From positions 1-64,000 of the IMG/VR virus record IMGVR_UViG_3300033150_001569: 64,000 nucleotides of DNA, one strand, 5' to 3'. The number at the start of each line of letters is the position of its first letter. The first letter of the stretch is position 1. Of this stretch, positions 1-64,000 are shown piece by piece. The position numbers and the translations under genes are program-made. The DNA comes from a virus. Below the pieces are notes generated by a model that was not told the DNA's origin, searched no databases, and worked only from the letters and a program-made list of their open reading frames with translations.

Positions 1-2
1 GA

Positions 3-110
3 ATATTTCCTAAAGGTAATACTAAAGTAAGAGTTAAATTAATTGATTTTGTAGTAGAAGTTAATAGGAATGATGGTAAAGGTAGAGTTTGGGGATTTGA
101 GGTAATATAA
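3..110 (+). CDS. 3' end of a hypothetical protein gene (partial)
   Basis: An open frame enters from the left edge and stops at TAA 108-110, giving 35 visible residues that end in VWGFEVI. The alternating charged and hydrophobic pattern looks like beta strands. The start lies outside the window and no family is recognised. Confidence 0.5.
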   Translation: MFPKGNTKVRVKLIDFVVEVNRNDGKGRVWGFEVI

Positions 111-146
111 AATAGATAGATTTCCAAAATATAAATAGGTATAAAT

Positions 147-362
147 ATGTCTCATAAAATAATTTTATTTGATGGTGAAAATACACAATTAGTAATGCGT
201 AATGAAGATAATGGATATATTTCTTTAGAAATGAAGGATGAAAATACAAAAAATCATCCAATTATATTTCTTAAATCTAAAGAAGTAAGACAGGCAATTC
301 ATGCACTATCTATTTTAAAACAAGCTAAAAAAGAGAAGAAAAATGAAACAATATCCAATTGA
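147..362 (+). CDS. Hypothetical protein, 71 aa
   Basis: A small ORF starting at ATG 147 with no family that I recognise. The N-terminal half looks like beta strands (HKIILFDGENTQLVMR) and the C-terminal half is a lysine-rich helix. Its 3' end overlaps the start of the next gene by about 20 bases, which suggests translational coupling. Confidence 0.55.
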   Translation: MSHKIILFDGENTQLVMRNEDNGYISLEMKDENTKNHPIIFLKSKEVRQAIHALSILKQAKKEKKNETISN

Positions 363-714
363 AAAATATTGTGATAATAAAGTTAGTAATTTTGAAAATA
401 TATTTGGTAATAGATATAATTATTTTAAATTTATTACTCAATTTCAAGATTATCTTAATACTAATGGAAAATTAGTTAGACCAAATGAAATTATTAATTA
501 TTTTAGTTATATGAAATTTAAATCTAGAATAATAGAAAAACCATTAAAGTTAATTATTCAGATAGATGAGAAGAAAGATATTTGTCAATTAATATATGAA
601 GATTTAAAAGAACGTATTTCAATTGGTATATATCTAATTGTAAAAAGAATGAATATATTTTGGAGAATATTTCAAAAAGAAAAAGTAATTTACAAGTCTT
701 TGATAGGAGATTAA
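343..714 (+). CDS. Hypothetical protein, 123 aa
   Basis: The ATG lies inside the end of the previous gene, with a GAGAAG-type ribosome site. The product is basic and aromatic-rich (many Lys, Ile, Tyr, Phe) and shows no motif I can name. It ends one base before the next start codon, so it belongs to the same small-gene operon. Confidence 0.5.
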   Translation: MKQYPIEKYCDNKVSNFENIFGNRYNYFKFITQFQDYLNTNGKLVRPNEIINYFSYMKFKSRIIEKPLKLIIQIDEKKDICQLIYEDLKERISIGIYLIVKRMNIFWRIFQKEKVIYKSLIGD

Positions 715-715
715 A

Positions 716-1153
716 ATGATTATTAAAAATTTATTAATTACTATTTTTTTAATATTTATTGGATGTTCAAATAATAATTTAAATAATAAAAGTAATGAAT
801 ATTTTAACTGTGTTGAAAAAGAAATTAATTTTGAAAATATAATTATAGATAAAGCTGCAATATATTGCAGAGCACCGATTGGAATAATAAAAGATAAATA
901 TATTAAACTTGGAAATTATAAAGAAGATTTGTTATATCCTGAATTAGTCGATAAGGTTTTGGATTGTATTAAGAAAGTTGATAATGAGCAAAAAAGAAGA
1001 AATAAATTAATAATAAAATTAAATAAAAAATTTAAAAAAGATAAAATTGTAGTATATTCACCAACTATAGACCAACTAAGAGAATGTAAAACAGAAATTT
1101 TAAGGTGTGTTAGAATGAACGCTAAGAAAAGATTTACTTGTATAAAAAGATAA
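716..1153 (+). CDS. Putative lipoprotein, 145 aa
   Basis: AGGAG lies seven bases before the ATG. Residues 1-17 form a short signal peptide: positively charged start, hydrophobic core, and a lipobox ending in FIGC with the lipidated cysteine at residue 17. An Asn-rich linker follows. The mature part contains several further cysteines (FNC, IYCR, LDC, EC, RC, TC), so disulphides are plausible after export. Phage lipoproteins often act in superinfection exclusion or lysis; which applies here cannot be told from sequence. Confidence 0.65.
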   Translation: MIIKNLLITIFLIFIGCSNNNLNNKSNEYFNCVEKEINFENIIIDKAAIYCRAPIGIIKDKYIKLGNYKEDLLYPELVDKVLDCIKKVDNEQKRRNKLIIKLNKKFKKDKIVVYSPTIDQLRECKTEILRCVRMNAKKRFTCIKR

Positions 1154-1176
1154 AAATTAAAGAAATGAGTTTATAA

Positions 1177-1466
1177 ATGAGTTTGGTAAATGATGATATT
1201 AAAGAAATATGGTTTAAAGCTAATAAACATTTATATGAAAAATTCCCTGTTAAAGGTGGAGTTGATTTTGGTGAAAAAATTTTAATAAAAGATTTAATAA
1301 GTGGATTAAAAAATTAATTGATAGTAATGCTTCTAATGATGAATTATGTGATTATATTGATAGAGAATTTTTATTTGGTTCATGGGGAGAAGAAACTAAA
1401 TATATGCATCCTAAATTTTTAAGAGATATAAGAGGATTTATTATAAGTATGTATAAAAAGAAGTAA
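1177..1466 (+). pseudogene. Frameshifted small phage gene
   Basis: The frame from ATG 1177 stops at 1317 after 46 residues. A second open frame continues without a start and ends at 1466 (...FLFGSWGEETKYMHPKFL...FIISMYKKK). The switch falls at an A6 run at 1306-1311; one extra A would join both parts into a protein of about 96 residues. No family is recognised. Either a single-base sequencing error or a real inactivating deletion would explain this. Confidence 0.5.
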
Positions 1467-1473
1467 TAAACTT

Positions 1474-1650
1474 ATGATTAATTATACAGATTATGATTAT
1501 GAATGTGGTTGTAAAAAAAGTCATCCTAAAAATTATATATTAAGTTTTGATTTTGATGGAACTATTTGCGATAAATGTAAAAAACCAGTTTTTATTAAGA
1601 AAAAAGAAAATAATAAATACTTTAATCCTATGAATGTTGATGCAAATTAA
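1474..1650 (+). CDS. Small cysteine-pair (zinc-finger-like) protein, 58 aa
   Basis: ATG 1474 opens a 58-residue frame with two Cys pairs, CGC near residue 11 and CDKC near residue 35, spaced as in a zinc ribbon. After the TAA the same frame stays open to 1749 (FGWFEDYKGR...), so the gene may once have been about 90 residues and been cut by a nonsense mutation. The start is close behind the preceding stop. Confidence 0.45.
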   Translation: MINYTDYDYECGCKKSHPKNYILSFDFDGTICDKCKKPVFIKKKENNKYFNPMNVDAN

Positions 1651-1745
1651 TTTGGTTGGTTTGAAGATTATAAAGGAAGAATTAAATTAGATAAAAAATT
1701 TAAAATTCTTAATAAATTAAAAAATAAATATCAAGGAGTAATAAA

Positions 1746-2288
1746 ATGAATAATGATAAATTATTAATAATTGTAGATGTTCAGTCAGATTTTCTTATGC
1801 CAGATGGAAAATTAACAATAAAAAATGGTTGTAATGAAGAATATAGAAAAGTTATAGGAGATTTTGCTAAAAAATTTGATGGTAGAATAATCTGTACTTA
1901 TGATACTCATAATCCAGATGATTGTGAATTTAAAACTTTTCCAGAACATTGTATAATTGGAACTGAAGGACATGATTTAATTCCAGAATTAAAAGGAATT
2001 GTTCATATTCCAATTTATAAAAAAAGTTATTCTGGAACAGTTGTATGGAGTAGATTAATACAAGAATTTCCAAATATTGCTGAAAAAGAAATTTATATTA
2101 CAGGAGTAGTATGTTCAATTTGCTTACATGATATTGTTGCAACTATAGTAAATAATAGTAAGGAATTTTATAATAAGATTCCTAAAATTATTATTTCTAA
2201 AAAATTAGTTGATGATATTGATGATAAACAAGAAGAATATGCTTTAAATCGAATGAAAACATTATATGGAGTAACAATTGTTGATTAA
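1746..2288 (+). CDS. pncA: Nicotinamidase (isochorismatase/cysteine hydrolase family)
   Basis: The gene encodes a 180-residue protein, normal length for the family, which hydrolyses nicotinamide to nicotinate. The sequence shows the VDVQSDF motif with catalytic Asp11, the metal-site motif YDTH (residues 52-55) followed by FPEHC, a Lys pair at 92-93, and GVVCSIC with Cys126 at the position of the nucleophile. AGGAG precedes the ATG. It is followed by nicotinate phosphoribosyltransferase and NAD synthetase genes, so it is the first step of a phage-encoded Preiss-Handler salvage route. The active-site strand is less canonical than in bacterial PncA, so another amidase of the family cannot be fully excluded. 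Confidence 0.85.
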   Translation: MNNDKLLIIVDVQSDFLMPDGKLTIKNGCNEEYRKVIGDFAKKFDGRIICTYDTHNPDDCEFKTFPEHCIIGTEGHDLIPELKGIVHIPIYKKSYSGTVVWSRLIQEFPNIAEKEIYITGVVCSICLHDIVATIVNNSKEFYNKIPKIIISKKLVDDIDDKQEEYALNRMKTLYGVTIVD

Positions 2289-2458
2289 TAATAAAGAAGA
2301 ATTAATTAAAAAATTTGGAAAACATGATGGTAAAGATGAAGATAGATTTATAGAAGTTTGTAGAATTAAAAATAAGTGAAAATGCATTGAGAATAAGAAT
2401 AAATAAATTAAAATGGTCAATTAAAAAAGCTTTTGAAACTAAATTAAAAAAAAGGTAA
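2281..2458 (+). pseudogene. Frameshifted small ORF between pncA and pncB
   Basis: A frame from TTG 2281 overlaps the end of pncA and runs to TGA 2379 (NNKEELIKKFGKHDG...). A second frame then continues to 2458 (SENALRIRINKLKWSIKKAF...). Removing one A from the A5 run at 2368-2372 joins them into a basic helical protein of about 59 residues. Coding status is uncertain. Confidence 0.3.
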
Positions 2459-2462
2459 ATAT

Positions 2463-3629
2463 ATGTCAATAATTATTTCATTATTAGATACTGATTTTTA
2501 TATTTTTACTATGCAGAATTTAATATTTCATAGATTTCCATCTATTGAAGTTAAATATGAATTTAAATGTAGAAATAATATTAATCTTCTTCCTTATAAG
2601 AAAGAAATTGAAGAAGAAATAGATAATTTATGTAATTTAAAATTTAAAGATGATGAATTAAAATATCTATCTAAAATTAAATTTCTTTCCAAAGGTTATA
2701 TTAATTTTCTAGAAGATTTTACATTAAAAAGAAGATTTGTAAATGTTTATGAAAAAGATGGTCAATTAGCAATTAAAATAAAAGGTCCAAATGTTCAAGT
2801 AATGATGTTTGAAGTTCCTATTCTTGCTATTGTTAATGAAGTTTATTTTAGACATCAAATTAATAAAATTAATTATACTGATTGTATTAATAAATTAAAT
2901 GATAAAATAAATTTAATTAAAAATTCTAATTTAGAATTACAATTTCAATTTGCAGATTTTGGTACTAGAAGAAGATTTAGTAGAGATTGGCATGATTATA
3001 TTATTAAAAGACTAAAACAAGAAATTCCTAATAATTTTATAGGAACATCAAATTGTTATTTTTCTAAAAATTTTAATATAAAACAAATTGGAACTATGTC
3101 ACATTCTTATTTTCAGCTTGGTCAAGGTTTAGAAAATACTAGATTAGAAGATAGTCAGAAATATATGTTACAACAATGGGCTTATGAATATAGAGGAAAT
3201 CTTGGAATAGCATTAACTGATACAATTGGAATAGATGTTTTTCTAAGAGATTTTGATTTATATTTTGCAAAATTATTTTCAGGCGTGAGACATGATAGTG
3301 GTGATGCATATGAATTTGGAGATAAAGTGATTAAACATTATTATAATTTGAATATTGATCCAATGACTAAGACAATAGTTTTTAGTGATGGTTTAGATTT
3401 TCATAAAGCAATTGATTTATGTAGATATTTTAATGGAAGAATTAATACATCATTTGGAATTGGAACTAATCTTACAAATGATACTGGTTTAGAACCATTA
3501 CAAATAGTAATTAAAATGACTAGTTGTAATTATAAACCAGTAGCTAAGATTAGTGATTCTCCTGGTAAGATAATGTGTAAAGATGAAGAATTTTTAAATT
3601 ATTTAAAGAAAGTTTATGGAGTAAAATAA
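2463..3629 (+). CDS. pncB: Nicotinate phosphoribosyltransferase
   Basis: The 388-residue protein matches the full length of type I PncB, which condenses nicotinate with PRPP to give nicotinate mononucleotide. Motifs visible in order are LLDTDFYIFTMQ at the N-terminus, FKCRN near residue 36, a mid-protein GTMSHSYFQ, the phosphate-binding RHDSGDAYEFGDK, DPMTKTIVFSDGLD, and SFGIGTNLTND followed by VAKISDSPGK. These are the diagnostic blocks of PncB, not of NAMPT. AAGG lies upstream of the ATG. It sits between nicotinamidase and NAD synthetase. Confidence 0.93.
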   Translation: MSIIISLLDTDFYIFTMQNLIFHRFPSIEVKYEFKCRNNINLLPYKKEIEEEIDNLCNLKFKDDELKYLSKIKFLSKGYINFLEDFTLKRRFVNVYEKDGQLAIKIKGPNVQVMMFEVPILAIVNEVYFRHQINKINYTDCINKLNDKINLIKNSNLELQFQFADFGTRRRFSRDWHDYIIKRLKQEIPNNFIGTSNCYFSKNFNIKQIGTMSHSYFQLGQGLENTRLEDSQKYMLQQWAYEYRGNLGIALTDTIGIDVFLRDFDLYFAKLFSGVRHDSGDAYEFGDKVIKHYYNLNIDPMTKTIVFSDGLDFHKAIDLCRYFNGRINTSFGIGTNLTNDTGLEPLQIVIKMTSCNYKPVAKISDSPGKIMCKDEEFLNYLKKVYGVK

Positions 3630-3630
3630 A

Positions 3631-3836
3631 ATGAAAAATAAAAATTATTGTTGTGATGAATTTAAAAATTTTCAAAATGGTTTGAAAATGATTATATTAG
3701 TAATTGTTCTGGCGATATAGATTATATTTGTGTTGATTATGATGAAGATGAAAAAATTTTAAGATTTAAAGAAGGAGATCAAGATATTCCTAGTATTATA
3801 TTTAGATATTGTCCTTGTTGTGGACAAAAATTATAA
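3631..3836 (+). pseudogene. Frameshifted zinc-ribbon protein gene
   Basis: The ATG frame begins MKNKNYCCDEF and stops early. The other frame continues KWFENDYISNCSG... and ends in YCPCCGQKL. Together they form a short protein with N- and C-terminal cysteine pairs, the usual layout of small phage zinc-ribbon proteins. One extra base near the A4 run at 3674-3677 restores a continuous frame of about 68 residues. It lies between pncB and nadE. Confidence 0.5.
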
Positions 3837-3851
3837 AAGGAGAAAAATAAA

Positions 3852-4700
3852 ATGATTAAAGATATTTCAAAATTGTTAGATAAAGTTTATCATGAAATTA
3901 AATTTAATGCTGATATGGTTTGTTGTGGAATGTCAGGAGGAATCGACTCTACTCTTTGTGCTATTCTTTGTCGAGAAGCAATTGGAAAAGAAAATGTGAT
4001 TGGTGTTCATATGCCTTATTCTCAAAAAGATGTTGATACTTTTAATAATGATTCTCATAAAATTGCATCTTATCTTGGAATAAATTCAACAGATAATATT
4101 TTAATTTATAAACTTGTAGAACTTATGAATTGGAAAATTCATTATGATGGTTGTTTTAGTTTAGGTGAAAAATATAAACCAAAATTAACTGATGTTAATA
4201 TAGGAAATAGTAAAGCTAGAATTAGAATGTGTATATTATATGGAATAACACATCATCTTGAAACTGTTACTAAGAAAAGAGTTAGAGTTATTAATACATG
4301 TAATTTAAGTGAAAATTTTATTGGATATGAAAGTAAATTTGGAGATGGTGCAGGAGATTTTAGTATTATAGGTGATCTTTATAAAAGTGAAGTTTATCAA
4401 TTAGCTGATTATTTTAAAGAACAAAATATTATTATAGAAGAGATGATTAATCGCATACCATCTGCTGGATTGGAAGATGGACAAACTGATGAAGGTGATT
4501 TTGGATTTACTTATGATGATCTTGAAAAGTCAATAAGAGAAATAAAAGAAAAAGATTATAATTATATGGATTTAGTTTTAAGAGGTGGAAGGAATGTTAA
4601 TATTTCACCTATTACTAAAAAAGTAATTAGTATGTATGAACGTAATAAACATAAAAATTTAAATATTCCTACAGTTTCTCTTCGTGAATTTTGTGAATAA
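3852..4700 (+). CDS. nadE: NH3-dependent NAD synthetase
   Basis: A 282-residue protein, the size of ammonia-dependent NadE, with no glutaminase domain. The PP-loop SGGIDST is at residues 28-34, the later block LSENFIGYESKFGDGAGDF binds the deamido-NAD region, and IPSAGLEDGQTDEG...YDDLE matches the C-terminal helical signature. It amidates and thereby converts nicotinate adenine dinucleotide to NAD using ATP. AAAGGAG precedes the ATG. With pncA and pncB it gives a salvage route that lacks only the nicotinate mononucleotide adenylyltransferase step (NadD), which I do not see in this window. Confidence 0.92.
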   Translation: MIKDISKLLDKVYHEIKFNADMVCCGMSGGIDSTLCAILCREAIGKENVIGVHMPYSQKDVDTFNNDSHKIASYLGINSTDNILIYKLVELMNWKIHYDGCFSLGEKYKPKLTDVNIGNSKARIRMCILYGITHHLETVTKKRVRVINTCNLSENFIGYESKFGDGAGDFSIIGDLYKSEVYQLADYFKEQNIIIEEMINRIPSAGLEDGQTDEGDFGFTYDDLEKSIREIKEKDYNYMDLVLRGGRNVNISPITKKVISMYERNKHKNLNIPTVSLREFCE

Positions 4701-4744
4701 AATCAATATTTTATAATATATAATTTAAAAATTTAAATAAAATC

Positions 4745-4773
4745 TTGACATTAAAAGAAAAATAACCTTTAAT
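4745..4773 (+). promoter_or_regulatory. Sigma-70-like promoter before phosphoesterase gene
   Basis: TTGACA (4745-4750), a 17-bp spacer, then TTTAAT (4768-4773). The -10 lies inside a 17-bp perfect inverted repeat, so the site may be controlled. Confidence 0.5.
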
Positions 4774-4798
4774 AAAATGTATTTTATTAAAGGTTATT
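4761..4798. repeat. Perfect 17-bp inverted repeat over the -10 region
   Basis: AATAACCTTTAATAAAA (4761-4777), loop TGTA, then its exact complement (4782-4798). It spans the -10 and the expected transcript start, and its right arm carries the AAAGG ribosome site of the next gene. It could be an operator, or a hairpin that ends transcription from nadE, but no T-run follows. Confidence 0.6.
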
Positions 4799-4811
4799 GT
4801 ATAAATATAAT

Positions 4812-5534
4812 ATGAAGAAAATATGTCATATTACTGATACTCATGCAGGATATTATCCTAAAACTAATAAAAAAATAAGAAAGATGTATAATAAATTCAT
4901 ACCTAAACATAATCCTGATATAATTGTTCATTCAGGTGATTTTTCTTGTAATGATCAAAGACAATTAAAATATTCATTAAGATTTTTAAGAGAAGCATTT
5001 CCTAAATTACCTATTTTAGTTGTAAAAGGTAATCATGATTATTGGCAATATTCAACTAGTTATACTTATAATGAATTAATTAATATGCATAATGAATGGT
5101 TTAAAAAATATAATATTCATTATCTTCAAGATAATCCATTTGAAATAGATAATGTTAAATTTTTTGGATTTGATGGATGGTATAGTAATCCTAGTATTGA
5201 TACAAATGATTTTAAAATGATTCCTCTTATGATAAATAATATGTATATGGATAAATATTTTCAAAAAGTAGCTGAAGATAAATTTTATAATATATTAATG
5301 AATGAAAAGAAAGAGAAGAATGTACTAGTAACTCATTTTCCTTTGTTTAGAACTAATATTGGTCAAATATATGGTGGTAATATTAAATGGATTGATTTTT
5401 TAGTTAATGATTTTGATTTATTATTATGTGGTCATTATCATAAAAATAGGGTTGATAGAAAGATGAAAAGAATGAGAATAGATATTCCTTTTGTTAATTA
5501 TGATAAACCTGATTTTAGTATAATTGAAATATAG
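4812..5534 (+). CDS. Calcineurin-like metallophosphoesterase, 240 aa
   Basis: The metal-binding motifs of the family appear in order: DTHAG near residue 9, HSGDF near residue 42, KGNHDYW near residue 74, VTHFPL near residue 175 and CGHYHKNR near residue 205. These ligate two metals that hydrolyse phosphoesters; the substrate is unknown. An upstream TTG at 4797 is in frame, but ATG 4812 behind AAAGG is the likely start. This is one of three metallophosphoesterases in the window. Confidence 0.85.
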   Translation: MKKICHITDTHAGYYPKTNKKIRKMYNKFIPKHNPDIIVHSGDFSCNDQRQLKYSLRFLREAFPKLPILVVKGNHDYWQYSTSYTYNELINMHNEWFKKYNIHYLQDNPFEIDNVKFFGFDGWYSNPSIDTNDFKMIPLMINNMYMDKYFQKVAEDKFYNILMNEKKEKNVLVTHFPLFRTNIGQIYGGNIKWIDFLVNDFDLLLCGHYHKNRVDRKMKRMRIDIPFVNYDKPDFSIIEI

Positions 5535-5542
5535 GAAAATAT

Positions 5543-6043
5543 ATGTATAAATATTATGCTGGAATAGGTGCTAGAAATACTCCATTTGATATATTAATAA
5601 GAATGGATAAAATAGCAAAAGTATTATATTTAAATAAATATATATTAAGATCTGGTGGTGCTATTGGAGCAGATTCTTATTTTGAACATGGAGCAGATTT
5701 TCAACATAAAATATTTGATGTAAATTTAAGAATTAATAATTATAAAGAAATATTTCGTCCAGAACATGTAGGTGATGAAGCATTGAGAATGGCAAGTAAT
5801 TTTCATTTTGCTTGGGATAAATGCAATGATTATGTTAAAAAATTACATGGTAGAAATGTAATGATAATATTGGGTGAAGATTTAAAAACTCCATGTAAAT
5901 TTGTTATTTGTTATACTAAAAATGGTAAAGATATTGGTGGTACTGGTTTAGGTATGAGAATTGCCAAACATTATAATATACCTATTTATAATTTATATTA
6001 TAATGAAGCTTATAAAAGATTAAATGATATATTTTTAAATTAA
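5543..6043 (+). CDS. DprA/SLOG-like Rossmann protein, 166 aa
   Basis: The N-terminus reads YYAGIGARNTPFDIL followed by ILRSGGAIGADSYFEHGAD, the glycine-rich nucleotide or ligand pocket of DprA/Smf-like SLOG-fold proteins common in phages. Later VICYTKNGKDIGGTGLGMRIAK fits the second half of the fold. Cellular DprA loads RecA on single-stranded DNA, but stand-alone phage versions of this size are uncharacterised and may bind a nucleotide. It starts eight bases after the phosphoesterase stop. Confidence 0.7.
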   Translation: MYKYYAGIGARNTPFDILIRMDKIAKVLYLNKYILRSGGAIGADSYFEHGADFQHKIFDVNLRINNYKEIFRPEHVGDEALRMASNFHFAWDKCNDYVKKLHGRNVMIILGEDLKTPCKFVICYTKNGKDIGGTGLGMRIAKHYNIPIYNLYYNEAYKRLNDIFLN

Positions 6044-6065
6044 TAATTAAGAATATGGAGGATAT

Positions 6066-6402
6066 ATGTTAGAAAGAGGTATATTGATACAAAGATTAAG
6101 AAAACCTAATAAAAATGGACATAATCCTTTTGCTTTTGGATGTACTGGAAATGGTGGATTTAGTGAAGAAGGATATAATTATATAACTAAATTATGCGAA
6201 TTTGATTATATGGGTGCTAGTGAATTTGAATGGGGGCAGTTCCAAAAGCTTTTAATAAAATGATTGATATTCAAAAAAAATAATTGGATTTAAAATTAAA
6301 AAGTATCCTGTTTATGTTATTTGTAATAAAAAATATAAAGATGAAATAGAAGTAAGAATTAAAAATTATGCTACAAAAAAATTACAATATGAACATAAAT
6401 AA
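6066..6402 (+). pseudogene. Phage gene disrupted by frameshifts and an IS insertion
   Basis: ATG 6066 follows a strong GGAGG. The frame encodes MLERGILIQRL...CEFDYMGASEFEWG, which resembles a widespread phage hypothetical family with a YMGSAEFEWGALPK-type motif. One base is missing at the G5 run 6232-6236, after which AVPKAFNKMID follows in the next frame, and another at the A8 run 6273-6280. The frame then reaches the left end of the IS element. Its probable lost C-terminus (QWEEEEKFNWDE) lies beyond the element at 7871-7915. Confidence 0.6.
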
Positions 6403-6404
6403 AT

Positions 6405-6421
6405 CCGCAATCCACATGCGG
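6405..6421. repeat. Left-end hairpin of IS element
   Basis: CCGCA (6405-6409) and TGCGG (6417-6421) enclose a seven-base loop, just beyond the 3' end of tnpA. IS200/IS605 transposases recognise such subterminal imperfect hairpins as single strands. Confidence 0.55.
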
Positions 6422-6436
6422 TGCTTGTGGTTAGGA

Positions 6437-6835
6437 TTATTGATTTTGAATATATTTTTTAATAATTTTTAAAGGAGCACCACTAGTGGTAGAAACAAAA
6501 TATCCTGATGACCATAAAGTTTTTTTATGTTTTCCCCAATATGGAAAACTATATTTAGATTTAAGATATGATGAAGATTTTGATTTTAAAGCTCCTATAA
6601 TATTACCTAATATATCTTGTGGTGATAATTCTAATATAAAATGTATATGGTCACTTTCACCATTTATTTCACTTATTTTTACATTCATTTGGTTCGCCAT
6701 TTTTGGTAAAATATTTATAATATCATTAAGGATATATTGATGAATACATTTATATCTAAATTTAGTAATCCACACGACATGATAGCAAAGAAAATAAACA
6801 CAATGTGCCTTACTTTTAAGATTGTTATACCTCAT
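6437..6835 (-). CDS. tnpA: IS200/IS605 transposase TnpA (HUH/Y1)
   Basis: The 132-residue protein has typical TnpA length. It begins with VYFLCYHVVWITKFRY, carries the HUH motif in ESDHIHFILEL (His-x-His near residues 63-65), and has the catalytic tyrosine in IIKKYIQNQ near the C-terminus. Such enzymes cut and rejoin single-stranded element ends through a 5'-phosphotyrosine. Its start overlaps the tnpB start by about 30 bases on the opposite strand. The frame is intact, so the protein may be active. Confidence 0.9.
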   Translation of the reverse strand: MRYNNLKSKAHCVYFLCYHVVWITKFRYKCIHQYILNDIINILPKMANQMNVKISEINGESDHIHFILELSPQDILGNIIGALKSKSSSYLKSKYSFPYWGKHKKTLWSSGYFVSTTSGAPLKIIKKYIQNQ

Positions 6836-7815
6836 AAATTTATTCCTATACTTGATAAATTATATAATAAATCATTAATTTCAGTAAATAAAATGATAAA
6901 AAATAGAACTAAATCATCATCAAAATATTATAAATCAATACCATGTGTAGTTTCAAAATCATTAATTTCTAAATATCAAAAAATAAAAAACTTAAAAGCA
7001 TTAAAAATTTAGTAATACCAATTTGTGGTGATAAAGGAAAACAAATAAAAATTGTTGATAATGGAATAAGAATTCCTGCTTTATTTAAAAAAGAAATAAT
7101 TAAAATTAATTTTCCAAAACCAATTATAGGTTTTATAAGACAAGTAGAATTTTTTAAAAGAGATAAAAAATGGTTTATGGCATATTCTTATAATGTTAAA
7201 AAAGAAAAATTATATAAAACAAAATCATTTTTAGGAATTGATAGAAATTCAGTTGATAATGTTGCTACAATTGCAAATATAAAAACTGGTAAGTTTAGAA
7301 AACTAGGACAATGTACAGCATCTATTACGAAGAATTTTAGAAATAGAAGAAGAAAACTTCAAAAGAAAGGAGCTAAAAATGTTTTAATAAAAATTAAAAG
7401 AAAACAAAATAGAATAATTAAAGATATTAATCATAAAGTATCTCGTATCATTGTTAACTATGCCAAAGAACATCGTTCTGCTTTAGTATTAGAAGATTTA
7501 GGTAAAATTAATAAATATAAATATGTTAAAAAGTCACAATGGAGTTTTTATCAATTAGAAACTTTTATTAAATATAAAGCAGCTTTGCTTGGCATACCAC
7601 TTTTATATGTTAATCCTGCTTATACAAGTCAAATTTGTAGTAAATGTGGAAGTATTAACAAAACAAATGATAAACATTATAAATGTTTAAATTGTGGATA
7701 CTTTTGTCATCGTGATGTTAATGCTGCCTTTAATATTTCAAGAAGAGGTGACAAAACAATAGGAGAAAAAGTTCCTATTGTGGGGCATATTGGTAAACCC
7801 CAAACTGGACTATAA
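6803..7815 (+). pseudogene. tnpB: TnpB RNA-guided nuclease, frameshifted
   Basis: The frame from ATG 6803 encodes MCLTFKIVIPHKF..., a TnpB N-terminus. It stops at 7012 and resumes in another frame as NLVIPICGDKGKQIKI... A missing A in the A5 run 7003-7007 explains the break. The RuvC residues are present (GIDRNSVDN Asp, LVLEDLG Glu), as are the zinc finger (CSKCG...CLNCG) and the final RuvC Asp in HRDVNAAFNI. TnpB is the element-borne, RNA-guided endonuclease ancestral to Cas12. If the indel is a sequencing error, the gene is complete at about 337 residues. Confidence 0.85.
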
Positions 7816-7836
7816 AAAAGGTTATAGAGCCAGAAT

Positions 7837-7855
7837 CATCGGGCGGTGTCCGATG
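7837..7855 (+). repeat. Right-end hairpin, probable omega-RNA 3' region
   Basis: CATCGG and CCGATG form a 6-bp stem with a seven-base loop just downstream of tnpB. In IS605-type elements the right end is transcribed as the guide RNA scaffold for TnpB, with the guide lying immediately outside the element. The RNA itself is inferred. Confidence 0.5.
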
Positions 7856-7870
7856 AGTATCAAAATACTT

Positions 7871-7915
7871 GAAAAACAATGGGAAGAGGAAGAAAAATTT
7901 AATTGGGACGAATAA
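7871..7915 (+). pseudogene. Detached 3' end of the IS-interrupted gene
   Basis: Just outside the right end, the frame GAA AAA CAA TGG GAA... reads EKQWEEEEKFNWDE and stops at 7915. Joined to the QYE end of the gene at 6402 it gives a plausible acidic C-terminus, which suggests that the IS landed inside that gene near its end. Confidence 0.4.
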
Positions 7916-7991
7916 AATTTGGAACAAAATAAATATAATTATGATTAAAGAGATTGGGAAGAAAGTACTGAATATGCTATCATAATAAAAC

Positions 7992-8020
7992 TTGACAATT
8001 TATATTTTTAAAGTTAATAT
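7992..8020 (+). promoter_or_regulatory. Sigma-70-like promoter of putative small RNA
   Basis: TTGACA (7992-7997), a 17-bp spacer, then TAATAT (8015-8020). No ORF follows before a terminator at 8099-8129. Confidence 0.55.
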
Positions 8021-8026
8021 TTAAAT

Positions 8027-8129
8027 ATCATAGTGTTTTAGGCGAATTCCTTCTAAGATTTGAAATGATAGTAACCTAAAATTTTTAGATTCTTTTTGAG
8101 GCAGAATTAGAAATAGTTCTGCCTTTTCT
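8027..8129 (+). ncRNA. Putative small RNA of about 100 nt
   Basis: Between a promoter (7992-8020) and an intrinsic terminator (8099-8129) no start codon opens a credible frame. The predicted transcript can form a 7-bp stem TTTTAGG/CCTAAAA (8036-8042 with 8075-8081) and ends in the terminator hairpin. It lies between the IS element and the TnpB remnant. It matches no RNA family I recognise. From 8130 to 8275 I see only A/T-rich sequence with no feature. Confidence 0.45.
8099..8129 (+). terminator. Rho-independent terminator
   Basis: AGGCAGAA (8099-8106) pairs with TTCTGCCT (8117-8124) and is followed by a short T-run. The ten-base loop and GC-rich stem stand out in this A/T-rich sequence. Confidence 0.65.
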
Positions 8130-8275
8130 ATTTAAAAAATAATGATTATTTTTATGTTTATTAAACATATTTTTTATAGTTAATGTACCTAACAAATTAT
8201 ATTTTTACACTACAATATTAGGCATAGTAATATAGTGTATTAATATTTATTTTAATAGTTTTAATTAAATTTATA

Positions 8276-8304
8276 TTGACAAAATTAAATTTTTAAATTA
8301 TAAA
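8276..8304 (+). promoter_or_regulatory. Sigma-70-like promoter before TnpB remnant
   Basis: TTGACA (8276-8281), a 17-bp spacer, then TATAAA (8299-8304). Confidence 0.5.
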
Positions 8305-8318
8305 TTAATATCAATAAT

Positions 8319-8714
8319 ATAATTAAAACATTTAGATATAGATTATATCCTACAAAAGAACAAAAAATTTATTTAAATAAATCTTTTGGTAGTTGTAGAT
8401 TTATATATAATTATTTATTAAATTATAGAAAAGAAGAATATAAAAAAGGAAATAAAATTTCAGGTTTTGAAAGTAAAAAATTAATTTCAAAATTAAAGAA
8501 AGAAAAATATAATTGGTTAAAAGAAATAAATTCTCAATCTCTACAATCATCAGCTATAAATTTAGAAAAATCTTATCAGAGGTTTTTTAAAAAATTATCT
8601 AATTTTCCTACTTTTCATAAGAAAAATAATAAACAAGGATGCTCGGCATTTCAATGCCGAGAGGATGTCACTTTTTGTTGGTTAAATGTTCCAGAAATTT
8701 TTTGGTACAATTAA
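8319..8714 (+). pseudogene. Truncated TnpB N-terminus (IS605 remnant)
   Basis: An open frame without ATG reads IIKTFRYRLYPTKEQK... CRFIYNYLLNYRKEEYKKG... INSQSLQSSAINLEKSYQRFF...FPTFHKKNN. This is the N-terminal recognition-lobe region of a TnpB of a different subfamily from the copy at 6803. All RuvC motifs are missing. Homology ends near 8637, directly before an IS-type hairpin at 8642-8661, so this is an internally deleted element that keeps the 5' part of tnpB and the right end. Confidence 0.7.
8642..8661. repeat. IS-type end hairpin of the TnpB remnant
   Basis: CTCGGCAT, loop TTCA, ATGCCGAG: a perfect 8-bp stem, G/C-rich against its surroundings. It abuts the truncated tnpB and is probably the right end of the decayed element. 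Confidence 0.55.
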
Positions 8715-9136
8715 TTTATTTTTATTTGGAAAGATTGTTTTTCATTTTTAATTAAATTTATATTTAATATTCCATTTTTATATTCTACTTTTGTTTTATT
8801 AATATCAATATCATCATTTAATTTAAAAATTCTTTTAAATTTTCCATAAGATCTTTCTGAATAACTATTATCATTTCTTTTAATTTTCTTTTCACCTGAT
8901 AAAGTAAGATAATTATTTTTATATTCTAGTTTGATATCTTTTTTATTAATACCAGGTAATTCAGCATTAATAATTATATTTTTATCATTTTCTTCAATAT
9001 CTACTGTTGGAAAATGATTAGATGTTCCAGAAATAATTCGGTTTGGAAAATCAAAATTAAAGAATGAAAAATTATTATTTGGATTAAATAATTTTTCAAT
9101 TGTTGAATCATTAATTATTTTTGGAAATAAATTCAT
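8711..9136 (-). CDS. Small heat-shock protein Hsp20
   Basis: The alpha-crystallin domain spans about residues 43-140: FPTVDIEENDKNIIINAELPG, the KKDIKLEY-NNYLTLSGEKK strand pair, and a final GILNINL. The product would act as an ATP-independent holdase chaperone. ATG at 9136 (on the - strand) follows GGAGG; a longer in-frame extension upstream looks untranslated. It is one of only three genes on the - strand. Hsp20 genes are known in large myoviruses, where a role in virion assembly has been proposed. Confidence 0.88.
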   Translation of the reverse strand: MNLFPKIINDSTIEKLFNPNNNFSFFNFDFPNRIISGTSNHFPTVDIEENDKNIIINAELPGINKKDIKLEYKNNYLTLSGEKKIKRNDNSYSERSYGKFKRIFKLNDDIDINKTKVEYKNGILNINLIKNEKQSFQIKIN

Positions 9137-9186
9137 AAAACCTCCATTAATGTTAATTATGTTATAAATGTTATAAATATAATAAC

Positions 9187-9239
9187 TGTAATACAAAGTA
9201 TTGATTTGTATTACATTTTACTGTATTACATGTATTACG
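9187..9239. promoter_or_regulatory. Repeated TGTATTACA motifs upstream of hsp20
   Basis: TGTAATACA at 9187 and TGTATTACA-type copies at 9207, 9222 and 9231 (the last ends in G). The first is the reverse complement of the others, so they can act as half-sites of palindromic operators. They lie between the divergent hsp20 and HTH genes. Confidence 0.5.
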
Positions 9240-9305
9240 TTTTTAAAATACGTTTTATAAATATTAATATATGTATTGATCTGTAAAAAGTCAAGTGATA
9301 GGAAA

Positions 9306-9365
9306 TGTACGTAAAATTAGTACAATTGTACGTTATAATAGTACAACTGTTCATTATATTGAACA
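9306..9365. promoter_or_regulatory. Three palindromic operator-like sites at 21-bp period
   Basis: TGTAC-N9-GTACA at 9306-9324 and 9327-9345, and the variant TGTTC-N8-GAACA at 9348-9365. The starts are exactly 21 bp apart, two helical turns, so a regulator would sit on one face of the DNA. They end about 30 bp before the promoter of the HTH gene, which suggests autoregulation. Confidence 0.6.
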
Positions 9366-9396
9366 ATATTATAAATTTAAAAATTTAAATTATAAA

Positions 9397-9425
9397 TTGA
9401 CAAATATAATTATTTATTATATTTT
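9397..9425 (+). promoter_or_regulatory. Sigma-70-like promoter of the HTH fusion gene
   Basis: TTGACA (9397-9402), a 17-bp spacer, then TATTTT (9420-9425). The expected transcript start, near 9432, coincides with ATG 9433, so the mRNA may be leaderless. Confidence 0.55.
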
Positions 9426-9432
9426 TTAAATT

Positions 9433-9969
9433 ATGGTATATTTTGTAACTAAAGATAATAAAATAAAGATTGGTTATACTACTAATATTGATAAAAGATT
9501 AAAAGAATTGAATAATCAATATGGAAAAATTGATTTAATTGCTATTATTAAAGGAACAAGAAAATTAGAAAAAGCATTTCATACAAAATTTGAAAAATAT
9601 TCAATTGGTAATGAATGGTTTAAACTTAATCATGAAATATTAAATTTTATACAAACTTTAGAAAAAACTAAAGATAAAACAGATATTTTATTTCCTAAAA
9701 TTACAATAGCATTAAAAAGAATGGGAGAAAATATAAAATTAGCTAGATTGCGTAGGAAAATTAAAACAGAACAACTTGCAGAAAGAGCTGGTATAAGTAG
9801 AGCTACATTATGGATGATAGAAAATGGTTCAGCTAGAGTAGCTATGGGATATTATGCTAAAGTATTACATTCTTTGAATATGTTAAATAGTATTGAAAAT
9901 TTAGCTGCTGATGATATATTAGGTAGAAAACTTCAAGATGCAGAGCTTTTAGGATATATTAAAAGATAA
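9433..9969 (+). CDS. GIY-YIG-like (T5orf172/MUG113) domain fused to XRE HTH
   Basis: Residues 1-75 resemble the T5orf172/MUG113 branch of the GIY-YIG fold: MVYFVTKDNKIKIGYTTNIDKRL, then KAFHTKFEKY and GNEWFKL. Residues 96-178 form an XRE/HipB-like DNA-binding domain: LARLRRKIKTEQLAERAGISRATLWMIENG... ending DDILGRKLQDAELL, a pattern common in proteobacterial antitoxin-type regulators. The upstream 21-bp-spaced palindromes suggest that it represses itself and perhaps hsp20. There is no Shine-Dalgarno, in line with a leaderless transcript. Whether the N-domain cuts DNA is unknown. Confidence 0.75.
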   Translation: MVYFVTKDNKIKIGYTTNIDKRLKELNNQYGKIDLIAIIKGTRKLEKAFHTKFEKYSIGNEWFKLNHEILNFIQTLEKTKDKTDILFPKITIALKRMGENIKLARLRRKIKTEQLAERAGISRATLWMIENGSARVAMGYYAKVLHSLNMLNSIENLAADDILGRKLQDAELLGYIKR

Positions 9970-10120
9970 ACATTATGCGTCAGATTTATGTCAGGTTTTC
10001 GTCAGATAATTTAAATCTAAAATAATAGAAATATATCTAGAAAAATAGAAGAATAATATTTGGTAAGATAATGTTTTACTATTTGGTGAAATAGTGGAAT
10101 TTAAATTTTTAAAGAAATAG

Positions 10121-10149
10121 TTGACATTTATAATTTTATTTGGCATTAT
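10121..10149 (+). promoter_or_regulatory. Sigma-70-like promoter of the tRNA region
   Basis: TTGACA (10121-10126), a 17-bp spacer, then CATTAT (10144-10149), with the expected start about 15 bases before tRNA-Asp. From 9970 to 10120 nothing else was seen. Confidence 0.55.
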
Positions 10150-10170
10150 ATTAGTTAATATTATATTAAT

Positions 10171-10251
10171 GGAGCTATGAGCTAGTTTGGTTTTGGATGC
10201 CTGACTGTCTATCAGGTTATCACAGGGGTTCAAATCCCCTTAGCTCCGCCA
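10171..10251 (+). tRNA. tRNA-Asp (GTC)
   Basis: Acceptor stem GGAGCTA/TAGCTCC, anticodon stem CCTGA/TCAGG with loop CTGTCTA (anticodon GTC), T-stem around GTTCAAATC, and an encoded CCA end. Confidence 0.9.
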
Positions 10252-10259
10252 TATGTTAT

Positions 10260-10347
10260 TCTGGTGTAGCTCAGTTGGTAGAGCATTTGGATAAACCAGT
10301 ATACCTTTAAAAAGGTATCAAGGGTGAGAATCCCTTCTCCTCTGCCA
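10260..10347 (+). tRNA. Degenerate tRNA-like sequence
   Basis: A normal D-arm (TAGCTCAGTTGGTAGAGC) and encoded CCA are visible. A hairpin ATACCTT/AAGGTAT sits in the place of a long variable arm and AAGGG/CCCTT could be the T-stem. However, the acceptor ends do not pair and the anticodon loop is too short, so no anticodon can be read with safety. It may be a decayed or misassembled Leu/Ser-type tRNA. Confidence 0.4.
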
Positions 10348-10366
10348 ATTTTATTTATGAGGAATA

Positions 10367-11146
10367 ATGAAAGTTTTATGGTATATACAAAAAAATTTAA
10401 ATTCTGATGATAAGAAATTAGTACCATTTCTTGAAGAATTAAATCAACCATATAGATATTTTAATATAGTTCCTTTTATATATAATATTCCAGACCATAA
10501 TTATAATGGTCCTGTTATAGTAAGAGGAACAACAACAACTTTAAAAACTGCTGAAAAGAAAAATTGGAAACCTGGAGTTTGGATTAATGATAATTTTAAA
10601 CCTAGTTATTACAAGTATTATTATAATGATTTATTTTTAAATAAACATGGATTTAGTATTAAATTAAAAGAAATAATTAAAGATATGGAAGAATATTATT
10701 TTGTTCGTCCTAATTCTGATTATAAGGAATTAACAGGATCTGTATTATCTAATAAAGAACTTTTAAAAATTAAAGAAGAAGCAAAATTAGGAAAATTAAA
10801 TTTTAATGATAATTTAACTTTATTTATAGCTAAACCACTTAAAATAATAAATGAAGCTAGATTTGTAATAGTTGATAATAAAATATTATCAGGTTATTAT
10901 TATAGATACATGAAAAAATTAAAAAATTTTTCTGCTGGACCTGATTTTTATGATATTGTTGAAAAGGCAATTGATAGATGGAAACCAGCAGATGTTTATT
11001 GTTTAGATATAGGTCAAACAGAAGAAGGAGAAATTGGTGTAATAGAATGCAATTGTTTTAATGGTTCTGGTATATATGGTGGTTATAAAGAAATAGTTAA
11101 AGGAATTTCTATTTTTGTTGAAAATAATTTTCAAGGATTTAAATGA
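10367..11146 (+). CDS. ATP-grasp domain protein (R2K-type), 259 aa
   Basis: The layout fits the phage ATP-grasp R2K group: an N-terminal Rossmann-like part (VLWYIQKNLNSDD, GPVIVRGTTTTLK), FVRPNSDYKELTGSVL in the middle, LFIAKPLKIINEARFVIVDNKILSGYYY as the ATP-binding core, and DVYCLDIGQTEEGEIGVIECNCFNGSGIY as the metal/ATP block near the C-terminus. Such enzymes join a carboxylate to an amine, often on a peptide; the substrate here is unknown. It overlaps the next gene by 4 bases (ATGA). Confidence 0.75.
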   Translation: MKVLWYIQKNLNSDDKKLVPFLEELNQPYRYFNIVPFIYNIPDHNYNGPVIVRGTTTTLKTAEKKNWKPGVWINDNFKPSYYKYYYNDLFLNKHGFSIKLKEIIKDMEEYYFVRPNSDYKELTGSVLSNKELLKIKEEAKLGKLNFNDNLTLFIAKPLKIINEARFVIVDNKILSGYYYRYMKKLKNFSAGPDFYDIVEKAIDRWKPADVYCLDIGQTEEGEIGVIECNCFNGSGIYGGYKEIVKGISIFVENNFQGFK

Positions 11147-11370
11147 AAAATTTTAAATTAATTAAATTTTATATATTAATATCATTTCCTATTAGATGGA
11201 TATTTTGGACTTTAGCTTTTATTTTAAAATATTTATTTTATCTTATATGCTCACCATTTGATGCATTTTATATTGTACGCAAAACTAATATTAAATTTTA
11301 TAATTTTAATAAACATATTAATAATAAAATCAATAAGTTGAATAAAAATAAAATTAAAAATAAGTCTTGA
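11143..11370 (+). CDS. Small membrane protein, 75 aa
   Basis: ATGA overlap with the ATP-grasp gene. Residues 8-42 form one long or two short hydrophobic segments (YILISFPIRWIFWTLAFILKYLFYLICSPF), followed by a very basic, Asn/Lys-rich tail. A cytoplasmic-membrane location is likely. A holin-like role is possible but not shown. Confidence 0.55.
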   Translation: MKNFKLIKFYILISFPIRWIFWTLAFILKYLFYLICSPFDAFYIVRKTNIKFYNFNKHINNKINKLNKNKIKNKS

Positions 11371-11395
11371 CAAATATAAATAAATAGTTTAAATT
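11367..11395 (+). promoter_or_regulatory. Sigma-70-like promoter
   Basis: TTGACA (11367-11372) overlaps the previous stop codon; a 17-bp spacer leads to TAAATT (11390-11395). It would serve the gene at 11436. Confidence 0.5.
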
Positions 11396-11435
11396 TTTAA
11401 TATTATGTCACAAATATTATTTATTAGGATTATTT

Positions 11436-11819
11436 ATGAATAATTTTAAAGTTGGAGATTTTGTTTATAATGATTTTGAATTAAATCAAATAGTAGAAAT
11501 GAATAATAATTTAGTTACTGAATTAACTGATGGAATTATTCGTAAGAGTGGAAATAATTTATTATGTTATCAATTAACATTAAGAAATAAAAATATTAGT
11601 GAGTATATTAAAGAACTTTATAATAAAATTCAAAGTATAAGAGGATTAAATTATCCCATTATACATAGATATTATATAAAAATTTGGTGTGATTGTATTA
11701 ATGAAAATGATAAAAATGATGAAAATTTGGATGTATATTATAAAAAATTAAAAAATTTTAATAAAGAAATTTTTGACAGATTAAATTTTGAAGTAGATGG
11801 TATTAAAATTTTTGATTAG
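11436..11819 (+). CDS. Hypothetical protein, 127 aa
   Basis: TAGGA lies upstream of ATG 11436. The N-terminal part (KVGDFVYNDFELNQIVEM...LVTELTDGIIR) looks like a small beta barrel of the kind found in phage YopX-like or SH3-like proteins. The C-terminal half is helical and charged. I do not recognise a family. Confidence 0.5.
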   Translation: MNNFKVGDFVYNDFELNQIVEMNNNLVTELTDGIIRKSGNNLLCYQLTLRNKNISEYIKELYNKIQSIRGLNYPIIHRYYIKIWCDCINENDKNDENLDVYYKKLKNFNKEIFDRLNFEVDGIKIFD

Positions 11820-11831
11820 TAAAGGGATAAT

Positions 11832-12140
11832 ATGAAAAATGTAATTAATGGTTATCAACCAAATAATAGTGAAAATATTGATATTAATAATCCTCCTAGT
11901 GGTGGAAGTGGATTAAGTTCAAAAGATAATGTTATTGATATTAATTTAAATATTAGAAATGATAATTTAGAAAATAAAATTGCTAATGAAATTAAAGATT
12001 GGATACCTGTTTTAGAAAATAGAAATGTATATATAAGAATTAGTAAATATCCTAATGGTGAATATGTTTTATATTTAAGACAACAACGTGGTGCTAATTT
12101 TGTTAAACCATTAGATGAAAAAATAATTAATTTAGAATAA
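11832..12140 (+). CDS. Hypothetical protein, 102 aa
   Basis: The start is 12 bases after the previous stop, with AAAGGG upstream. It is Asn-rich, with a flexible glycine/proline stretch (NPPSGGSGLSS) and a C-terminal part with a strand-like NVYIRISKYPNGEYVLYLRQQRG. Function unknown. A tRNA begins four bases after its stop. Confidence 0.5.
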   Translation: MKNVINGYQPNNSENIDINNPPSGGSGLSSKDNVIDINLNIRNDNLENKIANEIKDWIPVLENRNVYIRISKYPNGEYVLYLRQQRGANFVKPLDEKIINLE

Positions 12141-12143
12141 TAT

Positions 12144-12218
12144 AGCAGGATGGCGCAGTGGTAGCGCAAGAGACTCATGATCTCTAGGTCAAAGGTTCGA
12201 TCCCTTTTCCTGCTACCA
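12144..12218 (+). tRNA. tRNA-Met or tRNA-Ile2 (CAT)
   Basis: Acceptor AGCAGGA/TCCTGCT, D-arm GGCGCAGTGGTAGCGC, anticodon stem AGAGA/TCTCT with loop CTCATGA (anticodon CAT), T-stem AAAGG/CCTTT with TTCGATC, encoded CCA. Sequence alone does not tell elongator Met from a lysidine-modified Ile tRNA. Confidence 0.9.
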
Positions 12219-12223
12219 AATAT

Positions 12224-12314
12224 GAAGTCGGCGGCATGAAAAAAATGACGCTTTGTTTTTAACTAAACACAAATGCCAAGAGTTACTGAAATATAGTAAG
12301 AGCGTAACGACTTC
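12224..12314 (+). ncRNA. Structured RNA with possible pseudoknot
   Basis: GAAGTCG (12224-12230) pairs exactly with CGACTTC (12308-12314). Inside, TGACGCT (12246-12252) pairs with AGCGTAA (12301-12307, one mismatch), stacked on the outer helix. GGCAT (12233) can pair with ATGCC (12273), which crosses the second helix and would form a pseudoknot. TTTGT...ACAAA (12252-12273) and TTACT/AGTAA (12283-12299) are local hairpins. It follows the tRNA by five bases and is not a tRNA fold. It matches no family I recognise. Confidence 0.5.
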
Positions 12315-12336
12315 AAATTTTTTATTTAGGAAATAT

Positions 12337-12660
12337 ATGAATAGACAATGTATGATTCAGATGAATAAAGAAAATAAAAGAATTAAAAAGATGCCTATTT
12401 GTTCATCTAATTTAGCATTAAGATTTTATTTACAGGATGGTTGGACAAAAGAATTTTTGGATAGTTTAACAATTAAAGGTGAATGTATTTATAGAGAGAT
12501 GAAATTTGGAGATGAAGATTTAAGTTATTATATGCCTATTCCAAATACAAAATTGGATATAGATAAATTGATTTTATATGTTTCAGAAGTTAATAGAGCA
12601 TTTGATGATTATCCTAATGAATCTGATATTGAATTTATTAAAAGAATGTTAATATTTTAG
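12337..12660 (+). CDS. Hypothetical protein, 107 aa
   Basis: ATG 12337 follows AGGAAATAT; an in-frame upstream extension runs through the structured RNA and is rejected. The sequence (MNRQCMIQMNKENKRIKK... ALRFYLQDGWTKEFLDSL... YYMPIPNTKLDIDKL) shows no motif I can name. Confidence 0.5.
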   Translation: MNRQCMIQMNKENKRIKKMPICSSNLALRFYLQDGWTKEFLDSLTIKGECIYREMKFGDEDLSYYMPIPNTKLDIDKLILYVSEVNRAFDDYPNESDIEFIKRMLIF

Positions 12661-12671
12661 TAATAGATAAT

Positions 12672-13328
12672 ATGATATATAAATATAATACTAAAGAAAT
12701 TTTAAAAGAAATAAATAATTGTGAAGACTATTATTGGAATAATAAAAAAAGTAAATGGGAATATAAAGGAATATTAAATATTGGTAATAAAAAATATAAA
12801 ATAATGCATTGGTTAGCAAAAAAAGCATATTGTTCTTGGATATGTCAAGGTATTAGATGTAATAATAAAAATAATTGTCATACAAAATATTATTATGATA
12901 AAGGAATTAAAAGAATTTGGGATAATAGAACTTGTATTAATTTCTGGATTAATGAATTTTTTAAAAGAGATGGATGGAATAAACCAGTAATGACTAGAAA
13001 AAATGATGTTGGAAATTATTGTGAAAATAATTGTGAACTAAAAGAACATATTGAAAATAATAAAGAAATAAAAATTACAGAGAAAAGAAGAAAAATTTTT
13101 AGTATTTATGGAATTATTAATGGAGCTATTAATGGAGCAAAAACTACATCTAAAAATATAAAGTTAATTAATATTAATAATAAAGATGATATAATTTATT
13201 TTTCATCAATAAATGATGGTGGATTAAAATTAAATAAAAGTAAAAATTATTTAAGATATTTTATTAAAAATAATAAATTGGTTTATATAAATAATAAATA
13301 TTATAAAATTAAAATAATTTTTAACTAG
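12672..13328 (+). CDS. HNH-like/NUMOD1 homing endonuclease family protein, 218 aa
   Basis: Residues about 45-135 contain AKKAYCSWICQGIRCNN..., IWDNRTCINFWINEFFKR and RKNDVGNYCENNCELKEH. They match the phage HNH-like block in which RC-N-P, a Gly-rich turn, W...F and a D-x-G-N-Y...NC stretch recur. The C-terminal NIKLININNKDDIIYFSSINDGG... resembles a NUMOD1 DNA-binding motif. Paralogs lie at 26058 and 32036, with a tail fragment at 19903. This copy is the most diverged: the GGK turn is lost and Lys/Asn dominate, so activity is doubtful. Confidence 0.6.
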   Translation: MIYKYNTKEILKEINNCEDYYWNNKKSKWEYKGILNIGNKKYKIMHWLAKKAYCSWICQGIRCNNKNNCHTKYYYDKGIKRIWDNRTCINFWINEFFKRDGWNKPVMTRKNDVGNYCENNCELKEHIENNKEIKITEKRRKIFSIYGIINGAINGAKTTSKNIKLININNKDDIIYFSSINDGGLKLNKSKNYLRYFIKNNKLVYINNKYYKIKIIFN

Positions 13329-13345
13329 AATGTTATGGTGATATA

Positions 13346-13591
13346 ATGGCAAAATTAATAGGAAACAAATTTGAAGGTGAAATCGAAGTTAAAAGATTAT
13401 ATATTGATGGTGTTGAAATTGAAAGTAAATGTCCTAAATGTGGAAAAATTTATAAATGTCCAATTGGAGGAGATCATTTAAGTTATCCAACATTAAATGA
13501 ACCAACAAAACATTATTGCTATTGTGAAGATTGTAATACAGAATGGCAAGAATATTTTATTTTAGAAATGACAGCTAAATTAGCTGAATAA
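13346..13591 (+). CDS. Zinc-ribbon protein, 81 aa
   Basis: Two cysteine pairs, CPKCGKIYKC near residues 30-39 and CYCEDCN near residues 63-69, form a zinc ribbon. The rest is short strands and an acidic C-terminus. Small proteins of this design are frequent in phages and of unknown role. Confidence 0.55.
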   Translation: MAKLIGNKFEGEIEVKRLYIDGVEIESKCPKCGKIYKCPIGGDHLSYPTLNEPTKHYCYCEDCNTEWQEYFILEMTAKLAE

Positions 13592-13602
13592 ATAAAAAAT
13601 AA

Positions 13603-13677
13603 TGGAGAATGGTGTAATGGATAACACGTCAGACTTTGACTCTGAAGATGATTGTTCGATTCAATCTTCTCCAGCCA
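13603..13677 (+). tRNA. tRNA-Gln (TTG)
   Basis: Acceptor TGGAGAA/TTCTCCA, D-arm GTGTAATGGATAACAC, anticodon stem TCAGA/TCTGA with loop CTTTGAC (anticodon TTG), T-stem GATTG/CAATC, encoded CCA. Confidence 0.9.
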
Positions 13678-13686
13678 TGAGATGTT

Positions 13687-13941
13687 ATGAAAAATTGGTC
13701 AGGTGAATATTGTAAAAAATGTGGAAAAGAACAAAGAATAGCTTGGAGTATTAAAAATAATATTTGGTATAAAGTTGTACCAAAATTATATAGAAATAAA
13801 GTTATTTGTTTTGAATGCTTTTTAAAATATTGTGATAAAAATAAAATTAATATAATAAAAGATTATTTTTTATTTTTTGGTTTTGTAGGTGATGATTTTA
13901 AAGGATTTAATTTAATTGATGTAAGTGGAGATGTGGTCTAA
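13687..13941 (+). CDS. Zinc-ribbon protein, 84 aa
   Basis: It starts nine bases after tRNA-Gln. YCKKCGKEQ near residue 9 and VICFECF near residue 47 give a zinc-ribbon cysteine set. The C-terminus is hydrophobic and aromatic. The last five codons overlap the 5' part of tRNA-Glu, so processing of the tRNA would cut this mRNA. Confidence 0.5.
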   Translation: MKNWSGEYCKKCGKEQRIAWSIKNNIWYKVVPKLYRNKVICFECFLKYCDKNKINIIKDYFLFFGFVGDDFKGFNLIDVSGDVV

Positions 13942-14001
13942 TGGCTAAGACATATGACTTTCTCTCATATAATCGGAGTTCGATTCTCCGCATCTCTACC
14001 A
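13927..14001 (+). tRNA. tRNA-Glu (TTC)
   Basis: Acceptor GGAGATG/CATCTCT (one G-U pair), anticodon stem TATGA/TCATA with loop CTTTCTC (anticodon TTC), T-stem CGGAG/CTCCG with TTCGATT, encoded CCA. It overlaps the end of the preceding CDS. Confidence 0.9.
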
Positions 14002-14009
14002 TTTAAATT

Positions 14010-14195
14010 ATGAGATATTGTAAAATAGATTGTAAATATTTAAAACAACTTACTAATGGTGAACAAAATAGTAAAAGATATGGTGAATCTAAATTTAAAC
14101 TTTGGATTTATTGTTGTGAAAAATATAAAAAAATAATTTATCATTATGGACATCAACTTGAATTAGTGAGGGTTGATGGGTGTGATGAAGAATAA
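14010..14195 (+). CDS. Small cysteine-rich protein, 61 aa
   Basis: The ORF fills the gap between tRNA-Glu and tRNA-Leu. Four of its cysteines (YCKIDCKY and IYCCEKY) could bind zinc. No Shine-Dalgarno is clear, and the family is unknown. Confidence 0.4.
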   Translation: MRYCKIDCKYLKQLTNGEQNSKRYGESKFKLWIYCCEKYKKIIYHYGHQLELVRVDGCDEE

Positions 14196-14201
14196 TTATG
14201 T

Positions 14202-14288
14202 GCGAAGGTGATGGAACTGGAATACATAACATCCTTAAAAGGTGCTGCCCAAATGGGATTAAGGGTTCAACTCCCTTCCTTCGCACCA
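14202..14288 (+). tRNA. tRNA-Leu (TAA)
   Basis: Acceptor GCGAAGG/CCTTCGC, anticodon loop CTTAAAA (anticodon TAA), class II variable arm TGCCCAAATGGGA, T-stem AAGGG/CCCTT with TTCAACT, encoded CCA. Confidence 0.9.
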
Positions 14289-14293
14289 TTTAA

Positions 14294-14989
14294 ATGAAAA
14301 TAAAAATGATTATTAATAGTAAATTTCATGATTATTATGATACTGCAATAGGATATGGTGGAATTGATAAAAGTATTATATATAATCGTAAAACTGAGGA
14401 AATTGAATTTAAAAAATTATCTAATTATACATTATATCCAGAAAGAAAAATAACAAAAGATTATACTTATGATTTTTCAGCTTATATTATAAATTTTGTT
14501 GGTAAAATATATCCTTGTATTTGTACTGAAATTACATATGTTTGGAATTTATTTAAACAAAATAATGAAGATAAAAAATATTTTTTCTATTCAATAGATA
14601 AATATATTAATTTTTTAAAAAAGAATAATATTAAATTAAAAGAAAAATATTTTTGGAGTAATATTTCAATATTTAATAAAAAAGGAATAAAAAATTTTTT
14701 TGATAAAAATAATTGGAATTTTTTATCAGATTTTAATTTAAAATATAAAGTACCAGTTTTAGTTTATGATACTAGAAGTAAAATATTTTTAAATCCTTGT
14801 TTAAAAGATTATGAATTTGCTAAAGTAATAGATCCTTTTACTGCTTTTCAAGAAATACAAATGTATATATCAAATTTTTTATTAAATCCTGAAAAAGAAA
14901 TTCCTCCTATGTCAGATAAAGTAATGAGTGATTGTAAGGGGTTTGATAAATGGAGTTTTAAAAAATTATCAATTAAAAAGAGGAAATAA
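14294..14989 (+). CDS. Conserved phage hypothetical protein, 231 aa
   Basis: The N-terminus (MIINSKFHDYYDTAIGYGGIDKSIIYNR) and the C-terminus (VIDPFTAFQEIQMYISNFL...SDKVMSDCKGFDKWSFKK) match a family that I recognise as recurrent in diverse phages without known function. The C-terminal GFDKWSF is the most typical signature. It lies directly after tRNA-Leu. Confidence 0.6.
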   Translation: MKIKMIINSKFHDYYDTAIGYGGIDKSIIYNRKTEEIEFKKLSNYTLYPERKITKDYTYDFSAYIINFVGKIYPCICTEITYVWNLFKQNNEDKKYFFYSIDKYINFLKKNNIKLKEKYFWSNISIFNKKGIKNFFDKNNWNFLSDFNLKYKVPVLVYDTRSKIFLNPCLKDYEFAKVIDPFTAFQEIQMYISNFLLNPEKEIPPMSDKVMSDCKGFDKWSFKKLSIKKRK

Positions 14990-14990
14990 T

Positions 14991-15551
14991 ATGTATAAGA
15001 TAATTAAATATGAACATCATGGAAAAGATGTTTTTGTAAGAGATGATTTAAAAGGAAAACATCGTAGTTATTGTTTATGTCATCAAAAATGTAAAAAATT
15101 CCAACCTGGAAAATTTAATAATTGTTTTATTACACAATCTGTTTTTGAAAATTGTAAAAAATTTAATATTGTTACACCTATATGGGAATGTCCATTTTAT
15201 GAATATGATGATTCTAGAGATTTAACTAAAGAAGAATATCATTTAGCTAGTGCAATTGAATGTTATAAACCAATTCCTAAATCAATTTTAGAAGAATCAT
15301 ATAAAAAAGGAGTTTTATCTAAAGATAAATTAGAAGATGGTAAATATTATTTAGGAGAATGTAGAAATGCAAGAGTTGCTAGATGGTGCGAAAAAGACCA
15401 AAAATTTACTTATATTCGCACTAAGTTTGGTAGTAGCTATCCAGAAGATATTAAACATCCAGAAGATGATGATGGATTTGATTTATTTGTTCCATTTAGA
15501 GAAATAGAACCTTATGATAATGAAAAAATAGAAAAATATGAGAAGGAATAA
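14991..15551 (+). CDS. Cysteine-rich phage hypothetical protein, 186 aa
   Basis: ATG 14991 follows AGGAAATAAT; an earlier in-frame start lies inside the previous gene and is rejected. Residues 28-64 carry eight cysteines in the order YCLCHQKCKKFQ...NCFI...NCKKF...WECPFYE, a zinc-binding layout. The second half (ARVARWCEKDQKFTYIRTKFG...DLFVPFREI) is a separate small domain. Function unknown. Confidence 0.55.
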   Translation: MYKIIKYEHHGKDVFVRDDLKGKHRSYCLCHQKCKKFQPGKFNNCFITQSVFENCKKFNIVTPIWECPFYEYDDSRDLTKEEYHLASAIECYKPIPKSILEESYKKGVLSKDKLEDGKYYLGECRNARVARWCEKDQKFTYIRTKFGSSYPEDIKHPEDDDGFDLFVPFREIEPYDNEKIEKYEKE

Positions 15552-15552
15552 T

Positions 15553-15978
15553 ATGTTAAATCTTAGTTTAGATGTTCATGGAGTTATAAATAAAGAACCT
15601 AATTATTTTTCTGAATTATTTTATATTAATGGTGATAAAGGTATAAATTTTATTATGACTGGTGAATTTATTAGTAGTAAATTAATTAAAGAACTTCGTA
15701 ATTGGGATATTCCTTTTAATAGATTACTTTCAATAAGCGATTATCATGTTTTAAAAGGAAGTAAGGGATTATGGTTTGATGAAAAATATACTTTATGGAT
15801 GTCTGGTGGAAAATGGAATAGTACTAAAGCTCATCTTGCGTCTATTAATGATATTGATTTTCATATAGATGATGCTAAATTTGGAATATATGGTAAGTAT
15901 TTTTCAACACCTTACATTTATTATGATAATAAAAAACAATATTTAACCCTTTATTATGGAAAATATCGTGAAAAATAA
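15553..15978 (+). CDS. HAD-like hydrolase, 141 aa
   Basis: SLDVHGVINKEPNYFSEL at the N-terminus is the HAD motif I position (Asp7 as nucleophile, with His in place of the usual second Asp region), FIMTGEF is motif II-like, and IDFHIDDAKFG near residue 95 is the motif IV acidic pair. The fold is compact, with no cap. ATG 15553 after GAAGGA is preferred to ATG 15538. The changed motif I makes catalysis uncertain. Confidence 0.6.
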   Translation: MLNLSLDVHGVINKEPNYFSELFYINGDKGINFIMTGEFISSKLIKELRNWDIPFNRLLSISDYHVLKGSKGLWFDEKYTLWMSGGKWNSTKAHLASINDIDFHIDDAKFGIYGKYFSTPYIYYDNKKQYLTLYYGKYREK

Positions 15979-16054
15979 TTTTTCCTAATTATCCTATTGA
16001 TTTATATCAGATTTTAGTTAAATGGAAAGAAAAATTAAAAATTTAAATTATTAC

Positions 16055-16083
16055 TTGACATTTTTAATTTCTGATATTATTCT
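16055..16083 (+). promoter_or_regulatory. Sigma-70-like promoter
   Basis: TTGACA (16055-16060), a 17-bp spacer, then TATTCT (16078-16083). It precedes the 16117-18805 gene group that includes the methylase and ThyX. Confidence 0.55.
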
Positions 16084-16116
16084 ATTCAAGTAATTATTTC
16101 TAGTATTAAGGTTATT

Positions 16117-16305
16117 ATGATTAAAAAAGATATAAAATTATATCTTTCTACTTATTATGATACAGGAGATAGTAATAGACAATTATCAACTAATTTATCA
16201 TTAGAATCAAAATCAAATGATAAATGGATAATTTTTCAACATGGTAATGATAAATTTAAAATTGAAAAAGATGATTTAAAACAAGCATTAGAAGAATTGG
16301 AATAA
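16117..16305 (+). CDS. Hypothetical protein, 62 aa
   Basis: First gene after the 16055 promoter. The sequence (MIKKDIKLYLSTYYDTGDSNRQLS...FKIEKDDLKQALEELE) looks like a small alpha/beta domain. Its stop TAATGG overlaps the next ATG, so the genes are coupled. Confidence 0.5.
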   Translation: MIKKDIKLYLSTYYDTGDSNRQLSTNLSLESKSNDKWIIFQHGNDKFKIEKDDLKQALEELE

Positions 16306-16871
16306 TGGAAAATTATAATAAAATATTTTGGGATGCTAGTGATTTGAATCAGCTTTTTAAAGATGGTAAAGAGGATATTATTCAAAAATTATTAATAAAA
16401 TTTTTACCTAAATTTACTATTAAAAATATTTCAAATGAGAAGAAAAAATATGATTTGGAAGTAGAATATAATAATAAAATAATAAAATTAGAAGTTGAGG
16501 GTACTAAAAAAAATTCTGGTTTAGGATTTCAATGGCAAAATTATGGTACTAATAAATATGGATTAAAAAAAGGTTGTACTATTCCAAGTAGAAAATTTAA
16601 TTCATTATATTCTCTTTGGGATATTTATATTAAATTTAGTCCTAATTATGATAAATTTTTTGTTGTTATAAAAAAATTTTTAGATAAATATATTAAAAAT
16701 ATAAAATATGATAATGTAATGGATTCTATTAAATATTATAATAATAGTTTTATAACTATTAATTGGGATGATGTTGATAAAATGGTAAAAGAAGAAGTTA
16801 TGATTATTGATGATTTTAATAAATTAGAAAAATTATTTTTAAAAACATTTGAAATAAAATATGGAGTATAA
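16305..16871 (+). CDS. Hypothetical protein, possibly nuclease-like, 188 aa
   Basis: Residues about 40-70 read KKKYDLEVEYNNKIIKLEVEGTKK. This Asp-x(n)-Glu-x-Glu strand pattern is reminiscent of a PD-(D/E)XK nuclease core, though the usual E-x-K is E-x-E here. The gene is translationally coupled to the adenine methylase that follows, so it could be a restriction partner, but that is speculation. The C-terminal part is helical. Confidence 0.4.
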   Translation: MENYNKIFWDASDLNQLFKDGKEDIIQKLLIKFLPKFTIKNISNEKKKYDLEVEYNNKIIKLEVEGTKKNSGLGFQWQNYGTNKYGLKKGCTIPSRKFNSLYSLWDIYIKFSPNYDKFFVVIKKFLDKYIKNIKYDNVMDSIKYYNNSFITINWDDVDKMVKEEVMIIDDFNKLEKLFLKTFEIKYGV

Positions 16872-17691
16872 ATTGGCATCATTAACGCCTTTTAGATATC
16901 CTGGAAGTAAAGTTAAATTACTTCCTAATTTAATTAAAAAATTTATTGATTGCGGATTAGAAAAATCTTCATCTTTTACAGATGTTTTTGTAGGAGGTGG
17001 AAGTATTTTTTTGGAATTAGCAAGAAAATATCCAAATATGAATTTTATTATTAATGATTATGATGAATGGATATATTCTTTTTGGAAAGTTGTATTATCA
17101 AATAAATATCAAGAATTTATTGATCTAATAGAAAATATACCAATTAATATAAAAATATTTAAATCTCTTAGAAATAATTTTCCAAAATCAATTATTGAAA
17201 AAGCTTATTATGCGTTATTTTTTAATAGAACTACATTTAGTGGTATGCTTAAAGCAGGTCCAATTGGAGGATTAAATCAAACAGGAAAATGGAAAATAGA
17301 TTGTAGATTTCCAAAAAAGAATATAATTAATAAAATAATTGAAATAAATAAAATTCTTAGTGAAAGAACTAAAGTTTATAATTTAAATTTCACTCAATTA
17401 TTAAATGATGTATATCATCAATTTATATATCTTGATCCTCCATATTATCATAAGGGAAATCAATTATATAGAGTTCCAATGCAACCAGATGAACATATAA
17501 ATTTATCATTTATATTACAAAATAATATAAATGTTCCTTGGATAATAAGTTATGATATTTGTGATGAAATAAAAAATTTATATTATAAAAAATCTAATAT
17601 TGAAGAAATATTTGTTAGATATACTTTCAAAGGATATACAAAAAAAGAGGATAAAAAGGAATATTTGATTTATAATGGAAAAAAGTATTAA
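16861..17691 (+). CDS. dam: DNA adenine methylase, D12 class (Dam-like)
   Basis: The protein has 276 residues. FRYPGSK (residues 11-17) is the AdoMet motif of D12 methylases, DVFVGGGS follows as motif I, INDYD is the acidic ribose contact, and YLDPPYY is the catalytic DPPY. These enzymes methylate the N6 of adenine, often in GATC; the target here cannot be read from sequence. It would protect phage DNA from host restriction. It overlaps both neighbours by 11-17 bases. Confidence 0.88.
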   Translation: MEYKLASLTPFRYPGSKVKLLPNLIKKFIDCGLEKSSSFTDVFVGGGSIFLELARKYPNMNFIINDYDEWIYSFWKVVLSNKYQEFIDLIENIPINIKIFKSLRNNFPKSIIEKAYYALFFNRTTFSGMLKAGPIGGLNQTGKWKIDCRFPKKNIINKIIEINKILSERTKVYNLNFTQLLNDVYHQFIYLDPPYYHKGNQLYRVPMQPDEHINLSFILQNNINVPWIISYDICDEIKNLYYKKSNIEEIFVRYTFKGYTKKEDKKEYLIYNGKKY

Positions 17692-18154
17692 AAATTATTT
17701 TAATGATTATGTAATTGGTATTAAATATGATGAAATAGATTTTAAAGTTTTATCTGAAATTATGTGGAATAATTTATTATCATTAGATCACAGAATTAAT
17801 ATTATTGATTCTTATATTAATCATGAATTAAAAAATGGTAAAAAACTTTCTGTATTTGATCCAAGAACTATTATTAATACTGAAGTAGTAAGAAAATGTG
17901 AATATATATTAAATAATTATGAAAAAATTAAAGATGAAGAATTTATTTATAAAAAAACAATTAAACCAAAAGGATTATTTTTAATATCAAGTTCTTTAGT
18001 TAAAGAATATGCTTATATAATGGAAGATGAAAATAGATTATTATTGACTAACTATGGATTTAAAAATATAGAAGAAGCAAAAAATGAAATAAAAGATAAT
18101 AAAATAAAATTTCCACAATTTAATTTTAAAGAATATAGAAGTAATTATCATTAA
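17675..18154 (+). CDS. Hypothetical protein, 159 aa
   Basis: It overlaps the methylase end by 17 bases and is probably translated from the same mRNA. The sequence is mostly helical and charged, with FDPRTIINTEVVRKCEYIL and KPKGLFLISSSLVKEYAYIM; no family is recognised. Confidence 0.5.
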   Translation: MEKSIKNYFNDYVIGIKYDEIDFKVLSEIMWNNLLSLDHRINIIDSYINHELKNGKKLSVFDPRTIINTEVVRKCEYILNNYEKIKDEEFIYKKTIKPKGLFLISSSLVKEYAYIMEDENRLLLTNYGFKNIEEAKNEIKDNKIKFPQFNFKEYRSNYH

Positions 18155-18166
18155 TGGAGAATAAAA

Positions 18167-18805
18167 ATGATAAAAATAATTGAACCAAGAGTTGAATATT
18201 ATTTAAATTGGGATTATGAAGAATTAATTAAATTTTTAGAAAGATCTGGCAGAACATGTTATAAAAGTGAAGATAGAATTACACCAGATAGTGCTGAGAA
18301 ATTTATAAAAATGATAATTAAAAGAAAACATGAATCGGTCTTAGAGCATGTTAATTTAAGTGTATTATTTATTGGTAGTAGAGCTTTTTCTCATCAGTTA
18401 GTCAGGCATAGAATTGGTGTTGCTTATAGCCAAGAATCAATGAGATTTTGTAATTACAATAAAAATGAAGAATTAGAAGTTATTTGTCCATCTAGTATTA
18501 AATATCATAAAGAAGCTTTTAAAACTTGGAAATATATGATGGAAACTGATTATCGTTGTTATAGGAGTATGATTGAAGAAGGAATAAAACCAGAAGATGC
18601 AAGATTTGTTTTACCTAATGGAGTAAAAACTGAAGTATTTACAACAATGAATATTCGCCAATGGAGACATGTTTTTTATGATCGTGCATTAAATCCCCAT
18701 GCTCAATGGGAAATAAAAGAATTAATGCAAGATGTATTAAAAACATTTTATAAAAAATATCCAGTATTATTTGAAGATTTATATAAGGAGTTAATAAATG
18801 AATAA
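18167..18805 (+). CDS. thyX: FAD-dependent thymidylate synthase ThyX
   Basis: The 212-residue protein has ThyX length. HESVLEHVNLSVLF precedes the signature block QLVRHRIGVAYSQESMRF, where RHR and the later Ser/Arg form the flavin/dUMP site. Then NVRQ-like MNIRQWRHVFYDRALNPHAQWEI completes the active site. It converts dUMP to dTMP with methylene-tetrahydrofolate and NADPH, which suits a phage with A/T-rich DNA. TGGAGA precedes the ATG. Confidence 0.93.
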   Translation: MIKIIEPRVEYYLNWDYEELIKFLERSGRTCYKSEDRITPDSAEKFIKMIIKRKHESVLEHVNLSVLFIGSRAFSHQLVRHRIGVAYSQESMRFCNYNKNEELEVICPSSIKYHKEAFKTWKYMMETDYRCYRSMIEEGIKPEDARFVLPNGVKTEVFTTMNIRQWRHVFYDRALNPHAQWEIKELMQDVLKTFYKKYPVLFEDLYKELINE

Positions 18806-19034
18806 TAAAAAAATAGAAATAATAGTAAAAGGAGATATTGGTTCTGGCAAAACTACTATATCTTGTTTATTAGAACATTATTTAAAATTATATGGTTATA
18901 ATATTGAATTTAAAACTTATTCAAAAGTTGGATATTTAGTATCAACTTTACAAAATGTATTATCATTAGTAAAATATTCAGGACAAAATAGAAAAGTTAT
19001 AATATATGATGGAGAAATGAATGACCAAAAATAA
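18798..19034 (+). CDS. Small P-loop NTPase-like protein, 78 aa
   Basis: A Walker A motif GDIGSGKTT lies at residues 12-20, with a helix and a strand (KVIIYDGEM) that could hold the Walker B Asp. At 78 residues it is too short for a complete kinase; it may be a truncated nucleotide kinase or a minimal P-loop protein. It overlaps thyX by eight bases. Confidence 0.55.
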   Translation: MNNKKIEIIVKGDIGSGKTTISCLLEHYLKLYGYNIEFKTYSKVGYLVSTLQNVLSLVKYSGQNRKVIIYDGEMNDQK

Positions 19035-19191
19035 TATAAAGGTATATGGTTTTTGTGATATAACTTATTTTCATACAGTTTGGAAATGTCCTAAATGTAA
19101 AAAAGAAAGTGTTTGTGATTGTGGAAATGTTAAAGAAAATGATGTTTTTGAAAATGAATATTGTGAATATTGTGGTTATGAACATAAATAA
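19021..19191 (+). CDS. Zinc-ribbon protein, 56 aa
   Basis: ATG 19021 overlaps the end of the P-loop gene, with GGAGAA upstream. CPKCKKESVCDC and a second pair CEYCGYEH make a clear zinc ribbon. It is small, but all the cysteine spacing is intact. Confidence 0.55.
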   Translation: MTKNNIKVYGFCDITYFHTVWKCPKCKKESVCDCGNVKENDVFENEYCEYCGYEHK

Positions 19192-19224
19192 AAAATATAA
19201 AGTAAAAGTTATATTGGAGGAAAT

Positions 19225-19464
19225 ATGACAAAATTAAATAATGAATTTAAACATGAAATTAAAAATTTAGTTCGTAAACATCTTGATATAATTGAACAGA
19301 CAAAGAATAGAACTAATGCTGATATTAAAGAAATATATGAAGAAACTATTGAACAAATTAATCAGACATCATTTTTAATGAATAGAAAAGCAGCATTGAT
19401 AATAATTCCATTTTTAAATACAATTTATGAAGAAATAGAAGATAGATTAAATAATGAAAATTGA
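19225..19464 (+). CDS. Hypothetical helical protein, 79 aa
   Basis: GGAGG lies upstream of the ATG. The sequence is a charged helical hairpin (LVRKHLDIIEQTKNRTNADIKEIYEETI...). It overlaps the next gene by 11 bases. No family recognised. Confidence 0.5.
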   Translation: MTKLNNEFKHEIKNLVRKHLDIIEQTKNRTNADIKEIYEETIEQINQTSFLMNRKAALIIIPFLNTIYEEIEDRLNNEN

Positions 19465-19780
19465 AATTTCTAGTGTTGATTTAAAAAATTTAATATCGAA
19501 AAGTTTTGATGAAGCATGGGAAGAAGTATATGCAATAGTTAAAAATTTTCGTTCTCCTAAAGCTAAGAAATTTTTAGAGCTTGTAAGTAACACAATGTAT
19601 CATAATTTAAAAGAATATAAGAAAGGTAATATTGATTTAAAAGATGAAGATATTCCTTTATTTTCATTAGAATCAAAAATAATTGATAAACCAAAATTAG
19701 TATCCAAACCTAAGATTGAAACTTCTAAAAAATCAAGAAAATCTATTAGAAAAAATAAAAAGAAAAAATCTAAAAATTAA
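19454..19780 (+). CDS. Hypothetical protein with basic tail, 108 aa
   Basis: The first 75 residues are helical. The last 25 are almost only Lys, Ser and Arg (KKSRKSIRKNKKKKSKN), suggesting nucleic-acid binding. It ends the operon: the next promoter begins four bases after the stop. Confidence 0.5.
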   Translation: MKIEISSVDLKNLISKSFDEAWEEVYAIVKNFRSPKAKKFLELVSNTMYHNLKEYKKGNIDLKDEDIPLFSLESKIIDKPKLVSKPKIETSKKSRKSIRKNKKKKSKN

Positions 19781-19783
19781 ATC

Positions 19784-19811
19784 TTGACATTTAAAAATTT
19801 AAATTTATAAT
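19784..19811 (+). promoter_or_regulatory. Sigma-70-like promoter
   Basis: TTGACA (19784-19789), 16 bp, then a consensus TATAAT (19806-19811). It drives a leader with a strong hairpin, then the genes at 19903 and 20200. Confidence 0.6.
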
Positions 19812-19855
19812 TAAATCTGTTTTTAAATTTTGTCTCCAGAATAAATAACCTCATT

Positions 19856-19883
19856 ATCTGCCTGGTAGAAATATCAGGCAGAT
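19856..19883 (+). promoter_or_regulatory. Leader stem-loop
   Basis: ATCTGCCTG (19856-19864) pairs exactly with CAGGCAGAT (19875-19883) over a ten-base loop, in the 5' leader about 12 bases before the GGAGGAG ribosome site. No T-run follows, so it is probably an mRNA stabiliser or regulatory hairpin, not a terminator. Confidence 0.5.
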
Positions 19884-19902
19884 ATATTTCAATGGAGGAG
19901 TA

Positions 19903-20193
19903 ATGAAAAGTAAAATAGAAGATAATAATCAAGAAAGAATTCAAGAACCTAGTTCTTATTATAATCCTAAATTTGCTGTTGATATAGGATATCAATTAGC
20001 AGGTGTTGATATCGAAGTGATACCAAAATTAAAAAAGAAATATAAAAAACGATTTGATGAAATAGAATTTTATTCTGCTAGTGAAGGAAGTAGACAATTA
20101 GGTAAAAATAGAAGTTGTATATCTATTGCTATTATATCAGATAAAAATATTATATATAATAATAAAAAATATAAACCTGAATATATAATTTAA
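19903..20193 (+). CDS. NUMOD1-like tail on an unknown N-terminus, 96 aa
   Basis: Residues 48-96 (FDEIEFYSASEGSRQLGKNRSCISIAI...IIYNNKKYKPEYI) match the C-terminal NUMOD1-like part of the proteins at 26058 and 32036. The nuclease block is absent, and residues 1-45 are unrelated. GGAGGAG precedes the ATG. It is probably a chimera left by decay of a homing endonuclease gene, possibly reused as a DNA-binding protein. Confidence 0.55.
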   Translation: MKSKIEDNNQERIQEPSSYYNPKFAVDIGYQLAGVDIEVIPKLKKKYKKRFDEIEFYSASEGSRQLGKNRSCISIAIISDKNIIYNNKKYKPEYII

Positions 20194-20199
20194 ATTATT

Positions 20200-20412
20200 A
20201 TGTCTAAATATATATTAAATGGTGAAAAGGTAAAACTACTAAGACTTAATAAAGGTTATACTAGAGAAGAATTTTGTAGAATATATAATTTTTCATTATC
20301 TACTTTATATAAAATTGAGAATAATAAAGGATCTATTCAAATGAAAATATTAAATAAATTAATAGATATATTTTTAATAGATAGAAATAATATTATAATA
20401 AAGAAAATATAG
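20200..20412 (+). CDS. XRE-family HTH protein, 70 aa
   Basis: A single Cro/CI-type domain: VKLLRLNKGYTREEFCRIYNFSLSTLYKIEN, with the recognition helix near residues 30-40. It is probably a small transcription regulator. The operon ends here with a strong terminator at 20475. Confidence 0.7.
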   Translation: MSKYILNGEKVKLLRLNKGYTREEFCRIYNFSLSTLYKIENNKGSIQMKILNKLIDIFLIDRNNIIIKKI

Positions 20413-20474
20413 AAAATAAATTATTTAAGGTTATGTAATTATTTTTATAAGTTATTGAAATTATTAAGATTTTT

Positions 20475-20517
20475 AACAAATTTAAATAAAATATTTAAAT
20501 TTGTTATTTTTTTCTTT
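20475..20517 (+). terminator. Rho-independent terminator
   Basis: AACAAATTTAAATA (20475-20488), loop AAA, its exact complement (20492-20505), then a T-rich run. A 14-bp perfect stem. The rest of 20413-20580 holds nothing else I can name; TTTAAG-like AAAGGAG sequences precede ATG 20581. Confidence 0.7.
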
Positions 20518-20580
20518 CTTTTTTTAATTCAGTGTGTTATATTCAATATATAAAGGAGATTGTAATTAGTAGGAGACAAA

Positions 20581-21099
20581 ATGAATAATATTACTATTTC
20601 ATTAGGTTCTAGTAAAAATTCTAAAGAAAGTAAAAAATTCATTGAAGAAATTTTAAAACTTTCTAAAAAGACTAAAACAAAAATTAATTTTAATGTCAAT
20701 AAAAATTCAAATATGAATAAAAATGAAATGAGTGCTACTTTTGAAAAAGATGGTAAAAAAACTCTAATTATGAAAAAAATCAATGGTCTTACTTTAGAAA
20801 ATCTCAAGGAAACAAGACAATTTTTAGGAATAAAACAAAGCTTACTTGCTAATGTAGCAGAATATTGTACTTGTTATATTTCTCGTCTTGAAACAGGTCA
20901 TTATAAACCAGTTAAGGATAAAAAAAATAAATCTCTTAAAAGTAAAAGAATAATTCGTAATGGTAAAAGAAATGCTTTTAGAAAAAATGAAAAAAAAGCT
21001 ATAAAATGTGTTAAAAATATTAAAAGAGCAATGCGTAAAATAGTTAACTCTGATTATTATAAACATAAAAAATCAGAACAAAAATTATTAAACCAATAG
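20581..21099 (+). CDS. HTH protein with lysine-rich tail, 172 aa
   Basis: Residues about 65-105 form an XRE-type HTH: LTLENLKETRQFLGIKQSLLANVAEYCTCYISRLETGH. The N-terminus is a basic alpha/beta segment, and residues 105-172 are strongly basic. It is a likely DNA-binding regulator. It is the first gene after the terminator at 20475. Confidence 0.6.
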   Translation: MNNITISLGSSKNSKESKKFIEEILKLSKKTKTKINFNVNKNSNMNKNEMSATFEKDGKKTLIMKKINGLTLENLKETRQFLGIKQSLLANVAEYCTCYISRLETGHYKPVKDKKNKSLKSKRIIRNGKRNAFRKNEKKAIKCVKNIKRAMRKIVNSDYYKHKKSEQKLLNQ

Positions 21100-21106
21100 A
21101 GATATT

Positions 21107-21546
21107 ATGTCTGTTATAAAAACTGAAGATATGATTCAATTAGAACAAGCAATTGATATTTTAAAAGAAGATGAAGAAAAATATAGTAATGATAATTTTA
21201 ATGAGATAGTTGATTTAAAAATGCAATTAAAAGAATTACAACAAGATATGGATAAATTTAATAAAAGTATTGATTGGTTTGATTTAAATATTAAAAAAAT
21301 AAGAAATATTAATAATTTAAATAATTATGAACAACAAGAGTTAAATAATAAAATAATAGAAAAATTGATTTTATTAATTATATTCAATCTAGATATCAAC
21401 CTGATGAATTTTTGGAAGAAAGTTTTGATTTAATTAGTAAAAAATTAAAATTTATTGATAAGAATTTAAAACAATATATAGCATCACCTAAAGATATATT
21501 TGAAGAATTAATAGGTAAATTATTTTCTAAATTAATTTCTAAATAG
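21107..21546 (+). pseudogene. Frameshifted helical protein gene
   Basis: The ATG frame encodes about 85 residues of coiled-coil-like sequence (MIQLEQAIDILKEDEEKY...MQLKELQQDMDKF). It then changes frame at the A5 run 21360-21364; one extra A continues it as IDFINYIQSRYQPDEFLEESFDL... to TAG 21546. The restored product has about 146 residues. It converges with the 5'-nuclease gene and overlaps its end by 15 bases. Confidence 0.5.
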
Positions 21547-22437
21547 TGAAAATAAATCTAAATTTAAAGAAAAACATTCATATTTATTTATTATATTTTT
21601 AAGATTATCTAAATTATTTTCAAATTTATAATATTTAAGTTTAACATTATCATTTATTTTAGTTAATTTAATATTCATTTCTAATGTTTTTCTTCCATTA
21701 TAAATTTTTTCTAATGTTTTTTTAGTTAATTTATTTTTAATATTATTTATTTTATTATAAAAATCTTCTACAGTTCCATTACATTCATCTATTAAAGGTA
21801 ATATATTTTTCTTTATAACATTTTTAAATGCAGCTTTAATATTGTCATGGTTATTATCACCAAATAAACTTTTATATAAATAGATTTTATTCCATTGATT
21901 TATTTTAAATTTATTTTTGAGATCATTATGAGATATTATTTTTTTACTAACATGATTATATATTTTAAGATTTAAATGATTATATTGATATACTGTCCAA
22001 ATATCTTTATCAGTTGATAAAATAATTAAATCTTTAGTTGGATATTGTTTTATAAATTTTTTACTAAATGTAACTATCACATCATCTGCTTCTTGTTGTT
22101 CAGATTTAACTACTAGACATTTTAAATTAGTAATAAGACGTTTAATATCAGGTCTAGGATCATATTTAGTTCTATCTCTATCACCTTTATAATTTTGATA
22201 AATGTCATATTTCCACTTTGCATGATCATCTATAGCAAATACTAATGCATAATTATTACCTTTGAGAAAATTAGTTATTGATATTAATTTTTTTAAAACT
22301 CCATAAATATGACCACTACTAAGTCCAGTTGATGTTTTCATTGAATTATAACACTCTGCGTAATAACAAATATAGGCAATATTTGAGAGATCTATTAAAA
22401 GTACTGTATCAGCTTCTTTTATATTAGTTATTTTCAT
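21532..22437 (-). CDS. 5'-3' exonuclease / flap endonuclease (T4 RNase H-like)
   Basis: A 301-residue protein of FEN family size. LLIDLSNIAYICYY holds the first metal Asp, FAIDDHAKWKYDIYQNYKGDRD is the helical-arch region, EQQEADDVI and LSTDKDIW give the acidic clusters, and FGDNNHDNIKAAF is the H3TH region. It would remove RNA primers and 5' flaps during replication. AAGGA precedes the ATG. It lies on the - strand with its own promoter, unlike all its neighbours. Confidence 0.85.
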   Translation of the reverse strand: MKITNIKEADTVLLIDLSNIAYICYYAECYNSMKTSTGLSSGHIYGVLKKLISITNFLKGNNYALVFAIDDHAKWKYDIYQNYKGDRDRTKYDPRPDIKRLITNLKCLVVKSEQQEADDVIVTFSKKFIKQYPTKDLIILSTDKDIWTVYQYNHLNLKIYNHVSKKIISHNDLKNKFKINQWNKIYLYKSLFGDNNHDNIKAAFKNVIKKNILPLIDECNGTVEDFYNKINNIKNKLTKKTLEKIYNGRKTLEMNIKLTKINDNVKLKYYKFENNLDNLKNIINKYECFSLNLDLFSLFRN

Positions 22438-22455
22438 AATTTTCCTTTTAATTAT

Positions 22456-22484
22456 TTTGTAGTATATTGATTGATATTTGTCAA
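22456..22484 (-). promoter_or_regulatory. Promoter of the 5'-nuclease gene (- strand)
   Basis: On the - strand TTGACA (22484-22479), a 17-bp spacer, then TACAAA (22461-22456). It is divergent from the promoter at 22512, with 27 bp between the two -35 boxes. Confidence 0.55.
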
Positions 22485-22511
22485 GTTTTAATTAAAAATT
22501 TAAAAAAAGAA

Positions 22512-22540
22512 TTGACATTTTTTAATTTATAGTTTATGTT
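22512..22540 (+). promoter_or_regulatory. Sigma-70-like promoter
   Basis: TTGACA (22512-22517), a 17-bp spacer, then TATGTT (22535-22540), ahead of the long 22567-31327 run of genes. Confidence 0.55.
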
Positions 22541-22566
22541 TATAAATATTATATATAGAGGTAGTT

Positions 22567-23568
22567 ATGAGTAATATATTAACTAATGAACAAAAAATGG
22601 CAAAAGATAATTGTATAGCAAAATTTTTAGTAGGTAGTTTGTTGTATGGAACAAATACTCCAAAATCTGATAAAGATTATGTTGGAATTTTTATAGAAGA
22701 TCCTGAATATGTAATTGGAACAAAAAGAGTTGATGAAGTTGATTTTTCAACTAATAAAACTAATAAAAGAAATAATAATAAAGATATAGATACAAAATTT
22801 TATACTTTAAGAAAATTTATAAGTTTAGCAAAAAATAATAATCCTAATATTTTAGAATTATTTTTTGTTCCTAAACAAAATTTATTAGTAACATCTCCTT
22901 ATTGGAAAATTATAGAAAATAATAAAAAATATTTTATAAGTAGAAAAACAAAACATTCTTTTACTGGATATGCAATGAGTCAGAAGAAAAAACTTTTAAT
23001 TAAAAAAAGAAGATTAGAAACTTTAAGAGAATTTAATGAATTAATAGATAAATCAATTAAAAATGGAGCAACCAAAGTAGGAGAAATAACATTAGATTCT
23101 AGTTCAGAATTTATAAAAATATTAGAAGATCCATTTACTAAAAAAGAAAATAAAATAGGTGGAATTAAAGTTGATGATAAAGAATATAATTGGGGAATGG
23201 ATATTAAAAAAATTAAAAATTATGTTGAGTATGAAATTAATCGTTATGGAGGACGTACTAAATATTTGGATGATTATGGATATGATATCAAATTTGCTAG
23301 TCATCTTTTTCGATTATTATATGAAGGTCTTGAAATATTAAAGGATGGACAAATAACATTACCTAGACCTGAAAGAAAATTTCTTCTTGATATAAGAAAT
23401 GGTAATTATAGTTTGGAAGAATTATTAAGAAAAGTAGATGAATTAGAACCATTATTTGAAATGGTATATCTTAAAACTGAGTTACCAAAATGTCCTGATG
23501 ATAAAGGAATATCAAAATTACAAATGCAGTTATATTTTCAATATTGGAAAGATTATGGAAGATGCTAA
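22567..23568 (+). CDS. RlaP-like predicted nucleotidyltransferase, 333 aa
   Basis: The N-terminus has a pol-beta-type nucleotidyltransferase core: FLVGSLLYGTNTPKSDKDYVGIFIEDPEYV, with the GS and D-x-D metal ligands, then DTKFYTLRKFISLAKNNNPNILELFF. This matches the family linked to RNA ligases in bacteria and phages (RlaP). The C-terminal helical half (FASHLFRLLYEGLEIL) is typical. Its role is probably in RNA end modification or repair. GAGGTAG precedes the ATG. It overlaps the CCA enzyme gene. Confidence 0.75.
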   Translation: MSNILTNEQKMAKDNCIAKFLVGSLLYGTNTPKSDKDYVGIFIEDPEYVIGTKRVDEVDFSTNKTNKRNNNKDIDTKFYTLRKFISLAKNNNPNILELFFVPKQNLLVTSPYWKIIENNKKYFISRKTKHSFTGYAMSQKKKLLIKKRRLETLREFNELIDKSIKNGATKVGEITLDSSSEFIKILEDPFTKKENKIGGIKVDDKEYNWGMDIKKIKNYVEYEINRYGGRTKYLDDYGYDIKFASHLFRLLYEGLEILKDGQITLPRPERKFLLDIRNGNYSLEELLRKVDELEPLFEMVYLKTELPKCPDDKGISKLQMQLYFQYWKDYGRC

Positions 23569-24925
23569 AAGAATTCAAAATATATTGATTAATGCTGGAT
23601 TTAATACTTTAGCATGCGGTGGATTTGTACGAGATTATTTATTGAATGTATCATATAAAGATATAGATTTAGCTACAACTGCTAAACCAGAAGAAGTAGA
23701 GAATATATTATTTGATAATAATATTATTACTATTCCTACTGGTTTAAAATATGGTACAATAACTGCTTTATTAAATAATAAAACATATGAAATTACTACG
23801 TTAAGAAAAGATGTTGATTGTGATGGAAGACATGCAAAAATAGAATTTACTAAATCATTTAAAAAAGATGCTAATAGAAGAGATTTTACAATTAATGCAT
23901 TATTTATAGATTTGAATAATAATAAAATATATGATTATGTTAATGGGCAAGATGATTTAAATAATAAAAAATTAAGATTTGTAGGAGATGCTGAAAAAAG
24001 GATTAAAGAAGATTATTTAAGAATATTACGTTTATATAGATTTAAAAGTCAATTAGGATTTGATATTGATAATGATGCTTATATTAAATCTAAGAAATAT
24101 ATTAATTATTTAACTTTTATATCAATTGAAAGAATAAGAAATGAATTATTGAAGTTAATTATAGGAAATTATTTTGATAAAATAGAAACATGGATAATTA
24201 CTTATTTTTTTCCAGAACTTATTCCATCATTAACTTGTTTACAAAATTGTCAATATCATAATCTTAATGTTTTATTTCATACTTTAAAAGGAGTTAATTA
24301 TCTTAAAAAATATAAAGATTCTATATTAAGTTTATCTCATTTATTTCATGATATAGCTAAACCATTATGTAAATCTACAGATGGAGATATATTTGATCAT
24401 TTTTATGAACATGAAATTTATGGAGTTAATGTTGTTAAAAAAATATGTCATAGATTAAAGATATCTAATAAAGATACAAATCGTATAAAATTTTTAGTAA
24501 AAAATCATATGTTATTACATAGTACTAATATAATGAATAAAAGAAGTTTAAGAAAAATATATAATAAATGTTTGGAAAATAATCAAGATATAGAAGATTT
24601 ATTTAAATTATTTTTGGCAGATTTTAAAGGAATGAATAAATATGCTAATGAAAAATTTGAACCTAAAAAAAGAATTAATAAATATAGAGAAATAGTTAAA
24701 GAATTTTCTAAAAAAATAATAAATTCACCTTTATCTGGAAATGAAATAATGCATATTTTAAATATTAAAGAAGGTAAAAAGATAGGAATTGTTAAAAAAT
24801 ATTTAATTAAAGAAGTTATAGATGGAAAATTAAATGAAAATGATAAAGAAAAATCTATTGAATTAATAAAAAGTTTTGATTTTATAAAATTTGAAATAGA
24901 TAATATGGAGGAAATATGTCCATAG
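23555..24925 (+). CDS. cca: tRNA nucleotidyltransferase with HD domain (CCA-adding)
   Basis: ATG 23555 follows TTGGAAAG; the upstream in-frame extension is rejected. The head domain shows LACGGFVRDYLLNVSYKDIDLATTAKPEEV, RRDFTINALFIDL and RILRLYRFKSQLGF, all standard class II CCA-enzyme motifs. A C-terminal HD phosphohydrolase motif (LSHLFHDIAKP, then later His) follows. It would repair or complete 3' CCA ends; the phage tRNAs here already encode CCA, which points to a role in tRNA repair. Confidence 0.9.
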   Translation: MEDAKRIQNILINAGFNTLACGGFVRDYLLNVSYKDIDLATTAKPEEVENILFDNNIITIPTGLKYGTITALLNNKTYEITTLRKDVDCDGRHAKIEFTKSFKKDANRRDFTINALFIDLNNNKIYDYVNGQDDLNNKKLRFVGDAEKRIKEDYLRILRLYRFKSQLGFDIDNDAYIKSKKYINYLTFISIERIRNELLKLIIGNYFDKIETWIITYFFPELIPSLTCLQNCQYHNLNVLFHTLKGVNYLKKYKDSILSLSHLFHDIAKPLCKSTDGDIFDHFYEHEIYGVNVVKKICHRLKISNKDTNRIKFLVKNHMLLHSTNIMNKRSLRKIYNKCLENNQDIEDLFKLFLADFKGMNKYANEKFEPKKRINKYREIVKEFSKKIINSPLSGNEIMHILNIKEGKKIGIVKKYLIKEVIDGKLNENDKEKSIELIKSFDFIKFEIDNMEEICP

Positions 24926-25308
24926 TTTTAAATTTTAAAGATTATTTTCAGTTATATCGTAAATATGAAAAAGAAGAAGAAACTAATGAAAAAGCATTTA
25001 TGAAAGTTATTGAAAAATTTTTGGAAGAAACTGCTAGTACAATTGAAAATCAACCTGGTGGAGTTATTAAAAATGATCAATTGATTAATCTTTTACGTAA
25101 TATAAATTTTAAATGGATTGGATTTTGTAAAAAATTAATTTCATATAGATATCCTATTGATCGTGCTGATATTGAAAAACAAACTAATGGAAAGAAAACT
25201 ATTAAATGGGAACCATATAGAAAATATTGGCAGAATAAAATTTATATGGCATATAGAGTTTTAATTCATAAACAATTTCCTGAAATAAAAAAATATTGGA
25301 GATATTAA
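24916..25308 (+). CDS. Hypothetical protein, 130 aa
   Basis: It overlaps the CCA gene by ten bases with ATGGAGG upstream. FKWIGFCKKLISYRYPIDRADIEKQTNGKKTIKWEPYRKYWQNKIYMAYRVLIHKQF is a conserved-looking basic core. No family recognised. Confidence 0.5.
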   Translation: MSIVLNFKDYFQLYRKYEKEEETNEKAFMKVIEKFLEETASTIENQPGGVIKNDQLINLLRNINFKWIGFCKKLISYRYPIDRADIEKQTNGKKTIKWEPYRKYWQNKIYMAYRVLIHKQFPEIKKYWRY

Positions 25309-25454
25309 TGACTAAGAAATTTGATTTTGATATAAAGGTAACTCAAGATAAAAAAGATTCAACTAAATTAAATATTAGTTATAAAATTCCTTTTATAATG
25401 TGGTTAAGAATTCAATTAAGAAATTTATTTATGAGATATAAAAATGAGAAATGA
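25308..25454 (+). CDS. Small hypothetical protein, 48 aa
   Basis: TAATG coupling to the previous gene and overlap with the next support translation. It has an N-terminal charged segment, then a short hydrophobic stretch (YKIPFIMWLRIQLRNLFM). Possibly membrane-associated. Confidence 0.4.
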   Translation: MTKKFDFDIKVTQDKKDSTKLNISYKIPFIMWLRIQLRNLFMRYKNEK

Positions 25455-26061
25455 TACTTCTTGGAAAGATAAAGTAGGAAAAGATACTAGAAAATATAAT
25501 GATAATATAACTAGATTTTTATTAAGATCATTAGTTAATGATAGATATAATAAAAAGAATTATATATGTTTTCCAGAAATGAGATTAGGTACAGGTTTTA
25601 AAAAACAAGGCAGATTTTCTGATGTTGAGAGTAGGATAGATTTATTTATAATTGATCTATTTCCTAGTCATGATTTAGCAACAACTTCGATAGAAATAAA
25701 AAGTGTGAGGGAAGATTTTTTGAAAGAAAAAAGATATCCACTTAAAATTAGACCTTCAAGATTAGTTAGTAATTATTTATATTTTTGTGTTCCAAAAGGT
25801 ATGGGTGTTGTTAAATCAAAAGATGAACTTCCTTATGAAGCTGGATTAATAGAAATAGATACAAAAGGTAAAACAAGTATAATTGTACCTAGTCCTTGGT
25901 ATGATTGTGATAGACCTAATTGGTCATTTGTAGCTTCTATTTGTCGTAGAGTTAATCGTTTAGAAATGGATATAGAACATTTGGATGAAGAATATAATTG
26001 TATGAATTCAGATAAAATAGAAAAATTTTTAAATGAATATAATTTAGGTGAGAAGCAATGA
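25444..26061 (+). CDS. MmcB-like PD-(D/E)XK nuclease, 205 aa
   Basis: The core ESRIDLFIIDLF...TSIEIKSVREDFLKEKRYP supplies the Asp and the E-x-K of a PD-(D/E)XK nuclease. The following YLYFCVPKGMG...LPYEAGLIEID matches MmcB-like DNA repair proteins. It would cut or process DNA in repair or degrade host DNA. The N-terminal DTRKYNDNITRFLLRSL is a family-typical helix. Confidence 0.7.
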   Translation: MRNDTSWKDKVGKDTRKYNDNITRFLLRSLVNDRYNKKNYICFPEMRLGTGFKKQGRFSDVESRIDLFIIDLFPSHDLATTSIEIKSVREDFLKEKRYPLKIRPSRLVSNYLYFCVPKGMGVVKSKDELPYEAGLIEIDTKGKTSIIVPSPWYDCDRPNWSFVASICRRVNRLEMDIEHLDEEYNCMNSDKIEKFLNEYNLGEKQ

Positions 26062-26756
26062 TTGAAGAAAAATATAAATATAATAAAAATAATATTAGAA
26101 ATGAAAATGGAGAATTATATAAATATGTAACTAATGAAGTATTGGAAGAAATAAAAAATCATAAAGATTATACTTTTAAAAATAATAAATGGAAATATAT
26201 AGGTAATTTAAATTATACTAATAAAAAATATAAAATGCATTTATTAGCTTGTAAAGCATATGCTTCATGGGCTTCTCAGGGTGATAGATGTAATAATAAA
26301 AATAGAATAAGTTATAAATGGTATAAAAAATCATTTAGATTATGGGATAGTAGAACTTTTATCAACTGGTGGATTAATGAATTTTTTAAAAGAGAAAAAT
26401 GGATATGTCCTGTAGTAAGTAGATTTGAGGATAAGGGAAATTATGAATTAGGAAATTGTTGTTTAGAAGAAAAAAGTGAAAATGCTAAAAAAGTAAAAAT
26501 GACAAAAGGAAGATTAAAAGGATTAAAAATAGGTGCTAAAAATAATGCTAAAAAAGTTCGTTTGATAAATATTAAAGATCATAATGATATATTAGAATTT
26601 TATTCTGCTGCTGAAGCAGGTAGAAGTTTAAAGGGAAATAGACATATTGTTAAAAATGCAATTTTACAACAAATTAATATTATTTACAATAACAAAAAAT
26701 ACAAACCAAAATATATTAATAATAAAGTTAAAAATAATAAAGATAAGAAAGAATAA
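26058..26756 (+). CDS. HNH-like/NUMOD1 homing endonuclease family protein, 232 aa
   Basis: Residues 15-50 (ELYKYVTNEVLEEIKNHKDY) are shared with the protein at 32036. The nuclease-like block ACKAYASWASQGDRCNN...LWDSRTFINWWINEFFKREKW...RFEDKGNYELGNCCLEE follows, and a C-terminal NUMOD1-like EFYSAAEAGRSLKGNRHIVKNAI binds DNA. It overlaps both neighbours by a few bases, as if it inserted cleanly between genes. The Gly-Gly-Lys turn of the HNH-like block is degenerate here. Confidence 0.65.
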   Translation: MIEEKYKYNKNNIRNENGELYKYVTNEVLEEIKNHKDYTFKNNKWKYIGNLNYTNKKYKMHLLACKAYASWASQGDRCNNKNRISYKWYKKSFRLWDSRTFINWWINEFFKREKWICPVVSRFEDKGNYELGNCCLEEKSENAKKVKMTKGRLKGLKIGAKNNAKKVRLINIKDHNDILEFYSAAEAGRSLKGNRHIVKNAILQQINIIYNNKKYKPKYINNKVKNNKDKKE

Positions 26757-27376
26757 TGATAGATAAAAATAACATAATATTTTTTATAGATTCAGATCAT
26801 ATAATAACATTTTTTGAAAAATCTTTCTACAAATTTATTAATAAAAGATTAAGAACTAATTTTACATTAGAAGATTTTCAGACAAAACCTGTTTATTATT
26901 TATGGGAATATCCTGAAAAATTTCATTTAACATATGAAGAAGATCGTGATTTATTTCATCAATGGTGTGAAGAAGGTGGATTTAAAAATTTAGAATTTTA
27001 TCCAAATGGTGAATATGTAAATAAATTATATGAAATAGGAATAGTAAATATTATAACTACATTACCAGATAAATTTAAAAATGATAGATTAGAAAATTAT
27101 AAGAAGTTAGGAGTTAAATATCATAATTTTTATTCTACTTATAAAAAATATAAAGTAATTAACGAATATATTTATAAATTAAAAAAAGAAAATAAACTTC
27201 CTGATTATATTTATTTTGTAGAAGATAAACTTTCTAATTTTGATAAAGTAGATATGAGATATGTTGAACCAGTTATTATTAATGCAGGACATAATGCTTT
27301 AAGTGAATGTGATTTAAGATTTGATGATTTAAAAGAATTTTATAATTATATAATTAATAAATTTGGTAAAATATAA
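26756..27376 (+). CDS. HAD-superfamily 5'-nucleotidase-like protein, 206 aa
   Basis: The motif I sequence FFIDSDHIITFFEKSF has the D-x-D pair near residues 11-13. IVNIITTLPDKFKNDRLENYKKLGV is motif II with its Thr, and YFVEDKLSNFDKV is the acidic motif IV. The helical cap after motif I resembles 5'(3')-deoxyribonucleotidases. It could hydrolyse nucleoside monophosphates; the substrate is not certain. Confidence 0.65.
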   Translation: MIDKNNIIFFIDSDHIITFFEKSFYKFINKRLRTNFTLEDFQTKPVYYLWEYPEKFHLTYEEDRDLFHQWCEEGGFKNLEFYPNGEYVNKLYEIGIVNIITTLPDKFKNDRLENYKKLGVKYHNFYSTYKKYKVINEYIYKLKKENKLPDYIYFVEDKLSNFDKVDMRYVEPVIINAGHNALSECDLRFDDLKEFYNYIINKFGKI

Positions 27377-27392
27377 ATAAAAAATAATAATT

Positions 27393-27659
27393 ATGACAGT
27401 TGATAGAAAATTTAGATTTAAAGATATTAAAGAGTATCAATATCCAATTGAGAAAGTAAAAAAAGAAAATAAAAAAGAATATAAAAATTATCATGGACTT
27501 GGTTATATTAAAATTAATGGACAAAAAAGTGGTAAAATAAATGAATTTAAAAAAGTATTAGAAAATGAAGAAATTAAATTTCCTAATAAAGATGAAATAT
27601 CAAGAGAAATACAAAATCAAATTATAGCTAGATATCAGGAAGATTTAAGAAATATATGA
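27393..27659 (+). CDS. Hypothetical protein, 88 aa
   Basis: A small basic protein (MTVDRKFRFKDIKEYQYPIEKV... IQNQIIARYQEDLRNI). No clear ribosome site; it overlaps the next gene by four bases. No family recognised. Confidence 0.45.
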   Translation: MTVDRKFRFKDIKEYQYPIEKVKKENKKEYKNYHGLGYIKINGQKSGKINEFKKVLENEEIKFPNKDEISREIQNQIIARYQEDLRNI

Positions 27660-27928
27660 AAGAGGTTATTATACTAAAAAAAATTGAATATATATTTAAT
27701 GAAAAACAATTATATAGATATGGATTAACAGATTTTATTATTAATAATGAAAAAGAAGAATTAATAAGAAATGTACAAAATATATTTCCAATACCAGATA
27801 TGCAAAGAATAATTGATATTCAAATAGAACAAAATAGAGAAAATGTAGTTACAGAACAAGATTTAGAAATGGTAGCAAGTAATATAAAAAATTTAATAGA
27901 ATTTAAATTTATAATTTATTATATATAA
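27656..27928 (+). CDS. Hypothetical protein, 90 aa
   Basis: ATGA overlap with the previous gene. Mostly charged helices (EKEELIRNVQNIFPIPDMQRIIDIQIEQNRENV) with a hydrophobic C-terminus. No family recognised. Confidence 0.45.
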   Translation: MKEVIILKKIEYIFNEKQLYRYGLTDFIINNEKEELIRNVQNIFPIPDMQRIIDIQIEQNRENVVTEQDLEMVASNIKNLIEFKFIIYYI

Positions 27929-27937
27929 GGGGAAAAT

Positions 27938-28216
27938 ATGAATTTGAATTGGAATGAAATTCATTATTGGAAAATTAAACCAATAAAATTTGAAGAATTT
28001 ATAATTGAAGCAAAAATTAAAATAGAAAATGGAGAAATGCATTGGATAGTATTAGCAACAATTGATAATGAATATAATGATATAAATAATATAAATTATA
28101 TACCAGGAATGATTTATGATACTAAAATTAAAAAAGATGTAACTAATATATTTAATGCAAAAAATGAAATAGAAGAAGAAATTGAATATTTTAAAAATAA
28201 TAAAAAATTTAAATAG
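27938..28216 (+). CDS. Hypothetical protein, 92 aa
   Basis: AAGGGGA precedes the ATG. The sequence is strand-rich and acidic (EFIIEAKIKIENGEMHWIVLATIDNEYN). No family recognised. Confidence 0.45.
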   Translation: MNLNWNEIHYWKIKPIKFEEFIIEAKIKIENGEMHWIVLATIDNEYNDINNINYIPGMIYDTKIKKDVTNIFNAKNEIEEEIEYFKNNKKFK

Positions 28217-28226
28217 GAGATTAAAA

Positions 28227-28691
28227 ATGGAAAAAAGAATTGTAAAAAATCCTTCAATAGTTTCTAAAACATGGGGTAAAGAAATTCATATAATAAACAA
28301 TATTAATAATAATTATTGTGGAAAAATTTTAGTTTTAGAAAGAGATAAATATTGTTCTTTACATTGTCATATTTATAAACATGAATATTTTTATATTGAT
28401 AAAGGTAAAGTTAAACTTCAATTAGTTGAAGGATATATTTATGAAGATTTTGATACTAAAGAAAAGAATATTGGATTACTTGATACTAATAAAATTGAAG
28501 AAATTATTCTTGAAGAAGGAAATGGATTTGTAGTAGATCGAGGATTATATCATCGTTTTATTGGTTTAGAAAATAGTGAAATTATTGAAATTAGTACATT
28601 TGATAGATCAGATGATAATTTTCGCATTAATCCTAGTTATCCTGATGGTGAATTGGATTTGAAAAAATTGGATTTGATAATTAAGAATTAA
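28227..28691 (+). CDS. Cupin-domain protein, 154 aa
   Basis: TAGGAG precedes ATG 28227. The cupin barrel is visible: KTWGKEIHIINN, then SLHCHIYKHEYFYIDKGKVKLQL with three His and one Glu in metal-ligand spacing, and FVVDRGLYHRFIGLENSEIIEIST as motif 2. It resembles sugar-phosphate isomerase-type or mannose-6-phosphate isomerase-like cupins, so a sugar substrate is a fair guess. Confidence 0.7.
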   Translation: MEKRIVKNPSIVSKTWGKEIHIINNINNNYCGKILVLERDKYCSLHCHIYKHEYFYIDKGKVKLQLVEGYIYEDFDTKEKNIGLLDTNKIEEIILEEGNGFVVDRGLYHRFIGLENSEIIEISTFDRSDDNFRINPSYPDGELDLKKLDLIIKN

Positions 28692-28722
28692 AAGTTAATA
28701 TGAATAAATAAAAATATTATTT

Positions 28723-29175
28723 ATGAACATTAAAATTAAAAAATATATCAAACCAATTGTAAATATAAATGATTATAAAATACCTATTATTTTATCACCA
28801 TTTACTTATGCTTTTATTGGTTCATTTTCTAAAGGTAAAATGTTTGAACCAATTGTTATTGATAGTTATGATAATTTAATTAAATATTTCGGTGATAAGG
28901 AAACAAGTACATTTAAAACAGCTAAATTATATTTAAGAACATATTCAGATTATTCTAGTGTTAATAATTCATTAATTGTTTTAATGAGGATACCTAAAAA
29001 ATGTGATATTGATGATTATTGTAAAGCTTATTCTAAAGTTGTAGAAATGACAAATATTAAAATTGATGAATTGGGATTTCCAGATTTAAAATTAAATCAA
29101 TATAAAATAATACAAGGAATAAGAGATTTTGTTTATGAAAATTATTATAAAAATGATATTAGATTAATTTTATAA
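28723..29175 (+). CDS. Hypothetical protein, 150 aa
   Basis: An alpha/beta protein with IPIILSPFTYAFIGSFSKGKMFEPIVIDSYDNLIKYFGDKETS. The phrase recalls the start of tail-sheath proteins in general style, but the length and the rest do not fit. No family is assigned. Confidence 0.4.
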   Translation: MNIKIKKYIKPIVNINDYKIPIILSPFTYAFIGSFSKGKMFEPIVIDSYDNLIKYFGDKETSTFKTAKLYLRTYSDYSSVNNSLIVLMRIPKKCDIDDYCKAYSKVVEMTNIKIDELGFPDLKLNQYKIIQGIRDFVYENYYKNDIRLIL

Positions 29176-29195
29176 TAATTAAATAGGTAATTAAT

Positions 29196-29885
29196 ATGGA
29201 TAAAGAAAAATATAAATATAAAATAGATACTCATGTACATTCTAAAAGTAGTGATGGTGATTTAGATATTTTTGAGCTATTAGATTTAGCTGAAAAAAGA
29301 GGAATGTGTGCATTGGTACTTACTGATCATTTTCGTATTGATACTCCTTCATATTTTCATAATAAAGGAGTATTATATCATTTTCGTAATAAATTAAAGA
29401 ATAGAATTAATATATTTGTTGGAGCAGAAATTGATTCTCCTTTTTATCATCTCAATATATTTGGAGATAGAGCGATTGTTCAATATTATAAAAATATTAA
29501 TAAATTAAATTATTTTCATAAAAAACAAATGATTAATGAATGGATTGATTTATTTATTAAAACTGTTAAAAGAGAAGAAAAAAGTAATGCTAAAATAGAA
29601 TCAGTAGTAATAGTTAATCATCCAGATGCTTATTATTTTGAAAAATATAATAAGAAAGTATATAGAAGATTTTTAAGTATTATTAAACATGTAGAATTTT
29701 CTTATGATTTTAATGCAATTAATTCAGAATTTCATTATTTTGATGGTAAGAAAATAATTTCTACATCAGATGCCCATTATAATGAAGTTGGTAAAAGACA
29801 TATTTTACTAGAACAAAAACCAAAGACTATAGAAGAATTGATGCATTTATTAAAAGGAAATAAATTTTATAATCCGTTTATATAA
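29196..29885 (+). CDS. PHP-domain phosphoesterase, 229 aa
   Basis: DTHVHSKSSDG (H13, H15) is PHP motif I, LTDHFRID is motif II, VGAEID gives the Glu, VNHPDAYYF the later His, and STSDAHYNEVG the final D-x-H. All metal ligands of the PHP fold are present. Stand-alone PHP enzymes hydrolyse phosphoesters, often sugar or nucleotide phosphates. Confidence 0.8.
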   Translation: MDKEKYKYKIDTHVHSKSSDGDLDIFELLDLAEKRGMCALVLTDHFRIDTPSYFHNKGVLYHFRNKLKNRINIFVGAEIDSPFYHLNIFGDRAIVQYYKNINKLNYFHKKQMINEWIDLFIKTVKREEKSNAKIESVVIVNHPDAYYFEKYNKKVYRRFLSIIKHVEFSYDFNAINSEFHYFDGKKIISTSDAHYNEVGKRHILLEQKPKTIEELMHLLKGNKFYNPFI

Positions 29886-29895
29886 AGGAGTAATT

Positions 29896-30336
29896 ATGAT
29901 ACCTAAAGATTATATTAAAAATGTTCTTATAACTGAATCAGTTGATTTTGAAAAAATTGCAAAAAGATTTCAAGATAAAGGATTTTTAAGAATTCTTCAT
30001 GGAGCATGTGGATGTATAACAGAAAGTGGAGAATTGATGGATCAGATTAAAAAGAGTATTTTTTATGATCTTCCATTAGATAGAACTAATGTACTTGAAG
30101 AGATAAGCGATAACCTTTGGTATATCGCAGTAATTTTAGATGAATTAGGAATATCATTTGAACAGGCAATGGAAAATAATATTAAAAAACTTCGTAAAAG
30201 ATATGGTGATAAATGGAATAAAAATGGAGCTTTAAATCGTGATTTAAAAGCAGAAAGAGAAATTTTAGAAGAAGTTAAAATTAAAGATAATAAATGTGAA
30301 AATTGTAATTGTGTAGATAAACAAAGATTATATTAA
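29896..30336 (+). CDS. mazG: MazG-like nucleotide pyrophosphohydrolase, 146 aa
   Basis: AAAGGAG precedes the ATG. The all-alpha MazG core shows CGCITESGELMDQIKKSI (E-x-x-E) and VLEEISDNLWYIAVILDELGISFEQAMENN with the E...D metal set. Such enzymes hydrolyse NTPs or (p)ppGpp-related nucleotides; phage MazG may alter host stringent signalling. A short Cys-rich tail (KCENCNC) is an addition to the usual domain. Confidence 0.8.
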   Translation: MIPKDYIKNVLITESVDFEKIAKRFQDKGFLRILHGACGCITESGELMDQIKKSIFYDLPLDRTNVLEEISDNLWYIAVILDELGISFEQAMENNIKKLRKRYGDKWNKNGALNRDLKAEREILEEVKIKDNKCENCNCVDKQRLY

Positions 30337-30341
30337 ATATT

Positions 30342-30637
30342 ATGAAAAAATAATTAGAAGAATAATAAAAAGTATATTTAATTTAATTTATCAACCTATT
30401 TATGCTATATTAATATTTGTTTCTACTCCAGTTGATATAATTTTATATTTATTATTTCCTAAATGGGATATTAAAACAAATATTAAATATACTAAAAGAA
30501 GATTAAAATATTTAGAAGAAGAATTTAAAGAATTTGATGATGTATGTGATATATGTGGAGGTGAAGATAAGCATATAATTGATTGTGGTGATATTAAAAA
30601 ATGTCATATATGTTTTTTTGGTAATGATTGTCAATAA
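30342..30637 (+). pseudogene. Frameshifted membrane/zinc-binding small protein
   Basis: ATG 30342 is followed at once by a stop. One extra A in the A6 run 30345-30350 opens a frame of about 98 residues: a hydrophobic segment (SIFNLIYQPIYAILIFVST), then a charged linker and cysteine pairs CDIC...DC...CHICFFGNDC. The pattern suggests a membrane-anchored zinc finger. Confidence 0.45.
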
Positions 30638-30638
30638 T

Positions 30639-30788
30639 ATGAAGAAAAATAATAAAAAATTAAAATGTACTAAAAATAAACATATTTGGAAAAATGATAA
30701 AATAAAACTTAATGAATATTGTATTTGTGGAAAAATTAAATGGAGTGATTTGTTTCCTTGGTTAAAAGAAAATAAAAAGGAGAAGTAA
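30639..30788 (+). CDS. Small cysteine protein, 49 aa
   Basis: ATG directly after the previous stop. Basic N-terminus, one CICG pair plus an upstream Cys/His (KCTKNKHIWK), and WSDLFPWLKE near the end. Function unknown. Confidence 0.45.
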   Translation: MKKNNKKLKCTKNKHIWKNDKIKLNEYCICGKIKWSDLFPWLKENKKEK

Positions 30789-31064
30789 ATGAAAAATTTT
30801 ACTAATACTGGAAATGCCAAATATATTTATGATAAGAAAATTTTAGAAACTGCTATTAAAACATGTGATCAAATATTAGATTCATTAGATGAAATACCTA
30901 TGGAGGGAACAGATTTTGCAGAATCAGTTGAAGAAATGATAGGTAATATAAAAATGTATATTCAAGATAGAGATAGAATTACACAAAAACAGTTAGATAC
31001 AATAGAAAATACATTAGAGGGAACGGCAAAATGGATTAATCATAGAGATGAATTTAGGTGGTAA
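30789..31064 (+). CDS. Hypothetical protein, 91 aa
   Basis: AAAGGAG precedes the ATG, which abuts the previous stop. An acidic helical protein (ILETAIKTCDQILDSLDEIPMEG...SVEEMIGNIKMYI). No family recognised. Confidence 0.5.
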   Translation: MKNFTNTGNAKYIYDKKILETAIKTCDQILDSLDEIPMEGTDFAESVEEMIGNIKMYIQDRDRITQKQLDTIENTLEGTAKWINHRDEFRW

Positions 31065-31069
31065 AATAA

Positions 31070-31327
31070 ATGAATAAAATAAGATTTGAAAAAGAAAAAG
31101 GAATAATAAATTTTCTTAAAGGAATAGATTGTTGTGATGATTATAAGACTGATAGAGATGATCAAATTTGTCAATATTGTCATAAATTAATTGACAAAGG
31201 ATCAAATACTAGATTTATACATGGTCATGAGGGTTATCCTACTGGACATGTAATGTATTTGATTCATGAAGAATGTTATTGGAAAGCTATTAATAAATAT
31301 AATGAAAATAAAGAAAATAATAAATAA
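31070..31327 (+). CDS. Zinc-binding hypothetical protein, 85 aa
   Basis: ICQYCHKLIDKGSNTRFIHGHEG...HVMYLIHEECYWKAI supplies C-x2-C and a later H-x2-C, a treble-clef-like zinc site. It may bind nucleic acid. Last gene before a promoter at 31368. Confidence 0.5.
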   Translation: MNKIRFEKEKGIINFLKGIDCCDDYKTDRDDQICQYCHKLIDKGSNTRFIHGHEGYPTGHVMYLIHEECYWKAINKYNENKENNK

Positions 31328-31367
31328 TTGATATATTATTGATTATATTAATTATTTTAATTTATAC

Positions 31368-31396
31368 TTGACTTTTTTAAACATATAGTTTAAATT
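31368..31396 (+). promoter_or_regulatory. Sigma-70-like promoter
   Basis: TTGACT (31368-31373), a 17-bp spacer, then TAAATT (31391-31396), before the exonuclease gene. Confidence 0.5.
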
Positions 31397-31422
31397 TTTA
31401 AAGTTATAATTTGGAGATTTTT

Positions 31423-32028
31423 ATGAGTTTAATTCCTTTAGATGAAAGAAAAAGATTATTTATAGATATTGAGAGTTGTGGACTTGATCATAATAAATAT
31501 TCATTATGGAATATAGCTGGACTATTAGAAATAAATGATAAAATTGTTGAAGAATTTGATATAAAATTATTTCCGAAAAAAAGGAATATTTCAAATGAAG
31601 CAAAACAGTTATTAGAAATAGATAATCCATTAGATTTTTTTTCTAAATTTCAATCTTATAATGAAGGTTATAATCAATTGATATCTATTTTAGATAAATA
31701 TGTAAATAGATATGATAAAAATGATAAATTTATTTTATATTCTTATAATGTACCATTTGATACAAATTTTTTAAAAGAATTTTTTAAAGAAAATAATGAT
31801 GTATATTTTGGAAGTTGGTTTTCATATCAATTTGATATAATGCAAAAAGTATTAAATTTGATTGATTGTGAAAAAATTGATTTAGTAAAATTATATAATT
31901 TAGGAAATAATATTAAGTTGAATACAATTGCTAAATATTTTGAATTAGAATTTAATAATCATGTAGCTATTTCTGATATAAAAGTAACATATAAAATTTG
32001 GAAAAAACTTTGTGAATTAGAAAGTTAA
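31423..32028 (+). CDS. DnaQ-like 3'-5' exonuclease, 201 aa
   Basis: The DEDD-type motifs are visible: FIDIES (D15, E17), YNVPFDTNFLKEF (ExoII Asp) and HVAISDIKVTYKIW (ExoIII His and Asp, DEDDh type). It would degrade single strands or proofread. TTGGAG precedes ATG 31423. Confidence 0.8.
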   Translation: MSLIPLDERKRLFIDIESCGLDHNKYSLWNIAGLLEINDKIVEEFDIKLFPKKRNISNEAKQLLEIDNPLDFFSKFQSYNEGYNQLISILDKYVNRYDKNDKFILYSYNVPFDTNFLKEFFKENNDVYFGSWFSYQFDIMQKVLNLIDCEKIDLVKLYNLGNNIKLNTIAKYFELEFNNHVAISDIKVTYKIWKKLCELES

Positions 32029-32035
32029 AATAATT

Positions 32036-32723
32036 ATGACTAAAAGAGTGCAACAAATATTATATTATAAATATAAATATAATAAATTAGGATTGAAAAA
32101 TGAAAAGGGAGAATTATATAAATATGTAACTAATGAGGTATTGGAAGAAATAAAAAATCATCCTGATTATGTTTTTGAAAATGGTAAGTGGAAATATATT
32201 GGTATATTAGATTGTCGAAAAAATATTCATTGGTTAATTAGAAAAGCATATAGATCATGGTTAGCTCAAGGTAATAGATGTAATAATCCTAATGATGTTG
32301 CTTATAAATATTATGGTGGTAAAGATAAACCTGTTAAACGTATATGGAATAGTAGAATTATGGTTAATTTTTGGATTAATGAATTTTTTAAAAGAAAATA
32401 TTGGATATATCCTGTACTAAGTAGATTTAAAGACAAAGGCGATTATAAATTAGGTAATTGTATTTTGGAAGAAAATATTGAAAATATTAGTAAAATTAAA
32501 TCAACAGAATTAATGCAAAAAACAAGAAGTAAAAATGGATTAAAAAATTCAAAAAAAAGTTAAATTAATTAATATTAATGATTTAAATGATTTTATAGAA
32601 TTTTATTCTACTTTAGAAGCATGTAGACAATTAAATAAAGAAAAAACTTGTATAACAAATGCTATAAGAAGAAATGGAAATATTTATTATAATAATAAAA
32701 AATATAAACCAGAAAAAATATAA
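32036..32723 (+). pseudogene. Frameshifted HNH-like/NUMOD1 endonuclease gene
   Basis: The first frame (175 aa) has the best-preserved nuclease block of the family: SWLAQGNRCNNPNDVAYKYYGGKDK, IWNSRIMVNFWINEFFKR and RFKDKGDYKLGNCILEEN. It stops at 32563. After the A8 run 32551-32558 another frame gives VKLININDLNDFIEFYSTLEACRQL..., the NUMOD1-like tail, to 32723; removal of one A joins them. The 3' end carries a short tandem duplication of AATATAAACCAGAA. Confidence 0.65.
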
Positions 32724-32746
32724 ACCAGAATATATAAAAGGATAAT

Positions 32747-33721
32747 ATGGATATTAAAAATTTAAATAATTTTAAAAATAAAAATATAATACTTATAGGA
32801 GATGTAGCGATTGATATTTATGAATATTATAAATCAACTGAGTCTTCTCCTGAACATAAAGATATTCCAAAATGTATATTAGAAAATAGAAAAATTAATT
32901 TAGGAATGACAGGAAATGTTGCAACAAATCTTGCTGCATTAGGAGCAAATGTTTATTTTTTCTGTGTTGGTAATAGAGAATTTTATGATGAATTAATGAA
33001 AATAAGTAATAAATTTGATAATAGAATAAAACTAATTTTTTATTCATCAGATAATATTACTTATAAGAAAAGAATAATAGTTAATAATAAACATATAATG
33101 AGAATTGACGAAGATATAAATATATCTAAAGATGAAAAGATTTTATTTAGATTTGATAGTATTTTATCATTGTCTCTTTCATCTAATATTAATATTGATG
33201 CAATTATATTATCTGATTATAATCGTGGATTAATAAAAAATTATGGTCAAGAATTTATAAATAAATTAAAAAATAAATTTAAAAATATTTCTATTTTTTA
33301 TGACCCACATGAAAAACAAAATAATATTCCAAATGGTATTGATTATTTAACACCTAATTTAAAAGAAGCAAAAGCAATTACTAAAAATAAAACTAATTTT
33401 TATTTAGATACGTATAATAATTTAATAAATAAAAATTTAGCAAAAAATATTATATTAAAATTGTCTGAAGATGGAGTTGTTTTTAAAGACGAAGATAATA
33501 AAGTTCAAAAAATTTCAGCTTGTAAAGAATCTGTTATTGATGTATCAGGAGCAGGAGATACATTAGTTTCAGTATTAGCATTAGCATTATCTTCAGGATT
33601 TTCTTTATATGATTCTGTTAATATTGCTAATATAGCATCAGGATTAGTAGTTATGAAAGAAGGAACACAACCAGTTTATTTTGAAGAATTAGAAAAGGAA
33701 TTAAAAAATTATGGAAAGTAA
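32747..33721 (+). CDS. HldE/RfaE domain I-like PfkB sugar kinase, 324 aa
   Basis: IILIGDVAIDIYEYYKS at the N-terminus, LGMTGNVATNLAALGA for the substrate site, ILSDYNRGLI in the middle, and DVSGAGDTLVSVLALAL as the C-terminal ATP/anion-hole signature define a PfkB kinase. The closest type I recognise is the kinase half of HldE, which phosphorylates heptose-7-phosphate for LPS core synthesis. The nucleotidyltransferase half is absent, as in stand-alone HldA. It may change host surface sugars or intercept heptose phosphates. Confidence 0.72.
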   Translation: MDIKNLNNFKNKNIILIGDVAIDIYEYYKSTESSPEHKDIPKCILENRKINLGMTGNVATNLAALGANVYFFCVGNREFYDELMKISNKFDNRIKLIFYSSDNITYKKRIIVNNKHIMRIDEDINISKDEKILFRFDSILSLSLSSNINIDAIILSDYNRGLIKNYGQEFINKLKNKFKNISIFYDPHEKQNNIPNGIDYLTPNLKEAKAITKNKTNFYLDTYNNLINKNLAKNIILKLSEDGVVFKDEDNKVQKISACKESVIDVSGAGDTLVSVLALALSSGFSLYDSVNIANIASGLVVMKEGTQPVYFEELEKELKNYGK

Positions 33722-33923
33722 AAAGATAGAATTTAAAAAATATAATGGACAAATTAAAATTTATATTGATGTAAAAGGAATGCAAGCAAAAAGTAAAAGT
33801 GATTGTAAGGATATTATTATAAAAAAGGCAAAAATTATTATAAGTAAATTACTTGAGAAACGTAATGATTTTGATGATGAATCATTATATATTATTAAGG
33901 ACGTAGAAACTAAAATATTATAA
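33711..33923 (+). CDS. Hypothetical protein, 70 aa
   Basis: It overlaps the kinase gene by 11 bases. A small basic alpha/beta sequence (KIEFKKYNGQIKIYIDVKGMQAKSKSDC). No family recognised. Confidence 0.45.
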   Translation: MESKKIEFKKYNGQIKIYIDVKGMQAKSKSDCKDIIIKKAKIIISKLLEKRNDFDDESLYIIKDVETKIL

Positions 33924-33935
33924 ACAAAATTAATT

Positions 33936-34523
33936 ATGAACATAATCAAAGCAAATTTAGATGATTTTTTGTCCAGTGATCATCATATAGGACATTATAA
34001 TATAATAAATTATTGTAAACGACCATTTTATTCAATTCAAGAGATGGATTATATATTAATTAAAAATTGGAATGATAATATTACAAACAATGATATTGTT
34101 TTTTATCTTGGTGATTTTTGTATGAATCCTAAATATTATCAAATATTGTTACAATTTAATTTTAAAAAAATATATTTTATAATAGGAAATCATGATAAAA
34201 GAAAAAAATTACAAAAATTAATTGATGAATATAATTTAAATATTGAAATTTTTGATAATTTAATTATAGAAGTTGATAATAAGCAATATTATTTAACACA
34301 TATGCCTATTAATTGTTCAGATAACATTCCTAGTATAATTGGTCATGTTCATGAAAAATTTTTAAAATTAAATAAAAATAGTATTATTACACATTTTAAT
34401 CGTCAATTAAAAAAAGAAATTAAAAAAGAATTAAAACAATCAATTATTAATGTTGGTGTAGATGTTCATAATTTCAAACCTCTTAAAATAAGAGACTGTT
34501 TAAAAATTTTAAATGGAGAGTAA
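33936..34523 (+). CDS. Calcineurin-like metallophosphoesterase, 195 aa
   Basis: SSDHHIGHYNIINYCKRPF at the N-terminus, YLGDF, IIGNHDKRK, LTHMP and IGHVHEKF give the complete metal set. This compact phage subfamily (with the HYNIINY-RPF signature) is common near nucleotide genes; its substrate is unknown. Confidence 0.82.
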   Translation: MNIIKANLDDFLSSDHHIGHYNIINYCKRPFYSIQEMDYILIKNWNDNITNNDIVFYLGDFCMNPKYYQILLQFNFKKIYFIIGNHDKRKKLQKLIDEYNLNIEIFDNLIIEVDNKQYYLTHMPINCSDNIPSIIGHVHEKFLKLNKNSIITHFNRQLKKEIKKELKQSIINVGVDVHNFKPLKIRDCLKILNGE

Positions 34524-34527
34524 TAAA

Positions 34528-35142
34528 ATGAAAAATTTAATATTAATTTTATATATTTTACCTAGTATATTATTTGCTAATATTTGTGACAAACATCCTA
34601 TTTATTGCCAGATTATTAAAAATAAACAAAAAGTGAATGAAAAAATAAATTATAAATATGCAATGAAATTATCTAATAGTATATATAAAGTATGTAGAAA
34701 AGTTTTAAGAGAACAAACAAAACAAAATGAAATAGATAAAAAATCTTATTTATATAAATCTACTGATTATATTACTTGGAAAAATTTTATTGATTGTGAA
34801 AAAGATATGCAAATATATACTGCGATATTAGCTCAGGAATCGAGATATCAATTAAACGCAACTAATTGTATTCGAGGTTTAGATAAAACTACTCATGAAG
34901 AAACAACAGTTTGTATTGATTTTGGAATTTCTCAAGTAAATTTAAGAAATATTATTAAATATGATTTAGATACTCGTAAATTACTTACTGATATTGATTA
35001 TTCAGTTGAACAAGGAATTTGGATTTTAGCTAAATTTAAAAATCAATATTATGATAAAGAAGATAATTATTGGTCTAGATATAATGCTTCTTCTCATAAA
35101 AAAAGAAAAATATATGAAGATTTAGTTTCTAGATTTTTTTAA
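34528..35142 (+). CDS. Exported lytic transglycosylase-like protein, 204 aa
   Basis: ATG 34528 follows GGAGAG. Residues 1-17 are a signal peptide (LILILYILPSILFA). The catalytic region YTAILAQESRYQLNATNC has the Glu of SLT-type transglycosylases, and CIDFGISQVN corresponds to the G-L-M-Q-I/V motif. It would cut peptidoglycan in the periplasm, for lysis or entry. It ends the region before a promoter. Confidence 0.75.
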   Translation: MKNLILILYILPSILFANICDKHPIYCQIIKNKQKVNEKINYKYAMKLSNSIYKVCRKVLREQTKQNEIDKKSYLYKSTDYITWKNFIDCEKDMQIYTAILAQESRYQLNATNCIRGLDKTTHEETTVCIDFGISQVNLRNIIKYDLDTRKLLTDIDYSVEQGIWILAKFKNQYYDKEDNYWSRYNASSHKKRKIYEDLVSRFF

Positions 35143-35158
35143 TTATTTGATAATGTTC

Positions 35159-35187
35159 TTGACTTATCATACAAATTAATATATAAA
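35159..35187 (+). promoter_or_regulatory. Sigma-70-like promoter
   Basis: TTGACT (35159-35164), a 17-bp spacer, then TATAAA (35182-35187). It is the last promoter of this kind that I find; the structural genes follow. Confidence 0.5.
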
Positions 35188-35236
35188 TTATATACTTAAT
35201 AAATAACATAAGTTATTGAAATTAAATGAGGAATTT

Positions 35237-35343
35237 ATGCCAAGAACTAAGAAAAAGACTACAAAGAAAACTCCAGATAAAAAAAATATTAAAAAAATAC
35301 TAAAAAGACTAATAAAAGAGGAAGACCTAAAACAAAAAAATAA
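35237..35343 (+). pseudogene. AT-hook-like basic protein, frameshifted
   Basis: ATGAGGAAT-type ribosome site. The frame starts MPRTKKKTTKKTPDKKNIKK. After the A7 run 35291-35297 a second frame reads NTKKTNKRGRPKTKK and stops at 35343. KRGRPK is the canonical AT-hook core, so the +1 reading (about 35 residues) is the more convincing one. It has its own promoter and a terminator. Confidence 0.5.
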
Positions 35344-35370
35344 GTTTAAATTAAATACCCAAAATTTTTA

Positions 35371-35406
35371 AACCCTCAATATCAATATGGTATTGAGGGT
35401 TTTTAT
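35371..35406 (+). terminator. Rho-independent terminator
   Basis: ACCCTCAATA (35372-35381) pairs with TATTGAGGGT (35391-35400), followed by TTTTT. A 10-bp stem with a nine-base loop. Confidence 0.75.
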
Positions 35407-35416
35407 TATCTAATCT

Positions 35417-35441
35417 ATTCTAAAATAGCAAAATTCTCTAC
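35417..35441. repeat. Copy 1 of the ATTCTAAAATAG motif
   Basis: Starts ATTCTAAAATAGCAAAATTC and agrees at 24 of 25 positions with 51481-51505. It lies between the terminator and the first head-module gene, in otherwise featureless A/T-rich DNA (35407-35502). Confidence 0.45.
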
Positions 35442-35502
35442 ATTTTAGATAAAAAATAATATTTAATATTTATTTAAATTTTTTAATAAATGAGGTTTTA
35501 AA

Positions 35503-35886
35503 ATGGCAGTTCCTTCAAAAGATGCTAGTAATGAAGAAAAAAGAAATGCTCAAAAAGCAAGAGCGTCAAAATATGGTATAGAAGCTTTAGATGGTAAAGG
35601 AGAGAATTTATCTTATCCTGCTGGTTTTCCAACAAAAGAAAGTCTTTATGGTGATCCAGTAAATTTAAAATATCCTCTTGAATCTAAAGCAAGAGCAGCA
35701 AATGCTAGAGTTCGTTTTAAACAATTTGCTGATAATTATTCAAAAACATCATCTAAAAGAATAATTCATGAAAGAATAGTCAGAGCAGAAATAGCTCATG
35801 GAATTGAACCTAAATATAATGAAGATGATGCTCTTGATAGATTACTTCCTGCTTCTTTAGTAGATCAAATGATGAAATCTGAATAA
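35503..35886 (+). CDS. Conserved phage protein (DUF6582-like), 127 aa
   Basis: LSYPAGFPTKESLYGDPVNLKYPLESKARAANARVRFKQFADNYSKTSSKRIIHERIVRAEIAHGI resembles the DUF6582-type module, often fused to phage head proteases or placed near them. Here it stands alone at the head of the packaging module. TGAGG precedes the ATG. Confidence 0.6.
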   Translation: MAVPSKDASNEEKRNAQKARASKYGIEALDGKGENLSYPAGFPTKESLYGDPVNLKYPLESKARAANARVRFKQFADNYSKTSSKRIIHERIVRAEIAHGIEPKYNEDDALDRLLPASLVDQMMKSE

Positions 35887-35917
35887 TTCAGATAAATAAG
35901 TATAAATTTATATAAGT

Positions 35918-36226
35918 ATGATAGATAAAAAAACTATAATATCTAATTTTATTTCTAAATATGACATCTATGATTTTTCTCCTAAACAACAATATATTTT
36001 CGGATTATTTATTTCTAAATTAGAAAATTTTAATATTGAACAAATTAAAGGGGCAATCTCTCTATTTCAAAAAGAGATTATGCCCCTTTTTACGTTAACA
36101 GATGATGAAAATAAATTTTTAGAAGAATTTGATAAAAAATATTTAGAATTACAAAAACAAAATAAAAAAGAACTTATTAAATTTTTATCAGATGAAGGAG
36201 AATATGAGAAAATCGAACATTTGTAA
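35918..36226 (+). CDS. Hypothetical protein, 102 aa
   Basis: No clear ribosome site. A helical, charged sequence (FSPKQQYIFGLFISKLENFNIEQIKGAISLF...). A terminator-like hairpin lies inside the coding frame at 36046-36091, so the frame may be incidental or its expression may be attenuated. It overlaps the start of the thymidylate kinase gene. Confidence 0.4.
   Translation: MIDKKTIISNFISKYDIYDFSPKQQYIFGLFISKLENFNIEQIKGAISLFQKEIMPLFTLTDDENKFLEEFDKKYLELQKQNKKELIKFLSDEGEYEKIEHL
36046..36091 (+). terminator. Terminator-like hairpin inside a coding frame
   Basis: GGGGCAATCTCT (36050-36061) pairs with AGAGATTATGCCCC (36073-36086, two-base bulge), then TTTTT. This is among the strongest stems in the window. 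Confidence 0.55.
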
Positions 36227-36788
36227 ATATATTTGTTTTGAAGGAATAAATGGTTCTGGAAAAACTACACAAGCATTAAAGTTAACTGACTATTTAACAG
36301 AAAAAGGTTTTAATACTATTTATACAACAGAATATAATCCAATATTTTTAGAAAATTTATCTAATTATAAAAATAAAGATAAAGTAGTAAAACAATTAAT
36401 AATTGGTGCTAATTCAAGAGCACATTATTTAGATATTATTAAACCAGGGTTAAAACAATATGATTATATAATTTCTGATCGTGGTCCATTTTATAATTTT
36501 TGTTATGGTGAAGTCGATATTCCTGATATTAATTTTATATTTGAATATATTTATAGAAAAACTTATGTACCTGATTTAAATATTTTATGTGATGTTAAAA
36601 ATATAGAAGATGCAATTAATAGAATAAAAAATAAATCTTCTAGTAAATCAATTAAATATCATGAGAAAGCAAAAGATTTATTTTTAAGAGCAGCAGATGT
36701 TTATCCTAATTTTAGAATTGTTGATACTAGTATTTATAATATAGATCAAGCTCATAATGTTGTTAAAAAAATAATAGATAATTTTTAG
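36204..36788 (+). CDS. tmk: Thymidylate kinase
   Basis: AAGGAG precedes ATG 36204. CFEGINGSGKTTQALKL (Walker A, residues 14-22) and YIISDRGPFY (DR-x motif) define dTMP kinase; the C-terminal LID-like region is Lys-rich. At 194 residues it has normal length. Together with thyX it supplies dTTP precursors. Confidence 0.85.
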   Translation: MRKSNICKYICFEGINGSGKTTQALKLTDYLTEKGFNTIYTTEYNPIFLENLSNYKNKDKVVKQLIIGANSRAHYLDIIKPGLKQYDYIISDRGPFYNFCYGEVDIPDINFIFEYIYRKTYVPDLNILCDVKNIEDAINRIKNKSSSKSIKYHEKAKDLFLRAADVYPNFRIVDTSIYNIDQAHNVVKKIIDNF

Positions 36789-36796
36789 GTTATTTT

Positions 36797-37582
36797 ATGT
36801 CTGATGATTTTACTTTTGAATTGGAAGAAAAAGTTCCTAATAAAGAATTAAAAATAGAAAAACAAGGTGATTGGCAAGTAATTAAAAATAATAGTGATAG
36901 ACCTATTACAGCAGAAGAATTTGAAGCATTAATTAATAAAGATTATAAAAAAGCAAAAGATAAAGTATTAATTAAACCAAAAAAAGATAAACAATTACCA
37001 TCTCCAAAAGATACTAAAAATAAAGATGAGGAAAAAATAGAAGAGAAAGATCCTCCTAAAAAATGTTCATTTATAATGAAAGATGGACAACAATGTAGTA
37101 ATTGGGTTATTCCAGGTAGTGATTATTGTTCTAAACATACTAATCCAGTTCCATCTAAACCAAGTGATTTTAAACCTAAAGTTATTCCAAAAGGAAAAGT
37201 AAAAGAAGGATTATATAGTACTACTAAATATACTGCTTCTGTACAAGGAATGGTTAGTGAATATAGAAAAGATCCTGATTTAGAAAATTTAGATATTGAA
37301 TTAGCATATATGAAATCATTAAAAGATAGAGTAGAGAATCTTGAAATACCTGAATTTGATAAAGTTAAATTAGTAGGAGATATATTAATTGAAACAACTA
37401 AAATGGCAGAAAGAAGACAAAAAATTATTGAAGCTAGAAAATATTATTTAGAAGTATCTCAGATAACTTATTTCGTGACACAAATTTTAAATATTATAAA
37501 TCGTCACGTTCAAAGTCCTGAAGAAAGATTAGCAATTAAGGAAGATATTCAAGGACTTTATATAAAAAGATTAAAAAAATAA
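36797..37582 (+). CDS. Zinc-finger protein next to terminase, possible small subunit, 261 aa
   Basis: Residues 1-85 are charged and disordered-looking. CSFIMKDGQQCSNWVIPGSDYCSKH (C-C-C-H) is a zinc knuckle near residues 88-112. The C-terminal 130 residues are helical (VENLEIPEFDKVKLVGDILIETTKM...). The position just upstream of the packaging genes suggests a DNA-binding terminase small subunit, but the sequence alone does not prove it. Confidence 0.45.
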   Translation: MSDDFTFELEEKVPNKELKIEKQGDWQVIKNNSDRPITAEEFEALINKDYKKAKDKVLIKPKKDKQLPSPKDTKNKDEEKIEEKDPPKKCSFIMKDGQQCSNWVIPGSDYCSKHTNPVPSKPSDFKPKVIPKGKVKEGLYSTTKYTASVQGMVSEYRKDPDLENLDIELAYMKSLKDRVENLEIPEFDKVKLVGDILIETTKMAERRQKIIEARKYYLEVSQITYFVTQILNIINRHVQSPEERLAIKEDIQGLYIKRLKK

Positions 37583-37591
37583 GGATATCTA

Positions 37592-38944
37592 ATGGATAAA
37601 GAAAAAATTAAAAATGATATTATAAGAGTTGCTAATAAATTAAATAAAAGACCTAGTAGAGATGAATATTTAGTTTATGGTAAATATTCAAAAAGAAATA
37701 TTGATAAAGTTTTTGGTTCTTATAGTGCAGCAATTTTTGAATCGGGTGTTGAAAAAATTGAAACAATTAAAAATCTTAAAAAATTAAGAAATGAATTAGT
37801 TAATTATGATTCTGATTGTGAAAAAGAAATAATTGAAGAAATGGAAAAACATAAAGAAAAAGTAAAAGAAAAAGTAACTAAAAGATATTATGAACAATTA
37901 AAAAAACAAAAAATGATAGGAGATCTTGTTATAGAAACAATTGAGGGATGTGCTGCTTCATTAGAAGCTAATGAGTTAAGTATAAAAGTTATTCCTTCAG
38001 ATACTAAAAAATGTGATTTTAATAAAAGTAAAGCTATTTTATGGTTAGATTTTAGTGATAGTCATATAGGAGAATTAGTTAAAAAAGAAGTTGTTGGAGG
38101 TTTGGGTGAACATAATTGGCAAATTTGGGAAGAAAAATTAAGTAAATGGGTAAATAAAGTAATTAATAAAATAAGAAATCTTAAAAATATTTATAATATA
38201 GAAAAAGTAATAATAGCATTTTTAGGAGATATAATTGATGGTGATAGTATTTATAGAAGTCATACCTATAATATTGATACTGATAAATTTTTTCAAATAA
38301 CAGAAGGTTCAGAAGATATAACAAATGCTTTAGTTAAGATTGCAAGTACATTTCCTAATATTGATTTTGAAATTTATGGAACTGGTGGAAATCATGGTAG
38401 AGATGGAAGAAAAGGAGAAAAACCATATCATATTAATTTTGATTTAATGGTTTATAAATTTATTGAAACTAGATTAAAATGTTATAATCTTAAAAATATT
38501 CAATTCAATTTTTCTATAGTTTGGTTTTCAGTAGTTTCTTTATTTTATGAAGATAAAGATTGTCCTGTTAAAGAAACAGGATGGTTAAATCTTATTCAAC
38601 ATGGTGATGGAATACCACAGAATTTAGGGATTCCTTTTTATGGTATATCAAGATCTGCTGCTAAATATGATAAAATGCTTCAAAAATGTATTCATTATAG
38701 ACATTTAGGACATTTTCATACAGGTGGAGATTTAGGTAATTCAGCAGGTGCAGATTTATTAAATGGTTGTTTTCCTGGTGGAAATGAATTTTCTGCAAAA
38801 GATTTAGCAGTTACTTCTAGACCAGAACAAAGAGGTTATTTATTTACTCCACAAGAAGGAATAGTTGATACATATCGTTTTTATCTTAGTGATTTTATAG
38901 TTCCCGATATTAAGATTTATGGAAAAGATAAAGATAAGGAATAG
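37592..38944 (+). CDS. Metallophosphoesterase with homing-type repeat, 450 aa
   Basis: Residues 1-52 (IKNDIIRVANKLNKRPSRDEYLVYGKYSKRNIDKVFGSYSAAIFESGV) match the homing-endonuclease-associated repeat, a DNA-binding helical unit. After a coiled-coil segment the phosphoesterase follows: DFSDSHIGE, FLGDIIDGDS, TGGNHGRDG, LIQHGDG and HLGHFHTGG. It lies directly upstream of terL. It might act on DNA ends during packaging, but that is inference. Confidence 0.75.
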   Translation: MDKEKIKNDIIRVANKLNKRPSRDEYLVYGKYSKRNIDKVFGSYSAAIFESGVEKIETIKNLKKLRNELVNYDSDCEKEIIEEMEKHKEKVKEKVTKRYYEQLKKQKMIGDLVIETIEGCAASLEANELSIKVIPSDTKKCDFNKSKAILWLDFSDSHIGELVKKEVVGGLGEHNWQIWEEKLSKWVNKVINKIRNLKNIYNIEKVIIAFLGDIIDGDSIYRSHTYNIDTDKFFQITEGSEDITNALVKIASTFPNIDFEIYGTGGNHGRDGRKGEKPYHINFDLMVYKFIETRLKCYNLKNIQFNFSIVWFSVVSLFYEDKDCPVKETGWLNLIQHGDGIPQNLGIPFYGISRSAAKYDKMLQKCIHYRHLGHFHTGGDLGNSAGADLLNGCFPGGNEFSAKDLAVTSRPEQRGYLFTPQEGIVDTYRFYLSDFIVPDIKIYGKDKDKE

Positions 38945-38946
38945 TT

Positions 38947-41238
38947 ATCAAAGATCATTTAAAATTACGTTATGTTACTTCTTCAAAAAAAGAAAATAGA
39001 GCAAAAGTAGATCCATTAACAGATGCATTTAAAGAATTATCAGATAGTAGTATTTTACTTTCAAATGAGAGAGAAAGTATATGGGAGCATGAAGTAGTTG
39101 ATGTTGAAAAATTTTTGTTACATAGTGACTATTTAGATCAAAAAGAATATGCACGTCCCTGGGTAGTAGATATTTTAAATGAAGTATTTGATGGTGTTGT
39201 TTATAATGCTAAAAATGGTGGAAATGATAAAGAAGGAGATTTATTATTTAAATATAAAGAAGTAATATTTAATACTGCTATTGGATGTGGTAAATGTTTA
39301 ACAGGAGAATCAATAATTAAATTAGATAATGGAACTCCAGTAGAAGTAAAAGATTTATATGATAGGTATCAAAATGGAGATAATAATTATTATACTTATT
39401 CATTAGATGAAAATAAAATAGAATTAGTAAAAAATAAAATTAAAACTGTTATTTCTAATGGTTATAAATATACTTTTGAAATATTTACAACTAATAAAAA
39501 AATAATAAGATGTACAAGTAATCATCCATTTTGGGGAACAATAAAACAAATAAATAAAATAAAACCATGTTGGAGACAATTACATACTATTAATGTTGGT
39601 GAAAAAATATTAACTTATGATTGGGAAAAGAAAAAATTTGTTTGGGATAGAATTAAAAGTATAAAATTTTCAGGAGTTAGAGAAGTATATGATTTATCAA
39701 TGGAAAATATAAATTATCCTTCTTTTGTTGCAAATGAATTTATAGTTCATAATTCATATACTTTATCATTAATATCATGTTATGTTGCTTATTTAATTTT
39801 GTGTTTAAAAGATCCTTGTAAATTTTTTAATCTTGCTCCTGGTAGTAAATTTGCAATTGTTAATAATTCTATTACACAGAAAAATGCTAAACGAGTTGTT
39901 TTTAGTGAAATATATAATAAAATATTAACATCTCCTTGGTTTCAAGATAAATATAGACCAAATCCAAGAATACAATCAGAATTACAATTTGATTATTTAC
40001 CAGATAATCCTGATTTAATTGATCCAAGAAGAAAATATAAATCAGTAACAATTATTCCTGGTTCTAGTAGTGAATTTTCTGCAATTGGTTTACAATTATT
40101 TTTAGGTATAATTGATGAAGCAAGTAAATATCCTATTATTAATGAAGTATCACAAGCAGAAACTATTTATACTACAATGGATAGACGAGTTACTTCTAGA
40201 TTTGGTTCTAGAGGATTGTTAGTTATAGCTGGATCACCTCAATATACAGGTGATTGGTTAGATGCAAAATATAAAGAGTCATTAGATGATGAATTAATTT
40301 TAACTAAAAATATTCCTTTATGGGAAGCAAAACAATCTACTTGGTTTATTGATGAAGAAACTAAAAATAAATTTTTCTATTTTCATCCTACTGATGAAGT
40401 AATTATAGAAGAAGATAATCCTAAAAAATATGATTGTATTAAAATACCTGATTTAAGAGAATATCGTAAAGCATTTGAAAAAAATCCTTCAGGAGCAAAA
40501 AGAGATTTAGGTGGAATGCCAAGTGATTCTCTTAAACCATTTTTTACAATACAAAGTGCTATTGATAAATGCATTGATTATACTAGAAAAAGTCCTTGTT
40601 TTAAAGAAACAGGAGATCAACCATTTAAATTTAAAGATTGGTTTAGACCTATTTCAGCAGGTGTTCATATTGTTCATGCTGACTTTTCATTAATGCGTGG
40701 TAAAGATTCCACGGGAATTTCGATAGGTCATATAGATCATGTTGATGAAGAAGGTTCTGTTTATGTTTATATTGATGCAATGATTAGAATGCGTGGTACT
40801 AAAGAAAAAAGATTAGATTTAGCAACTATTCGTGAAGTTATATATGAATTAACAGCTAGAGGATTTAATATTGGTTTAATTACTACAGATAGATTTCAAA
40901 GTTATGATTGTAGACAAATATTAGAAAAGAAAGGTTATAATTGTGATTTATTATCTGTAGATCAAAATATTCAACCTTATAATGATTTAAAAGAAGCTGT
41001 TTATGAAAAAAGAGTAAATTATTATGATGATCCTATATTTATACGTGAAATTAAATTACTTGAAGATATTAATGGAAAAAGAGTTGATCATCCACCAGGA
41101 GTTAATGCAATTGATGGTATGAAAAATAGTAAAGATATAAGTGATTCTGTTGCTGGTGTTGTTCATAATTTAATTAAATATCATAGAGAAATTTTAGATA
41201 ATATTGAAGAAGAAGATAATCAAGCTATTTTAATATAA
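38947..41238 (+). CDS. terL: Terminase large subunit with intein, probable non-AUG start
   Basis: The frame is open from 38938, but no ATG, GTG or TTG occurs before TTG 39115. AAGGA (38936-38940) six bases before ATC 38947 marks the likely start. The precursor has about 763 residues; about 610 remain after removal of a 153-residue intein in the Walker A motif (IGCGK/S). The Walker B is GIIDEAS, the nuclease has VHADFSLMRGKDSTG, TTDRFQSYD and the late DISDSVAG. TerL cuts concatemers and drives DNA into proheads. If TTG 39115 is used, the first 56 residues are missing. Confidence 0.85.
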   Translation: MKDHLKLRYVTSSKKENRAKVDPLTDAFKELSDSSILLSNERESIWEHEVVDVEKFLLHSDYLDQKEYARPWVVDILNEVFDGVVYNAKNGGNDKEGDLLFKYKEVIFNTAIGCGKCLTGESIIKLDNGTPVEVKDLYDRYQNGDNNYYTYSLDENKIELVKNKIKTVISNGYKYTFEIFTTNKKIIRCTSNHPFWGTIKQINKIKPCWRQLHTINVGEKILTYDWEKKKFVWDRIKSIKFSGVREVYDLSMENINYPSFVANEFIVHNSYTLSLISCYVAYLILCLKDPCKFFNLAPGSKFAIVNNSITQKNAKRVVFSEIYNKILTSPWFQDKYRPNPRIQSELQFDYLPDNPDLIDPRRKYKSVTIIPGSSSEFSAIGLQLFLGIIDEASKYPIINEVSQAETIYTTMDRRVTSRFGSRGLLVIAGSPQYTGDWLDAKYKESLDDELILTKNIPLWEAKQSTWFIDEETKNKFFYFHPTDEVIIEEDNPKKYDCIKIPDLREYRKAFEKNPSGAKRDLGGMPSDSLKPFFTIQSAIDKCIDYTRKSPCFKETGDQPFKFKDWFRPISAGVHIVHADFSLMRGKDSTGISIGHIDHVDEEGSVYVYIDAMIRMRGTKEKRLDLATIREVIYELTARGFNIGLITTDRFQSYDCRQILEKKGYNCDLLSVDQNIQPYNDLKEAVYEKRVNYYDDPIFIREIKLLEDINGKRVDHPPGVNAIDGMKNSKDISDSVAGVVHNLIKYHREILDNIEEEDNQAILI
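39295..39753 (+). other. Mini-intein in TerL (153 residues)
   Basis: It begins with Cys (CLTGESIIKLDNGTPVEVKDL), carries block B as TSNHPFWGTI, block F as VREVYDLSMENINYPSFVANEFIVHN, and ends in HN before extein Ser. There is no endonuclease domain between blocks B and F. The insertion splits the Walker A Gly-Lys/Ser, so packaging depends on splicing. Confidence 0.88.
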
Positions 41239-41248
41239 AATAATTAAT

Positions 41249-41515
41249 ATGTCTGAAAAAAGATCTAAAATAATTATTTGTAAAATACGTGGAAAAGTAA
41301 AACTTTTTAAACGTGGATATGGTTTTATTAATTTTTTAGAAGAAGATAATATCAATATTAAAAATGATATTTTTGTACATTATTCAAAAATAATTAGTGA
41401 TGAAAAATTTAAAACTTTAGAAGAAGGAGATATAGTAGAGTTTGATTTAGTTGAATATATAGATGGTCGTTTAAGAGCATTAAATGTTCGCAAAATAGAT
41501 AGGATAGGAGATTAA
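41249..41515 (+). CDS. Cold-shock-domain protein, 88 aa
   Basis: GKVKLFKRGYGFINFLEEDN and NDIFVHYSKI are the two RNA-binding motifs of the cold-shock OB fold, and LEEGDIVEFDLVEYIDGRLRALNV completes the barrel. It would bind single-stranded RNA or DNA. It is unusual to find it directly behind terL. Confidence 0.78.
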   Translation: MSEKRSKIIICKIRGKVKLFKRGYGFINFLEEDNINIKNDIFVHYSKIISDEKFKTLEEGDIVEFDLVEYIDGRLRALNVRKIDRIGD

Positions 41516-41517
41516 AT

Positions 41518-41616
41518 ATGAAGAATTTATTATTAAATTTTTATATTAAATTTTATTATTTAATAAATTATATAGAAATTATAACTTTTATAACTTTATA
41601 TTATTTAGGAGTATAA
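41518..41616 (+). CDS. Very small membrane peptide, 32 aa
   Basis: AGGAG precedes ATG 41518. The whole peptide is hydrophobic/aromatic (NFYIKFYYLINYIEIITFITLYYL) and could span a membrane. It is short but well placed between two genes. Confidence 0.4.
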   Translation: MKNLLLNFYIKFYYLINYIEIITFITLYYLGV

Positions 41617-41617
41617 A

Positions 41618-41983
41618 ATGAATAATGAAGATATGAGAGAAATATTTGATAAAGATTTAATTGAATATAATTTTTATACAATTGAAAAAAATAAAAAGAA
41701 AAAACAAATATTATATGATTTAAATTTATTAGGAGCACAAGGTTGGGAATATTGTGAAAGATTAGATACTGATACAATTTTATTAAAAAGATTAAGAAAT
41801 TTTTTAACAATGATTAATGAAGCTAGAGATATTTTGGATGGTAAAGAAGATGAAAATTTACCTATTGAAAATATTAAATATTGTACTGAGGATTGTAAAT
41901 TTTTTGATGTTAATCATGAATATTGTACTAAATTAAAACAACAAAGTGTTTATGGAAGTCCTTGTATGGAGGAATTAAAATGA
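41618..41983 (+). CDS. Hypothetical protein with cysteine-rich C-terminus, 121 aa
   Basis: TTTAGGAG precedes the ATG. The N-terminal half (LNLLGAQGWEYCERLDTDTILLKR) looks like the DUF4177-type strand-helix found in many small proteins. The C-terminal half has four cysteines (YCTEDCKFF...YCTKL...SPCMEEL). Function unknown. Confidence 0.5.
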   Translation: MNNEDMREIFDKDLIEYNFYTIEKNKKKKQILYDLNLLGAQGWEYCERLDTDTILLKRLRNFLTMINEARDILDGKEDENLPIENIKYCTEDCKFFDVNHEYCTKLKQQSVYGSPCMEELK

Positions 41984-42225
41984 ATGATATAATTGATTTT
42001 GATAAATTAAATAATGAAATTAAAAATTTATTTAATAAAATAAGAAGTACTAAAGATATTGATGAAGGAGTATGTGCAGATAAATTTATTTTACAAATTT
42101 CGAGATATATAGATAAAAATAAAGAAGAAAATTTAAGTATTAAATCATTTTATGAAACTAATAAAGGTAATAATAAAACAGCTTATCAATTAGTAAAGTT
42201 TAATGATATTTCAATGGATGAATAA
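41980..42225 (+). CDS. Hypothetical protein, 81 aa
   Basis: ATGGAGGAATTAAA supplies the ribosome site for ATG 41980, overlapping the previous stop. A helical acidic protein (FDKLNNEIKNLFNKIRSTKDIDEG). No family recognised. Confidence 0.5.
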   Translation: MNDIIDFDKLNNEIKNLFNKIRSTKDIDEGVCADKFILQISRYIDKNKEENLSIKSFYETNKGNNKTAYQLVKFNDISMDE

Positions 42226-42227
42226 AT

Positions 42228-43445
42228 ATGGATGATAAAATTAAATATAAAATTTTTCAAAAATTTTTAAAATTTAAATATATAGAATCTATATTAAAAC
42301 AATTTCCAATTGATAGAGCAGATATGGGCGAAGAAGCAATGTATGATGAATTAATTGATTTTGAATTAGAATTATATGAAGCATTACAAACAGAATTTTC
42401 AAAATTATCTAAAGATTTTCAAAAATTAGAAAGTGATGCTTTTTTTGAATTATATAATGAAGAAAATATAGAAGCTGTACCATTAGTAGGAGGATTTGTT
42501 TTGGGTGTTGCTGCTTTAGATATATTTCATAATAAAGCAAATGCTTATTTAGGAACAGATTTTTTTATTAATATAAAAGATAAATTAAATGGTAATATGT
42601 TGGGAATGTATAATGAAGCATCTTCAAGAACTATTAATGAAATAGTTGCTAAATTACCTAGAGGATATAAAACTGATGGAAAAAATTATCTTAAAAATTT
42701 GCCAATTGATGATGTATTAGCAAGTGTTGATGCACAATATAGTAATTTTTTAACTGCTAATTATTTAGAAAATATATCAGGTAGAATATCAACTAGAGCT
42801 AATAAAATTTTAAATGAATTTGAAAGTAATATTGATAGAGTATTTGCTTTAAAACAAGATTTTTTAAATATTGATATTTATTCTGCTCCTTATTTATATG
42901 CCGCTTCTAGTACAATACAAAATTTAATTAGAAATAGAGCTATTGTTAATGTATATCAAAGAGCAAAAGTTACTACAGTAACATTTAATGCAGTTGGTGA
43001 TGATAGAACTTGTTTTCCAGAATTTGTTTCAGTTTTAACTTCTAATGGTAGAAAAAAAATTAAAGATATAAAAATTAATGATGAAGTATTAACACATAAA
43101 GGTAATTATAAAAAAGTTTTGGCAAGACAATGTTTCAATTATAATGATGATATTTATGAAATAAAACCAGAAAATAAAAAATTTAGAAATTTAAAATGTA
43201 CGAAGAATCATCCAATTTTAATTAAAAGAAATAATGAATATTATTGGATAGAAGCTAGAAATTTAAAAATTGGTGATATAATCATTAAATATAATTATTT
43301 AATTAAAAAATCAAAATGTAAATTTTGTGGAAAAGAATTTTATGCTAAATATTATTCTACTCATAAAAATTATTCATTATATTGTTCTTTAGATTGTTAT
43401 TTTAAAAGAAAAACTAAAAATATGATTGAAACTAAGTGTTGGTAA
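42228..43445 (+). CDS. Head-morphogenesis protein (SPP1 gp7/Mu gpF-like), N-part with N-intein
   Basis: Residues 1-261 are the N-extein: helical, then NLIRNRAIVNVYQRAKVTTVTFNAVGDDRT, the conserved D-x-R-T region of SPP1 gp7-type minor head proteins. Cys262 (43011) starts an intein N-half: CFPEFVSVLTSNGRKKI...DEVLTHKGNYKKV, block B CTKNHPILIK, then LKIGDIIIKYN. A zinc-finger segment (CKFCGKEF...YCSLDCYF) follows and the frame stops at 43445. The remainder is encoded by the ORF at 43760. This protein links portal and capsid assembly. Confidence 0.82.
   Translation: MDDKIKYKIFQKFLKFKYIESILKQFPIDRADMGEEAMYDELIDFELELYEALQTEFSKLSKDFQKLESDAFFELYNEENIEAVPLVGGFVLGVAALDIFHNKANAYLGTDFFINIKDKLNGNMLGMYNEASSRTINEIVAKLPRGYKTDGKNYLKNLPIDDVLASVDAQYSNFLTANYLENISGRISTRANKILNEFESNIDRVFALKQDFLNIDIYSAPYLYAASSTIQNLIRNRAIVNVYQRAKVTTVTFNAVGDDRTCFPEFVSVLTSNGRKKIKDIKINDEVLTHKGNYKKVLARQCFNYNDDIYEIKPENKKFRNLKCTKNHPILIKRNNEYYWIEARNLKIGDIIIKYNYLIKKSKCKFCGKEFYAKYYSTHKNYSLYCSLDCYFKRKTKNMIETKCW
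43011..43310 (+). other. N-terminal half of a split or fractured intein
   Basis: About 100 residues from Cys262 with splicing blocks A and B intact, inserted after the DDRT motif. Its partner, blocks F and G, lies at 43760-43933 behind a separate ribosome site and ATG. Confidence 0.75.
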
Positions 43446-43766
43446 AAGAATAAAACATATTAATAAATTTGATAATAAAGAAATTATTTTTAGTAGTTCT
43501 TGGGAATATAAATATGCATTATATTTAGAAAAAATAATATTAAATATATTTATGAATATAAAAGATTTAAAATAAAAAATAAAAATTTTAGAGATTATAC
43601 TCCAGATTTTTATTTAATAGATTCCGATGAATATATAGAAATAAAAGGAAGAAAAAAGAAAAAATTTGAAGAAAAATATATTATATTTAAAAAAGAAAGT
43701 CCAAATATAAAAATTAAAATATTATATCAAAATGATCTTAAAAATTTAGGAATTAAATTATGTTAA
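43311..43766 (+). pseudogene. PD-(D/E)XK-like homing endonuclease inside the intein, broken
   Basis: A zinc finger (SKCKFCGKEF...YCSLDC) is followed, in another frame, by SSSWEYKYALYLEK. After the A6 run 43529-43534, a third frame gives NNIKYIYEYKRF...RDYTPDFYLI...EYIEIKGRKKKKFEEKY...LKNLGIKLC, stopping at 43766. SSWE, YTPDF and EIKG provide the Glu, Asp and E-x-K of a PD-(D/E)XK or Vsr-like homing nuclease, the type known from fractured phage genes with split inteins. Two frame changes make an active enzyme unlikely unless they are sequencing errors. Confidence 0.65.
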
Positions 43767-45427
43767 AATTAACAAAAGAAGAATCAAAAATAATTGATGA
43801 TATGTTAAAAAATAAGGTTTGTAGTGAAACTAAAATTAAAGAAATTAATAATAAAAAGAGAAATATTAAAGTTTATAATTTAGAAGTAGAAGACGATTTT
43901 ACATATAATGCAAATGATTATATTGTTCATAATACTGCTCTTTGTTTAAGTCTTAATCAAAGAGAATGGCAATTAACAGATATTTTAAATAAATTTGCAG
44001 AAGTTGATAATTTAGAATTACCTAGTGATGATTATAAAGAATCAATTAATAGATTAAAAGAAGCTCATCCATTTTTTAGATTTGATACTATAGCAGCAAG
44101 AGAAGGAAAAGATTCTATATATAAAGTTGATCGTGAAGGTAATAGAGATTATATAAAAGGTTCACGATTTGCTTATGATAGTGATACAGGAAAATATCGT
44201 CCTAATGTTAGTGATGATTATGTTGGTAATTTTATAGAAGCTGGAATTCCTTGTCCTCCGCTTCACAATTTTTGCTATCAGATAGATACGGAAGTTTATA
44301 CTAAAAGAGGTTGGTTATTATTTAAAAATTTAAAAGATAATGATTTAATTCTTACATTAAATCCAGAAACAAAAGATTTAGAATGGAGTAAAATTATAAG
44401 ACAAATATCATATAAATATAATGGTAAAATGATTTTATTTACAAATAATCAACATTCTTTAGATTTATGTGTTACTCCAGATCATCAACATTTTTATTAT
44501 AAAAGAGTAGATCATGCTACTAAAGGTAGATGGATGGAACCTATTTTTGCTAATTTTGAACAATTAAAAAAATCTGGTTCTGAAGTTATGTTTTATATTT
44601 CTAGTGAATGGAAAGGTGAAGATAAAAAATATATTGAAATAAATGGATTAAAATTAAAAACTGAAGATTATTGTAGATTAATGGGTTATTATTTATCTGA
44701 AGGTAGTACTAAAAAAGTAAGAAGTAATTCTGGTAATTATTATGCTCAAATAGCACAAGAAAAATTTATTAATAAAATGTATGAAGATATTAAAGATATT
44801 GGTTTAAAAAATATTACTAAAACAAAAGATAAAATACATATTTATGATATTAGATTTGGAAATTATGCAAAACAATTTGGTTATTCTTATGAAAAATATA
44901 TTCCAGAAGAAATTATGGAATTATCTCCAAATTATATAAGAATATTTTTAGATGCTTATAATTTAGGAGATGGTAGTATATTTATTAATAATAATTTTAA
45001 AGATTATCGAAAAGATATAAAATTTAAAGAATTAAAAAATTATTGTACAAGTTCTAAAAAAATTGCAAATCAAATAGGAGAATTAATATTAAAAGTTGGA
45101 AAATCTCCTAGTTTTAGAAAAGAAATGGTTAAAGGTAAAAAACAAAAATTTAGAAATGGTATTTATATAATTAATCATAATATTTATATTATTAATGAAT
45201 TATCATCTAAATATAGAAAACCAAGAATAATAAAAGAAATAGATTATAATGATTATGTTTATGATATAGAAGTAGAAAAAAATCATACGTTATGGGTAAG
45301 AAGAAATGGCAAAGCAGTTTGGTCAAGTAATTGTCGTTCTTGGTTAACAAGCACTCAAGAAACTTTTGATGAATTAGTTGAAACAATAGAAACAGAAAGA
45401 AAAAAAGATAATAAAAATTATATTTAA
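43760..45427 (+). CDS. Head-morphogenesis protein C-part with C-intein and second intein
   Basis: AGGA lies eight bases before ATG 43760, and a stop in the same frame sits just upstream, so this is a separate translation unit. Residues 1-58 are a C-intein ending VYNLEVEDDFTYNANDYIVHN, then extein Thr. The extein continues TALCLSLNQREWQLTDILNKF...PCPPLHNF, is interrupted by a 353-residue LAGLIDADG intein, and ends CRSWLTSTQETFDELVETI. CPPLHN/CRSWLT is the metal-like signature of SPP1 gp7-type proteins. Spliced with the N-part, the protein has about 405 residues. Confidence 0.82.
   Translation: MLKLTKEESKIIDDMLKNKVCSETKIKEINNKKRNIKVYNLEVEDDFTYNANDYIVHNTALCLSLNQREWQLTDILNKFAEVDNLELPSDDYKESINRLKEAHPFFRFDTIAAREGKDSIYKVDREGNRDYIKGSRFAYDSDTGKYRPNVSDDYVGNFIEAGIPCPPLHNFCYQIDTEVYTKRGWLLFKNLKDNDLILTLNPETKDLEWSKIIRQISYKYNGKMILFTNNQHSLDLCVTPDHQHFYYKRVDHATKGRWMEPIFANFEQLKKSGSEVMFYISSEWKGEDKKYIEINGLKLKTEDYCRLMGYYLSEGSTKKVRSNSGNYYAQIAQEKFINKMYEDIKDIGLKNITKTKDKIHIYDIRFGNYAKQFGYSYEKYIPEEIMELSPNYIRIFLDAYNLGDGSIFINNNFKDYRKDIKFKELKNYCTSSKKIANQIGELILKVGKSPSFRKEMVKGKKQKFRNGIYIINHNIYIINELSSKYRKPRIIKEIDYNDYVYDIEVEKNHTLWVRRNGKAVWSSNCRSWLTSTQETFDELVETIETERKKDNKNYI
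44273..45331 (+). other. Intein with LAGLIDADG endonuclease (353 residues)
   Basis: It starts at Cys172 of the ORF (CYQIDTEVYTKRGWLLFKNL), has block B VTPDHQHFYY, LAGLIDADG motifs CRLMGYYLSEGST and FLDAYNLGDGS, and ends IEVEKNHTLWVRRNGKAVWSSN before extein Cys. It lies between Phe and Cys of the conserved CPPLHNF/CRSW. All parts look intact, so both splicing and homing could be active. Confidence 0.88.
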
Positions 45428-45456
45428 TAAAAATAAAGAATATAAGAGGTTTAAAT

Positions 45457-45621
45457 ATGTCAGAAAATGAAAAAGAAACAACTGAAAAGAAAGTTATTTG
45501 TGTTATCAAAACTTATGAAAAAAAATCTCATAAAAAAAGAAAACAAAATAATTCTCCTTTAAAATTTAAACCATTTGATATTGAAGTTATACAAAAATTA
45601 AAATTAAAATTAAAAAAATAA
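45457..45621 (+). CDS. Small basic protein, 54 aa
   Basis: TAAGAGG precedes ATG 45457. MSENEKETTEKKVICVIKTYEKKSHKKRKQNN... ends in a Lys/Leu repeat (KLKLKLKK). It lies between head-morphogenesis and portal genes. Function unknown. Confidence 0.45.
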   Translation: MSENEKETTEKKVICVIKTYEKKSHKKRKQNNSPLKFKPFDIEVIQKLKLKLKK

Positions 45622-45636
45622 AGATATGAGGTTAAA

Positions 45637-47247
45637 ATGAGTAGAAAAAGAAAAAATAATAAACAAGTAGATAATAAATCTACTAAAATAAAAGAAGAAA
45701 TTATTGAAACTAAAAAAATATATAATGAAGAAGAATTTAATAAAGCAATTAAAAATTCAGATCCTAATTCAATAATGAAAGCATTTCTTATATCTGATGA
45801 AGGTGTAGAATCTAAACAATTAAAGGATGAATGGGCAGATTTAGAAATAGAAGATGCAGTAGTTCCTCCATATGATCCTGAAACATGGGCAGAATATTTA
45901 GAATTAAGCTCATCATTAAGATCATCAATAGATTCATTAGCATTAAATACAGTTGGATTAGGTTGGAATACAATTAGAAATAAAAAATTTGATAGATCAT
46001 TTGATGAAAAAGAAGAAAAAGCTTTTCAAAAAGAAAAACAAATATTAGATGAATTATTTGAATTTCCTAATCAAGAAATGCCTTTTTTAACAGTTACAAC
46101 ACGTATTAAAACAGATGAAGAAGCAACTGGTAATGGATATATGGAAGTTGCAAGAAATAGAAAAAATAAAATTAAAGCATTATATCATGTACCTAGTCAT
46201 ACAATGAGAGTTAGAAAAAATGGTGGATTTATTCAATTAAGAAATGGTGTTATTAGATATTTTAAAGATTTTGGTGATGAAAGAATAATTGATGCAGAAA
46301 CAGGATATGAAAATAAAAATATTCCTTTTGAAGAAAGGGCAAATGAAATAATACATTTTAAATTATATTGTCCTAGAGATTCATTTTATGGAATACCTAG
46401 ACATGCAAGTGCTCAATATGCAATTGAAGGTAATTATAATGCTGCTGAATATAATGCATCATTTTTTAAAAATGCTGCTACACCTAGATATATTATTTTA
46501 TGTGATGGTACTAATATTGATAAAGAATCAATTGAACATGTTAAACAATTTTTTCAAGCAAGTGGAAAGGGACCAAAAAATGCTCATAGATGTCTTATTC
46601 TTCAAACAAGTAAAAAAAGTTTTGCAGGTCCAAGTCAAGCAGATAAAGGACATATTAAGTTAGAACCAGTTACAATAGGAAAGACAGATGATGCTAGTCA
46701 TTTAAATTATCAAAAGAAAAATGATGAAGAAATAAGAAGTGTACATAGAATACCATCTATACTTTTAGGTATTCTTGAAGATGCAAATAGAGCAACTGCT
46801 TTAACAGCTATTGGAATAGTTAATCAACAAGTATTTTTACCAGAACAAGTTAGATATGAATATATAATAAATCATACACTTGTAAAAGATTTTGGATTTA
46901 AATATGCAAAATTTGAATTTGTCGATTTAGAATCTACTGATCCAGTTGAAAAAGCAGAAATTGATGAAATATATGCAAAAGCAGGTACATTATCAATTGA
47001 TGAAATAAGAAGTAGCATTAAGAAACAACCTTTTAATAAAACATGGTCTAAAATACCATTTGAGGTATTAAAGATATATCTTACATCACAGAGAGATGCA
47101 GAATTAAAAGAAAATGAAAATATGAAAGATGATGATGTTAAAAAAATTGCAGATATTAGAAAGAAAATTATTAAAAGTTTAAGAAAAGTTAATAAAGATC
47201 TTCAAAAAGATTTGAAAGATAAAAATATTGATGATTTATTTATTTAA
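45637..47247 (+). CDS. Portal protein (PBSX-type), 536 aa
   Basis: After a charged N-terminus, VVPPYDPETWAEYLELSSSLRSSIDSLALNTVGLGW is the clip/wing start of PBSX-type portals. EIIHFKLYCPRDSFYGIPRHASAQYAIEGNYNAAEYNASFFKNAATPRYII and RIPSILLGILEDANRATALTAIG are the crown and stem-region hallmarks. It forms the dodecameric vertex through which DNA enters. TGAGG precedes the ATG. Confidence 0.87.
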   Translation: MSRKRKNNKQVDNKSTKIKEEIIETKKIYNEEEFNKAIKNSDPNSIMKAFLISDEGVESKQLKDEWADLEIEDAVVPPYDPETWAEYLELSSSLRSSIDSLALNTVGLGWNTIRNKKFDRSFDEKEEKAFQKEKQILDELFEFPNQEMPFLTVTTRIKTDEEATGNGYMEVARNRKNKIKALYHVPSHTMRVRKNGGFIQLRNGVIRYFKDFGDERIIDAETGYENKNIPFEERANEIIHFKLYCPRDSFYGIPRHASAQYAIEGNYNAAEYNASFFKNAATPRYIILCDGTNIDKESIEHVKQFFQASGKGPKNAHRCLILQTSKKSFAGPSQADKGHIKLEPVTIGKTDDASHLNYQKKNDEEIRSVHRIPSILLGILEDANRATALTAIGIVNQQVFLPEQVRYEYIINHTLVKDFGFKYAKFEFVDLESTDPVEKAEIDEIYAKAGTLSIDEIRSSIKKQPFNKTWSKIPFEVLKIYLTSQRDAELKENENMKDDDVKKIADIRKKIIKSLRKVNKDLQKDLKDKNIDDLFI

Positions 47248-47258
47248 AGGAGAATAAA

Positions 47259-48056
47259 ATGAAGAATGAAAAAATTAAAAAAGATAATGTTAAAGATGAT
47301 GAACATTTAAGTTTTTTGTTTAGAGAAGATGAACAAGATGAAGAAATTAAAGATGATAATGAAAGTTTACTTAGTGAGGATGATGATAAAGATGAAATAT
47401 TAACAAATGCTTTATTTGGAATAGAAGATGATAATGAAGATGATAGTAATGATGATGAAGATAATAAAGATGATAACAAAGAAGATAATAAAGATGATAA
47501 CAAAGAAGATAATAAAGATGAAGATAATAAAGACGAAGATAATAAAGACGAAGATAATAAAGACGAAGATAATAAAGATGAAGATGAAGACGATGATAAA
47601 GAAAATAAAAATAATAATGAAGATGAAAATGAAGATAAAAATAATGAAAATAATACTAAAGATGATAACAAAGATGAAGAAAATAAAGATGATAATATTA
47701 CTATGACTTTAGAAGAAGCTAAAAAAATAATTGCTGAAGAAGAGGAAAGAATTAGACTTGAACAAGAAGAAAAGAAAAGAAAATTAGAAGAAGCAAGAAA
47801 ATTAGTAGAAGAAGATGAAGAAAAAAGAAAAAAAGAACAAAAAGAAAAAGAAGATAAAGTTTCAGAAGCTACATCACAAGTAGATGATAATAAAGATAAA
47901 ACTAAAGAAGATGATGCAGTTGATGATAAACAACAAAAAGACGATGATAAAACAGAAGAAGATCATCAAAAAGAAGAAAAAGACAAAAATAATAAAGATG
48001 ATGAAGATAATAAAAAGGATGATAAGGACAAAGATAAGGATAAAAAAGATGAATAA
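47259..48056 (+). CDS. Highly acidic Asp/Glu/Asn/Lys repeat protein, 265 aa
   Basis: Residues 65-135 consist almost only of D, E, N and K in NKDED-type repeats. Residues 150-200 form a long charged helix (EEERIRLEQEEKKRKLEEARKL) and the end is again repetitive. Such a chain is intrinsically disordered. Its place between portal and AAA+ genes suggests a scaffold, chaperone or DNA mimic. An antisense serine-rich frame is only its shadow. AAAGGAG precedes the ATG. Confidence 0.6.
   Translation: MKNEKIKKDNVKDDEHLSFLFREDEQDEEIKDDNESLLSEDDDKDEILTNALFGIEDDNEDDSNDDEDNKDDNKEDNKDDNKEDNKDEDNKDEDNKDEDNKDEDNKDEDEDDDKENKNNNEDENEDKNNENNTKDDNKDEENKDDNITMTLEEAKKIIAEEEERIRLEQEEKKRKLEEARKLVEEDEEKRKKEQKEKEDKVSEATSQVDDNKDKTKEDDAVDDKQQKDDDKTEEDHQKEEKDKNNKDDEDNKKDDKDKDKDKKDE
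47460..47590 (+). repeat. Minisatellite of 15-21-bp units in the acidic gene
   Basis: Four consecutive units of GAAGATAATAAAGAY after two copies of GATAACAAAGAAGATAATAAA. Length is a multiple of three, so slippage changes the protein without breaking the frame. Confidence 0.75.
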
Positions 48057-49527
48057 GTTAAATTATTTACCTATTCAAAAAATATTAAATAGTGATATTA
48101 ATATTAAGAAAACAGATAATAATTTTAATTGTAAATCTTCTTATGACAATTGGAAAACTGAAAATTTAAGTACAGATACAATATTAAACCAAATTAAACA
48201 AATAATTTCTGAAGATGAAAGATTTAGTAAATATAATTATGTTGCAATTTTAGATTATAATTCAAAATTAGAAGAATATTTTCTTAATAAAGAATTATAT
48301 AATACAATATTTTATTCAAATATTTTTCAGAAAAAATATGAAGATAATATAGTTTTAAAGTTTTTTAAATATTTTGGTGATGATTTTGCTGCTCAATTAA
48401 CTAGTTTTCAATTAAATTATAATGATGATATTTTATTATTATTTTTTAATGATAAAGAAATAATTTATAAAACTTTTTTTGAAGAAAGTAAATTTGAAAT
48501 TGATTATGGTAATTATCAATTATTGTTAACTCCTTTTGGTTATATTCTTGAAAAATTTAAAATAGGTAAAAATATTCAACCAATTTTAAATGAAAATATT
48601 TTTGATGATTTAAAAGAAGAAATTGATACTTTCTTTGAAAGTGAAGATTTTTATTTAAATGATGATAAAATATCAAGTGATTATAAGTCAGGTATTTTAA
48701 TTCCTGGACCTCCAGGAAGTGGTAAGAGTTTATCAATAAAATATCTTTTAAGTACTATTAAAGATTCATATAATATTTTTATGGATTCAGCCGATTTTTC
48801 TAGATCATTATATAATTTTATTAAAGGTAATTTTGATAATAATAAAAAGAAAATTTTTGTTGTAGAAGATATAGATAGTTTACATGAGTACGATAGATCA
48901 GGGTTTTTGAACTTTATGGACGGGTGCAAAACACTTAACAAGATTTTATTTATTGCTACAACTAATTATCCTAAAAAAGTAGATGAAGCATTAAAAGATA
49001 GACCTAGTAGATTTGATAAAATTGTAAGAATAGGATTTCCTTATTTTGAAACAAGAACTAAATTTTTAAAATATTATTTTCCAGAATTAAGTAATGAACA
49101 ATTAATTGATTATGCTGATAAAACTAAGGGATATACAGGATCATATTATAAATATTTATATGAATTACATAAAAAAAGAAAAATATCAGTAGAAGAAGCA
49201 ATTAAAAGAATAGAACATCAAAAAAGTATTTGTTGTGAAACATTTGAATATGATTTAGAAAATAATGATGATACTAAAGAAAGATATATAGAATCAATAA
49301 CGAAATCTATTCCAAAACCTAAAAATACTGAACAAGAACCAAAATGTGTTGAAGATGAAATAATAAATAAATTAAGAAATAAGGTTCCTAGAAAACCTGG
49401 TGAAAGTATTGATGATTGTGTTAGTAGAAATATTCCAATTATAAGAGAAGAATTTCCTGATATGGAAATGGATCAAGTAATTGCTATTGCTTATCAAACT
49501 TGTAAAAAACCTCCAGAAAAAGAATAA
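48049..49527 (+). CDS. AAA+ ATPase in the head module, 492 aa
   Basis: ATG 48049 overlaps the acidic gene by eight bases. The N-terminal 200 residues are unique and acidic. GPPGSGKS (220-227) is the Walker A, IFVVEDIDS the Walker B, FIATTNYP sensor 1 and RPSRFDKIVRIGFP the arginine-finger region of classic AAA proteins. A C-terminal piece KVPRKPGESIDDCVSRNIPIIREEFPDMEMDQVIAIAYQTC is of a kind also seen in phage head proteins. It may remodel capsid parts or load the acidic partner. Confidence 0.75.
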   Translation: MNKLNYLPIQKILNSDINIKKTDNNFNCKSSYDNWKTENLSTDTILNQIKQIISEDERFSKYNYVAILDYNSKLEEYFLNKELYNTIFYSNIFQKKYEDNIVLKFFKYFGDDFAAQLTSFQLNYNDDILLLFFNDKEIIYKTFFEESKFEIDYGNYQLLLTPFGYILEKFKIGKNIQPILNENIFDDLKEEIDTFFESEDFYLNDDKISSDYKSGILIPGPPGSGKSLSIKYLLSTIKDSYNIFMDSADFSRSLYNFIKGNFDNNKKKIFVVEDIDSLHEYDRSGFLNFMDGCKTLNKILFIATTNYPKKVDEALKDRPSRFDKIVRIGFPYFETRTKFLKYYFPELSNEQLIDYADKTKGYTGSYYKYLYELHKKRKISVEEAIKRIEHQKSICCETFEYDLENNDDTKERYIESITKSIPKPKNTEQEPKCVEDEIINKLRNKVPRKPGESIDDCVSRNIPIIREEFPDMEMDQVIAIAYQTCKKPPEKE

Positions 49528-49568
49528 TCTATATTATTTAATTCATTAAATAAATCTTAATAAAATCA

Positions 49569-49588
49569 ATTCTAAAATAGAAAATTCT
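49569..49588. repeat. Copy 2 of the ATTCTAAAATAG motif
   Basis: ATTCTAAAATAGAAAATTCT in the gap before the protease gene, preceded by AAAATCA as in the coding copy at 51481. The gap 49528-49640 shows no promoter of the TTGACA type. Confidence 0.4.
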
Positions 49589-49640
49589 TAAAACAATTAT
49601 GATATATTTGTATGTATAAATTTATTAAGGATGAATTAAA

Positions 49641-51764
49641 ATGAAGATGAATATAAAATTTAATTTTGATGTAAAAATAAATAAATTTTTTTCTCTTGAA
49701 ACAGATGGTGAAAAAATTGAAGGTGTTCCAAAAAATTCTTGGATCATAGAAGGATATGCAGCTACATCACATTATGATACTCAAGGCGATATAATAAAAC
49801 CTGATGCGTTAAAAGAAGTTGAATCTAGTTTATTACAAAATTCTACTGTTTTATATAATCATGATCCTGATGAAGAAATTGGTAAAATTGTTCATAGTGA
49901 ATTTACTAATAAAGGATTGTTAGTAAAAGTAATGATTAGCAAAACAAGAGAAGATATTTGGACTAAAATAAAAGAAGGAGTTCTTAATAAATTTTCTATT
50001 GCTGGTATTTGTTTGGAATCAAAAGAGGAATATATAGAAGAATTAAGAAATTTTGTACATGTTATATATAAATTAAGAATTGATGAAGTTTCTATAGTTC
50101 CTATTCCAGCAAATCCTAAAGCAGAAGCAATTGCATGGTATATTTCTAAAGCAATTGATGAATATAGAAATAATTTACAAACTAAAGAAATAAGAATTGA
50201 TGATGCTCCTTCATTTAAAGTAACAAAATCATATGAAGATGAAAATGATAATAATTTTTATATTGAAGGATTTGCTTCAACTACAGATATTGATAAAGAT
50301 GATGAAATGTTTAGTGCTAGTGCAATGATTGGTATAAGGGATGGATTAATAAAAAATCCAACTGTATTTTATAACCATGATACTAATTATCCTATTGGAG
50401 CAGTAAAACAAGCAGAAATAAAAGAAAAAGATGGAAAATATGGTGTTTGGGTAAAAATATTAATAAGTAAAACAGAAGAAACTATTATTACTAAAATAAA
50501 AGAAGGTATTTTAACAGGTCTTTCTATTGGTGGTAAAGCAGTTGCAGCTTTTCAAGAATTTAGTGAAAAAATAGGTCGTGCAATTGATATAGTTACTAGA
50601 TTTTTATGTTATGAGGTATCATTAGTTGGTATTCCTTCAAATGATAATGCAAGAGCATTAGATTATTATATTTCTAAAGCATTTAAAATAAATAAAAAAT
50701 ATAATAAAGATGATAAAAAAATTAATAAAATAGAAAAAACATTATCAAATATGTTACAAAATTATATTTTATATAATTTAAATAGTGAAAATAAAAATGA
50801 AAGATTAACTGCACAATCACAAGCAATAGAATCTATTAATGGTATTATAGAATATTTAAATCAAGCTGCTGAAATTAATGAAGAAAATTTACTTCCTTAT
50901 CCATATCCAGAAGCAGTTCCTAATAAAATTTCGTTATCAATATCTGAAATAACGTCTTCATTAATTGGATTTTTAATTAATTATGATCAAGTTGTTCCAC
51001 AAGGATTATCAGCTAGATTAAAAAGAGATTTATATTCTTTAACTGAAAAAATAAATGAATTAAAAGATCCATCATTATCAGATGGTGATGATATTATTGA
51101 TTTTAAAAATTTAAATTTCAAAAATTTAATAGAAAAATCAAAAAGTTATAAACCTAAAAAAGATGAAATTGATAGTGAATTACATACAGTTAAAGTAAAA
51201 GTTGATGAAAGTGAAAAAGAAGAATTAATTAATTTAATTAATAAAGCTAAAGATAATCTTGAAAAAGAAATTCATGAAAAATTAAATAAAAATAATAATT
51301 CAGTTAGAGAAGATTTATTAGAACAAATTAAAAATTTAAAATTAGAATTAAAAGATTTAAATAAAGAATTTAAAGAAGTTATGAATTATTCTGATGAAAA
51401 TCTTAGAAAGAAATCTGTGGAAATAGATGAAAAGATTGAGAAAAATCAAAATAATTTTATAGAAACATTAACAAAAATCAATTCTAAAATAGAAAAATTC
51501 TCTACTGATATAGAAAATAAGTTCAAAGATATAGATAATCATTCTCATAAAGAATTTAAATCATTAGAAGATAATATTAATTCATTTAAAGAAGATAATA
51601 ATAAATTAGATGATCGTATAAAAGAATTAGAGAATGATGGTGGGTTTTCAAAAAGTATAGATGGTCAAGAAATTAAGAAAAAAATAAATCAAGAAAAAAA
51701 TCAAGAATTGAATTGGTTTGAACAATCTGTTTTAAGTAATTCAAATAAAGTAAGTTCTGAGTAA
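49641..51764 (+). CDS. Double prohead protease domain fused to coiled-coil scaffold, 707 aa
   Basis: Two S78-type protease domains lie in tandem. Domain 1 (about 28-175) has TVLYNHD with His74 and KFSIAGI with Ser119, ending DEVSIVPIPAN. Domain 2 (about 200-350) has TVFYNHD with His246 and GLSIGGK with Ser295, ending YEVSLVGIPSN. Both keep the His and Ser. Residues 520-690 form long coiled coils, typical of a scaffold fused to the protease. It directs prohead assembly and is then cleaved. AAGGATG precedes the ATG. Confidence 0.8.
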   Translation: MKMNIKFNFDVKINKFFSLETDGEKIEGVPKNSWIIEGYAATSHYDTQGDIIKPDALKEVESSLLQNSTVLYNHDPDEEIGKIVHSEFTNKGLLVKVMISKTREDIWTKIKEGVLNKFSIAGICLESKEEYIEELRNFVHVIYKLRIDEVSIVPIPANPKAEAIAWYISKAIDEYRNNLQTKEIRIDDAPSFKVTKSYEDENDNNFYIEGFASTTDIDKDDEMFSASAMIGIRDGLIKNPTVFYNHDTNYPIGAVKQAEIKEKDGKYGVWVKILISKTEETIITKIKEGILTGLSIGGKAVAAFQEFSEKIGRAIDIVTRFLCYEVSLVGIPSNDNARALDYYISKAFKINKKYNKDDKKINKIEKTLSNMLQNYILYNLNSENKNERLTAQSQAIESINGIIEYLNQAAEINEENLLPYPYPEAVPNKISLSISEITSSLIGFLINYDQVVPQGLSARLKRDLYSLTEKINELKDPSLSDGDDIIDFKNLNFKNLIEKSKSYKPKKDEIDSELHTVKVKVDESEKEELINLINKAKDNLEKEIHEKLNKNNNSVREDLLEQIKNLKLELKDLNKEFKEVMNYSDENLRKKSVEIDEKIEKNQNNFIETLTKINSKIEKFSTDIENKFKDIDNHSHKEFKSLEDNINSFKEDNNKLDDRIKELENDGGFSKSIDGQEIKKKINQEKNQELNWFEQSVLSNSNKVSSE

Positions 51765-51768
51765 AAGT

Positions 51769-51795
51769 TTCACAATTTCCCCCACAAATTGTGAA
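51769..51795 (+). promoter_or_regulatory. Leader hairpin before the capsid gene
   Basis: TTCACAATTT (51769-51778), loop CCCCCAC... and AAATTGTGAA (51786-51795): a perfect 10-bp stem. With no T-run it is probably an mRNA processing or stabilising element for the abundant capsid transcript. Confidence 0.5.
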
Positions 51796-51836
51796 TTTAT
51801 AGTAAATGAAAAATAAATTATTAAAGGGAGATACAA

Positions 51837-53138
51837 ATGAACGAAAAATTTAAAAAAGCTGGTAGCGTTCTTGATACTGCTGGATTAGGTGTTGGTGCAT
51901 TAAATCCAAAACAGCAAGAAGCATTTATAATGATGGTGTGGGATAAGAGTATTCTTTTAAAGATGGCTCGTCATGAGACAGTATCACAAGCTAAAACAGA
52001 AATAGAAAAAATGTGGATTGGTGAACCTGTTACTGAAGCAGTTGGAGAAGGAATTGATTCAGGTAATTTATCTAGTCCTCAGTTTTCAAAAATTGATATT
52101 TATTGTAAAAAATTGCGTAGTGCATGGTCATTGAATTATGAAGTATTGCAGGAAGCTATTAATCAGAAAAAAGTACAAAGTGATATTATGAATGCTATGA
52201 CAACTCGTATTGCATCTGATTTGGAAATGCTTTCTATTCAGGGTGATGATAGTCTTACTGGAACTAATGCAAGACAGAGATTGTTAAAAAGATGTGATGG
52301 TTTCTTGAAACAAGCTGAAGAAGCTCATATTGTTGATGTTGCTGGTGGAAATATTCATAAAAAAGTTTTTGCACAAGCATTGAGAAGTATGCCTGATCAA
52401 TATTTAGAAGATCCTCAAATGAAATTTTTCTGTTCTCCTTCAATTTATATTGATTATGCAGACTTAGTAGCTGATAGGGTATCTGGATATGGTGATGAAA
52501 CCTTGTCTGGAAAATCTCCTCTTCAAGTTTATGGTGTTCCTATTGCTCGTATTCCATTAATTCCTAGTTCTCTTCCTGTAGTTGTTTCTGGTGCTAGTGC
52601 TGGTCAGTGTGTTGGTACTGAATATCAATTGTTTATTATTACTGCTGGAAGTAATGATAAATTATTGCTTAATATTGATGCAGGTACTGATCGTACTGTT
52701 ACTTTAACTGCTGGTCAAAGAACTGCTGCTCAAATTGCTGCTGATATCAATGCTGCTCATGCTGATCTTGATGGAGTAGCAAGTGTTGTTAATGATGATG
52801 CTGGATCAAAAATTGTTTTAAAATCAAAAACTACTGGTGCAAGTTCTAGTGTTCAAATTAAAACTGTTGCTGATGATGCATATACTGAACTTGGTTTAAC
52901 AGTTGGTACTTATAGTGGTGCTGCTGCTTCTGGTACTGTATATGAAGGAAGTAAGATTCTTCTTACTAATCCACAGAATTTGATTGCTGTAATGCTTGAT
53001 AAAACTCGTATATTGAAAGAATTCATCAATAGAAATGACAGATGGGAATTTACTATTTATAATCAAGTAGATTACAAAATCGAAAATCTTGAAGCTCTCG
53101 TAATGATTAAGAATGTAAGAAAAAGAAGTTTAGTATAA
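51837..53138 (+). CDS. Major capsid protein, HK97 fold, with inserted domain, 433 aa
   Basis: AAGGGAG precedes the ATG. LNPKQQEAFIMMVWDKSILLKMARHETVSQAKTEIEKMWIGEPV, SPQFSKIDIYCKKLRSAWSLNYEVLQEAI, GVPIARIPLIP and the C-terminal LEALVMIKNVR fit HK97-type capsid proteins. Residues about 262-370 are an inserted Ala/Thr/Gly-rich beta domain (LNIDAGTDRTVTLTAGQRTAAQIAADIN...) like a flagellin IN motif, probably a surface knob. The gene uses more G/C-ending codons than its neighbours, as expected for high expression. Confidence 0.85.
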   Translation: MNEKFKKAGSVLDTAGLGVGALNPKQQEAFIMMVWDKSILLKMARHETVSQAKTEIEKMWIGEPVTEAVGEGIDSGNLSSPQFSKIDIYCKKLRSAWSLNYEVLQEAINQKKVQSDIMNAMTTRIASDLEMLSIQGDDSLTGTNARQRLLKRCDGFLKQAEEAHIVDVAGGNIHKKVFAQALRSMPDQYLEDPQMKFFCSPSIYIDYADLVADRVSGYGDETLSGKSPLQVYGVPIARIPLIPSSLPVVVSGASAGQCVGTEYQLFIITAGSNDKLLLNIDAGTDRTVTLTAGQRTAAQIAADINAAHADLDGVASVVNDDAGSKIVLKSKTTGASSSVQIKTVADDAYTELGLTVGTYSGAAASGTVYEGSKILLTNPQNLIAVMLDKTRILKEFINRNDRWEFTIYNQVDYKIENLEALVMIKNVRKRSLV

Positions 53139-53193
53139 TTTAGTCTCCCTTTTGGGGGATAATCTGTAACATAATGCAATAATGTATATAACC

Positions 53194-53230
53194 AAAAGGG
53201 GAATGATTATAAAATCATTCCCCTTTTTTT
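53194..53230 (+). terminator. Strong terminator after the capsid gene
   Basis: GGGGAATGAT (53198-53207) and ATCATTCCCC (53214-53223), then seven T. A second small hairpin, TCTCCC/GGGGGA, lies just after the stop codon. Confidence 0.85.
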
Positions 53231-53263
53231 ATGTATGATAATAACGAATTTAAAGGAGATATT

Positions 53264-53830
53264 ATGAAGTTTGTTTTGAAAAAAGGTCAATCATATTCTA
53301 CTATTTGTCCATCTGGAACTAGATATAAATTTTATAAAGATCAAGATGGTAAATCAATTCCAGTTGAAGTTGAAAAGAAAGAAGATATTGAAAGATTAAA
53401 AGAATTAGATGAATTTGTTGCAATTTTAGGTCAAGAAAATATTAAAAAAGAATCTAAACCTATTTCAGTTGCTACAATAAAACCTATGGAAAATTCAATA
53501 GAAGCACCAAAACCAAATGGAAAAATAGAAGAAATTGAAAATGAAAAAATTGAAAATAAAGGAACAAAAACAATTGTTACAATGAAACCAGAAGAAACTC
53601 CTATGTCTATGAATGAAAATGATATAGTTGAAAAAACTGATAATAATAAAATTCATTCTAAAATAGAATTGGAAGAAGATGAAGAAAAACTTAGTCCAAA
53701 AGATATTGAGAAAAAAGAAATAAATGAAGGTAATAAAATTGCTATGAAAACTCCTACTAAAGTTAATTTTGATGAATTAAAAGACGATTTTGTTGATTTA
53801 AAAGATAACAAAAATAAGAAAGATAAATAA
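53264..53830 (+). CDS. Hypothetical acidic structural-region protein, 188 aa
   Basis: AAAGGAG precedes ATG 53264. The N-terminal 55 residues form a small domain (FVLKKGQSYSTICPSGTRYKFYKDQDG), and the rest is a charged, disordered chain. It could be a capsid decoration or connector-associated protein. The ATTCTAAAATAG motif recurs within it at 53655. Confidence 0.5.
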   Translation: MKFVLKKGQSYSTICPSGTRYKFYKDQDGKSIPVEVEKKEDIERLKELDEFVAILGQENIKKESKPISVATIKPMENSIEAPKPNGKIEEIENEKIENKGTKTIVTMKPEETPMSMNENDIVEKTDNNKIHSKIELEEDEEKLSPKDIEKKEINEGNKIAMKTPTKVNFDELKDDFVDLKDNKNKKDK

Positions 53831-54709
53831 ATGATTTTTGTAACTGAAAAATTTAGATATTGCAATATTCCTCAATTACAAGATGAAGGAATGGATACTG
53901 ATTTAACAGATGCACAAGTACTTAAAATTATTGAAGCAGCAAGTAAATTAATTAATAGAATGACTGATCAATGGTTTTATCCAATTGAAACAACTTTTAA
54001 ACAAATTGAAGAAGGTTGTAATATTATTACTCTTCCTAATTTAATTCCTATTATTAAATTAAATAATGTTAAAATTGATGATGATGAAATTGATTCAGAA
54101 TCATATAATTTTGATATGGTTAATTTAACTACTATTGAACAACAAAGAATAATTAAATATAAAAATTTTAATACTGAATTTGTAGGGGAATTATCTATAG
54201 ATGGTATTTTTGGTTATTTAGAAAGAAGATCTTATAATGAAACAACAACTTCAACTGCTGTTAATAGTAGCAGTACTAATGTAACAGTTGTTGATGCTAG
54301 TAAATTTAAAGTTAATGATGTATTAATTTTTGATGATGGTGTTAATGATAAATTTAAAACTATTTGTACACAAGTAGATAAATCTGGTAATAAATTATAT
54401 TTTGCAGATGTAGATGATGAGACTGAAATAGATAGTGGAGCTAAAGTATATAGATATGGTCAAGTACCTACTTTAATTAATCGTGCATGTAAAATATTAG
54501 TTTTAAGAAGTCTTTTTGAATTAGCTAGTGAAAATTTAGAAGAACAAGATTTAGCTAATAGATTAATTTCTGAAACAACTGATAGATATTCTTATAGATT
54601 ATCACCTAATGGTTCTGGAGAAGGTGGTGCAAATTATAGTACTGGAATAACTGAAGTTGATAGAATATTAACTCAATTTACACCACCACCATTAGTGAAA
54701 GGAATATAA
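53831..54709 (+). CDS. Head-tail connector-like protein, 292 aa
   Basis: The N-terminal helices (LTDAQVLKIIEAASKLINRMTDQWFYPIETTFKQIEEG) resemble gp6/Gp15-type connector proteins. The middle is a beta insert with an Ala/Ser/Thr stretch, and the end (LINRACKILVLRSLF...VDRILTQFTPPPLVKGI) has the GGI-like connector tail. Position after the capsid gene supports this role. Confidence 0.65.
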   Translation: MIFVTEKFRYCNIPQLQDEGMDTDLTDAQVLKIIEAASKLINRMTDQWFYPIETTFKQIEEGCNIITLPNLIPIIKLNNVKIDDDEIDSESYNFDMVNLTTIEQQRIIKYKNFNTEFVGELSIDGIFGYLERRSYNETTTSTAVNSSSTNVTVVDASKFKVNDVLIFDDGVNDKFKTICTQVDKSGNKLYFADVDDETEIDSGAKVYRYGQVPTLINRACKILVLRSLFELASENLEEQDLANRLISETTDRYSYRLSPNGSGEGGANYSTGITEVDRILTQFTPPPLVKGI

Positions 54710-54710
54710 A

Positions 54711-55085
54711 ATGAATTTTGATTCAAATGTAAATTATAATAAATGGGAAGGTAATGAAGAAGAAGTAGTATTAACACTTAATGGAAGTAAGCAAAATATT
54801 AAAGGTCAATGTTTAGATTATAATAATTTAATAATATATTTAGATTATGCAAAAAATAGTGAAACAAGCATAGATATTAAATTATTTATTAAACCAGATA
54901 ATAATGATAGTAGAAGATATGAACATCCAGTTAGTAAAAATATAACAACAGATGGATTATATAGATTAGAATGGGAAATTGCAAATGAAGAAAGAAATTT
55001 TGATTTAGAAGTTAAAGGAAATGGTGGAACTGGTGGAACATTAAAAGCTCGTTATTTAATGACTAATAAATATATTCATCAGTAA
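54711..55085 (+). CDS. Hypothetical beta-rich protein, 124 aa
   Basis: A beta-sandwich-like sequence (EVVLTLNGSKQNIKGQCLDYNNLIIYLDYAKN...DLEVKGNGGTGGTLKARYLM), possibly a head decoration or stopper piece. It starts one base after the connector stop. Confidence 0.5.
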   Translation: MNFDSNVNYNKWEGNEEEVVLTLNGSKQNIKGQCLDYNNLIIYLDYAKNSETSIDIKLFIKPDNNDSRRYEHPVSKNITTDGLYRLEWEIANEERNFDLEVKGNGGTGGTLKARYLMTNKYIHQ

Positions 55086-55100
55086 AAATAAAGATATAAA

Positions 55101-55526
55101 ATGACATATCCTAGACGTTATAATCCTGTGGAGATAAAAATAAAACAATTATCTCTAACTAAACCTAATATAGATCCTGATTTTCATGAACCTGTATCTG
55201 GAAAAGTTTATTCATCTCCTATTACAATTGAAGGACAAATTTTTTATATTTTTACAGAAGATAGAGATGGAATAACTACTGTTGGTGATAGAGAAGAAAC
55301 AGAAGGATATTTTGTAATTCGTAGAAAATATTTAATTGATAATAGTATTTTAAATCCTATCAATGAAGAACTTACTATTAAAAAAGGAGATATAGTTGTA
55401 GAAATAGCAAAAAGAATAGTATTTTATAAAATAATTAGAATAGATCCACATGGACATTTAAGAGGTAAGTCAAATACATATCATTTTTATTTTGAAGAAG
55501 TTAAAGAAGAAAGAGGAAGTGTTTAA
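55101..55526 (+). CDS. Hypothetical neck/head-closure-like protein, 141 aa
   Basis: It is beta-rich with GQIFYIFTEDRDGITTVGDREETEGYFVIRRKYL and GDIVVEIAKRIVFYKIIRIDPHGHLRG, the style of phage head-closure or stopper barrels. The gene order agrees, but no family is certain. Confidence 0.5.
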   Translation: MTYPRRYNPVEIKIKQLSLTKPNIDPDFHEPVSGKVYSSPITIEGQIFYIFTEDRDGITTVGDREETEGYFVIRRKYLIDNSILNPINEELTIKKGDIVVEIAKRIVFYKIIRIDPHGHLRGKSNTYHFYFEEVKEERGSV

Positions 55527-55566
55527 ATATTTAAAAATAAATTTTAATTTTAAAAAAGGAGAAAAA

Positions 55567-57510
55567 ATGAAAAAATTAATTTTTGGATTAATGTTTAGTA
55601 TTTGCCTTATTTTTATTGCAAATACTGCATTAGCAACACCATTTTACACAAAAGGTACAAGAGAAATTTACACAATTTTTGACGAATTTGATGAAGTAAG
55701 AAGTAATTTAGAAACAGCTTTTGAAAATGTTAATAGTAATTTAGGAGCAGGACTTGCACTTAAAGAAGATATAGCAAATAAAGATCAACCAGATGGTTAT
55801 GCTGGCCTTGATTCAAGTGGTTATTTAAAGATTGCAGAACTTCCTGATGGATTTGGAAATGCTTATTATGTTAGAGATGATCAAGCAAATATGAATGCTA
55901 TTTCACTTCCAGTTGAAGGAAATATGTGTTTAGTATTAGATGATGGTGATGGAAAAAGAGCTGCGTATGTTTATCGTGGTGCTCCTACAAATTCATGGCA
56001 AAAAATATCAGATCCTGATTTTATCAATTTAGACTTAGATGCAGGAAATATTACAACTGGAACTTTAGATCTTGATAGACTTCCTTCTACTTTAACAGGA
56101 AAAGATGCTGATACAGTTGATGGAATTGAAGGTGCAGAAATTTTCAAACATGATGGTACCGTAGTAATGACAGGTGATTTAGAAATGAATGATTATAGTA
56201 TAAATAATGTAAATGCTACTTCAATTAATTTTACTTCAGGTAAAAAGATAGTAGCTGCTAAATTTGATTCTAGTGGGAATATTGAAGCTGAAACATTGGG
56301 AACAAAAAATATAAATACTATTGAAAGCGAAAGAGCTGCTGAAATTTTACAAGCAACACAAAGTAGAATATTTAAATTAGATTCTGTTAATGGAACTACT
56401 GCTGCATTAGGAGCAGATGGTTATTCAATACCATTTTCAAATATTAGCGAATTAATGACAGCTATTGAAACTGATATTCAAACAAGAATAACAGGTTCAG
56501 AAACTAGAAGTGATTGTAAATATCTTGTAGATATTGCTCCTGGTGTTTATACTGAAGATTTTGATATTCCAGCTTGTGCATTTTTACAAATTAATATGCC
56601 AGGTTCAGAATTAAGTGGTAATATTAATAGAACTGTTACACAAACAGGATTTGGTGGAGATTATTATTCAAAAATTGTTTTTAATGGTGGAGAAAGTCAT
56701 AGAGCAGAAAAAGGACATCAATCAATACTTTCTGGAGATTTATCAATATCAACTGCTGATGCTTCTAGTTATTTACATTATACTACTTTTAAAGGAATAG
56801 AATTATCAGGAGATATAACAGTTAATCATGGTGTAGATTTGATGATATTTGATCATTCAAGTCATTATACAAGTGGTAAAACTATTCTTGGAACTGGTGC
56901 AATATTGTTAGAAATGTTAAATAGATCAAGGATAAAAGCTACTTTAAGTGGTGATGTTGCTTGTTATAATTGTTTTGATAGCGAATTAAATAGTGTTAAT
57001 GTTACTCCAACTAATGATTCTAAATTTTATAATATGGAATTTAGTGGTAGTTTTACTATTGCTGCTGGTAATATTTATGTTGATGCTGTATCTCATAAAA
57101 GTTTAATGTCACAAACTCCTACTTTAACTGGTGCAACATTACAATATTTTGAAAGTGCTAGTAATATTGAAAATGATTCTGGTGTTAGTGGTACATTTGT
57201 AAAAGATGCATTAAATACATTAGATGGAAATTTTTCTAGTTATCTTAATCTTGCAGGTTCTGGAGTTATGACAGGTGATATTGATGCAGGTGGAAATTCT
57301 CTTACTAATGTTAATTTAGTAGATGGTATTGATGTTTCAGCTTCAGATGCAAAACAACAATCAGGTACTTCTAAACCTACTTGTGATGCATCTGTTAGAG
57401 GTTATATATATGTAACCGAAGGTGGTTCAAGTGTTGCTGATGCTGCTGAAATTTGTGTTAAAAATAGTTCTGATGTTTATGGATGGATTTCTATAGCAAC
57501 TATTCCTTAA
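55567..57510 (+). CDS. Tail fibre-like protein with N-terminal signal peptide, 647 aa
   Basis: AAAAGGAG precedes ATG 55567. Residues 1-23 (MKKLIFGLMFSICLIFIANT, then ALA) form a textbook Sec signal peptide, unusual for a virion protein. REIYTIFDEFDEVRSNLETAF follows and is shared with the spike at 57581. VMTGDLEMNDYSINNVN and VMTGDIDAGGNSLTNVN are tail-fibre repeats, and the middle is beta-helix-like. It probably binds the host surface; why it has an export signal is unclear. Confidence 0.7.
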   Translation: MKKLIFGLMFSICLIFIANTALATPFYTKGTREIYTIFDEFDEVRSNLETAFENVNSNLGAGLALKEDIANKDQPDGYAGLDSSGYLKIAELPDGFGNAYYVRDDQANMNAISLPVEGNMCLVLDDGDGKRAAYVYRGAPTNSWQKISDPDFINLDLDAGNITTGTLDLDRLPSTLTGKDADTVDGIEGAEIFKHDGTVVMTGDLEMNDYSINNVNATSINFTSGKKIVAAKFDSSGNIEAETLGTKNINTIESERAAEILQATQSRIFKLDSVNGTTAALGADGYSIPFSNISELMTAIETDIQTRITGSETRSDCKYLVDIAPGVYTEDFDIPACAFLQINMPGSELSGNINRTVTQTGFGGDYYSKIVFNGGESHRAEKGHQSILSGDLSISTADASSYLHYTTFKGIELSGDITVNHGVDLMIFDHSSHYTSGKTILGTGAILLEMLNRSRIKATLSGDVACYNCFDSELNSVNVTPTNDSKFYNMEFSGSFTIAAGNIYVDAVSHKSLMSQTPTLTGATLQYFESASNIENDSGVSGTFVKDALNTLDGNFSSYLNLAGSGVMTGDIDAGGNSLTNVNLVDGIDVSASDAKQQSGTSKPTCDASVRGYIYVTEGGSSVADAAEICVKNSSDVYGWISIATIP

Positions 57511-57533
57511 CATTCAATTTTATATTTATAGAT

Positions 57534-57563
57534 GGTAGATTAATTTCTACCCTCTTTTTTTTT
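57534..57563 (+). terminator. Probable terminator
   Basis: GGTAGA (57534-57539) pairs with TCTACC (57546-57551), followed by CTC and nine T. A short stem but a long T-run. Confidence 0.55.
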
Positions 57564-57580
57564 AAATTAGGAGTTTAAAA

Positions 57581-59167
57581 ATTAATATTCAACCTTATTA
57601 TCAAAAACCAGATAGACAAATTTATACTATTCATGAAGAATTTGATCAAGAAAGAAATGAATTAGAAGAAGCATTTCAAGAAGTTTATGAAGATATTTCT
57701 AGTGGAAGAGGATCAATTGATTTAGTTCCTGATATATTAGATGAAGATAACTTACCTGAAGCTGATATTATTTTAACTGATTCAAATTCTAATGCACTGG
57801 CAAATACTATTAGTTCTGCAAATGATTATGATGTCATATTAATTGATGTTGATGCAATATATGATCCTATTGTTATTAATAAACCAATAACAATATTAGT
57901 ATCAAGTGATAAAACAGTAAAAATAAATGCAACTGGAAGTACTTATGGTATTTCTTTTACTGATGGAACAAAAAATGTTTTAATTTATGGTATTGAAGTT
58001 TATGGACAACAAGGTTCAAATACTCCTGGTGCTACTGATAATGCAGGAGGAATATGTTTACAATCTCCTGCTCTAGTTCAAAATATTGTTTTATATAAAT
58101 GTTATGTTCATGATTGTGATGAAGCAGGAATTCAATTTCAAAGAACAGCATTAGTAACAAGTTCTCCTAGTAGTGAAGAAGATTTATGTAGAAATATATG
58201 GATAATAGAATGTACTATTGATAATTGTTCTAGAGTTGATAATTCTGAAAATGGTGGAATTGTTTTTTATGATGCAAGAGATGTATATATAATTGGAAAC
58301 AATTCTTATAATAATTTACGTGGAATATTATGTAGTAATACAATTAAAGCTATTATTAAAGGAAATTTAACTAAAAATAGTAAACAATGTGGAATTAAAT
58401 TTGATACTGTTGTTTCAGCACAATTTCCTAGATCACATGGTTTAATTGCAGATAATCTTTCAATTGAAGATTGTACTATTGTATATGGTGCTGGTATTAG
58501 AATTGATGATTTATCTAGTGTAAGTGTTATAAATAATGTTGTATATAAAAGTTATAATGATGGTATTTTAATAGAAGACAATTCTGATTCATCATTTGTT
58601 GTTAATAATATTATTATGGATTGTAATGCAAATGGTATAAAAATAGAAGATAGTATAGATCGTATTTTAGTTTTAAATAATAATAGTTATAATAATGGAA
58701 CAGATTATGATTTAGGAATTAATACTCCTAATTCTATAACTAATATTTCATGTAATCCATATTTTGAAGATGTTTCAAATGAAAATTTTGCATTAAAACA
58801 GAAATCACCATGTTTATTTTCTGGTTTTAATATGACAAAAATGGGAAATTTAACTTTAGAAAGAACATTAAAAAATATTTTTAATAATATATTAGTAAGA
58901 AATACTTTAGATCATTTATGTAGTTTAAGATTAATATTATTTCCACAAACAGAAAGAAATGGAACAATTAATGTTTCTTCTGTTACTTATGTTGATATTT
59001 ATTTTAGATATCCATTTCCAAATAATGATTATCGAGTATTTCTTACTCCAAATGATAATATTAATTTTTGGGTTACAAATAAAACAAAAGATGGATTTAA
59101 AATAAATTTTTCATCTAGTTTTTCTGGTGATGTTGATTGGTTTGTTAAATCATTAGGATTATCATAA
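57581..59167 (+). CDS. Tail spike with parallel beta-helix, probable ATT start, 528 aa
   Basis: The frame is open from upstream of the ribosome site TTAGGAG (57568-57573) but has no ATG for about 1 kb; ATT 57581, seven bases after the site, is the likely start. Residues 8-35 (QKPDRQIYTIHEEFDQERNELEEAF) match the fibre at 55567 and probably anchor both to the tail. Repeated turns such as NGIKIEDS, GIVFYDARDVYIIGNNSY and CNPYFEDVSNENFALKQKSPC indicate a right-handed beta-helix, as in depolymerase spikes. The C-terminus is a beta domain. Confidence 0.65.
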   Translation: MNIQPYYQKPDRQIYTIHEEFDQERNELEEAFQEVYEDISSGRGSIDLVPDILDEDNLPEADIILTDSNSNALANTISSANDYDVILIDVDAIYDPIVINKPITILVSSDKTVKINATGSTYGISFTDGTKNVLIYGIEVYGQQGSNTPGATDNAGGICLQSPALVQNIVLYKCYVHDCDEAGIQFQRTALVTSSPSSEEDLCRNIWIIECTIDNCSRVDNSENGGIVFYDARDVYIIGNNSYNNLRGILCSNTIKAIIKGNLTKNSKQCGIKFDTVVSAQFPRSHGLIADNLSIEDCTIVYGAGIRIDDLSSVSVINNVVYKSYNDGILIEDNSDSSFVVNNIIMDCNANGIKIEDSIDRILVLNNNSYNNGTDYDLGINTPNSITNISCNPYFEDVSNENFALKQKSPCLFSGFNMTKMGNLTLERTLKNIFNNILVRNTLDHLCSLRLILFPQTERNGTINVSSVTYVDIYFRYPFPNNDYRVFLTPNDNINFWVTNKTKDGFKINFSSSFSGDVDWFVKSLGLS

Positions 59168-59168
59168 T

Positions 59169-59672
59169 ATGGAAATTAATATTTATAAAAAATTAATAAA
59201 TTATATTAAATCAATTGGTATTGATATAGTTATTAATAGTTTTAAAAATGAATTTCCTTGGTATTATGATATTGTATTAAATGAAAAAACTGTAATATTT
59301 TATATGTTTTTTAGATCTCAACAAAATAAAAATGAAAAAATAATTTTAATATTAGAAACATTAGCTAAATATTTATTTTATTTAAAAAATAAAGAATATA
59401 AAAAATATATTAATACTTATAATTTTGTTGAAAATAATAAAATTAGTTTAGAATATGCAAAAATAATTTATGATTATAATATTGAAATAAATAAAATTAA
59501 ATATAATCTTTTAAATAAATTAAATATTAATTTAAAAGAAAAATATATTAAAGCAGATGAAGTAAGTAATAAATGGATTTATGAATATATTGTTAATAAT
59601 AATGGTAAATATATTCCATTTAAACAATATAAAGAATTTTTAATAAATTATCGAAAAAATTATGTTAAATAA
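59169..59672 (+). CDS. Hypothetical protein, 167 aa
   Basis: It starts one base after the spike stop. It is Lys/Asn/Tyr-rich and helical (IDIVINSFKNEFPWYYDIVLNEKTVIFYMFFRSQQ). It overlaps the next gene by 11 bases. No family recognised; perhaps a fibre chaperone by position. Confidence 0.45.
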   Translation: MEINIYKKLINYIKSIGIDIVINSFKNEFPWYYDIVLNEKTVIFYMFFRSQQNKNEKIILILETLAKYLFYLKNKEYKKYINTYNFVENNKISLEYAKIIYDYNIEINKIKYNLLNKLNINLKEKYIKADEVSNKWIYEYIVNNNGKYIPFKQYKEFLINYRKNYVK

Positions 59673-59949
59673 TCAATATTATATTAAAAATTTATTAGAA
59701 CTATCAACTAAACAAGAATATCTTATGAATAATGGTGATATTGTTGTACCGATAAAAATTTGGAACAAAAGAATAAAACCATCAGATTATGATTTATTTT
59801 TTCTAGGTAGAAATCAAAATTGGAAAACAAAATATTATAGTATTCATGATATTATTTGTGAAATAGATCATCCATCTGTTTATATTTTAAGAGGTGGAGA
59901 AAAAATTTTTATAATAAATGATAATGGTGAAAAAGTGGATATAAAATAA
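59662..59949 (+). CDS. Hypothetical protein, 95 aa
   Basis: Overlaps both neighbours. Beta-rich (GDIVVPIKIWNKRIKPSDYDLFFLGRNQNWKTKYYSIHDI...VYILRGGEKIFIIND). No family recognised. Confidence 0.45.
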   Translation: MLNNQYYIKNLLELSTKQEYLMNNGDIVVPIKIWNKRIKPSDYDLFFLGRNQNWKTKYYSIHDIICEIDHPSVYILRGGEKIFIINDNGEKVDIK

Positions 59950-60176
59950 TGTCTGATTTTCCAAATTATAATAAAAAAACAATTAATAAAATAAGAAAAC
60001 AATTAAAATTATCTAAAATAAAAACTGGAATAATCAAATGTTTAAATTGTGGTAAAAAATTTAATTCATTTAACATTAAATTAAATAAAATATGTCCTAA
60101 ATGTTCACATAATACTGAAAGAAAAAATACTTATTATAATCCATATCCAATATATTCCGATAATATTAATGAATAA
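59949..60176 (+). CDS. Zinc-ribbon protein, 75 aa
   Basis: TAATG coupling to the previous gene. KCLNCGKKFNSFN...NKICPKCSHN is a classic zinc ribbon between basic flanks. Function unknown. Confidence 0.55.
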   Translation: MSDFPNYNKKTINKIRKQLKLSKIKTGIIKCLNCGKKFNSFNIKLNKICPKCSHNTERKNTYYNPYPIYSDNINE

Positions 60177-60197
60177 AAAAATTTAAGGATAAACAAT

Positions 60198-60797
60198 TTG
60201 GCAGGTTATCGTTATAATATTTATGGTGGTAGAGGAGGAATGACTGTAAGTAGTAAATTTGGAGCAAGTAAAAAAGTAGGTAGAGGAGTATATTTTGGTA
60301 CTGGTGAAAGTTTATTCAAAGAAGGTAAATCTAAAATAGGTAGCAGAAATAGATTTGAATTAATGAAGTTTTTTCGTTTTAGAGATATGTTTAGAGCAAC
60401 AAAAATGCGAAGTGTTATAGGTATGGTTTTTACTAGAATACAAATGGAAATGTCTCGTATTTTAATAGCAAATTTAAAAGATTCGATAAGAAAAAATGGA
60501 TGGCATCCTCATCATTGGTTAACATCTGTAATAGCTAATCGTAGACATCCATTATTAAGAGATAAAAGAAATATGTATAAATCAATATCATTTAAACCAA
60601 TGCCAGTTGTTGCAGGTATTACTAGTTTTTGGGTTGGATTTCCAGCAGATAAAAAAGGATTTACTGGTAGTAGAAAGACATCATCTTTAAATATTGCTCA
60701 AATTGCTCAAATTCATGATCAAAGAGGAGCAAGTATGAGAGTAACAAAAAAATGCAAGGATTCTTTTTTAAAGTTTTATATGAAAATTCAAGAATGA
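60198..60797 (+). CDS. Virion-morphogenesis-like protein with TTG start, 199 aa
   Basis: AAGGAT lies seven bases before TTG 60198; no ATG fits as well. It is basic, with GGRGGMTVSSKFGASKKVGRGVYFGTG, a helix GMVFTRIQMEMSRILIANLKDSIRKNGWHPHH, and SFWVGFPADKKGFTGSRKTSSLNIAQIAQIHDQRGASMRV. The last part resembles tail-completion/virion-morphogenesis proteins (phage Mu gpG-like). Its stop overlaps the next ATG. Confidence 0.6.
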   Translation: MAGYRYNIYGGRGGMTVSSKFGASKKVGRGVYFGTGESLFKEGKSKIGSRNRFELMKFFRFRDMFRATKMRSVIGMVFTRIQMEMSRILIANLKDSIRKNGWHPHHWLTSVIANRRHPLLRDKRNMYKSISFKPMPVVAGITSFWVGFPADKKGFTGSRKTSSLNIAQIAQIHDQRGASMRVTKKCKDSFLKFYMKIQE

Positions 60798-61006
60798 GAA
60801 AGAAATTTCAAGGTGATAAATCTCCTTATTTAATGTATCAAGCAGTTAGAAAAATGTTTCCTGAAGGAATGGTATTAAAAATAAAACCAAGACCATTTTT
60901 TACAAGAGCAATAGAAAAAACATATCGTGAATATCCATTATTATTAGTGTTCCGAAAACAATTGGGAACACAATTAAATTCAATGTTTAATTTTATGCGT
61001 ATGTAA
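60794..61006 (+). CDS. Hypothetical protein, 70 aa
   Basis: ATGA overlap at 60794 fixes the start. It is basic and has YLMYQAVRKMFPEGMVLKIKPRPFFTRAIEK. It may be a small partner of the previous protein, or its split C-terminal domain. Confidence 0.5.
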   Translation: MRKKFQGDKSPYLMYQAVRKMFPEGMVLKIKPRPFFTRAIEKTYREYPLLLVFRKQLGTQLNSMFNFMRM

Positions 61007-61014
61007 GGATTAAA

Positions 61015-62337
61015 ATGCCAAATATATTATATAATTTTTATAATAAAAATAGAAATTATTATGATTATGATGATGAAGAAATATATCTTGGAGAAGGAAT
61101 TTGTCGTTTAAGAGGAATTAATTTCAGAACAGGTAGAGGAGCAATTAATAATCAAGATTTAATATATCCTGTTTCTAGTATAATAACTTTTAATAATTAT
61201 TCTGCATATGGATTAAATGAATTTTTTAGTTTTGAATTTGAAATTGAATATGATAGAATTTATCAAAAATTATCAAATAGTTATGATCAAGAAACTGATA
61301 GTGATATAGGAAAAGTTGAATTTCAGGTTAGTAATGATGATGGAATTACTTGGTATAGACATAATGGTTCTAATTGGGTAGTTACTACTGAAATAGGTGA
61401 TTGGAATAGTCCTGAAAATTTACAAAAATATATAAATTCATTTGAGCTAAAATTAAATAGACAAATTAAATTAAGAATGAAGATAACATCTTCAGATAAT
61501 AGAAAACATACACCAATTATTAAGAAATTAGCATTTGATGTTGAATTTTCCTTTGATTTTGAAGAAGATATTCGTAGAAGTTTCAAGCACTTCTTAGAAC
61601 AAAATCTATTGGTAAATAGAAAATTTACCTTACAAGTAGAACAGACAGATAATTCTATCAAAATTTATAATCATCAAGATGTAACAACAGTAAATAGTTT
61701 TAGATGGGATTTTGAATTAAAAGAAGTTTTTAAAATATATGATCTTACAAATGATGAAGGAAGAACAATAAATCTTTTTGATTCATTTAGTACGGTTGAT
61801 GGAATTAGTACTATTAACTTAACTTCTTCGGTTAATGTGGGGAATATCTTAGAAGTTTATGTTGGTGGTATACCAAAAATATTTTTTACAGCAGATGCAG
61901 ATTATTATGTTACTGAAATACCTCATATTGAAATAGATATGAAGGTTGATGAAGATGACATGATAAGAAGTCATACTAAAGTAATAGAAAAAAATGAGCA
62001 ACTTGAATTAGCAAGAGTGAGAAATGATAAAATATTAAAAAAGATAATAACAAAAGTTATGTTTGTTTCAAATACTTTATTAGATGTTATGGCATTTAGT
62101 AATAGTTATGACAAATTAATTTGTTTTCCTTTAGTTGAAGATCTTAAATCAGAAGCAATTGGTAAAGATTATGATGTTGCTAATATTATAAAAGAAGAAC
62201 CTAGTGAAGATTTAGAAGATCAATTATATGCTGAAACATTTTCTCATGATTTAGTTGGAGTTGATTATAGAGGTGAATATAAAGAAGTTAAATTAGTAAA
62301 AGAATTTATTTTTGATGTTGATATTTTTCGTAAGTAA
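61015..62337 (+). CDS. Virion structural protein, 440 aa
   Basis: AAGGATT precedes the ATG. A beta-sandwich segment (FFSFEFEIEYDRIYQKL...GKVEFQVSNDDGITWYRHNGSNW) is followed by a mixed domain with VNSFRWDFELKEVFKIYDL and a helical end. Its place just before the tail sheath suggests a neck, tail-terminator or baseplate-type role; no family is recognised. Confidence 0.5.
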   Translation: MPNILYNFYNKNRNYYDYDDEEIYLGEGICRLRGINFRTGRGAINNQDLIYPVSSIITFNNYSAYGLNEFFSFEFEIEYDRIYQKLSNSYDQETDSDIGKVEFQVSNDDGITWYRHNGSNWVVTTEIGDWNSPENLQKYINSFELKLNRQIKLRMKITSSDNRKHTPIIKKLAFDVEFSFDFEEDIRRSFKHFLEQNLLVNRKFTLQVEQTDNSIKIYNHQDVTTVNSFRWDFELKEVFKIYDLTNDEGRTINLFDSFSTVDGISTINLTSSVNVGNILEVYVGGIPKIFFTADADYYVTEIPHIEIDMKVDEDDMIRSHTKVIEKNEQLELARVRNDKILKKIITKVMFVSNTLLDVMAFSNSYDKLICFPLVEDLKSEAIGKDYDVANIIKEEPSEDLEDQLYAETFSHDLVGVDYRGEYKEVKLVKEFIFDVDIFRK

Positions 62338-62388
62338 TTTCTTATTAAGTATTCTGTAAATTTAAATAAATTTTGTTTGGAGCAAATA

Positions 62389-62664
62389 ATGAAAAAATAT
62401 ATTCTTAAAAATTTAGATAATAAACCATGTACATTAAATGTTGCAAAGGTTGATAGAAAAATAGGTGAAGCAATTAATTTAAGTAAAAAAGGAGAATTAA
62501 GTAGAGAAATTTCTGAATTAGAATTTAAATCTAAAGAAATACAAAAAGCATTAAATAAAAAGAAAATAGCAATTTATAAAACTATCGAACCAAAGAAGCA
62601 GGAGTTAAAAATAGAAGAAAATAAAGAAAGTCCTAAACAACCACAACCACAAAAGGGGAAATAA
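62389..62664 (+). CDS. Hypothetical protein, 91 aa
   Basis: TTGGAGC precedes ATG 62389. A short beta N-terminus (YILKNLDNKPCTLNVAKVD) is followed by a charged helix and a Pro/Gln/Lys tail. It lies directly before the sheath gene, stop and start adjoining. Confidence 0.5.
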   Translation: MKKYILKNLDNKPCTLNVAKVDRKIGEAINLSKKGELSREISELEFKSKEIQKALNKKKIAIYKTIEPKKQELKIEENKESPKQPQPQKGK

Positions 62665-64000
62665 ATGGAAACTTTACATCCTGGTATATATATATTCGAT
62701 AAAAAAGCAGAACCAACAATTGAAGGTGTTGGTGTTTCAGCCTGTGGTATTGTAGGTGCTTTTCAAAAAGGACCAACGGATAAACCTGGATTTGTTACTA
62801 GTTGGGAAGCATTTAAAAGAGGTTATGGTAGTTATTATAAAAATCTTCATGCTCCTATTGCAGTAAAAGCATATTTTGATCAAGGTGGTACTAAACTTTA
62901 TGTAGGAAGAGTTGCTGGAACTGGTGCTGCACAAGCTGATGTTTCTTTAAAAGATAGTGGTCAAGTAGCTAATACTTTAAAAATTGCTGCAAGAAATCAA
63001 GGTGCATGGGGTAATTTTATTGAAATAAATACTATTAAGGCTGAAAGTACAACTACTGCTGCATTAAATACTGCTGCTGTAGTTGAAATTCCTGTAACTA
63101 GTGCTTTAAATTTTGAAAAAGGTGATGTTTGTTATATTACTGATGGAACAAATAGTTCTACTTTTGTAGTTTATGAAGTAGATTATGCAAATAATAAATT
63201 AAAAATTAAATCACAAGATTTTTCAAGTAATGTTATTGCTTCTGGTGCAGTAGTTAAAACTTCAAGTAGACATAGAGTTGTTGGAACAATTGCTGAAGCT
63301 CTTGAAAATGGTGATACTAATTTAAGTTTATCTAAAACAGATGGTCTTTATGTTGGTAGTTTAATAACAATAATTACTTCTACAGATTTAGTTACATTAG
63401 AAATTACATCTATTAATGGAAATTCAATTGGATTTGCTGCTTATAGTGGATCTACTATTGCTAGTGGAAGTGATTTTGTTAGTCAAGAATTTAATATAGA
63501 TGTTTATGATGGTGAAGTAATAGTTGAAACTCATGAATTTTTATCAATGATTGATAATAATGAAAATGATTATGTAGAAAAGAAATTATATGGTGATAGT
63601 AATACAAGTAATTATATTGAATGTACTGATTTAGATACTACTAATACTAATAAAGAACAACATATTCCAATTTTTAAAGTAACTAAAACAGGTAAATTAC
63701 AACCTTTATCTGGTGGACTTGATGGTTCTACTCCTGGTGATACTGATTATAAAGGTACTCAAGCACCTGATACTGGAATTCATTTATTTGATAGAATTGA
63801 TGATATTACTACAGTTTGTATTCCAGGTATTACAAGTGTTGGAGTAATTCAATATGGTATTACATGGGCAAGAAATCATAAATATTGTATGTTTCTTGCT
63901 GAAGTTCCTGAAGCTTATGAATATCCTACAGAAGCAAGAGAATTTAGATTGAATGAGCTTAATGTTGATGATAGATTTGGTGCTTTATATTATCCTTGGT
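62665..64000 (+). CDS. Contractile tail sheath protein (partial, 3' end outside)
   Basis: AAGGGGA precedes the ATG. LHPGIYIFDKKAEPTIEGVGVSACGIVGAFQKGPTDKPGFVTSWEAFKRGYG...APIAVKAYFDQGGTKLYVGRV is the N-terminal sheath signature, then an inserted beta domain, and further on QPLSGGLDG and the conserved ALYYPW at the cut end. The protein forms the contracting tube that drives infection, and so defines a myovirus-type phage. At least 445 residues are visible. Confidence 0.92.
   Translation, partial: METLHPGIYIFDKKAEPTIEGVGVSACGIVGAFQKGPTDKPGFVTSWEAFKRGYGSYYKNLHAPIAVKAYFDQGGTKLYVGRVAGTGAAQADVSLKDSGQVANTLKIAARNQGAWGNFIEINTIKAESTTTAALNTAAVVEIPVTSALNFEKGDVCYITDGTNSSTFVVYEVDYANNKLKIKSQDFSSNVIASGAVVKTSSRHRVVGTIAEALENGDTNLSLSKTDGLYVGSLITIITSTDLVTLEITSINGNSIGFAAYSGSTIASGSDFVSQEFNIDVYDGEVIVETHEFLSMIDNNENDYVEKKLYGDSNTSNYIECTDLDTTNTNKEQHIPIFKVTKTGKLQPLSGGLDGSTPGDTDYKGTQAPDTGIHLFDRIDDITTVCIPGITSVGVIQYGITWARNHKYCMFLAEVPEAYEYPTEAREFRLNELNVDDRFGALYYPW

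What the first reader, a model, noticed from the sequence alone, without database searches (positions are those of the whole stretch)
43011..43933. Fractured head gene: split intein with a nuclease gene between the halves
The N-intein (blocks A, B) ends in one ORF. The C-intein (blocks F, G) begins in another ORF with its own AGGA ribosome site eight bases before ATG 43760 and an in-frame stop just upstream. Between them lie zinc-finger and PD-(D/E)XK-like motifs in different frames. Three separate interruptions are hard to blame on one sequencing error. Fractured genes with split inteins and Vsr-like nucleases are known from phage metagenomes, but I know of none in a gp7/gpF-type head gene. 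If real, the head protein must be assembled by trans-splicing of two polypeptides.
Basis: partly seen in the sequence, partly recalled or inferred. Interest (0 to 1): 0.85.

Follow-up and report, generated by a model that had tools for sequence, protein, structure and literature searches.

The report
Phage head gene split by intein
A phage head-assembly gene is cut into two overlapping genes inside an intein that carries a (now broken) DNA-cutting enzyme, so the head protein must be stitched together from two separately made pieces; related phages carry intact versions of the same split cassette, which shows that the split is real and mobile.

Summary
The intein (43011-43933) sits in a MuF/gp7-type head gene. 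Its halves lie in two ORFs, with a zinc-finger/PD-(D/E)XK nuclease spread over two frames between them. But the three interruptions are not alike. Break 3, where the nuclease stop 43764-43766 overlaps the C-half ATG 43760 (ATGTTAA), is a conserved boundary: four distinct metagenomic phage terminase genes carry the same cassette, IntN fused in frame to the same nuclease family, whose stop overlaps the IntC start (ATGA/GTGA). Breaks 1 (43426-43445) and 2 (A-run 43529-43534) lie inside the nuclease and cancel each other; they are either decay of a dispensable nuclease or contig indels. Either way two polypeptides are made, and trans-splicing is the best explanation. Fractured MuF-type genes are not unique: three further contigs are split at another site, with an HNH nuclease. 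One cassette pair is nearly identical inside diverged exteins (recent homing), and one split form appears to have healed into a one-piece mini-intein by a microhomology deletion. Verdict: a real new variant of the known 'fractured gene' arrangement.

The parts
42228..43010 (+). N-extein of the MuF/gp7-type head protein (261 aa)
   Evidence: spliced extein matches phrog_13868 1.1e-7 and, weakly, head morphogenesis phrog_241 0.0017; homologous to L020 MuF gene, E 5e-7
43011..43298 (+). IntN, N-terminal half of the intein (blocks A and B; Cys1, TKNH)
43314..43425 (+). Cys4 zinc finger (KCKFCGKEF..YCSLDC), start of the nuclease domain, in frame with IntN
43426..43445 (+). Break 1: shift from frame 0 to frame 1 between TGA 43423-43425 (frame 1) and TAA 43443-43445 (frame 0)
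43446..43528 (+). Nuclease segment in frame 1 (RIKHINKFDNKEIIFSSSWEYKYALYLE) with the conserved SSWE
43529..43534 (+). Break 2: run of six A; the family reading LEKNNIKY needs seven
43535..43766 (+). Rest of the PD-(D/E)XK nuclease back in frame 0 (YTPDFYL, YIEIKG), ending at TAA
43748..43751 (+). Shine-Dalgarno-like AGGA, 8 bases before ATG 43760
   Evidence: 4-base SD match at 64% of likely starts versus 14% of internal ATGs in this contig
43760..43766 (+). ATGTTAA: start of the IntC ORF overlapping the stop of the nuclease frame
   Evidence: same place as ATGA/GTGA in L101, L102, L112, L116
43760..43933 (+). IntC, C-terminal half of the intein (blocks F and G, HN|T)
43934..44272 (+). C-extein, part 1
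   Evidence: continuous with the N-extein when compared with intein-1-less L020 (DARTTPFCL)
44273..45331 (+). Second intein, one piece, LAGLIDADG, at the PPLHNF|CRSW site
   Evidence: 40% identical intein at the same site in L020
45332..45427 (+). C-extein, part 2

Best explanation
The intein and its homing nuclease form one cassette laid out as two overlapping ORFs. ORF 1 makes head-N + IntN + a zinc-finger/PD-(D/E)XK nuclease tail. ORF 2, started by its own AGGA site and a start codon that overlaps the nuclease stop, makes IntC + head-C. The two polypeptides associate through the intein halves, which splice in trans and release an intact head protein; a second, one-piece intein leaves the C-half in cis. 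The nuclease would let the cassette home into empty alleles. In this contig the nuclease frame is broken by two compensating one-base shifts, most likely decay after fixation, though contig errors are possible. Neither shift touches IntN, the IntC start site or the splicing residues. Shown here: layout, conserved stop/start overlap, intact splicing motifs, recent movement of a relative. Inferred: trans-splicing, translational coupling, homing by the nuclease, decay rather than error.
For: Same layout in fractured terminases L101/L104, L102, L112, L116: IntN+nuclease ORF, overlap ATGA or GTGA, IntC ORF. Streptococcus phage GXN1 (a named complete-genome record) has IntN+nuclease overlapping IntC in its terminase. 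Among 57 loci of the nuclease family, none had the nuclease and an IntC motif in one ORF. The L101 and L102 cassettes are essentially identical while the flanking exteins are 70-87% identical, i.e. recent homing across the split. Splicing residues are intact and the joined halves pass the Pfam intein cut-off. Intein-1 site empty in L020 and L186. No group I intron or other non-tRNA Rfam family in the window.
Against: No expression or splicing data. The seven-base overlap differs from the four-base overlap of the closest relatives. With the nuclease frame broken, the first ribosomes stop about 315 bases before the C-half ATG, so coupling through the nuclease frame is lost in this copy and ORF 2 must rely on its own site. 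Charge complementarity of the halves is weak here (+9 and 0), unlike L101 (+14/-10) or GXN1 (-12/+7). Other likely frame breaks in the contig (near 1306, 7001, 21359, 95715) leave contig indels possible.
Confidence: 0.78

Rival explanations
1. Same two-ORF split cassette and trans-splicing, but breaks 1 and 2 are contig errors: the real gene 1 is an intact head-N-IntN-nuclease ORF running to 43766, and the nuclease is active. (A sub-case of the best explanation as regards splicing; it differs on the nuclease only.)
For: Break 2 is a one-base loss in an A-run; the break near 21359 looks alike, and about four other clear frame breaks exist in 122 kb. All active-site residues (SSWE, PDF, EIK) are intact. 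Relatives have the nuclease intact.
Against: Two indels within about 100 bases is far denser than the rest of the contig; break 1 is not in a homopolymer; another break falls in a dispensable TnpB gene, which fits decay.
Confidence: 0.4
2. One-piece intein with an in-frame nuclease; all three breaks are sequence errors and splicing is in cis.
For: Most nuclease-containing inteins are one piece; mini-inteins at the terminase site of L175 and L180 are one piece.
Against: Break 3 coincides with a stop/start overlap found in four distinct relatives and in GXN1; it would need an error exactly there, next to an SD-like site.
Confidence: 0.06
3. Classical fractured gene with a free-standing nuclease gene between the two halves.
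For: Literature precedent: the fractured-gene arrangement, and PolB of phage MIJ3 with a separate HNH ORF between the halves (PMC6892783).
Against: The zinc finger is fused in frame to IntN; the only start (TTG 43426) has no SD and lies after the zinc finger; relatives are IntN-nuclease fusions.
Confidence: 0.05
4. The head gene is dead or makes two unligated, separately working halves.
For: A gene broken by indels in a single contig.
Against: Splicing residues and both extein parts are intact; portal and the long structural ORFs of the contig are mostly intact; intact intein halves would be unexplained.
Confidence: 0.06
5. Programmed +1 then -1 frameshifting restores the full nuclease at low level.
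For: The two shifts cancel; one lies in an A-run.
Against: Break 1 has no recognisable slippery site; no relative shows it.
Confidence: 0.03

Closest known systems
Fractured genes with split inteins and a homing nuclease (Dassa et al. 2009, cited in PMC6892783; its details here are from memory because the paper is not held)
   Same: A gene broken inside an intein, a nuclease between the intein halves, phage origin
   Different: Here and in the relatives the nuclease is the C-terminal part of the IntN ORF and its stop overlaps the IntC start; host gene is MuF; nuclease broken in this contig
Metagenomic phage terminase cassettes L101, L102, L112, L116 (IMG/VR)
   Same: IntN + same nuclease family in one ORF, stop/start overlap, IntC ORF
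   Different: Host gene terminase (Walker A region); nuclease intact; overlap of four bases instead of seven; longer, NUMOD-type middle part between IntN and the catalytic core
MuF-type genes L155, L158, L160 (IMG/VR)
   Same: MuF-type head gene split by an intein into overlapping ORFs
   Different: Other site (PPxHPN|C); HNH nuclease fused to IntC rather than to IntN
Streptococcus phage GXN1 terminase (PQ819873)
   Same: IntN + nuclease ORF overlapping an IntC ORF that has a strong SD
   Different: DUF559-like nuclease; overlap of 20 bases; named phage record
Split PolB intein of Pseudomonas phage MIJ3 (PMC6892783) and split RNR genes of Campylobacter phages CP20 and CC_R7
   Same: Phage gene carried as intein-bearing halves
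   Different: Separate ORFs between the halves; other host genes
Bacillus phage SP-15 endonuclease in the major capsid gene
   Same: Same nuclease family inside a head gene
   Different: Gene annotated as joined from two pieces (intron-like), no intein seen

Membership tests
Intein (class 1 splicing domain) | Blocks A, B, F, G with Cys1, TxxH, terminal HN and C/S/T at +1 | tested here: met
   CFPEFV.., TKNH, VHN|T; Pfam Intein_splicing 51.4 bits for joined halves, cut-off 35.8
Split intein | N and C halves encoded by separate ORFs, each with its own start | tested here: met
   same boundary in relatives
Split intein | Splices in trans | not testable with these tools
   needs co-expression
Fractured gene (split intein + free-standing nuclease gene) | Host gene broken inside the intein | tested here: met
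Fractured gene (split intein + free-standing nuclease gene) | Nuclease is a separate, free-standing gene | tested here: not met
   zinc finger in frame with IntN; no plausible nuclease start; relatives are fusions
PD-(D/E)XK homing nuclease (Phage_endo_I-like) | E..PD..ExK core in the family alignment | tested here: met
   SSWE, YTPDF, YIEIKG aligned with 16 relatives; phrog_22215 4e-11; PF05367 27.1 bits, below cut-off 29.1
PD-(D/E)XK homing nuclease (Phage_endo_I-like) | Intact reading frame in this contig | tested here: not met
   two frame breaks
MuF / gp7 head protein | Homology to Phage_Mu_F or head morphogenesis families | tested here: inconclusive
   No direct Pfam hit for the spliced extein; head-protein PHROGs weak; homolog L020 matches PF04233 at 3.4e-5, below cut-off; the gene lies just before the portal gene
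Group I intron | Intron RNA around the nuclease | tested here: not met
   only tRNAs found in the window by Rfam

The most novel reading that the evidence does not exclude
A mobile cassette class in which an intein and its nuclease are written as two overlapping, translationally coupled ORFs, so that the host gene is obligatorily trans-spliced while the cassette is active. The fracture is a reversible stage: deletion of the nuclease by microhomology restores a one-piece mini-intein. The window is a stage at which the nuclease is decaying but the gene is still split.
Probability: 0.45. Interest if true: 0.72.

Novelty: new variant of a known kind. Interest (0 to 1): 0.6.

Why it matters
It turns a single odd locus into a testable model for how natural split inteins arise, move and heal: nuclease fused to one half, overlapping stop/start, recent transfer of the whole split cassette, and collapse to a mini-intein by nuclease loss. 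The relatives also offer new candidate split inteins in phage packaging genes, useful as trans-splicing tools. For the phage it means a structural head protein depends on assembly of two polypeptides.

Tried and rejected
Close relatives of the head gene or portal in viral contigs by single-protein query: none. Phage records for nuclease and extein: no match until the nuclease query was shortened and the limit loosened. Exact DNA match across the IntC/extein junction: none, so the indels could not be checked in a sister contig; close records may be left out by the tool. Genome contigs scan with the nuclease: one MAG contig, L172 (labelled Nanoarchaeota), with two free-standing relatives near phage-like genes. 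Group I intron: rejected by Rfam. Charge complementarity as a sign of a split intein: not clear for the window. Structure prediction not run: the two halves cannot be co-folded here, and a single chain would not test trans-splicing. Dassa et al. 2009 is not in the paper library; three further literature searches gave nothing.

Full report
WHAT IS THERE. The window is bases 1-64000 of a 122,307-base virus record, about 20-28% G+C, with terminase, a MuF-type head gene and portal in order. The head gene 42228-45427 holds two inteins. The second (44273-45331, LAGLIDADG) is in one piece. The first (43011-43933) is the finding. Its N half (blocks A, B) ends ORF 42228-43445; its C half (blocks F, G) begins ORF 43760-45427. 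Joined, the halves pass the Pfam intein cut-off (51.4 versus 35.8 bits). Removing both inteins leaves a 405-residue protein. An intein-1-less relative, L020, reads DARTTPFCL across the site, against DDRT|TALCL here, so the exteins are complete; L186, an L020-like contig, also has the site empty.

THE THREE BREAKS ARE NOT ALIKE. Between the halves runs a zinc-finger plus PD-(D/E)XK nuclease whose frame goes 0-1-0 before the C half in frame 2. A codon-usage model places switches at 43432, 43528 and 43760; only the last has an ATG. Break 1 lies between TGA 43423-43425 and TAA 43443-43445. Break 2 is at six A (43529-43534) where the family reading (LEKNNIKY) needs seven. Both are inside the nuclease and cancel. 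Break 3 is an overlap: nuclease stop TAA 43764-43766 over ATG 43760, with AGGA eight bases upstream. In this contig a four-base SD match precedes 64% of likely starts but only 14% of internal ATGs.

RELATIVES. A scan with the nuclease alignment gave 57 loci. In L101/L104, L102, L112 and L116 the terminase gene is split in the same way: IntN and nuclease form one ORF whose stop overlaps the IntC start as ATGA or GTGA. The ends even read alike (window ..NLGIKLC*, L101 ..ALGIKL*). In none of the 57 loci was an IntC motif found in the same ORF as the nuclease (a simple motif search). GXN1, a named Streptococcus phage record, has the same plan in its terminase with another nuclease type.

THE CASSETTE MOVES, AND CAN HEAL. 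L101 and L102 are essentially identical from about 1733 to 2872 (one 60-base bin at 0.98, the rest 1.00), which spans IntN, nuclease, overlap and IntC, while the flanks are 70-87% identical: recent transfer of the split unit. At the same terminase site, L175-L177 and L180 carry one-piece mini-inteins that begin their C part at the very same MIKFDEIES. L175 is an L112-like form lacking 542 bases, joined through the shared CTATGA. I read this as loss of the nuclease healing a fractured gene; the opposite direction is less likely because L175 keeps the residues that follow IntN in L112 up to the junction.

FRACTURED MuF GENES ELSEWHERE. An IntN scan found L155, L158 and L160: MuF-type genes split at PPxHPN|C into an IntN ORF and an overlapping HNH-nuclease-IntC ORF. 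L155 ORF 1 passes the Phage_Mu_F cut-off; for L158 and L160 the MuF assignment rests on the shared motif. Gordonia phage Barsten has a one-piece intein at that site. So the window is not the only fractured MuF gene, but I saw no other intein at the DxRT|T site.

ERROR OR DECAY. Besides the intein there are about four clear frame breaks in the 122 kb (near 1306, 7001 in TnpB, 21359, 95715) and several doubtful ones. Two breaks within about 100 bases is well above that background, and TnpB and a homing nuclease are both dispensable, which favours decay; but A-run losses recur, and no second contig or reads were available. I put decay at roughly 55% and error at 45%. The conclusion of two polypeptides does not depend on it.

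MECHANISM. Shown: layout, conserved overlap, intact splicing residues, movement of a relative. Inferred from intein biochemistry: head-N-IntN(-nuclease tail) and IntC-head-C associate and trans-splice; the second intein leaves in cis. In intact relatives the overlap would couple translation of the halves and keep them near equimolar; here the C half must start mainly on its own AGGA site. The nuclease is inferred to cut empty alleles; PMC8966425 describes nuclease degeneration after saturation of alleles, which fits this copy.

NOVELTY. The plan is a variant of fractured genes (as cited in PMC6892783): split intein plus nuclease, but the nuclease is fused to a half and the ORFs overlap. The held literature gave no description of that overlap, but the key 2009 paper could not be read, so novelty of the layout is stated with caution.

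Noticed in passing
L161:1266-2015, L163:672-1499, L165:3126-3902, L166:3155-3841: Inteins that are in one piece while an HNH or DUF559-type nuclease is encoded in a different reading frame on the same strand inside the intein coding sequence (Pfam HNH_3 1.5e-13 and 1.1e-9, HNH 5.6e-5, DUF559 9.5e-8): nested out-of-frame homing nucleases.
   Followed up: partly
L175-L177 and L180 versus L101, L112, L116: One-piece mini-inteins at the same terminase site as the split forms; L175 lacks 542 bases relative to L112, joined through a 6-base CTATGA microhomology at the IntC ATG.
   Followed up: yes
window 38930-38960 and 57566-57590: Terminase and the gene at 57566 lack ATG/GTG/TTG starts near their open-frame beginning; SD-like AAGGA and AGGAG stand before ATC/ATT codons, so rare start codons (or errors) are likely.
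   Followed up: partly
window 6710-7815: TnpB-like gene interrupted by one frameshift near 7001.
   Followed up: partly
contig 66780-67050 (L004:2780-3050): Frame switch without a start codon upstream of a long ORF; may be a programmed frameshift of tail chaperone type.
   Followed up: no
window 39322-39753: One-piece mini-intein in the terminase Walker A motif (GCGK|S), without nuclease.
   Followed up: partly
L089 (Bacillus phage SP-15) 2572-3378: The same nuclease family lies inside the interrupted major capsid gene.
   Followed up: partly
L172 (MAG contig labelled Nanoarchaeota): Two free-standing nucleases of the family beside genes that look phage-like.
   Followed up: no
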